Shown here: piece by piece, positions 1-26,661 of the stretch
Layout: the number at the start of each line of letters is the position of its first letter
Numbering within the stretch: the stretch's first letter is position 1
Source of the DNA: a virus
Reading direction: 5' to 3' (one strand)
Length of the DNA stretch: 26,661 bases
IMG/VR virus record: IMGVR_UViG_3300031227_000347
Coordinates: 1-26,661 of that record
Made by a program: the position numbers and the translations under genes
Notes under the pieces: generated by a model
What the model saw: the letters and a program-made list of their open reading frames with translations, nothing else
Databases searched by the model: none
What the model was told of the DNA's origin: nothing

Positions 1-93
1 CGCTTTGCTAAAATTTCCCTTTTCTTCGGTAATATAATGGAATATTGATATCACCAAGCATACGATCCCCACAATGCTGTTAAAAACTTTCAT
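1..93 (-). CDS. Small membrane protein, 3' end outside window
   Basis: The reading frame starts at an ATG (93-91) and runs off the left edge, giving 31 residues (MKVFNSIVGIVCLVISIFHY then a charged ITEEKG stretch). A strong Shine-Dalgarno AAGGAGAAAAG lies just upstream and overlaps the stop of the preceding gene, so the two are translationally linked. Residues 4-20 are a continuous hydrophobic segment, either an N-terminal signal anchor or a signal peptide. The function is unknown. A small phage inner-membrane protein is the simplest reading, but only the N-terminus can be seen. Confidence 0.6.
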   Translation of the reverse strand, partial: MKVFNSIVGIVCLVISIFHYITEEKGNFSKA

Positions 94-102
94 CTTTTCT
101 CC

Positions 103-288
103 TTACATAAAATTAATAGGACACTTAATATTCATCTTCTTACAAGCCTTCCAAAACCTCCAACAAAAATCACAACTATCTTCAGCTTGTAGCTTACAAT
201 CATGGTTAAGCCACCGCTTATACCAATCATCGAATAAAACTCTCTTCTGGTCATCGCTCATGTTTTCATAGTCAATCACATCGTTCAT
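103..288 (-). CDS. Small Cys-rich hypothetical protein
   Basis: A 61-residue protein, not recognised. The N-terminal half is acidic (NDVIDYENMSDDQ). The C-terminal half has five cysteines in the pattern DC-x7-CDFC-x6-C-x6-C plus a nearby His and several Trp, which would suit a small zinc-binding fold. The start codon follows AAAAAAGG plus six T, so AAGG is the ribosome binding site with a 6-nt spacer. It is the first gene of the leftmost minus-strand unit, after a 370-bp non-coding region, and its stop lies within the Shine-Dalgarno region of the next gene. Confidence 0.6.
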   Translation of the reverse strand: MNDVIDYENMSDDQKRVLFDDWYKRWLNHDCKLQAEDSCDFCWRFWKACKKMNIKCPINFM

Positions 289-302
289 AAAAAACCTTTT
301 TT
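289..302 (-). repeat. A6CCT6 motif, copy 1
   Basis: An exact 14-mer AAAAAACCTTTTTT that recurs at 3029-3042 and 6109-6122. Read on the minus strand it is AAAAAAGGTTTTTT. Here it sits directly before an ATG and probably serves as the ribosome binding site. Confidence 0.6.
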
Positions 303-593
303 ATTTGCTTATTTCTCCCTGTGAGAATAAGATTATCCCTCGTTATTTTATTGTTAGAGGTTCTGTCCTCTTCGGGAGAAAACAAGTAAACAAACCAACA
401 TCTCTGATAAAACCTTAGATAAAAGTCAAAGTGTTGTAGTCAGTAAGTTTCTTTTTTAAGTTTCTTATTCTTTCAAATACAATGGCTTCTGTCAGCTAGT
501 CAAGCGTCTATTCCGCTTTGTCAATCGTCTGCCCGATTGTGGACGCTGTGGTATTTTTGATAACTATTCTAAGGTTTTTGTGTTCTTTACAAG

Positions 594-621
594 CTTATCA
601 CAAGTTATCATATGTTGTCAA
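594..621 (-). promoter_or_regulatory. Candidate promoter for the leftmost minus-strand unit
   Basis: On the minus strand TTGACA (621-616) is followed after 16 bp by GATAAG (599-594), which is preceded by an extended -10 TG. The -35 is perfect and the -10 matches 4 of 6. The paired TTATCA repeats overlap the -10, as an operator would. The leader would be about 300 nt. A weaker alternative is TTGACT (503-498), 16 bp, TGTATT (481-476). Confidence 0.4.
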
Positions 622-625
622 TAGC

Positions 626-656
626 TTGGAGCAAGGCAATTATGCCCTGCTTCCAA
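626..656 (-). terminator. Hairpin directly after the long early operon
   Basis: TTGGAGCAAGGCA pairs with TGCCCTGCTTCCAA around an ATTA loop, with one bulge and one mismatch. It begins one base past the stop codon of the 658-924 gene and lies just upstream of the candidate promoter for the next unit. There is no U-tract, so this is a terminator-like or 3'-end-protecting hairpin rather than a textbook intrinsic terminator. Confidence 0.4.
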
Positions 657-657
657 A

Positions 658-924
658 TTATTCATCTTTTAGTTCTTGGGCGTTGTCGGTTAAATAGATC
701 TCACGATGACTTGGATCAAAATCTTTTAGTCCGTCAATGCCAACATCATTTAGCTGTGCCTGTACAATGTCCTCGGCTTCTTTCCTGTTCTTTGCCTCAA
801 CGACAGCATAGCCCGCTTGTTCCTCAAAAACCCCAACACTAAACTTCTTCTTCATAGGTCTTTCGCAATTTATGGTATGCCCATCGCCAAAAACTACCTG
901 TGCGGAACAACAATCTTTGTTCAT
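658..924 (-). CDS. Hypothetical protein, DpnD/PcfM-like pattern
   Basis: 88 residues. After a Cys-containing N-terminus (KDCC, NCERP), residues about 26-80 read as a beta strand (KKFSVGVFEE), a second strand with VEAKN, then a helix rich in EA (RKEAEDIVQAQL) and a further strand (HREIYLTD). This order resembles the small DpnD/PcfM-type fold found in mobile elements, but that is a pattern match only; function is unknown. AAAGGA precedes the ATG. It is the last gene of the long minus-strand operon and is followed at once by a hairpin. Confidence 0.6.
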   Translation of the reverse strand: MNKDCCSAQVVFGDGHTINCERPMKKKFSVGVFEEQAGYAVVEAKNRKEAEDIVQAQLNDVGIDGLKDFDPSHREIYLTDNAQELKDE

Positions 925-939
925 TTTTTCCTTTCTTAA

Positions 940-1227
940 TTAGTTAGTATTTTCATCTACCACAACTTCCTCAATTTTTACATCTTTGTATCCCTCTCCT
1001 CTCCAATAATCTGCGGTTTCCTCCGCTTTTTCTTTTGATAACAAATTGTCGTTTACCTCGCCACCACCTACCCAAACCGAGTAAGTCCTGTGATCGCCCC
1101 CATATTCTTTTGATACTTCGTCAACCCAACTTTCAACCGCAATGGTATCGTTGTTTTTCAACTCATTGCTTTTTCCCCTTACAAATTTAATCACCCTTTT
1201 TAATGCTTCATAAGTTTCTTCATTCAT
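940..1227 (-). CDS. Hypothetical protein, paralogue of the 2004-2174 gene
   Basis: 95 residues of unknown function. The N-terminus MNEETYEALKRVIKFV is nearly the same as that of the 2004-2174 product, and both continue to a short VExWV motif, so they look like copies of one ancestral gene. This copy has an extra C-terminal part containing Gly-rich GGGEV and an acidic tail. The start overlaps the upstream stop as ATGA, with GAGGGAG as ribosome binding site, so translation is coupled. Confidence 0.65.
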   Translation of the reverse strand: MNEETYEALKRVIKFVRGKSNELKNNDTIAVESWVDEVSKEYGGDHRTYSVWVGGGEVNDNLLSKEKAEETADYWRGEGYKDVKIEEVVVDENTN

Positions 1228-1418
1228 TTTGCTCCCTCTTTGTTAACTAGGAAATCCAACATGTCGTGTCGTCCTAACAGGTACGCCAAATCTTCTGCTC
1301 TTGACATATTCCAATCAAGTTCTCCAACACTTCCAAGCCCTTTCATCGTTTCTTTGTGATGTTCCAAAATCTCACTTATAACATTGCTTCTTTCTTTCTT
1401 CAGTTGAGTTTTGTTCAT
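1224..1418 (-). CDS. Small helical hypothetical protein
   Basis: 64 residues from the ATG at 1418. A longer start at 1436 exists, but AAAGGAAAAAA sits at the right distance from the internal ATG, and the longer start would run into the upstream gene's end. The protein is charged and mostly helical (QLKKERSNVISEILEHHKE, then AEDLAYLLGRHDMLDFL). No domain is recognised. It overlaps the next gene by ATGA. Confidence 0.65.
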   Translation of the reverse strand: MNKTQLKKERSNVISEILEHHKETMKGLGSVGELDWNMSRAEDLAYLLGRHDMLDFLVNKEGAK

Positions 1419-1429
1419 TTTTTTCCTTT

Positions 1430-1975
1430 CTACCAACTAGATTGATAATAATAATCAGCGTCCTCGTCCTCCATTGCCTCTTCAAGTATCTTTTTGGTTT
1501 CGACCAAACCATTATAATACCACTCGTCATATTCATCGTTGCCAAAGAAAAACCCTTCTTGGCAAGGCAATAATTCTTTTGCTTTGCTTGGATCTTTAAT
1601 ATTTTTTCCTTCTTGGTAGTTTGGTAGCTTTTCCCCATTCTTATCAAAAGACCAACTCCGTATAACTTTGCCTTTCACAAGCTTTGAGTTTTCCAAAACC
1701 TCATTTACCAAACCAAGCAACTCTTCCATGTTTTCTTGGCTCACATAATACAAGCCACAATTGTCATCGCCCTCTTGGACATTTTGGACAAACCAATTAT
1801 GAATATGGTTAGCTTTTCTCCAATAGCCCGCTTCCTCAATTACATGAGAAACCTTTTTTTCATCGATACCTGTTTTCTTTCCATTCTTGGTGATCTTAAT
1901 CTTATGATTGTCCGCCCCTTTGTAGTCCCAATTCTTAACATAAGTCTTTTTTTCTAGATACATATCCAAGCCCAT
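1430..1975 (-). CDS. Conserved phage protein, MGLDMYL type
   Basis: 181 residues, the largest product of the left block. The N-terminus MGLDMYL and the motif YWRKANHIHNWFV (from about residue 51) are hallmarks of a widespread phage and bacterial protein family with no settled function. Database labels such as phosphoglycerate kinase attached to relatives are unreliable. The C-terminus is acidic with a WYYNGLVETKKILEEA helix. The ribosome binding site is GAAAGGCGG. The strong conservation in phages suggests a role in takeover of the cell, but this is inference. Confidence 0.75.
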   Translation of the reverse strand: MGLDMYLEKKTYVKNWDYKGADNHKIKITKNGKKTGIDEKKVSHVIEEAGYWRKANHIHNWFVQNVQEGDDNCGLYYVSQENMEELLGLVNEVLENSKLVKGKVIRSWSFDKNGEKLPNYQEGKNIKDPSKAKELLPCQEGFFFGNDEYDEWYYNGLVETKKILEEAMEDEDADYYYQSSW

Positions 1976-2003
1976 TTTGTCCGCCTTTCAATTAAATTAA
2001 TTA

Positions 2004-2174
2004 TTATGGTCTTTGCTCGTCTGCTTGTTCGCCAACCCAATCCTCAACCAAGTCGATATCATTTCCGCCAATCATGTCATTGACGATACAATTTTTCATC
2101 ACGCACTCTGTCTTTCGTTTCTCTTTCACTTCTTCGATGATCCTTTTCAATGCTCCATAAGTTTCTTCATTCAT
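2004..2174 (-). CDS. Small hypothetical protein, paralogue of the 940-1227 gene
   Basis: 56 residues from the ATG at 2174. A longer frame from 2189 (MKGNEM) is an artefact: its ATGAAAGGG is the ribosome binding site of the real start. The N-terminus MNEETYGALKRIIEEV matches the 940-1227 product, and at DNA level 18 bases covering the start are identical between them. The VEDWVGEQ segment corresponds to VESWVDEV in the paralogue. The ATG overlaps the upstream stop as ATGA. Function unknown. Confidence 0.65.
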   Translation of the reverse strand: MNEETYGALKRIIEEVKEKRKTECVMKNCIVNDMIGGNDIDLVEDWVGEQADEQRP

Positions 2175-2370
2175 TTCGTTCCCTTTCATTATTAATTGCT
2201 ATTGTTTCTTCATATTTCAATCCATACCACTCTTTGCCACTCGACTTACATTTATTACAGGTATATTCGTAATAAAAACCCTCCCCCTCTGCCTCCCCAT
2301 TTCCATATTTGATATCTTCACTTCCACAAACCGCACAATTTCCTTGACACTCCTTTGTAATCTCATTCAT
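2167..2370 (-). CDS. Small zinc-ribbon protein
   Basis: 67 residues. Two CxxC knuckles are visible, CAVC (residues 12-15) and CNKC (38-41), spaced as in a zinc ribbon, with SG after the second. The sequence between them is Gly/Glu-rich (GEAEGEGFYYEY). Zinc binding is predicted; a nucleic-acid or protein-binding adaptor role is only inferred. It has the best Shine-Dalgarno of the region (GAGGAGGTAAA) and overlaps the preceding gene's stop as ATGA. Confidence 0.7.
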   Translation of the reverse strand: MNEITKECQGNCAVCGSEDIKYGNGEAEGEGFYYEYTCNKCKSSGKEWYGLKYEETIAINNERERNE

Positions 2371-2534
2371 TTTACCTCCTCAACATTCAAAACTCTCTCG
2401 TTGTTGAAATTAGTTTCCTCAAAGCTTTCCACATCATCGTTCCTCATCTTTTCCATTGCCTCTTCTTCATCGTTTGCCATAACAACATAATTTGTTAGGC
2501 ATTCGCAAGTCGTTCTCACATTGTACTTTTTCAT
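2367..2534 (-). CDS. Short hypothetical protein (55 aa)
   Basis: This frame is below common length cut-offs but has every sign of being real. Its stop TGA overlaps the next gene's ATG, and GAAAGGATC lies 6 nt before the second of two adjacent ATGs (2534). The product starts KKYNVRTTCECLTNYVVMA and continues with an acidic helix NDEEEAMEKM. The strand-strand-helix order and V.A..EEEA pattern resemble the 658-924 product and DpnD/PcfM-type proteins. Function unknown. Confidence 0.7.
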   Translation of the reverse strand: MKKYNVRTTCECLTNYVVMANDEEEAMEKMRNDDVESFEETNFNNERVLNVEEVK

Positions 2535-2547
2535 CATGATCCTTTCA

Positions 2548-2793
2548 CTAATTATTTAAACCAAACATTATAACTTGTTCGCACTTCTTCGGGTCGACCT
2601 CTTTTGGCTTGTAGCTTTCAATCATCTTTGTCAGTTCCGCTTTGGAATATTTTGACAAATCTTCGTCATCATCTTCATATGGTGATATCCCAATTTTCCC
2701 ATAAACCACATTAAGTTCCTCATCGTTTCCAATCAAAATTTCTGCTTCTTGGTTAAACTCTTTTAAACACTTAATCAGTTTTTTCACTTTCAT
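2548..2793 (-). CDS. Conserved phage hypothetical protein, MKVKxLIxxLKxF type
   Basis: 81 residues. The opening MKVKKLIKCLKEFNQEAEI followed by a beta strand (LIGNDEEL) is a pattern common in small phage proteins of unknown role. The middle is very acidic (YEDDDEDLSKYSKAELTKMIESY). AAGGACAAAA precedes the ATG, which overlaps the upstream stop as ATGA, so it is coupled to the zinc-ribbon gene before it. Confidence 0.65.
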   Translation of the reverse strand: MKVKKLIKCLKEFNQEAEILIGNDEELNVVYGKIGISPYEDDDEDLSKYSKAELTKMIESYKPKEVDPKKCEQVIMFGLNN

Positions 2794-2945
2794 TTTTGTC
2801 CTTTCCTTTTATTTCTAATTATTTCAGTCTTTTCATCTTTGATATGTCCGCTTTCGTGTAAAACATCGCCACCGCAACCCTCGCATTTTTCTACATAGTT
2901 TTGTAGTATCTTTGTTCCGCATTTCAAGCATTTCCATATAGCCAT
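2790..2945 (-). CDS. Very small zinc-ribbon protein (51 aa)
   Basis: Found by reading the gap. The product is MAIWKCLKCGTKI, a short linker, CEGCGGDVL and a basic tail. The two CxxC pairs (residues 6-9 and 21-24) and the following Gly residues form a compact zinc ribbon, a common fold in phage accessory proteins. The ribosome binding site ATGAAAGGACAAAA matches the operon consensus, and the stop overlaps the next ATG. Partner unknown. Confidence 0.75.
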   Translation of the reverse strand: MAIWKCLKCGTKILQNYVEKCEGCGGDVLHESGHIKDEKTEIIRNKRKGQK

Positions 2946-2975
2946 TTTTGTCCTTTCATGTTGTCTTAAATTATT

Positions 2976-3026
2976 TTATGTTTTCATCGCCTCCATGTTT
3001 TCATCTACAAATAGACAGGGTAGCAT
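2976..3026 (-). CDS. Possible 16-residue leader or mini-ORF
   Basis: The second A6CCT6 copy, read on the minus strand, puts AAGG 8 nt before an ATG that opens a 16-codon frame (MLPCLFVDENMEAMKT). Inside it GGAGGCG precedes another ATG that would make only MKT. The roughly 100-nt gap holds nothing else. It may be a translated leader or chance; no homology can be claimed. Confidence 0.2.
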   Translation of the reverse strand: MLPCLFVDENMEAMKT

Positions 3027-3028
3027 GG

Positions 3029-3042
3029 AAAAAACCTTTTTT
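3029..3042 (-). repeat. A6CCT6 motif, copy 2
   Basis: An exact AAAAAACCTTTTTT lying between the stop of the 3045-3179 gene and a possible mini-ORF. On the minus strand its AAGG could act as a ribosome binding site. Confidence 0.6.
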
Positions 3043-3044
3043 CT

Positions 3045-3179
3045 TCAACTCACCAAGATCCAAAACAAACCAACCACTAAAACAAATAAACCCACTACAC
3101 TAAAATATAAACCCTTGATAACCTCATCTTGCCAAACCACTACCCCACGCCACTTTTTAGCGTCCTCCTTATAAGTCAT
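3045..3179 (-). CDS. Single-span membrane protein (44 aa)
   Basis: Found by reading the gap. Residues 1-20 are charged and Trp-containing (MTYKEDAKKWRG). Residues 23-44 form one long hydrophobic segment (LYFSVVGLFVLVVGLFWILV) ending almost at the stop, so this is a C-tail-anchored membrane peptide. The ribosome binding site is AAAGGCGGTAAA, and the ATG overlaps the upstream stop (ATGA). Role unknown; an inner-membrane effector is possible. Confidence 0.7.
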   Translation of the reverse strand: MTYKEDAKKWRGVVVWQDEVIKGLYFSVVGLFVLVVGLFWILVS

Positions 3180-3307
3180 TTTACCGCCTTTCTTTTGGTT
3201 AAAAATTCTAATATATCCTGTATGTCTTGAATGATATCTCCCCTGTTGATCAAGACATCGTTGTTTTGTAGCCTTTCCAAAATCTTTATTGCCTTTACAT
3301 CGCTCAT
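3176..3307 (-). CDS. Small helical hypothetical protein (43 aa)
   Basis: The start is set at 3307 because GAAAGGAGCGAA lies just before it. A longer frame from 3364 would translate through the conserved hairpin at 3328-3376 and has no ribosome binding site. The product (MSDVKAIKILERLQNN then an IIQDIQDILEFLTKR helix) is charged and helical, with no known domain. It overlaps the following membrane-protein gene by ATGA. Confidence 0.6.
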   Translation of the reverse strand: MSDVKAIKILERLQNNDVLINRGDIIQDIQDILEFLTKRKAVK

Positions 3308-3327
3308 TTCGCTCCTTTCATTAATTA

Positions 3328-3376
3328 TTTTTTGCCAATTGAGTGGCTCAAACAAGCCACCCAAATCGATAAAAAA
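3328..3376 (-). promoter_or_regulatory. Conserved bulged hairpin, copy A
   Basis: In minus-strand RNA, U6 (3376-3371) pairs with A6 (3333-3328). Then comes an inner helix with two G-U pairs and one mismatch, a single bulged U (3365), two U-A pairs, and an 8-bp stem GGGUGGCU/AGCCACUC closed by a 6-nt loop. G-U pairs become A-C mismatches on the plus strand, so the structure belongs to the operon's own RNA. It begins right after a stop codon and ends 20 nt before the next start. Copies B and C share the architecture. Confidence 0.7.
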
Positions 3377-3586
3377 TTACTTTGCTTTGGTACAGATCCC
3401 CGCTTCAATCAAGCTTTCGGCTGTCCGCCCAAACCAACCTTGCAATTGCCAAGCTTGACCATTGTCAATTAGATATTGCCATGCCTCAATTTGCTCACCC
3501 CTTGTTGCTCCCTCACCCTCACAAAACCCCTCGGCATATGCTGTTGCAAGATATGGTGTCCACTTGATCTTTTTTACTTCACTCAT
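3377..3586 (-). CDS. Conserved small phage protein, LQGWFGR motif
   Basis: 69 residues. The C-terminal half contains WQYLIDNGQAWQLQGWFGR followed by AESLIEAGIC, a motif set seen in a widespread family of small phage proteins of unknown function. Most of the length is this domain; the N-terminus is short and basic (SEVKKIKW). ATGAAAGG-type ribosome binding site. The stop is followed at once by hairpin A. Family recognition is from the motif alone. Confidence 0.7.
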   Translation of the reverse strand: MSEVKKIKWTPYLATAYAEGFCEGEGATRGEQIEAWQYLIDNGQAWQLQGWFGRTAESLIEAGICTKAK

Positions 3587-3599
3587 TTTAAACCTTTCA

Positions 3600-3848
3600 T
3601 TAATTAGTTAATTCAACCATAATTTGAAATATCTCATACAATTTCATTTGTTCGTTTTCATCGATCCAAACCGCTTCAAGATCACCAAGTTTATCGCCTT
3701 TGGTTTCAATTTGCCTTTGAACACTCAATTCACCCGCAAGATCCCAAAACCCCCCTGTTCCATTTTCGTCCTCGACTTCTTTGAATTCACCCGACTTGTA
3801 GCGATCTAAAATGCTTTTGATCCTATCAATTAGTTTCATCTTTTTCAT
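3600..3848 (-). CDS. Hypothetical protein (82 aa)
   Basis: The start is placed at 3848 (MKKMKLIDRIKS), which follows AAAGGCGGAACG. The upstream in-frame ATG at 3863 belongs to the ATGAAAGG leader and overlaps the previous stop. The product has a basic N-terminal helix, a Gly-rich turn (NGTGGFWDLAGEL) and an acidic, helical C-terminus. No family recognised. Confidence 0.6.
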   Translation of the reverse strand: MKKMKLIDRIKSILDRYKSGEFKEVEDENGTGGFWDLAGELSVQRQIETKGDKLGDLEAVWIDENEQMKLYEIFQIMVELTN

Positions 3849-3862
3849 CGTTCCGCCTTTCA

Positions 3863-4213
3863 TTAGCTAGTTAGTTTTAATTTTTCCCAATCAGTAATCA
3901 TCTCATAATCAGTAGCCCGCAAGTCATCGACAAAATTATCGATATTTCCATCGGCTTTTAGAAAACTATAAACCATAACTTTTGTTGCACTTTCCGAACC
4001 GATACGCCCGCCCATAACCCCCATAGCAAGCCAATCGAAAACCCGAAATCTTGCCAATTTCAAATCAAAGTGTGCTTGCTTTACATTGCCACCGAAATAA
4101 TCAATCGTTGCCACAATTGTATGGATCTCATCTGTATCCAAGTTATTCATGACGCCATTACATCGGAAATCGTTTTTTTTCATTTCCATTACTTTTTTCC
4201 AAGTCGTTTTCAT
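3863..4213 (-). CDS. Hypothetical protein (116 aa)
   Basis: Unrecognised 116-residue protein with mixed composition: a basic N-terminus (MKTTWKKVMEMKKNDF), a Gly/Met-rich middle (AMGVMGGRIGSESATKVMVYS) and a charged C-terminus. It looks soluble and folded. Its ATG overlaps the upstream stop as ATGA, with GAAAGGACAAC as ribosome binding site, so it is probably produced together with the 4210-4524 protein. Confidence 0.6.
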   Translation of the reverse strand: MKTTWKKVMEMKKNDFRCNGVMNNLDTDEIHTIVATIDYFGGNVKQAHFDLKLARFRVFDWLAMGVMGGRIGSESATKVMVYSFLKADGNIDNFVDDLRATDYEMITDWEKLKLTS

Positions 4214-4524
4214 GTTGTCCTTTCATCGTTAATTTCATAATAATAGTTTTTTGTTCCGCCCGCATTCTTGCCAACTTTTTCTATATATATTCCGCAATCA
4301 ATCAAAAACCGCAATCTGTTAAAAGTGTTGCTTTCCGCTTCAAGTGTTTTTGCCCATAACTTACAACTCATCTCATAAACATTTGTTGTATTATTGCCCC
4401 CATTGCCCTCAATCTTGCCCGCATTATATTTTAATGCCTCATGTTGAAACCGCAACTCTTTTGCTATCAACTCATAAATTTTTTCATTCATGCCAATCTT
4501 TTTCCAATCAATTTCATTGATCAT
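4210..4524 (-). CDS. Hypothetical helical protein (104 aa)
   Basis: 104 residues, mostly alpha-helical, with an Asn/Gly-rich loop in the middle (EGNGGNNTTNV). The part from about residue 54 (CKLWAKTLEAESNTFNRLRFLIDCGIYI) followed by a Gly-containing turn and NYYYEI strand resembles a winged-helix arrangement, but no DNA-binding motif can be assigned firmly. AAAGGGTCAAA precedes the ATG. Coupled to the next gene by ATGA overlap. Confidence 0.6.
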   Translation of the reverse strand: MINEIDWKKIGMNEKIYELIAKELRFQHEALKYNAGKIEGNGGNNTTNVYEMSCKLWAKTLEAESNTFNRLRFLIDCGIYIEKVGKNAGGTKNYYYEINDERTT

Positions 4525-4545
4525 TTTGACCCTTTCATCATTAGT

Positions 4546-4860
4546 TTATAAATGTTTTTCAAACTTTTTGCTATATCTCATCTCGATATCATTAGCATTG
4601 ACCATGAACAGATCTTTTTCAAAAACTTGCTTACATTCATCACAATTACCGCAATTATTACATGGTAAATAGTCTTCATCAATATCACGAAAACCGCTTG
4701 GAAAATCAATCTCGAAACTTGGATACTCCCCGAAATCATGAGAGTTTGAAACCTTGCGAACGAAACCCCCGATCTTTTTAAACTCATCTTGAAGCCATTT
4801 TTCCGCTTCATCAATAAATTTTGTTGGAGCGTCAATAGTAGTCCATGATCCTAATCGCAT
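4546..4860 (-). CDS. Hypothetical protein with CxxCxxCxxC cluster
   Basis: 104 residues from the ATG at 4860, chosen because GAAAGGATCAAA precedes it. The longer frame from 4923 would translate through hairpin B. Around residue 68 there is a tight cluster CNNCGNCDEC (four Cys spaced CxxCxxCxxC), suited to a metal or Fe-S centre. The region before it contains aromatic and acidic residues (PSFEIDFPSGF). Function unknown. Confidence 0.65.
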   Translation of the reverse strand: MRLGSWTTIDAPTKFIDEAEKWLQDEFKKIGGFVRKVSNSHDFGEYPSFEIDFPSGFRDIDEDYLPCNNCGNCDECKQVFEKDLFMVNANDIEMRYSKKFEKHL

Positions 4861-4880
4861 TTTGATCCTTTCATCATTAA

Positions 4881-4930
4881 TTTTTTTATTCGTTGAGTGG
4901 CTCAATTGAACCACCCAAACCAATAAAAAA
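4881..4930 (-). promoter_or_regulatory. Conserved bulged hairpin, copy B
   Basis: Same architecture as copy A. In minus-strand RNA, U6 pairs with A6, followed by AUU/AAU, a G-G mismatch, a G-C pair, a bulged U (4919), two U-A pairs and the stem GGGUGGUU/AGCCACUC with a 6-nt loop CAAUUG. It ends 20 nt before the next start. The pair below the bulge is G-C here but A-U in copy A, a compensatory change. Confidence 0.7.
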
Positions 4931-4946
4931 TCTTTTTATCATCTCA

Positions 4947-5204
4947 TCATGTTATAGATCGGAAAGTCCGCAATTCATATGGTGTTAATTTATAGCAGTG
5001 ATCACCGCTATTAGCCCGATCCCACAACTTTTGTAGTACACTTTGATATAAAAATGCCTCCCATGTTCGATTTTGATATAGGCACTTGGTTTTATCGTAC
5101 TCATTGCCCCCGACAAAAAGCGTTGCCTCATGCTTAAACCCATTTCGTGTACTTTTCGTTTCGCATAATACATCGATGTTTTTTGTGATCTTGTAAATTT
5201 TCAT
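4947..5204 (-). CDS. Conserved small phage protein, NRTWE motif
   Basis: 85 residues. The segment LYQNRTWEAFLYQSVLQKLWDRA (residues about 42-64) resembles a motif found in many small phage proteins of unknown function. The N-terminus is a beta strand (MKIYKITKNIDVLCETK). GAAAGGATCACG precedes the ATG. The stop lies 17 nt before hairpin B. No function is proposed. Confidence 0.65.
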   Translation of the reverse strand: MKIYKITKNIDVLCETKSTRNGFKHEATLFVGGNEYDKTKCLYQNRTWEAFLYQSVLQKLWDRANSGDHCYKLTPYELRTFRSIT

Positions 5205-5220
5205 CGTGATCCTTTCATCA

Positions 5221-5472
5221 TTAATTTATAAACTTTTTATACTTGGCGGGGATCTTGTTGTATAGCCTCAAGGATTGACCGCTTGACCATTCATTAAGGT
5301 ATATCTCTTTAGTAATGCCAACTTTTTTATTTTTGCCAAACCACAATATACAATTGCCAAGCCCAAGCGTCCCCGCATTCATGGTTATAATCTCACCGCC
5401 ATGCTTATCAACAAAATTTTCTATTTGTTCATTTGTATATGTTCGCACTTGTTTTCTGGAAAATGTTTTCAT
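5221..5472 (-). CDS. Conserved small phage hypothetical protein (83 aa)
   Basis: The start is at 5472 after AAAGGTTTTGCG; the in-frame ATG at 5487 is part of the ATGAAAGG leader. The product begins MKTFSRKQVRTYTNEQIENF and ends with EWSSGQSLRLYNKIPAKYKK, a combination seen in small phage proteins but with no assigned role. Likely alpha+beta, soluble, basic. No catalytic motif. Confidence 0.6.
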   Translation of the reverse strand: MKTFSRKQVRTYTNEQIENFVDKHGGEIITMNAGTLGLGNCILWFGKNKKVGITKEIYLNEWSSGQSLRLYNKIPAKYKKFIN

Positions 5473-5489
5473 CGCAAAACCTTTCATTA

Positions 5490-5798
5490 TTAGATAAACT
5501 TACTATTCACAACCGCACTTGTTAAAATGATACATTCTTGATTTAGCGATATTTTTAATGCCTCGATAATCTCAATCGCAACCGCTTCATCACAATCATA
5601 CAATTCAACTGATAATGTATTTTCAATCACCACCATGCCATTATCATGTTTGTATATCCCACGACCTTCAAAAATAGATCCACCGCCTGCAATCTTTACA
5701 ATTGTGTTTTCTACAATTTTATACGCCTCAATTGTGGATAGTCGTTGCTTTTTTGTGTTCTTATCATTCAAGCCAACCGATAGCGTGTACTTGTTCAT
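5490..5798 (-). CDS. Conserved phage protein, VGLNDKxTK type
   Basis: 102 residues. The sequence order YTLSVGLNDKNTKKQ, an IEAYKIVENTI helix, an EGRGIYKHDNGMVVIENTL hairpin and a final SLNQECIIL strand is typical of a widespread small phage protein family of unknown function. The full length appears intact. Ribosome binding site GAAAGGTTGAAAA. The upstream gap contains hairpin C, whose 3' side ends 18 nt before this start. Confidence 0.7.
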   Translation of the reverse strand: MNKYTLSVGLNDKNTKKQRLSTIEAYKIVENTIVKIAGGGSIFEGRGIYKHDNGMVVIENTLSVELYDCDEAVAIEIIEALKISLNQECIILTSAVVNSKFI

Positions 5799-5816
5799 TT
5801 TTCAACCTTTCAATTA

Positions 5817-5855
5817 TTTACTAGTTAAGCGGGATCAACCGCCTAAACCAGTAAA
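5817..5855 (-). promoter_or_regulatory. Conserved bulged hairpin, copy C (diverged)
   Basis: The sequence has diverged from copies A and B but the fold is kept. In minus-strand RNA, UUUACUGG/CUAGUAAA is the lower stem, one U (5847) is bulged, then UUAGGCGG/CCGCUUAA and a 6-nt loop UUGAUC. Bulge position relative to the two U-A pairs, loop length and spacing to the next ATG (18 nt) match the other copies. Differences are compensatory or G-U. Confidence 0.6.
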
Positions 5856-5860
5856 GAAAA

Positions 5861-6076
5861 TTATTTTATCAACTCAATTAATAGTGTGTTATCGGTTTCT
5901 ATTGAATAGTACAATGTAGATATTCCATTGACTGATGTTATAGTGTGAATATCTGAATTTAGTTTCAGATCAACCACTATCCAAACACTACCCGCTATCG
6001 CTAATATGCCAATCGTGAACACTATCCCCAATACCGCGGTTGCCATTGCTTTTGTTGTTTCTTTGATCGCGTCCAT
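5861..6076 (-). CDS. Single-span membrane protein, first gene of the early operon
   Basis: 71 residues from the ATG at 6076 (after GAAAGGTGGCAAC; the ATG at 6091 belongs to the leader). Residues about 13-36 are a long hydrophobic span (AVLGIVFTIGILAIAGSVWIVV) after a short N-terminus with two Lys. The rest (SDIHTITSVNGISTLYYS) is polar beta and presumably lies on one side of the membrane. It is the promoter-proximal gene, about 20 nt after the predicted transcription start, and so is likely among the first products made. Function unknown. Confidence 0.65.
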   Translation of the reverse strand: MDAIKETTKAMATAVLGIVFTIGILAIAGSVWIVVDLKLNSDIHTITSVNGISTLYYSIETDNTLLIELIK

Positions 6077-6102
6077 GTTGCCACCTTTCAAATTAATATT
6101 GC

Positions 6103-6131
6103 TTTATAAAAAAACCTTTTTTATTATTCAA
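6103..6131 (-). promoter_or_regulatory. Promoter of the early minus-strand operon
   Basis: On the minus strand TTGAAT (6131-6126), 17 bp, TATAAA (6108-6103): 4 of 6 and 5 of 6 matches to the sigma-70 boxes at ideal spacing. The spacer contains the third A6CCT6 motif. Transcription would start near 6096 and reach the first ATG at 6076. Confidence 0.6.
6109..6122 (-). repeat. A6CCT6 motif, copy 3
   Basis: AAAAAACCTTTTTT, here within the spacer of the early promoter. Stacked A and T tracts bend or stiffen DNA, so it may shape the promoter. Confidence 0.55.
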
Positions 6132-6492
6132 TGATCTACTTACCACCTACTATATGATGTACTATACTATCCACTTACTAGGAAAAAATTGCCTTGCTTA
6201 CTTGTTCCGGTCTCTTTTGTTAGCCTCAATGCTATTATCCCATATTATCACCGAACCACCATACCATACGACCATATCAGTCCCAAACCCCCATGATATA
6301 CACCACCACCACACCGCCAAACACCGCTTAAATGGCATTGTGGGAGGGAATAGGAGGTAAAAAATTTTTGGAGGGGGGGGGTGTTCAGGCGTGGGCGGAG
6401 CTTGTTTCTAGCGAGTTACCAAATTTCTAGCAATGTGCTACAACCAGTTCTAGCCCGACATGTTCATGTCCTAGCCTCGAAAAGTGACAACC
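6132..6492. other. Strand-switch region, non-coding, G-poor then G-rich
   Basis: No convincing gene lies between the divergent modules. A 68-codon plus frame at 6154-6360 has His/Pro-rich low complexity, lacks a ribosome binding site and is rejected. About 6235-6335 of the plus strand is strongly G-poor and rich in CAC/CCA. It then switches to a G-rich stretch with AGGAGGTAAAAAATTTTTGG and a run of nine G (6373-6381), followed by the CTAGC repeats. Such a skew switch beside terminase genes may mark a packaging site (cos/pac) or an origin; this is inference. Confidence 0.45.
6408..6475 (+). repeat. Four CTAGC iterons at about 21-bp spacing
   Basis: CTAGC occurs at 6408, 6427, 6450 and 6471 (spacings 19, 23, 21), three of them preceded by TT or TTT. 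Spacing near two helical turns puts all four on one face of the DNA. The array lies just upstream of the rightward promoter and the terminase region, so it may bind a regulator or the small terminase. Confidence 0.5.
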
Positions 6493-6519
6493 TTGCACCG
6501 TAAGAGAGAATGTGCTACA
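6432..6519 (+). repeat. Two copies of AATGTGCTACA
   Basis: An exact 11-mer at 6432-6442 and 6509-6519. The second overlaps the -10 box of the rightward promoter and extends to AATGTGCTACATT, a 5-bp inverted repeat around GCT. It would suit an operator of the Phd/YefM-like protein encoded next. Confidence 0.4.
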
Positions 6520-6521
6520 TT
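6493..6521 (+). promoter_or_regulatory. Candidate rightward promoter with extended -10
   Basis: TTGCAC, 17 bp, TACATT, with TGC directly before the -10 (extended -10). The -35 is weak. The predicted start near 6528 is only about 3 nt before the ATG at 6531, which has no Shine-Dalgarno, so the first gene may be leaderless. Confidence 0.4.
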
Positions 6522-6530
6522 TTATCTAAC

Positions 6531-6824
6531 ATGAATATACGAGAGTTCAGAAATAACTTCTGTAAATTGGCAGAAGGCGATAGTAAAATCACCGTTACCA
6601 AGCGTAATGAGATTGTTGGTGTCTATACACCGAAGAGCACCGATGTTGTTACCTGCGAGCGACACAAGTTTAATAACGTTCGGTGTTCAAACGTGGCGGT
6701 GAAAGAGGTGAAGGTTAAATCTGTCGATCAAACTATTCTGGCGAAGATATGTGACGATTGTTTTGGCTCATTAATTAGCAGTGTGGATAATCAAATGGAA
6801 GTAGAGGTACTCAATGAAATGTAA
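6531..6824 (+). CDS. Phd/YefM-like protein with C-terminal Cys cluster
   Basis: 97 residues from the ATG at 6531. Residues 1-38 (MNIREFRNNFCKLAEGDSK, then ITVTKRNEIVGVYTP) follow the Phd/YefM antitoxin N-domain: an N-terminal strand/helix, a G(D/E) turn, then the ITVTKR-x-x-(I/V)-V strand pair that in the family dimerises and binds operator DNA. The C-terminal part replaces the toxin-binding tail with CERH, a lone C and CDDC, a likely zinc site. No toxin gene is adjacent, so this is more likely a DNA-binding regulator of the rightward operon than half of a toxin-antitoxin pair. An alternative start at 6510 would lie within the promoter. Confidence 0.6.
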   Translation: MNIREFRNNFCKLAEGDSKITVTKRNEIVGVYTPKSTDVVTCERHKFNNVRCSNVAVKEVKVKSVDQTILAKICDDCFGSLISSVDNQMEVEVLNEM

Positions 6825-7074
6825 GTTTTGTGATGGTAAGCTGATCCCCAAACGACAGTTTTGCCCAGATTGCGGTAAAGCCAATGAGAAGGTCTCGATT
6901 AGGACTTCTGGATCTTCTAGCCGACCAGCCGATGTTAATAAGGCACTCGAGAAGTCTGGTGCTAAAACTGAGGCAGAGAAGAGACGATTCCTGGGTGAGA
7001 TACAAGGTGGGTTCAAAAGTAGAGACGAGGCAGTAGTAGATGGAAACGTTGGCAGGGTCGGAGACTTTAGCTAA
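6814..7074 (+). CDS. Small zinc-ribbon protein
   Basis: 86 residues. CKFC (3-6) and CPDC (17-20) followed by GK form a classical double-knuckle zinc ribbon (zinc_ribbon_2 style). The rest is charged and probably flexible, with a Ser/Arg-rich linker and an AEKRRFLGEIQGGF helix. GAGGT precedes the ATG, which overlaps the end of the upstream gene by 11 bases. Its position before the packaging genes suggests a DNA-binding helper, but this is inference only. Confidence 0.65.
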   Translation: MKCKFCDGKLIPKRQFCPDCGKANEKVSIRTSGSSSRPADVNKALEKSGAKTEAEKRRFLGEIQGGFKSRDEAVVDGNVGRVGDFS

Positions 7075-8089
7075 TATGAAATTATACTTCTCAGATTACT
7101 TTGGTGAGCGGTTTGCGTTGAAGTCTGAAAAGGACTTGGGCGGGACTTTGGATAAGCCATTGAACGACTATATTATAACTACTGATAAGTATGTTCAATT
7201 TGGTAAGAAGAAAGTCAAGATTGATGATCTGAGCACTACCCCTGTTTGCGTGCGTGATAGAAACCTTATAAAGAAATTGGAGGGGAAAAAATTTCATCTG
7301 GTTGATTGCCATTCCCCACATGAGATTATCAATTATAGACCGAACAGTGTGGAATGTATCTTGGACAAAAAGTTCTATGTGCTACCGAATGGTCAGAAGC
7401 ACTATAAAGGACATAAGCTTCAGAACTGGATAAAGAAGTGGGGGACTAAGACTAAGGCTGAATTTAACTATGAGTCTTTTCTTGATGCTCAGGCGGCTAC
7501 ACTGAAAAATGAGCTTCAGGCGGTTAAACCCAAAGGCGAGAGCAAGAATCCGTTCTTCGATCCTAAGGTAGTGGGAGGTCAGCGGGACAAGACTCAGGTT
7601 GGGACTGGCATGATTGCTCTTGATAGAAAACAGGAAGTGGTTGCCTCTACTCTTATATGTGATAATTGTGTATATAAGAATAAGTGCCCTAAATTCATGG
7701 CTGGTAGTGTTTGTGGATATTCTGATTCATTCAAATATTTATCTGGTAAGATTAAGAGTCGAGATATAGATTTGATAACCGAATCTATTCAGGACATTAT
7801 TGCCGATGAGGCGGAGCGATATGAGATGAGTAAACACTTTGAGCGGGTATCTGGTGAGATTGATGGAAGGACCACCCAGATCGGTGATCTGTTGTTTAAA
7901 AAGCTAACTGAGTTTGTGAAACTGGTGAAGCCCGAGCTGAATCAGGGAGTGACATATAATATATTAAATCAGCAGGTCAATATTGGCTCTGCTGTGGAGA
8001 AACTTGAAGATGCAGGACTCTCAGATAAACAAAGAGCAGGACTGGCAGAAACAGTTGACCAAATCCTTAAAAAAGAGAAGCAAAAGTGA
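7040..8089 (+). CDS. Cys-rich protein, candidate terminase small subunit
   Basis: 349 residues. The C-terminal part (from about residue 206) has CDNCVYKNKCPKFMAGSVC followed by a long helical segment ending in EIDGRTTQIGDLLFKKLTEF. This CxxC...CPxF..GxxC plus helix layout occurs in proteins encoded directly before the large terminase in some siphophages, where they are taken as the small subunit; the homology is inferred from pattern and position. The N-terminal 150 residues are an additional unknown domain. GAGG lies 9 nt before the ATG at 7040; an alternative start is 7076 (MKLYFSDYFG), 1 nt past the preceding stop. It overlaps the terL start. Confidence 0.5.
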   Translation: METLAGSETLANMKLYFSDYFGERFALKSEKDLGGTLDKPLNDYIITTDKYVQFGKKKVKIDDLSTTPVCVRDRNLIKKLEGKKFHLVDCHSPHEIINYRPNSVECILDKKFYVLPNGQKHYKGHKLQNWIKKWGTKTKAEFNYESFLDAQAATLKNELQAVKPKGESKNPFFDPKVVGGQRDKTQVGTGMIALDRKQEVVASTLICDNCVYKNKCPKFMAGSVCGYSDSFKYLSGKIKSRDIDLITESIQDIIADEAERYEMSKHFERVSGEIDGRTTQIGDLLFKKLTEFVKLVKPELNQGVTYNILNQQVNIGSAVEKLEDAGLSDKQRAGLAETVDQILKKEKQK

Positions 8090-9704
8090 ACTTATTGAAC
8101 TTAAGTGGTTGCTGAAGAATCCAGACTTTAAGGAGAAGCCAGTCGATGTAGAAACGTTTTGTAAATCCCCGAACTACTTGTGCTTGACTAACAAGAAAGG
8201 CAAGTCGCAGGTTCGTGACAGGATTATGTTTGAGCTAAAAAAAATCTTTCCTCTGAACGAGGAAGACCCATTTGAATTTCCATATCAGGATGTTGTGTTC
8301 GCTGGCGGGATTGGAGTTGGCAAGAGTTTTGTAGTGAGCTTGGTTATAACCTATTGTACTTATCTGTTTGGGTGTTTGAAGGATCCGCAGGAATATTTCG
8401 GTATGTCCCCTGGTTCTGCTATCCAAATGATGAATATGGCGAATAATGAGGTCAAGGCTAGGAAGATTGTGTTTGGTGAGGTTAAAGCTAGAGTTGATAC
8501 AAGTCCTTGGTTCAAGAATAGATTTAACTATAAGCAGGAGGTTACCTCAGAACTAAGGTTCCCAAATAACATCTTTATTATTCCAGGAAACTCTGCTGAT
8601 ACATTTTTCGAAGGATTTAACATCTTCGGTGGTATTATCGATGAAGCGGACTCGCACACCAAGACACCAGAGAAAGATTTCGCTCAGGTTGGCTATGATG
8701 CTATTAAAGAAAGAATAAGGTCACGTTTTGGAAGGAAGGGGATCTTGATGACTATCGGTTCCCCGAAAGTTACTGACGGATTCTTGATGAGACGATTTTA
8801 TGAGTCAAAGAAAATGGAGCGATCTTATTCTGTGATTATTCCTTATTGGGAATGCCCTTCACCAGCATGGGACTATAGTGGTAAGACATTTAAGTATAAG
8901 GGAATAACAATACCGATTGAACATGAAGAGGAGTTTAAACGAAACCCAGAAAAGGCGTTGCGAGATATTGCCGCTGTTCCGACCTTCGCTCATCAACCGT
9001 TCTTCGCCTATCCAGAGAAAGTAGATGAAAACGCTGATATGAGTAGAGTTCAGGTGAGAACTACCAATGATTATCCATTTTATGAGCCAGGGTTTAAGGC
9101 AGACCACAAAAAGCCATGCGTTATTCATGTCGATATAGGTTTGAACAAACAGGGTGGCGATAAAACTGGTTTCGCAATGGGACATAGTAATGGGTATGCA
9201 AATAGTGATGATGGATTGCAACCGATGATATATTTAGACTTAATTGAACAGATAAAAGCACCGCCAGGAGGTGAGGTATTGATTTCAGATATTAGAAAGC
9301 GTATATTTGAATTAAGAGAAAGAGGATTTAGGATAGTCAAAGTAACTTTCGATGGATTCCAATCCGCAGAAACTATACAAATACTAAACAAAAATGGTAT
9401 AAAGGCAGAAAGGATATCTGTCGATAGAGACACTTCCGCATACGAGGCACTCAAAGACTGTATCTATCAAGAAAGGTTGAATTATCCCCCAAATCCTGTT
9501 TTCATAAAGGAGTGCAAACATCTAGAATTTTATGGAGATAAGGTAGACCATCAACCAGAAGGAAGCAAAGACGTTTCAGACGCAGTAGCTGGTGTAGTGT
9601 ATAATATTATACTAGAACCCAAAAAATATAATAAAAGAGAATTTTTTAAACCATTATTTGGTCATAGAAGACTAACTTCGGAGGAAACAAATGAGTATTC
9701 TTGA
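8010..9704 (+). CDS. terL: Terminase large subunit (packaging ATPase and nuclease)
   Basis: 564 residues from the ATG at 8010 (GGAG upstream; a TTG at 7983 is an unlikely longer start). Numbered from 8010: Walker A GGIGVGKS at 99-106, Walker B FGGIIDEAD at 206-214 with the catalytic Glu, coupling motif TIGSP at 248-252. The RNase H-like nuclease has acidic residues in HVDIG (Asp375), TFDGFQS (Asp448) and DVSDA (521-524). All key residues are present, so the enzyme should translocate DNA into the prohead and cut it. It overlaps the Cys-rich gene upstream and the portal gene downstream by 14 bases. Confidence 0.95.
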   Translation: MQDSQINKEQDWQKQLTKSLKKRSKSELIELKWLLKNPDFKEKPVDVETFCKSPNYLCLTNKKGKSQVRDRIMFELKKIFPLNEEDPFEFPYQDVVFAGGIGVGKSFVVSLVITYCTYLFGCLKDPQEYFGMSPGSAIQMMNMANNEVKARKIVFGEVKARVDTSPWFKNRFNYKQEVTSELRFPNNIFIIPGNSADTFFEGFNIFGGIIDEADSHTKTPEKDFAQVGYDAIKERIRSRFGRKGILMTIGSPKVTDGFLMRRFYESKKMERSYSVIIPYWECPSPAWDYSGKTFKYKGITIPIEHEEEFKRNPEKALRDIAAVPTFAHQPFFAYPEKVDENADMSRVQVRTTNDYPFYEPGFKADHKKPCVIHVDIGLNKQGGDKTGFAMGHSNGYANSDDGLQPMIYLDLIEQIKAPPGGEVLISDIRKRIFELRERGFRIVKVTFDGFQSAETIQILNKNGIKAERISVDRDTSAYEALKDCIYQERLNYPPNPVFIKECKHLEFYGDKVDHQPEGSKDVSDAVAGVVYNIILEPKKYNKREFFKPLFGHRRLTSEETNEYS

Positions 9705-11205
9705 CCGTTTCACAAGTAATAAGAAGATAGTTACAGATAAAGACCTAGGAATGTCTGGCGGAAATAGTCTATACACGCAAAGACTGCCAGGCGGACTCAG
9801 ATATAATGCAGATGATGTTACTATAAAGACCTATAGGAAAATGCGGCTAGATCCGCAGGTCTCTGCATGTCTAAATGTTATCAAGTTCACAATGCAGAGA
9901 GTGGACTGGTATGTAGAGGGAGATGAGAAAACAAAGAAGGTAATAGAGAAATCTATAGATAATGTATGGAATCACTTAATAAGATCTATTACGAAATCAC
10001 TTTGGGCTGGATATAGTCCGAACGTGAAGATTTTTTCCTTAGATGGTAGCAACTATGTCCTAAGAAAGATAAAAGACCTAGACCCAGCTACTTGTAAGGT
10101 AAAAACAGACGAGAAAGGTAACTTTAATGGTTTTGTTCAGGAAATTATGGGAGAGAAAGAAATAATTTCTCCTGACTATGCCTTTTGGTATGCACATCAA
10201 ATGGAAGATGGAGATTTGTATGGAAACTCGATGATTAAGCCATCTTATAAGCCTTGGTATTACGCTGAACTATTACATTTATTTGCTAATAGGTATTATG
10301 AGAGATTTGGTGAGCCAGTAGTTGTCGGCAGAGCACCGATTGGCGATACAGTAAAAGATACTAACGGAACAAAGAGAGACTCCATGGCTTCAATGCAGGC
10401 TGCTGGTGAGGGAATAAGAAGTCACACAGTTCTCACAATCCCTGGAGATAGAGATGAAACAGGAAACAGACTTTATGATTTAGAATATCTTGAGTCACAG
10501 ATGAGAGGCGTGGACTTTGAGGTATATATGAAGAGATTAGACTTAGAAAAGGCAAGAGCAATTTTCGTCCCCGACTTATTGCTCGGAAGTGGTAACGTTG
10601 GATCATACGCACTTGGGCTAGAGCATAAAGCTACATTTATTACTGGAATTATGGGAATCTTGGATGATTACTTCGAATGGATTAATAAATACATAGTTCA
10701 ACAGCTAGTTGAGCTAAACTATCCATCTGGGGAAGCAAAGTTGAAATATACTCCACTTTCCAGGGTAACTGAAGACGCTATTGTAGATATGGTTAGAGAT
10801 TTGGTATCCACTGGTAAGATTGCCCCTGAAATACAAACTCTATCTGATAGAATCGGTATTCCTTTGAAAGAGGAAAAGAGTCCACCGCCAATAGAGAAAC
10901 CAGCCAAAGAGGTAGCAAAGAAGCAGATGACTAGAATAAGAAACTATCTGTCCAAAGCAATGCTCAACGATGACAAGACAGCAGTGGATAATCTAAAAAT
11001 AGGTTTCCCAGAAGCATTCAATTCAAAGAGAAACTACACAGCACTCGAAACAGAGGTCAAAAACAAGATCCGTTCCTGTGTTGCGATGGGATATGAACTA
11101 AACAAGATAGTATATGAAGTTGGCAGGACTCTTGGTGTAGACGAGGATAGAAATGAAGCAAGAAAAATTCTCAAAGAAGAGGCTAATAACATATTAAATG
11201 AATAA
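9691..11205 (+). CDS. Portal protein, Mu gp29/DUF935-like
   Basis: 504 residues. The family-typical order is visible: MRLDPQVSACLNVIKFTMQRVDW near residue 50, DGDLYGNSMIKPSYKPWYYAE near 170, a RYYERFGEPVVVGRAP segment, and the DDYFEWINKYIVQQLVELNYP helix near 330. The C-terminal 120 residues are a helical extension. The portal forms the ring at the head vertex through which DNA is packaged and the tail joins. CGGAGGAAACAA is a strong ribosome binding site, and the overlap with terL couples translation. Confidence 0.9.
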   Translation: MSILDRFTSNKKIVTDKDLGMSGGNSLYTQRLPGGLRYNADDVTIKTYRKMRLDPQVSACLNVIKFTMQRVDWYVEGDEKTKKVIEKSIDNVWNHLIRSITKSLWAGYSPNVKIFSLDGSNYVLRKIKDLDPATCKVKTDEKGNFNGFVQEIMGEKEIISPDYAFWYAHQMEDGDLYGNSMIKPSYKPWYYAELLHLFANRYYERFGEPVVVGRAPIGDTVKDTNGTKRDSMASMQAAGEGIRSHTVLTIPGDRDETGNRLYDLEYLESQMRGVDFEVYMKRLDLEKARAIFVPDLLLGSGNVGSYALGLEHKATFITGIMGILDDYFEWINKYIVQQLVELNYPSGEAKLKYTPLSRVTEDAIVDMVRDLVSTGKIAPEIQTLSDRIGIPLKEEKSPPPIEKPAKEVAKKQMTRIRNYLSKAMLNDDKTAVDNLKIGFPEAFNSKRNYTALETEVKNKIRSCVAMGYELNKIVYEVGRTLGVDEDRNEARKILKEEANNILNE

Positions 11206-11794
11206 AGAAAAAATAGGAAAAATAGCGGGAAAGAAAAACCTCGATGCTTTTTTACTTAAATTTGATATAGCCATAAACAAGATAGAAGAACTTAACAAGA
11301 ACGATGGCGAAAAAGGTAAGATGGTAGAGGTATTTGATAGTTTTGTTAAGGAAATGTCTAAATCAGACAAGAAATTCGATGTTTTAGAAGAAAAAATGAC
11401 TGAATTGATAGAAAAGTCTAAAAACAGCGAAAATATCACCCATAAGGACATATCTGATCTAAAAAGCTCTCTAAGCGATGAGATAGAGAAAAATACTCCC
11501 AACATAAAGACGGAGAAGGTCTCTGTTGATATGAAGAAGACAAACGCACTTCTTTCTTTGATGAAGACGTCTCTTTCCAATTTAGAGTTCCCAAAAACCT
11601 TCTTTAAGGAGTATTTGGACAAATTCCTCGTATTGCTGTCTAAAAAGGACGAAGAACCCTATAAAGAAGAGGCAATCAAGGAAAATGGGCGAATAACCGA
11701 GGTCATATACTATTATAAGGACAAAATAGTAACCGAAAAGATATTAAGAACCGCAGGTAAAATAATTAGAGAAAAACATGAAAAGCAGGTTTGA
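11198..11794 (+). CDS. Coiled-coil protein of unknown function
   Basis: 198 residues, very Lys/Glu-rich and predominantly helical, with coiled-coil-like stretches (KMVEVFDSFVKEMSKSDKKF, EEKMTELIEKSK). The last 45 residues change to beta (ENGRITEVIYYYKDKIVTEK), a pattern seen at the end of some phage baseplate or fibre accessory proteins. It overlaps the portal stop by 8 bases and the fibre start by 17, so it is locked between them. It may be a fibre-attachment or assembly protein. Not recognised as any known family. Confidence 0.6.
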   Translation: MNKEKIGKIAGKKNLDAFLLKFDIAINKIEELNKNDGEKGKMVEVFDSFVKEMSKSDKKFDVLEEKMTELIEKSKNSENITHKDISDLKSSLSDEIEKNTPNIKTEKVSVDMKKTNALLSLMKTSLSNLEFPKTFFKEYLDKFLVLLSKKDEEPYKEEAIKENGRITEVIYYYKDKIVTEKILRTAGKIIREKHEKQV

Positions 11795-14700
11795 ACATAT
11801 AATAGAACACGAAGAGATAGGAATCGAGGGCTTGGAAGAGCCTATAATTTCTCTTATTAAAGAAGAGACAAAAGACATTGAAATAAGCGTATCTGGTGGT
11901 GGGGGCAGCAGCAGTAGTGGTGGTGCTACTATCTCAGATGGTGTTTATGGTGCAGCATGGGACGCTGATACAACTGGTGGTGCATCAAGACACGCAATAT
12001 TCACGAAGATAGAAACCCTGGGCGGAGGACATGATCCAGTTACGTTAGATGTAAATGCGGAAAAGCTTTTGAGTCTCTCTACACAAGAAGTTGGCTTGGA
12101 TACACAAACAGCAAATAAGATATTCGCTGGTCCCGCTACTGGTGCAGTAGCTGCCCCTACATTTAGAGATATGGTGGCAGCAGATGTTCCAGATTTGTCT
12201 GGAACCTATTTAACAGTCGAATCTGACCCTGTTTATCTTGCCTCACAAGCAGCAAACATAGACGCAGGAGATATTACTAATCTTGGTAATTTATCTGGAA
12301 CCAATACAGGCGACCAAACAACCATAGTTGGAATTACAGGGACTATGGCAGAGTTTGATGCTGCTGTAACTGACGGAAACATAGCCTATGTCGGTGGAGC
12401 CTTCCACGATGGATTCTCAGACTTTGTGGCTAACGAACATATAGACCACACAGCTGTAACTTTGACAGCAGGGGACGGTTTAACAGGTGGTGGAGATATA
12501 TCTGCTAATAGAACTTTTGCAGTAGGAGTTGATGATGCTACCATTGAAATAGACACTGATAAATTAAGAGTAAAAGCTGACGGAATAAACGACACTCATA
12601 TAGACTGGGGGACTGGTGCTACACAAGTTAGTGCTGTTGATGTTCCTATCGCAGACGCAGGGACTTACTTTGATACAGACGATGTTGAGACCGCTTTACA
12701 AGACCTAGCCCTACCCCCCACTAAAACTATTAAAATTAGTCCAGGGTATACCGATAACGATGCGACACTAAAATACTCAACTATTCAGGCAGCTTTGACT
12801 GCTAACACAGCAGGTGGGGAGTTGTTCGTAGTTTACCCTGGTACTTACGCTGGAGATACGATAAACTTCACAGCCAATAACCAATGGGTTGTGGGGGCTC
12901 AAAATCCTAAACCTGCATCAGCGTTGGTTACTAATAACGCCACTATCTGCGACTACACCGATAAAACAGGTTGTCTAGTTAAAGATATTAAGATGCAGAT
13001 GACACTAGCCGCTAACGGAGCTGATTCTACAATAGATGGTAACGCAGGTGGAAGTTGTAACTTCAAGCATTGTCATATCGAATGTATTGCATCGGGAACG
13101 ATTGACGGAACAGTCCCAGGAGGTTCAACTTGTGCTAGAGGAGACGGAACAGTCAAGATTGTAGACTCCTCGGTTGTATATACCAACACAGCAGACAGAG
13201 GTGCAAGAGGTAAGAAAGCTATGCTTATAGAAACTGGAAGTGTTTGGATTTTAGATACTGTCGCCCTCACATCTACTGGAAGTGGAACAGGCATCAACCA
13301 CGCTGGGATAAGAGACAATTCAGACGGTGATTTGCTGATTATTAACTCTACTGTGAATGTTACAGATAATGATGCGACAGTAACTTACTGTTTGAATATA
13401 GATAACGGTTCTGGTTCGCCAGAGGTTTACCGCAACCAGATGGAATGTACCAATACTGGAGCAGACCACAATTCTATTACGATTCGGATAGGAAGCTCGA
13501 CCACTCTCTCTGTTAGAAGCACATACAATCACTTTCACTCAACTGCTGGAGGTGGAGGAACAGCAAAGGCTTATTATCTCCAGATAGATGATGCTAACAC
13601 AACTGCAATAAGTCAGTTTGATGACCTTGTGGCTGCCGATGGAAAGAATATTGTAGCTGGAACATTTACCAGAGTGAACTCAAGTGTTGACGGAGAGCTA
13701 ACAATCTCAGGTTGTCTGTATCAAGGATTAACAAAACAATACAGCCAATGCTATGACGGAACAGACCAACAGTTCGCCTTAACAAGCGGAGACTTTTACT
13801 TTAATAGCGATGTACACGCTAATATTACAGGGGATATTACTGGTAATGCAGATACAGTTACTAATGGAGTCTACACAACCGACTTTCCACTTAACCAAGA
13901 CACAACAGGTCTTGCTGCTACTGCTACTGCTTTGGCAACTGCTAGAACAATAGGTGGTACTTCTTTTGACGGCACAGCCAATATCAAGATAGGTGCTTTA
14001 AGCTCAACCAATATAGACGCTACTACTTCGGCAGAACTAGCTGGGGTGATAAGCGATGAAACTGGTTCGGGTAAGTTAGTCTTTGAAACTTCTCCAACTC
14101 TGGTAACTCCTGCTTTGGGTGCGGCGACTTACACAACTTTAGGTGGTGGTGCGATTACGACTACTGACGATGTAATAGTGAATGCTGACAACAAAGGACT
14201 CGTATTGGGAGCAGGACAAGATTCAGACTTATTCTTCAACGGAACTGATACCTTTTTCAACACTACTGGAACTTTTCAGGTAAACAACTCCGATCCCAAC
14301 CCTTGTATCTTTGTTGGAGAGAACGATGCAGGAAATATCGGAGTGCAGTTCAAGAACAACTCAGATGCGAACACAGCAAACACAGCAACAGTCTCTGTGT
14401 ATTGTAAGACTTCAGTTGGTTCTAAGGCAGCAGGAGCATTGAGAGCTGGGTTTACAGATATTACAGACGCAACCAGAGATTCATTCCTGACGCTTATATC
14501 TTATGTAGACGGAAGTGCTATTGATGGATTAAAGGTTGAGTCCGATGGAGATATAACTTTACACAATCAGATAAACCAACAGGCTTGGCAAGACGCATCC
14601 TTCTCAAACAGTTGGGTAAACTACGGGGGAGTCCACGCTACTGCACAATACTATTTAGACACGCAGGGAACTGTTCACTTAAAAGGACTTGTAAAAGATG

Positions 14701-14885
14701 GAACACTACCAGCGACTATGTTTACTTTGCCAGTAGGCTACCGCCCAGCAGCAAAAGAATTATTTGGTATTATTTCAACAGGTGCTTTCGGTAGAGTATC
14801 AATAGACACAGACGGAACAGTTGACATAGATACTGGAACAAATACCAATGTATCACTAGCAGGAATAACGTTTAGAGCAGCTTAA
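11778..14885 (+). CDS. Large tail fibre / receptor-binding protein with beta-helix
   Basis: 1035 residues. A short charged N-terminus is followed by a Gly/Ser linker near 40-49. Fibre repeats typical of phage adhesins come next (AGDGLTGGGDISANRTF near 230). About 316-660 is a right-handed beta-helix-like region with pectate-lyase-style turns (KYSTIQAAL, FVVYPGTYAGDTI). After more fibre repeats (NITGDITGNADTVTNG, SGKLVFETSPTLVTPALG) the final 100 residues form a C-terminal domain with GTVHLKGLVKDGT and FTLPVGYRP, as in tip domains of many fibres. Trimeric host-binding fibre; a depolymerase activity is possible but no catalytic residues can be assigned. The location inside the head module is unusual. 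Confidence 0.85.
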   Translation: MKSRFEHIIEHEEIGIEGLEEPIISLIKEETKDIEISVSGGGGSSSSGGATISDGVYGAAWDADTTGGASRHAIFTKIETLGGGHDPVTLDVNAEKLLSLSTQEVGLDTQTANKIFAGPATGAVAAPTFRDMVAADVPDLSGTYLTVESDPVYLASQAANIDAGDITNLGNLSGTNTGDQTTIVGITGTMAEFDAAVTDGNIAYVGGAFHDGFSDFVANEHIDHTAVTLTAGDGLTGGGDISANRTFAVGVDDATIEIDTDKLRVKADGINDTHIDWGTGATQVSAVDVPIADAGTYFDTDDVETALQDLALPPTKTIKISPGYTDNDATLKYSTIQAALTANTAGGELFVVYPGTYAGDTINFTANNQWVVGAQNPKPASALVTNNATICDYTDKTGCLVKDIKMQMTLAANGADSTIDGNAGGSCNFKHCHIECIASGTIDGTVPGGSTCARGDGTVKIVDSSVVYTNTADRGARGKKAMLIETGSVWILDTVALTSTGSGTGINHAGIRDNSDGDLLIINSTVNVTDNDATVTYCLNIDNGSGSPEVYRNQMECTNTGADHNSITIRIGSSTTLSVRSTYNHFHSTAGGGGTAKAYYLQIDDANTTAISQFDDLVAADGKNIVAGTFTRVNSSVDGELTISGCLYQGLTKQYSQCYDGTDQQFALTSGDFYFNSDVHANITGDITGNADTVTNGVYTTDFPLNQDTTGLAATATALATARTIGGTSFDGTANIKIGALSSTNIDATTSAELAGVISDETGSGKLVFETSPTLVTPALGAATYTTLGGGAITTTDDVIVNADNKGLVLGAGQDSDLFFNGTDTFFNTTGTFQVNNSDPNPCIFVGENDAGNIGVQFKNNSDANTANTATVSVYCKTSVGSKAAGALRAGFTDITDATRDSFLTLISYVDGSAIDGLKVESDGDITLHNQINQQAWQDASFSNSWVNYGGVHATAQYYLDTQGTVHLKGLVKDGTLPATMFTLPVGYRPAAKELFGIISTGAFGRVSIDTDGTVDIDTGTNTNVSLAGITFRAA

Positions 14886-14901
14886 ATAATTAAAGGAAAT
14901 A

Positions 14902-15165
14902 ATGCCAGACTTACCAAACGAAAACCGAAGAAGTATAGGCTCGATGGAGAAGTGTCTAGCCAAAGTAGAACAGAAGCTAGATGACTCAGATAAGAACAAC
15001 TCGGAAGAACACGAGGAGATTAAGGCTGGGATAAAAGACGTCATTCTTGAAGTCAGAAACCTTGGTGATAACTATATCGTATTCAAAACCAAGATACTCG
15101 CTTACTGGGGGATAGGTATTGTGGCTTTGAGTGCAGTTATAAATCGTTTAATAGATAATATATAA
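14902..15165 (+). CDS. XhlA-like small membrane protein
   Basis: 87 residues: a charged helical N-terminus that could form a coiled coil (MEKCLAKVEQKLDDSDKNNSEEHEEI), then one hydrophobic segment at about 64-83 (ILAYWGIGIVALSAVI) and a short tail. This order resembles haemolysin XhlA / phage lysis-accessory proteins that sit in the membrane beside a holin. The ribosome binding site is AAAGGAAATA. The next frame is a peptidase and the one after a holin-like protein, which supports a lysis role. Confidence 0.65.
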   Translation: MPDLPNENRRSIGSMEKCLAKVEQKLDDSDKNNSEEHEEIKAGIKDVILEVRNLGDNYIVFKTKILAYWGIGIVALSAVINRLIDNI

Positions 15166-15173
15166 GGAGAACT

Positions 15174-16001
15174 ATAAACTATTACAAGCAAAAAAACTAT
15201 TCAGATCAGCTCGGGACTTGCGATACTACAATCGCTAATGCTGGATGTTTTGTCTGTTCGCTTGCAATGATGTCTGGCAAGACTCCGCCAGAGGTAAATA
15301 GTATTTTGAAGAATGGCGGAGGGTACTACAATGGGTGTATGATGAACTCAACAAAGGCTTCACAACTTTTGGGCATACAATATGATGGGAGAACCAATAG
15401 TAAGCCAAACTTCACCTGCATAGCTGAAACTAACCATTATAAGTCATCTGGTTATCCACAACACTTCTTCGTCCTGTTTCCAGATGGAAAGATAAATTGT
15501 CCGATTTTGGGAGAAAGAATAAAGAATCCGTATAATATAGTAAGTTATCGACTATTTCATGAAAGGAATCATATGGGAAAAGTATTATGGGATCACAACA
15601 CAGAGGTTATATTTTCAAAGGAACAGGCTGATGAGTTGAAGCGAAAGATAGGGCAGGAGAACAATTATAACTATACTGGCAACGAGAGCTGGGGCTTTAT
15701 AAGTGGTTTGGCTGTTTATGCTGAAGGCGAATATGCCAAGCTAGAGAAAATTATTTCTGACGCTAGTATCCTGGCTGAACTAGAAAAAGGCAAGCTAAGC
15801 AAAGCTAACAGCAAAATAGACAGGATATCTAGTCTTTACGAGAACGCTGTTGACGCAAAGAAAGAGGCGGTTGAGGATAAGGAGAAGGCAGAAGACTTGC
15901 TGGAGATATGCAAAGCAACGAAGCCAGTTATATGTAGAGATCTGCTCGATGTTATCTCAGATTGGTGGAAAAATATATTTAATAAGAAAGGAAAGAAATG
16001 A
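15174..16001 (+). CDS. C39-like cysteine peptidase (endolysin candidate), apparent ATA start
   Basis: The frame is open from 15159. Residues encoded before the first ATG (15267) clearly belong to the domain: YSDQLGTCDTTIANAGCFVC. The canonical ATG would remove the catalytic-type Cys25 (in NAGCFVCSLAM) and has no ribosome binding site. AAGGAGA ends 3 nt before an ATA at 15174, and no ATG, GTG or TTG lies between, so ATA is the best start (275 residues). The domain resembles phage peptidase C39_2: Cys25, GGGYYNGC, and His97 in PQHFFVLFPDG. The usual DP position reads CP (Cys109), so the third active-site residue is atypical. About 165-245 is coiled coil. Probably cell-wall or peptide cleavage in lysis; the substrate is unknown. 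Confidence 0.65.
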   Translation: MNYYKQKNYSDQLGTCDTTIANAGCFVCSLAMMSGKTPPEVNSILKNGGGYYNGCMMNSTKASQLLGIQYDGRTNSKPNFTCIAETNHYKSSGYPQHFFVLFPDGKINCPILGERIKNPYNIVSYRLFHERNHMGKVLWDHNTEVIFSKEQADELKRKIGQENNYNYTGNESWGFISGLAVYAEGEYAKLEKIISDASILAELEKGKLSKANSKIDRISSLYENAVDAKKEAVEDKEKAEDLLEICKATKPVICRDLLDVISDWWKNIFNKKGKK

Positions 16002-16195
16002 TTAAGAAAATTAAGGATTTATTAGGATCGCTAAGATTTTGGATTGTGACTTTCGGTTGGTTATCTGATTATTTGGGCAAAATGCAAGCCGATGGCTTTG
16101 ATTTGGTGGTAATGTTCGACCAGATAGGTTGGTGGTTGGGAACAGTAGCAGCAATTGGAACAGCAGACGCCTTAGCCAAGAGGTTTAAAAAATAG
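15998..16195 (+). CDS. Holin-like membrane protein
   Basis: 65 residues. Residues about 11-27 (LRFWIVTFGWLSDYLG) and 36-58 (LVVMFDQIGWWLGTVAAIGTADALA) are hydrophobic, with positive charges at both ends (MIKKIK, AKRFKK). The WLGTVAAIGTADALAK ending is typical of small phage holins. ATGA overlap with the peptidase stop and AAAGGAAAGAA as ribosome binding site place it in the lysis cassette. It would make membrane lesions that set lysis timing; topology is predicted only by eye. Confidence 0.65.
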   Translation: MIKKIKDLLGSLRFWIVTFGWLSDYLGKMQADGFDLVVMFDQIGWWLGTVAAIGTADALAKRFKK

Positions 16196-16226
16196 CAACT
16201 ACAATTTCACATAAAAGGTAGTTAAT

Positions 16227-16245
16227 GGGGGCTGAACAAGCCTCC
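16227..16245 (+). terminator. Hairpin ending the fibre-lysis unit
   Basis: GGGGGCT / AGCCTCC forms a 7-bp stem (one G-U) around GAACA, followed by ATAAGTGCAATTTATTT, a weak U-rich stretch. It lies between the lysis cassette and a strong promoter, so at least partial termination is likely. Confidence 0.5.
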
Positions 16246-16260
16246 ATAAGTGCAATTTAT

Positions 16261-16289
16261 TTGACAGAACACAGAAAAGAAAGAATAAT
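16261..16289 (+). promoter_or_regulatory. Strong promoter of the capsid-tail module
   Basis: A perfect TTGACA, then 17 bp, then AATAAT (5 of 6 to TATAAT). It is the best sigma-70-type match in the window. Transcription would start near 16296 and leave a leader of about 48 nt before the protease ATG. It gives the head genes their own transcription, separate from the fibre and lysis genes. Confidence 0.7.
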
Positions 16290-16343
16290 AAAGACAACAT
16301 GCAAAAGCAAAGAAGCTTGAACTAAAATTTGTAAGGTATAACT

Positions 16344-17588
16344 ATGAATGAAGAAAAATTTGACTTCGAGACAAAAGATAAAGAAGACTTTGCTAAAACC
16401 CTTAAAGGAGTAGAAATATTCCGAGAAGGAGTGTATAGGGGCAAAAAATATACCGCAAAGATACTTAAAGAGATGGTAGACAACTTCAAGGAGCTAAAAA
16501 AGAACGTTGATTTTGAGCCACCAGTAAGAATAGGACATAGGGTAAAGGGCAGAAGCGATGTAAATGCTAAAAACCTTATAGGATATGTTACAGATCTAAA
16601 AATAGAGAAAGACGCCAAAGGCATTTCTCATATTTACGCTGACTCAGAGATAACAGACGATGAGGGCATGAAAAAAATTGAAGACACTACTCTTCGAAAG
16701 AGAAGCGTGGAAATAGGCAACTACGAAGACAACGATGGAAATAGTTATAAGAATGTACTGTGGGGATACGGATGGGTTGATTCACCGCAAGTGGAGAAAC
16801 TCAAACCTGTGTTTTCTGCTGAAGTAGCAATGTTTGACAAAACATTCGATATAGAGTTATATGATATAGAGATGGCTGTTGATAAAAAAGAAGCAAAAAG
16901 CGTTAAAAAAGCAATAGAATCCGTTAAGAAACTGATGGACTCCTCTGTAAGCAAAGAAGATTACTGGAGAGTTCAGAGACTTGCGGAAACATTAACAACA
17001 TTAAAGTCGATGTTACCATTGGAGGTAAATATGGCAAAAGATGAAAAAGAGAAGAAAGTTCAAGAAGAGAAAGACAAACTAGAAAAAGAGAAATTAGAAA
17101 AAGAGAAACTAGAGAAGGAAGAGAAAGAAGCAAAAGAAAAAGAGGAGAAAGAGAAACTAGAGAAGAAAGACGGAGATGACGAAGAGGTAACCCTTTCAAA
17201 AGAAGAGCATACTGATTTGATGGCTGCAAAGACAAAGATCGAAGAGTTTGAAAAAGTAGAGATGGAAAAAGAGTTAGCAGCTAGAGATGAAAAAGTTGAA
17301 GAATTTAACAAAGGCGGAAAAATAATCGCTGAGAATTTAGACAAAGAAAAAGAATTTGTTAAAGGATTATCAAAAGAACAGTTCGAAACATACAAGGATA
17401 TAAAAAATAGTCAACCCGAGTTCATTAAGCTTGATGCCGATAAGGGCACCCAAGAATCAAATGAAACAAAGGAAGATGAAGAGAATGATCCTGTAGAATT
17501 GGCGAATAAGACAGTAACCGCATCCCTTAAAGAAAAAGGATGGACAGATGAGGCTATAAAAGCTCATTTGGATGAATTTAATAAATAG
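16344..17588 (+). CDS. Prohead protease with scaffold domain, Mu gpI-like
   Basis: 414 residues. Residues 1-190 are the protease domain: IFREGVYRGKKYT, the PPVRIGH motif (His65) and a later strand RKRSVEIGNY (Ser121), the layout of phage Mu protein I-type maturation proteases. From about 190 the chain turns helical and then extremely Lys/Glu-rich (about 230-275), the composition of a scaffold. The C-terminal KEKGWTDEAIKAHLDEFNK helix may bind the capsid protein. It would be cut out during head maturation. An internal start makes scaffold alone. Confidence 0.85.
   Translation: MNEEKFDFETKDKEDFAKTLKGVEIFREGVYRGKKYTAKILKEMVDNFKELKKNVDFEPPVRIGHRVKGRSDVNAKNLIGYVTDLKIEKDAKGISHIYADSEITDDEGMKKIEDTTLRKRSVEIGNYEDNDGNSYKNVLWGYGWVDSPQVEKLKPVFSAEVAMFDKTFDIELYDIEMAVDKKEAKSVKKAIESVKKLMDSSVSKEDYWRVQRLAETLTTLKSMLPLEVNMAKDEKEKKVQEEKDKLEKEKLEKEKLEKEEKEAKEKEEKEKLEKKDGDDEEVTLSKEEHTDLMAAKTKIEEFEKVEMEKELAARDEKVEEFNKGGKIIAENLDKEKEFVKGLSKEQFETYKDIKNSQPEFIKLDADKGTQESNETKEDEENDPVELANKTVTASLKEKGWTDEAIKAHLDEFNK
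17031..17588 (+). CDS. Nested in-frame scaffold protein
   Basis: In frame with the protease, an ATG at residue 230 is preceded by a near-perfect GGAGGTAAAT ribosome binding site, stronger than that of the protease itself. Translation from here gives a 185-residue Lys/Glu-rich scaffold without the protease domain, as in Mu I/Z and lambda C/Nu3. This would supply scaffold in excess over protease. The feature is inferred from the ribosome binding site and family precedent. Confidence 0.7.
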   Translation: MAKDEKEKKVQEEKDKLEKEKLEKEKLEKEEKEAKEKEEKEKLEKKDGDDEEVTLSKEEHTDLMAAKTKIEEFEKVEMEKELAARDEKVEEFNKGGKIIAENLDKEKEFVKGLSKEQFETYKDIKNSQPEFIKLDADKGTQESNETKEDEENDPVELANKTVTASLKEKGWTDEAIKAHLDEFNK

Positions 17589-17599
17589 TAAGGAGTGAT

Positions 17600-17959
17600 A
17601 TGGGTTATAACGATAGTACAACATATACTCCCGATACTGGCGAAGTTAGCGAACATGGTTTAGAAGCTAGAAGAAGCGTGACTATTGCATCAGGAATTGG
17701 AACACTTGCGAAATACACAGTTCTTGGGCAATACACCTCTGGCGTAAATTCGGGAACATTTGGCTCGTATTCAAATACGGGTGCAACTGGTCTTGATACT
17801 GCGGTTGGAATTTTAGCTGATAAATCTGACGCATCTGCCTCTGGTATTAATACTTTCATGTATACTCATGGAATATTCTACCAAGAGAAGATGATAGGTC
17901 TTGATTCAAATGCCGTTTCAGACTTGAATAACTGCGAATTTGTAGCTTATAACGTTTAA
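17600..17959 (+). CDS. Head decoration protein, lambda gpD-like
   Basis: 119 residues, Gly/Ser/Thr-rich and beta-type, with the family-style arrangement of SVTIASGIGTLAKYTVLG near residue 26 and TAVGILADKSDASAS near 67. Its place directly before the major capsid gene is that of lambda D. It would cap the capsid trimers and stabilise the expanded head. The GGAGTGAT ribosome binding site is close to the protease stop, so the genes form one unit. Confidence 0.8.
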   Translation: MGYNDSTTYTPDTGEVSEHGLEARRSVTIASGIGTLAKYTVLGQYTSGVNSGTFGSYSNTGATGLDTAVGILADKSDASASGINTFMYTHGIFYQEKMIGLDSNAVSDLNNCEFVAYNV

Positions 17960-17971
17960 AAGGAGCAAATT

Positions 17972-18961
17972 ATGGCAACTTTAGGAGAATTTGCTGGACT
18001 TGAGTCTCGAGCTATGACTGAAACAGTTAAGAGATTCCCTAAAAAGAATCTTTTGGGAGTAGGATTATTCCCCGCAAGACCAAGTTCAACAAAAGCAGTT
18101 TATTGGGATGTAGTTGAAGGTACTCGAAGATTGGGCAAGTTCCAGTCTCCTGGTGCTGAATCACATGTTGACAAACTAACACCTAGAACACGAGTTAATA
18201 CCGAGGTGCTCTATATTGCAGAGAAAAAGGTTATTGACCAGAACACAAAGAATTTCATTGATGGTATAGGTAAATTCGATTCTGCCTACGGAATGCAGCT
18301 TATAGCTGACGAACTAGGCGAGTTGGATAGAATTGTAGATAACACTAAAGAGTGGATGGTATGGGAAGCACTTGTAAAGGGACAAATTGATGTCCAACAG
18401 GTAACTCCTCCTATGAAGTTGAAGGTAGATTATTCTATCGATGCAACCCATAAGGCAGATGCCGCTACTACTTGGGCTACTACAGATTCAGCTGACCCAC
18501 TTAGTGATATTCTTGGATGGAAGAAATTGATTTCTAGAGATTCGTGGGTTACTCCCACAAGAGCTTACTGTTCCTCACAAGCTATGATCTATCTTGTTGA
18601 GAACTCGGCTGTACAGACATTGTTAAGGTATACTGTTGGTAATCAACTCGCTGAGTCAGGTTTCATTACTCGACTTGGAGGACTTGATATCATCGTCTAT
18701 GATGTTAACTACGTTGACACAGATGGCGAAGTACAACAGTTTATTCCAGATGACAAATTTATTGTCATGGCACCTGAAGGTCTTGGTAAAGCGTTTACTG
18801 GACCACAAGATGTTCCTGCTGGAGACGGTGTTGCTACACAAATCGGTAAAGTTTCTTATTCATGGGCTACCAAAGACCCTGTGGATACTTGGATTAAGGT
18901 TGCTGACTCTTACATGCCAGCGATTCAGAATCCGAATCAACTTCTTATCGGTACAATTTAA
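17972..18961 (+). CDS. Major capsid protein, lambda gpE-like
   Basis: 329 residues, a normal length for the Phage_cap_E family. The N-terminus contains LGVGLFPARPSSTKAVYWDVVEG, typical of this family's N-arm. Later come AYCSSQAMIYLVENSAVQTLL and the GGLDIIVYDVNYVDTDGEVQ segment followed by DDKFIVMAPEG, which form the P-domain end. It should assemble the T-number shell with the portal and decoration protein. AAGGAGCAAATT is a strong ribosome binding site. Confidence 0.9.
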   Translation: MATLGEFAGLESRAMTETVKRFPKKNLLGVGLFPARPSSTKAVYWDVVEGTRRLGKFQSPGAESHVDKLTPRTRVNTEVLYIAEKKVIDQNTKNFIDGIGKFDSAYGMQLIADELGELDRIVDNTKEWMVWEALVKGQIDVQQVTPPMKLKVDYSIDATHKADAATTWATTDSADPLSDILGWKKLISRDSWVTPTRAYCSSQAMIYLVENSAVQTLLRYTVGNQLAESGFITRLGGLDIIVYDVNYVDTDGEVQQFIPDDKFIVMAPEGLGKAFTGPQDVPAGDGVATQIGKVSYSWATKDPVDTWIKVADSYMPAIQNPNQLLIGTI

Positions 18962-18970
18962 TAGTGTTTT

Positions 18971-18999
18971 TATAAGTGGGAGCTTCGGCTCTCACTATA
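18971..18999 (+). promoter_or_regulatory. UUCG-capped hairpin after the capsid gene
   Basis: TATA(A)GTGGGAGC, UUCG, GCTCTCACTATA: a roughly 12-bp stem with a very stable C(UUCG)G tetraloop, starting 9 nt past the stop. No U-tract follows, so it may act as a partial terminator or protect the 3' end of capsid mRNA. Confidence 0.5.
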
Positions 19000-19025
19000 A
19001 GAAGATTATATAATGGAGGAAAAAA

Positions 19026-19523
19026 ATGAGCTATGCAACAGAAGACAATGTAGACCAGATATTAGCTAATCTTCCCATCGCATCTGGGAGTAGTGTTCAA
19101 GCTTTCCTTGATACTGCAGAAGCAGAAATGAACTCTTACATGATTGGTCTTTATGAAGTTCCAGTTCATGTGCCAGATAGTGTAGTCTCTACTACAAGTG
19201 GTGTTACCTCTAACCTTTTAAAGTCTATACACCAAGACCTGTCAGCTGGTAGAATCCTTTTATCCCTAGACGCTACGATGGAAGATGAGAAGATACATTC
19301 TTATGCAGAATGGCTAATTGATAATTCAGTCAGAAAGCTTGAAGATATAAGAGAGCAGGTATTGATTTTACCTGGAGCGACAGAAGATACAGATAGATCT
19401 GGAGACCAAGTAAGATTTGGAATAGTATCATCTTCTTCGCCAGATAACAGTTCATATTTTGGTATAAACCAAAGAGAGGTAGCAAATCCAAACTATAAGA
19501 TAGATGATGGGTTAGAAATATGA
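19026..19523 (+). CDS. Head-tail adaptor, gp36/DUF1320-like
   Basis: 165 residues. Opening MSYATEDNVDQILANLPIAS followed by SSVQAFLDTAEAEMNSYMIGLYEVPVHVP is the helical start of phage adaptor proteins (Mu gp36-like, HK97 gp6-like), which ring the portal to receive the tail. A helix with LLKSIHQDLSAGRILL follows. The acidic C-terminus is less conserved. The ribosome binding site is GGAGGAAAAA; overlap with the next gene is 4 bases. Confidence 0.75.
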   Translation: MSYATEDNVDQILANLPIASGSSVQAFLDTAEAEMNSYMIGLYEVPVHVPDSVVSTTSGVTSNLLKSIHQDLSAGRILLSLDATMEDEKIHSYAEWLIDNSVRKLEDIREQVLILPGATEDTDRSGDQVRFGIVSSSSPDNSSYFGINQREVANPNYKIDDGLEI

Positions 19524-20095
19524 TAACAGTTGATTCTTCAGACGCTACTGCCCTTTTAAGAGCTACTTCACAAGCTATATCGCCTACGGAGATACGAGGA
19601 TGGATGATGACAAAAGCAGACAGATATATGAAGCAGGCATTTGTAGAACAATTTAAGACTGAGGGTGCGAGATTCGGAACACCATGGGAAGGCATAAAAG
19701 AAAGTAGTTTAGAGAGAAGGAAAAGTGGTTACAAGAAGTTCAGAAAGTCTAAAAGAACTGGGATAAGGCTAGGAGGTGCAAAGTCAACCTTAGATAGAAG
19801 AGTTAAGGGAGTTCATATATTGATAGACTCAAGTGCGTTGTTTAATGCTGTTACCAAGAGCAATCCAAGAATAGAAGCATATTATTCTGGTCTGAAGATG
19901 ACATGGGGTCAAGATTTAGTAGAACAAGGAAAGTCTGGTGGTCCAACAGGAATAAAATATATGGCACACCAAACTGGTTCAGAAAAGAAACACTTACCAG
20001 CAAGACCGATGATAGGGTATACTGGTAGAGACGCATTATATTTAGTGAGATCACTGGCTGGAACTATATCAAGTAATATTAGGAAACGAAGATGA
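19520..20095 (+). CDS. Virion morphogenesis / tail completion protein, Mu gpG-like
   Basis: 191 residues, strongly basic. Typical features are FKTEGARFGTPWEGIKESSLERR near the N-terminus (the QG.xW..L pattern), VHILIDSSALFNAV (the L..SG.L pattern), KYMAHQTGS and LPARPMIGYTGRD, the IPARPFLG-type ending. Members join finished heads and tails. Basic charge suggests contact with DNA or with the acidic portal rim. Start overlaps the upstream gene by ATGA. Confidence 0.8.
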   Translation: MITVDSSDATALLRATSQAISPTEIRGWMMTKADRYMKQAFVEQFKTEGARFGTPWEGIKESSLERRKSGYKKFRKSKRTGIRLGGAKSTLDRRVKGVHILIDSSALFNAVTKSNPRIEAYYSGLKMTWGQDLVEQGKSGGPTGIKYMAHQTGSEKKHLPARPMIGYTGRDALYLVRSLAGTISSNIRKRR

Positions 20096-20556
20096 TATAT
20101 GGAATAGTAAATCAACTTTATAACGATATGATTACTGGAGTTGGATCAAGCTCTAGCTATGCTGATAATAAGGTAGAGAATGTATATATAGATGTCCCGA
20201 AGACAATAGTCGGCAATACCTTCGTCTCTGTTAATTATGGAACAAAGGTTTCGAACGGATATGTTATAGGTCAGAAATTTTCTTTCACCTACACTTATGC
20301 TGTTGATATCGTGATAGGGGTTAAGCACTCATCGAAGCTAGATGCTCTGAATTTACTAGACATACTTGAAAAAAGAGTGTTAAAGGTGTTAAATGAAAGT
20401 AGCATAACTTCTTTAGAGGAAGAAATATCACCAATAAAAGAAAAAGTTTTGACGATAAAACTTGTTGGGGCTAACTACGAAGATTTGTATGAAGGTACAG
20501 ATCTGATGTATGGAATAAGATTAAATTTAGAAATAGAAACACAATTAGATGGATAG
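20092..20556 (+). CDS. Tail terminator / head-tail joining protein
   Basis: 154 residues, alpha+beta, with a strand-rich centre (FSFTYTYAVDIVIGVKHSS), a helix LDALNLLDILEKRVLKVL and a last strand pair (YGIRLNLEIETQL). Position between the gpG-like protein and the tail tube, and this order of elements, match tail terminator proteins, which cap the tube at the correct length. No strict motif supports it, so the call rests mainly on position. ATGA overlap upstream. Confidence 0.6.
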   Translation: MIYGIVNQLYNDMITGVGSSSSYADNKVENVYIDVPKTIVGNTFVSVNYGTKVSNGYVIGQKFSFTYTYAVDIVIGVKHSSKLDALNLLDILEKRVLKVLNESSITSLEEEISPIKEKVLTIKLVGANYEDLYEGTDLMYGIRLNLEIETQLDG

Positions 20557-20577
20557 AACCTTTAACAAGGAGATTTT

Positions 20578-21576
20578 ATGACAAAACCTTATATGTCGCA
20601 ATCTGGATACATAGGAGTAGCTAAACAAACAGCTTCTGGAACTTATGTAACTCCAGCTCAATACATGTATGTAGATTCGATAAGCATAGATGCACAAACA
20701 GAAGAGCTAGTTTCTAGTCCAGAAATTGGTGGCGGAAGAGATATAGTTGACGGATCCGTATTGGTTGGACCAATAAGTTACGGTGGATCAATAGACTTTA
20801 GCGTAAGACCAGAATCAATCGGATTGTTCCTCTTGGGAGCAACTGGTGCTGTTACTTCGTCTGGTATTAGCGGAGACGCATATGGACATACATTCACATT
20901 CGAGAATGACTTAGTTCCTCTATCAATAGAGAAAAGTGTCGGAGATGGACTTGAGAACTTCGGATACACTGATACAAAAGTAAACAACCTTAGATTTGAA
21001 GCAGCACAAGGAGAATTTGTAACTGGCTCAGCAGATGTGATAGCAATAAACGAAACATCTGGCAAAACTGTTCAGACTTCTTCATTCGAGACTTCACCGA
21101 TCTTCACTTACCAGTCTGGTTCAGTAATACTGGATTCTGGCGAAATAAGTGTTAAGTCCTTTAGTTTTGAGATCAACAACAACGTTCAGGACGATGACTT
21201 CAGATTCGGGTCAAGAAGCTTGGCTTCATTAGTAGAGAAGAGAAGAGAATTAAGTGCCTCGCTAGAAGTAGTTCCCACTGACTCAAACATTTACAAGAAA
21301 TCTGTATATGGTTCTACATCAGCGACTACTGTGTCTGGCTTGCAGACAACTTACGCAGGTGCTTTGTTCCTAAGATTTGAATCAGCTTATAAGGTTGCAG
21401 GAACTACTGTTCCTTACCAGATGGATATCACAATACCAAAAGCAGTATTTAAATCTTCACCATTTGCAATATCTGGTGATGAGATGATTACCGAGACTCT
21501 AGACTTGATACCAGTTAAGGAAAGCGGTAACGATATAGCAACAATAGTATTAAGGAATGAGACAGCCTCTTATTAA
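20578..21576 (+). CDS. Major tail tube protein
   Basis: 332 residues, mostly beta. SGYIGVAKQTASGTYVTPAQY at the N-terminus is the hallmark opening of phage tail tube proteins of this kind, followed by SYGGSIDFSVRPESIGLFLLGATG and, later, KSFSFEINNNVQDDDFRFGSRSL. The length allows a core tube domain plus an Ig-like extension. It would polymerise as hexamer rings around the tape measure. Absence of a sheath gene next to it supports a non-contractile tail. AAGGAGATTTT precedes the ATG. Confidence 0.85.
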   Translation: MTKPYMSQSGYIGVAKQTASGTYVTPAQYMYVDSISIDAQTEELVSSPEIGGGRDIVDGSVLVGPISYGGSIDFSVRPESIGLFLLGATGAVTSSGISGDAYGHTFTFENDLVPLSIEKSVGDGLENFGYTDTKVNNLRFEAAQGEFVTGSADVIAINETSGKTVQTSSFETSPIFTYQSGSVILDSGEISVKSFSFEINNNVQDDDFRFGSRSLASLVEKRRELSASLEVVPTDSNIYKKSVYGSTSATTVSGLQTTYAGALFLRFESAYKVAGTTVPYQMDITIPKAVFKSSPFAISGDEMITETLDLIPVKESGNDIATIVLRNETASY

Positions 21577-21591
21577 TAAACTAGGAGAATT

Positions 21592-21990
21592 ATGGCAAAG
21601 AAGCCGAATATCTATTTTGGCACTGATGTTACAAAAAAGTACGAAGTAGATGATGGACAATGGTTTGAACACAAAAAGATGAATGAAGGTCAGAAAAGAC
21701 TTTATGAATCTAAAACCAACAACGAGTATAAGATGAACCCCAACACTCAAGAGATGACCATGAACCTGAAGGTTGGCGAGGAAAGACAGGCGATGTTCGA
21801 TGTTGTTGTCATTTCTTACAGGGTACTGTGGGGAAATGAAGACACATTCAAAGAAGGAAAGAAAGTAAATGGAAACTGGGATGACCAAGCACAATGGGAG
21901 GAAGTTAGAGATGGTATGCCGAGCGATCTAGCACTCAAACTTCAAGAAGACATAGCTGACTTAAATAATCTGTTGAATAAAAAAAAATAG
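21592..21990 (+). CDS. Tail assembly chaperone G (zero-frame product)
   Basis: 132 residues. The N-terminus (MAKKPNIYFGTDVTKKYEVDDGQWFEHKKM) begins with a beta domain and the C-terminus is helical and acidic, ending in NLLNKKK. Position immediately before a -1 frame extension and the tape measure, as in lambda gpG. It coats the tape measure while tube is added and is absent from the mature tail. The A9 run ends one base before the stop codon TAG. Strong AGGAGAATT ribosome binding site. Confidence 0.75.
   Translation: MAKKPNIYFGTDVTKKYEVDDGQWFEHKKMNEGQKRLYESKTNNEYKMNPNTQEMTMNLKVGEERQAMFDVVVISYRVLWGNEDTFKEGKKVNGNWDDQAQWEEVRDGMPSDLALKLQEDIADLNNLLNKKK
21979..21987 (+). promoter_or_regulatory. 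A9 slippery site for -1 frameshift
   Basis: AAT, nine A, TAG: the run contains A AAA AAA, a standard -1 slippery heptamer, directly before the stop of the G frame. Slippage by one base continues into the T frame. No clear downstream pseudoknot was seen by eye. Confidence 0.75.
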
Positions 21991-22229
21991 ATTATACCTC
22001 TCTTAAGATACAAGCGAAATGCTTTGCGAAAGGGCAAAAGATAGCTAACCCAGACCCAAGGTTGGCTATCTATGTTGATTGTAAAACATGGAAGTGTTTA
22101 CCACAGGCTGGCGGATTGTATGATCAGTCGCCAGAACTACTAGAAGCATTCACAGTAATAGAAAATGAGGTAAACAGATATAATAATACAAAAATAAGAG
22201 AACAGAATAATAAGGTCAGGAGGAAATAA
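21987..22229 (+). CDS. T extension of tail assembly chaperone (G-T fusion by frameshift)
   Basis: After the A9 slip the -1 frame stays open for 80 codons to a TAA that overlaps the tape-measure ATG. It starts ATA GAT TAT, has no own start codon or ribosome binding site, and reads as a genuine protein (LKIQAKCFAKGQKIANPDPR, LPQAGGLYDQSPELLEAF, ending KVRRK). The fusion product is about 212 residues. As in lambda gpGT, the T part is expected to bind tube protein while G binds the tape measure. Confidence 0.75.
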   Translation: MDYTSLKIQAKCFAKGQKIANPDPRLAIYVDCKTWKCLPQAGGLYDQSPELLEAFTVIENEVNRYNNTKIREQNNKVRRK

Positions 22230-24616
22230 TGGCGATGGATACACAGGCAGCAGACTTGCTGTTTAGGATGAAAACGCAGGGAACTAAGGCTGTTCTATCT
22301 GACTTTGACCTTATAAATAATAGAATGAAAAAAGTTGCTAAAGCCAGCGTTGATGGTAGCAACTCTTTTAATACTTCCATGGAGAATATGGGGAAGAATC
22401 TCTCTCAGTTTGGTAGAAACACTCAGTGGTTAGGTCAGAGAGTGACTTTTGGTTTATCTCTCCCAATAGCATTATTCGGTAAGCAAGCGGTTGCTGTTGC
22501 TGTTGAGATAGATAAAGCATATATGGACTTAAGAAGAGTTTGGTCTGGTAGTGCTGATGATATAGACAACAAATTGAAACCAGCAGCGATAAGACTCTCT
22601 AATACATTTGGTCTTCTACAGGAAGATATAGTTGATGTATTCTCTGAGCTGAGCAAGGCTGACCTTGGTCAAACAGCAGAAGAAATGGAAGCCTTGGCTA
22701 GACTGGCTGCCGAAACATCATTTATCTTCGGAGTTGACTTAGCAAAGTCCACAGATCAGATAAAAGCTCTTATGCTTGGTTTTAGATTTAATGTTGATGA
22801 TACAGCGGCTGCCTTAGACGCAATGAATATAATCGCTGACAAAACTGCCGCCTCAGAAGAAGGTATTATGGATACCTTGAGAGTTCTCGGTGGTTTGGCT
22901 AGAAATGTAGGCTTAGATGTGAGAGAATTAGCCGCAGCAACCGCTGTGTTCGAAGCTAACAACCTTTCTGCCTCCGAGGGTGCCAATGCTATGAAGTTCG
23001 TGATACAGAGGATACAGAACCCAACCAAGAAGTCTGCCGAATTGTTAAAAGCATTCAATATAGATCTAAACGATAATGAATTTAGAACCAAGAGGGCTGG
23101 TGACCAGCTCCAGATATTTGCTAAGAGGTTCGCTGAAGTGAAAAACGAGGGAGAAAAAGCCGAAGATGCATTTAGAAGCATTGTTGAGGCTGATTTCATG
23201 AGAGCACTCGGTCAAACTTCTGGTAAAAGACAGGCGAACAGATTCCTTGTTCTATTAGAAGATATGGGAATGCAATTTGATGAGAATGCGGATTCTGTTA
23301 GTGAATTTGCCAAAGCGATGGATGTGTCTGGCGATGCCTCGGCTAACGCAGAATTTAAGCTAAAACAGCTAGAAGTAACCTTTGGTGCACAAAATATAAA
23401 GCTTGAGATTGCAAAACAGAAGTTCAGGAACTTACAGGCGGAATTAGGAAACAAGTTACTACCGATATTTACACAAATCTTAGGTATAGCGGAAAAGTTA
23501 GTACGCAAGTTCGATGATATGAGTCCAGCAACTCAGGACATGATAATAAAGTTCGGATTACTCTTAGTAGCGTTGGGACCAGTGCTTATGGTATTAGGTT
23601 CTACTTCTCAGGTGCTTGGAATGACTTTGCAGGCAGTAGCGAAGCTAAGCCAAGGAATACAATGGTTAAACGCTATGATGCAATTTAAGGCTGTAACCGC
23701 AGCCTCTGCGTGGGGTTCTTCTCTGGCTGGTGTAGCGGCTTTCTTAACCAATCCATGGGTTGTGGCGATAGCAATAGCGGTGGCAGCGATAGTGGGGATT
23801 ATCTGGATTTTCAGAAACAAGGAGAAAGCAATATCAGACACTCAGAGAGCGTTAGAAAACCTTGCAGCAGCAGAAGAAGCATATGCTGGGGCACAGGAGA
23901 CATTTAATCAAGCCAACCTAAGTGTAATAACTTCTCAGGAACGGATAGAGTTCTTGCTTGGCGAGATAAATAGATTAGAAAATGAAGGTCAAACTACTAC
24001 CATAGAATATGCTAGATTGGTTGCAGAGTTGGCAGTAGAAAACGACAATCTAGCCAACAACCAAGAAGCAGTTGTAACAGCCAAGGAAAGTTTAGACACC
24101 GCGTTGTCTGACAAAACAGCCATGGAATCATTCAAGAGTAAGATGGATGAGCTTTCTGGCAGTGCACTCGGAATTGCTACTAATATGCACCTAGCACTAC
24201 AAAATACAAACAGCTTAACCGAAGCTGAGAAGAATTTCGCAGAACAAACCATACCGATAATAACAGGCACTAGAACCAGAAGAGGGTTTGACGAAAACCA
24301 TGATGGCGGTATGATACATGCAGCCAATGGCACCATAATCCCTGGATCTTCTCCGTTAAGAGATAGAGTCCCAGTAATGGCAGAACAGGGCGAGGGAATA
24401 ATGAGTAAAAAGGCTGTAGAGAACCTGCTTAAGAATGGAATGATGCCACAAGGGCAGGGAACAACATATAATATAAATTTCAGTCCTGGAGTAATGGTAG
24501 CAACGCCTGGCGAACAGCGTTCTTTCGCTAGAGAGATTAAGAAGCTCATCTCACAAGACGATTCACGATACGCACAGATAGGAAATGATTTTACTGGATT
24601 ATCAACAGCAAACTAA
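22229..24616 (+). CDS. Tail tape measure protein
   Basis: 795 residues. The TP901-type core is clear: ALARLAAETSFIFGVDLAKS, GFRFNVDDTAAALDAMNII, LGGLARNVGLDVRELAAA and SEGANAMKFVIQRIQNPTKK around residues 150-280. Two hydrophobic segments at about 437-457 and 508-528 may insert into the host membrane. A coiled coil (LVAELAVENDNLANN) and a Gly-rich C-terminal part (HAANGTIIPGSSPLRDRV) follow. It sets tail length: at about 0.15 nm per residue, roughly 120 nm. A GGAGG ribosome binding site lies inside the end of the T frame. Confidence 0.9.
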   Translation: MAMDTQAADLLFRMKTQGTKAVLSDFDLINNRMKKVAKASVDGSNSFNTSMENMGKNLSQFGRNTQWLGQRVTFGLSLPIALFGKQAVAVAVEIDKAYMDLRRVWSGSADDIDNKLKPAAIRLSNTFGLLQEDIVDVFSELSKADLGQTAEEMEALARLAAETSFIFGVDLAKSTDQIKALMLGFRFNVDDTAAALDAMNIIADKTAASEEGIMDTLRVLGGLARNVGLDVRELAAATAVFEANNLSASEGANAMKFVIQRIQNPTKKSAELLKAFNIDLNDNEFRTKRAGDQLQIFAKRFAEVKNEGEKAEDAFRSIVEADFMRALGQTSGKRQANRFLVLLEDMGMQFDENADSVSEFAKAMDVSGDASANAEFKLKQLEVTFGAQNIKLEIAKQKFRNLQAELGNKLLPIFTQILGIAEKLVRKFDDMSPATQDMIIKFGLLLVALGPVLMVLGSTSQVLGMTLQAVAKLSQGIQWLNAMMQFKAVTAASAWGSSLAGVAAFLTNPWVVAIAIAVAAIVGIIWIFRNKEKAISDTQRALENLAAAEEAYAGAQETFNQANLSVITSQERIEFLLGEINRLENEGQTTTIEYARLVAELAVENDNLANNQEAVVTAKESLDTALSDKTAMESFKSKMDELSGSALGIATNMHLALQNTNSLTEAEKNFAEQTIPIITGTRTRRGFDENHDGGMIHAANGTIIPGSSPLRDRVPVMAEQGEGIMSKKAVENLLKNGMMPQGQGTTYNINFSPGVMVATPGEQRSFAREIKKLISQDDSRYAQIGNDFTGLSTAN

Positions 24617-24630
24617 TAGATTAGGAGAAT

Positions 24631-24966
24631 ATGGCACAACCAATATTACAAACCACCACACTACCTTACCCGACTTCTTTTGCTACCATACATGACCGTC
24701 AGGGTGCATATACTAAGACCTTAAATGGAACTACAAGAAGGGCTGTCAACTCTGATAAATATGTATGGTCTATGACATTTCAGGTTCTTACAATAACTGA
24801 ATTTGACGCAATCAAAGCAGTGTATGATTTAAAAGAAACAGCTCAATTCGTTTATGGTGATGTATCTATAAATGCTGTTGTTCATATTGATATAGGCAGA
24901 AGAACTTTCATGCCTGGAAACCCAGGATATTATTCCTCTGTGGAAATTATTTTAACTGAGGCGTAA
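24631..24966 (+). CDS. Distal/minor tail protein
   Basis: 111 residues, beta-type. The WSMTFQVLTITEFDAIKAVY pattern and the end YYSSVEIILTEA are characteristic of short minor tail proteins encoded between tape measure and tip. MAQPILQTTTLPYPTSF opens it. A role in attaching the tip or starting the tube is likely. Ribosome binding site AGGAGAAT; the stop adjoins the next ATG directly, so both are co-translated. Confidence 0.65.
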   Translation: MAQPILQTTTLPYPTSFATIHDRQGAYTKTLNGTTRRAVNSDKYVWSMTFQVLTITEFDAIKAVYDLKETAQFVYGDVSINAVVHIDIGRRTFMPGNPGYYSSVEIILTEA

Positions 24967-26661
24967 ATGACAATACCAGTAGTAGATACATTAATTGCAT
25001 CTCCAAAAGCAGAGACATGTATAATCAGGGGTAATGTCGTGTCTTCTGGAACTAACGATATAGTCAGAACTGGCTTTTATTTTGGTGTCTCTTCTGGTGC
25101 TTTGAATACTACATATGATGTAAATCCAACTGATGGTGTCTTTAATTTTAATGTTCCCGACCTAAGCTCTGGAACAAATTATTACTATAATGCTTGGGCA
25201 CAGAATGCTGAGGGGGTAGGATCTGGAATAGCTTCTGGGTTCACAACTGGTGACTTTGTTAGAGAGCCGAGGGCTGTCTTTAACGTTGCGTGGAATAAAC
25301 AGCTCAGCACAGACGCTGGAAGCGGAGTCGGTTGGTTTAGGTTAGATTATTCTACTCTTGATGGACCAGATATACTTGCCAGTAAAAATTACCTAGAAGA
25401 TGAGACCATAACAGATATTATTGGTGCATGGGATACATATGATTATGCAAATGAGTCAGCATATGTTATCGGTGCAGAAGGATATACAGAAATGCGTGGA
25501 GACATAAATCAGGCAATTATGGCTGACGCAGACGTTATCCTGTCCAACTCTCCAGATATAGGAGATCCGATTGATGCCTTTAACAGAGCTTTTGGTAGAT
25601 ATACCATAAGAGAAAATAAAAACACTTTGCTTAACCCTTCGTTTGAGTTTGTAAACATACCAAATTGGACCATAAACACATACGGAGTTGGAAGTTATAC
25701 TCTTGGCAACACTGTTATGTCTGGCTTATATTCAATGAGACTATATATTACTGGCGAAGGATACGATGTTTCTGACGCTGGCGATACAGCATATAATGGT
25801 TCATATGGAGATACTGGTGTAAGCGAGGGTTACCCATATTACACCTACAATGGACACTATTTGTACTATGTCGCAGCTCCTGGAGCCAGACCAGCCAACT
25901 GGCAGATAGACGAAACCTTTGCTGGAACAGATGTAACTGGATATTATAAAGCAATAGATGGAGACCCAGTACAAGACGCTATATTGGGAGATTATACTGC
26001 TGACTTCGAGACAGCACCAGGACCAACGGTGACTAAGTCTCTGCATAGTTTCGGTGACTGTAGTTTTGATATCATTTCTGACCCAATTACTGTAACCTCT
26101 GGTCTTTGGTATACTGGTTCTATTTATGCTAAATCTAGTGGCACAGCACAATACAACTTGGGCGTTGTGGCTTCTGGTTTGAGTGGAAATATAAGCAGTG
26201 GTTTATCCGTAGATAACCAAGTGACTTCAGGCGATTGGACAAGGTCTCAGGTAAGCTATCAAATGCCTACTGGAGTGAGGGTAGCTTATATGCACATTAC
26301 TACTAATTTATCTGATGACGAAGAATTGTTCCTAGATTGTGGACAGTTTGAAGAAGGTCATCCCGCCACTGGTTTCGATGGTCCATTTATTGGAGATAAA
26401 GTTTTGCCAAAAAGACCAGCAAAGATATTGGTTAACACAGACGGACAAGACTACCCACAATTTGCTGGCGTTACTGAGACTATAGAGCCAAACTTTAGAG
26501 ATGACCAAGTTCATATATATATGCACGACTTGGGTTCTGAATTAGAGGGCAAAGAACTCAACTCAGCTATGTATAAAGGACTAAAAACATCACAAGCAGT
26601 AGAGCTTATTTGTGGTGAAGTTGGGTTAACTTCTGGAACATATGTTATTGATGAAGGCGAA
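24967..26661 (+). CDS. Tail-tip protein with FN3-like and carbohydrate-binding-like domains (3' end outside window)
   Basis: 565 codons, open to the window edge. Residues about 13-98 look like a fibronectin type III domain (NYYYNAWAQNAEGVGSGIASGF ending). Residues about 100-215 contain REPRAVFNVAWN and a RAFGRYTIRENKNTL segment like the base of tip proteins. Residues 219-475 match the phage carbohydrate-binding jelly roll: NPSFE...W, YSMRLYI, SGLWYTGSIYAKSSG, and the typical ending GQFEEGHPATGFDG. A Gly/Tyr-rich insertion (about 265-345) interrupts it. A tail domain (RPAKILVNTDGQDYP) follows. It should bind host surface sugars at the tail tip. Confidence 0.75.
   Translation, partial: MTIPVVDTLIASPKAETCIIRGNVVSSGTNDIVRTGFYFGVSSGALNTTYDVNPTDGVFNFNVPDLSSGTNYYYNAWAQNAEGVGSGIASGFTTGDFVREPRAVFNVAWNKQLSTDAGSGVGWFRLDYSTLDGPDILASKNYLEDETITDIIGAWDTYDYANESAYVIGAEGYTEMRGDINQAIMADADVILSNSPDIGDPIDAFNRAFGRYTIRENKNTLLNPSFEFVNIPNWTINTYGVGSYTLGNTVMSGLYSMRLYITGEGYDVSDAGDTAYNGSYGDTGVSEGYPYYTYNGHYLYYVAAPGARPANWQIDETFAGTDVTGYYKAIDGDPVQDAILGDYTADFETAPGPTVTKSLHSFGDCSFDIISDPITVTSGLWYTGSIYAKSSGTAQYNLGVVASGLSGNISSGLSVDNQVTSGDWTRSQVSYQMPTGVRVAYMHITTNLSDDEELFLDCGQFEEGHPATGFDGPFIGDKVLPKRPAKILVNTDGQDYPQFAGVTETIEPNFRDDQVHIYMHDLGSELEGKELNSAMYKGLKTSQAVELICGEVGLTSGTYVIDEGE

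Follow-up and report, generated by a model that had tools for sequence, protein, structure and literature searches.

The window, which is the whole viral record of 26,661 bases, carries the gene set of a tailed phage, including genes for the large terminase, portal, maturation protease, major capsid protein, minor tail protein, and tape measure protein. The structural genes are oriented rightward, whereas a set of about 21 small genes between positions 6076 and 103 points leftward. As judged from this layout, the small leftward genes are probably early genes that are co-transcribed as one operon. Five of the gaps in this early operon are longer than 30 nt, the remaining ones being mostly 2–28 nt or overlaps, and three of these five contain hairpins of one family, designated A, B, and C:

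3327–3377, minus strand: hairpin A, type I; minimum free energy (MFE) −21.4 kcal/mol, z-score −5.9; training member of covariance model R1 (72 bits); in the gap from the stop codon of the 69-aa gene (3377–3586) to the Shine–Dalgarno sequence (SD) of the 43-aa gene (3176–3307)
4881–4931, minus strand: hairpin B, type I; MFE −23.5 kcal/mol, z-score −7.3; training member of R1 (75 bits); in the gap between the 85-aa gene (4947–5204) and the 104-aa gene (4546–4860)
5814–5858, minus strand: hairpin C, type II, with a shorter top; MFE −18.8 kcal/mol, z-score −5.7; in the gap between the 71-aa gene (5861–6076) and the 102-aa gene (5490–5798)

The 69-aa protein (3377–3586, minus strand) is a member of DUF7417 / phrog_3908, whose function is unknown. 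The 102-aa protein (5490–5798, minus strand) has relatives in 31 viral loci; it also matches the S-adenosylmethionine lyase family and phrog_3543, but weakly and with scores below the cut-off. The longest gap of the early operon (289–657, minus strand) comprises 369 nt with no called gene. It folds strongly as a whole (−92 kcal/mol), carries a 5′-bulged hairpin at its upstream end, and could contain a leader or a small RNA.

An earlier note on this DNA had placed three minus-strand hairpins in the gaps occupied by A–C. The free energies and z-scores listed above bear this out, and none of 200 shuffled sequences of A, B, and C was equally stable. In a folding z-score scan of both strands with 55-nt windows, A–C together hold the 1st, 4th, and 6th ranks.

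The survey for related terminases (TerL) revealed two near relatives, L003 and L004, which show about 91% TerL identity and are nearly identical to each other; only L004 extends into the early operon. Its hairpin D (747–797) lies in the same gap as C; the genes on either side are orthologous to those of the window, with 55% identity for the 71-aa gene and 76% for the 102-aa gene. A fifth copy, E, occupies a different gap of L004 (about 154–204).

The family architecture comprises approximately 20–22 pairs with a U/A-rich foot and a G-rich top, and each of the five copies fills the gap between the upstream stop codon and the SD of the next gene. A spare U in the 5′ arm is found in four of the five. 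The U/A-rich lower stem, the one extra U, and the two U–A pairs above the bulge were all described correctly for A–C, as was the pair below the bulge, which is A–U in A and G–C in B and C. The bulge may be assigned to any of U13–U15 in A–D, because three U residues face two A residues, and it is not invariant, since in E, which lacks the bulged U, an A·C mismatch replaces the bulge-bearing pair. Other mismatches interrupt the stems at positions 8–44 in A (A·C), 11–41 in B (G·G), and 4–48 in C (C·U). The loop, which the earlier note gave as 6 nt, can be closed further in A, B, and D, to 4 nt. The stems end about 18–20 nt ahead of the next ATG, directly before GAAAGG (the SD), in agreement with the original description.

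Pairing was counted on a hand alignment of A–E fitted to the structure; automatic alignment misplaced C or E. On this alignment, which leans towards the structure to an extent that the slid controls cover only in part, 101 of 108 cells (94%) are paired over the five copies, compared with at most 56% when the partner is slid by 1–3 columns. Nine of the 22 pairs have changed on both sides (slid control, one; shuffles reach nine in 0.02% of cases), in a sample of two viruses whose cells are not independent, with A and B being 76% identical and maybe recent copies.

The non-Watson–Crick cells of the operon strand comprise 14 G–U and 2 A–C over the five copies (P = 0.004), which agrees with the wobbles having been read as G–U on the minus strand. 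The operon strand also folds better than the opposite strand in all five copies, by 4–11 kcal/mol. All copies are inverted repeats, and two-sided changes would preserve a DNA dyad too, so that operator sites or cruciforms acting at the DNA level, with no role for RNA, have to be considered. The G–U excess and the better folding of the operon strand, however, point to RNA, or to single-stranded DNA of that strand, rather than to a duplex-DNA dyad, and we regard a purely DNA-level explanation as highly improbable. Selection on the operon's own RNA, as proposed in the earlier note, is supported by the covariation among five copies, the G–U excess, and the presence of copy D in the relative.

The hairpins are of two types. 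Namely, pair 16–37 is G–C and pair 19–34 is U–A in A, B, and D, while these pairs are A–U and C–G, respectively, in C and E. Hairpins C and D occupy the same gap and differ in type, which hints that copies may have been exchanged, although the identities (61% for C–D, 73% for B–D, and 65% for C–E) are too similar for proof. The same hint would suit REP-like sequences or other miniature palindromes that are mobile, enter gaps by insertion, and are recognised when they form hairpins in single-stranded DNA. Copies A–E are indeed bulged intergenic palindromes in several copies, and the bulge found in E. coli REPs is needed for transposase activity (PMC8266576). REPs are, however, preceded by a conserved tetranucleotide, mostly GTAG (PMC8266576), and a GTAG-type tetranucleotide is absent from the foot of A–E. 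The window has three copies, not hundreds, the genome scan revealed no repeated relatives, and no Y1 transposase (PF01797) was detected in five records, some of which are fragmentary. Hairpin orientation matches transcription in six of six cases. A mobile origin of this kind appears quite improbable.

The reach of the family was examined with covariance model R1, trained on A, B, and D. The model search proposed in the earlier note recovered, in 34 kb, C and E with E-values of 2e-5 and 3e-3, respectively, neither being a training sequence, but gave no convincing match in 854 kb of distant loci. Nothing convincing was found in L100, L036, and L057, of which L100 and L036 (one dataset) stop short of the relevant gaps. 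Accordingly, the expectation of copies in front of unrelated small genes holds for five gaps in two viruses but not for the other viruses reached. The early operon of G004 (51.8 kb, 59–60% TerL identity, same layout), read gap by gap, contains no copy, so the wider group can do without the hairpin device. A strong fold at 8570–8645 of L054 (G004) was discarded since it looks, by eye, like a small ORF. Also by eye, L054 shows at about 14396–14550 a tandem duplication of a stretch of about 75 nt that precedes the rightward operon.

The 97-aa product of the first rightward gene of the window (6531–6824, plus strand) has cysteine pairs and the conserved start NIREFRNNFCK, and it is kept in L003, L004, and L100 and, more distantly, in G004. 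Judged by eye, this start resembles that of an antitoxin of the Phd/YefM type.

Sequence patterns gave a similar picture. The exact core pattern of A and B had no match in viral contigs, and looser patterns, applied to viral contigs and species genomes, retrieved only L004, plus chance matches that fold differently. Four matches in Sporomusa were rejected, as they share a different sequence. Thirty homologues of the 102-aa protein were checked for a copy upstream of their genes, and only L005, which is L004 reversed, had one. Scans with TerL, the capsid protein, the 339-aa protein, and the 97-aa protein revealed no further virus carrying the A–E family, and the TerL scan of species genomes revealed no provirus. 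In L006, another phage with a homologue of the 102-aa protein, two hairpins before SD-like sequences (9959 and 20194) have the common core CTTCGTATGAAG, and one of them lies directly upstream of the 102-aa gene. Rfam 15 gave no match in the window that reached the gathering cut-off, and only chance matches were seen below it in 3200–6000; the tRNA and Rfam-family readings of the hairpins were rejected, in line with the earlier statement that no matching family was known. A literature search, with most subscription papers beyond its reach, yielded no such phage hairpin family. We rate A–E as a new sequence family of an already known kind of device.

A wider class became apparent with a descriptor for a strong hairpin with one extra base in the 5′ arm, which was drawn up after A–C were known. 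It has six matches in the window, compared with a mean of 0.53 and a maximum of 3 in 30 shuffling trials; three of the six are A–C, which are not independent evidence, and the following three were not used in setting the descriptor:

620–662, minus strand: hairpin bulged by a single extra A in the 5′ arm, located where the 88-aa gene has its stop codon; sequence unrelated to A–C, architecture the same
16218–16253, plus strand: weaker 5′-bulged hairpin of unrelated sequence, in the gap that precedes the gene for the head maturation protease
18961–19009, plus strand: hairpin with a UUCG loop and one extra A in the 5′ arm, located after the major capsid gene and ahead of the SD of the following gene

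Intergenic gaps account for 8% of the sequence and contain all six, in each case on the transcribed strand; both operons are represented. A mirror descriptor with the extra base in the 3′ arm had two matches, i.e. the capsid hairpin in another register and one inside a gene. The claim that the other gaps of the early operon lack the element therefore holds for the A–C sequence family but not for the architecture, given the hairpin of unrelated sequence in the 289–657 gap (620–662). We know of no previous description of this preference for a bulge in the 5′ arm.

The post-capsid gap of each of L036, L037, L038, L039, and L040 also contains a strong hairpin with unrelated letters and without a U-tract. 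Their capsid proteins are 53–81% identical, and L037 and L038 have the same gap sequence, which leaves four distinct cases. Taken alone, the gap folds at −19 to −30 kcal/mol in L036–L040, with more unpaired bases in the 5′ arm. The retention of a fold despite turnover of its letters, on the transcribed strand of each operon, argues for a role in mRNA processing or stability.

Other readings of the gaps were also considered. Intrinsic terminators were rejected, as no U-tract follows the stems and A-rich sequence is found there instead. Mobile cassettes of the T4 type, consisting of a promoter and a stem-loop, would explain repeated early-gene hairpins in gaps that differ between relatives, and a motif of A-tract/T-tract runs is found ahead of B, D, and E as well as at the operon start. 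Promoter-like (sigma-70) sites in the region are, however, not above chance, and by eye no −10 box is kept between relatives; the promoter reading was rejected, and such cassettes seem improbable.

The 14-mer AAAAAAGGTTTTTT occurs three times in the window (289–302, 3029–3042, and 6109–6122, all on the minus strand; expected number 0.01), each time in a gap or the leader of the early operon. In both L004 and G004, the operon begins with a recurrence of the form TTGAA..TAAAAA-NN-TTTTTT.

On balance, we favour, with somewhat more belief than doubt, the reading of A–E as intercistronic mRNA hairpins that provide RNase III-type sites for processing, block exonucleases, or do both. The long early transcript would carry each hairpin as a signal for processing and stability. 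A host RNase III or a similar nuclease would nick the duplex of approximately two turns, and/or the hairpin would act as a barrier that shields the upstream message at its 3′ end and the downstream one at its 5′ end. In this way the operon would be split into segments with separate lifetimes, and the late operon would use the same architecture with unrelated letters, chiefly behind the capsid gene. The duplexes of A–E, with 20–22 pairs, exceed the RNase III minimum of 12 bp; 12 bp and a tetraloop are enough for the E. coli enzyme (PMC8708148). The fold, its covariation, its strand, and its placement are observed, while nuclease action and segment-specific half-lives are inferred.

Some features are also those of operator hairpins, in which a phage or host protein would recognise the bulged U together with the G-rich upper stem and regulate, as an RNA regulon, how the gene after each copy is translated. 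Letters of the upper stem and around the bulge are common to hairpins A, B, and D, beyond the needs of a nuclease that reads the duplex only, and these common letters together with the bulge could be a protein site. The distance to the ATG is constant, about 18–20 nt. In their wider context, the SDs of C and D are predicted to be partly paired, and translation may be affected there. Such control has a precedent in T4 gp43, a known repressor whose target hairpin precedes its own start codon (PMC3014915). The letters of C and E differ, however, E is bulge-less, the early proteins searched gave no recognisable RNA-binding family above the cut-off, and no candidate binder was identified. Moreover, hairpins of the same architecture occur elsewhere without common letters; these structurally similar but sequence-unrelated 5′-bulged hairpins of the late operon, on the opposite strand and including the one behind the capsid gene, make processing or protection a better choice than a single binding site recognised by its sequence. 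Operator function is accordingly possible but rather unlikely. A related reading, in which a single factor acting in trans, be it an RNA-binding protein or a nuclease and of phage or host origin, reads the 5′-arm bulge and switches several early-operon segments and the capsid message together, seems to us distinctly unlikely; the recognition rule of such a phage RNA regulon would be the placement of the bulge, not the letters.

Thus, an uncultivated phage lineage marks chosen gene borders with a common, covarying RNA fold. The same architecture, with an extra base in the 5′ arm and a place in the gap after a stop codon, is found in the late operon, and a hairpin follows the capsid gene in relatives. 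If the processing reading is correct, these hairpins would be a sequence-readable mark of the points at which phage transcripts are segmented, and they would offer a new system for testing what RNase III-type sites require besides a duplex.

Several known systems share parts of this arrangement. REP elements are likewise short intergenic palindromes, some of them bulged, but A–E have no GTAG-type foot, no accompanying TnpA_REP-type transposase, few copies, and an orientation that follows transcription. Promoter and stem-loop cassettes have been described in T4-type phages, where early-gene hairpins are also repeated in differing gaps; A–E lack a convincing promoter. The operator of T4 gene 43 is, similarly, a phage mRNA hairpin that precedes an SD, whereas A–E are present in several copies before unrelated genes and have no known binding protein. 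The early RNase III sites of phage T7 (R1.1 type) resemble A–E, which lie between genes that are probably early, in being hairpins of about 50 nt in early-gene gaps and in having the size of an RNase III substrate. R1.1 carries an internal loop in contrast to the single extra 5′-arm base of A–D, with no sequence relation shown, and cleavage of the hairpins described here is putative. The puf operon of Rhodobacter contains an intercistronic stabilising hairpin, which is also a stem right after a stop codon, ahead of an SD, and without a U-tract. By comparison, A–E constitute a repeated, covarying family within one operon, for which an effect on message half-life is putative.
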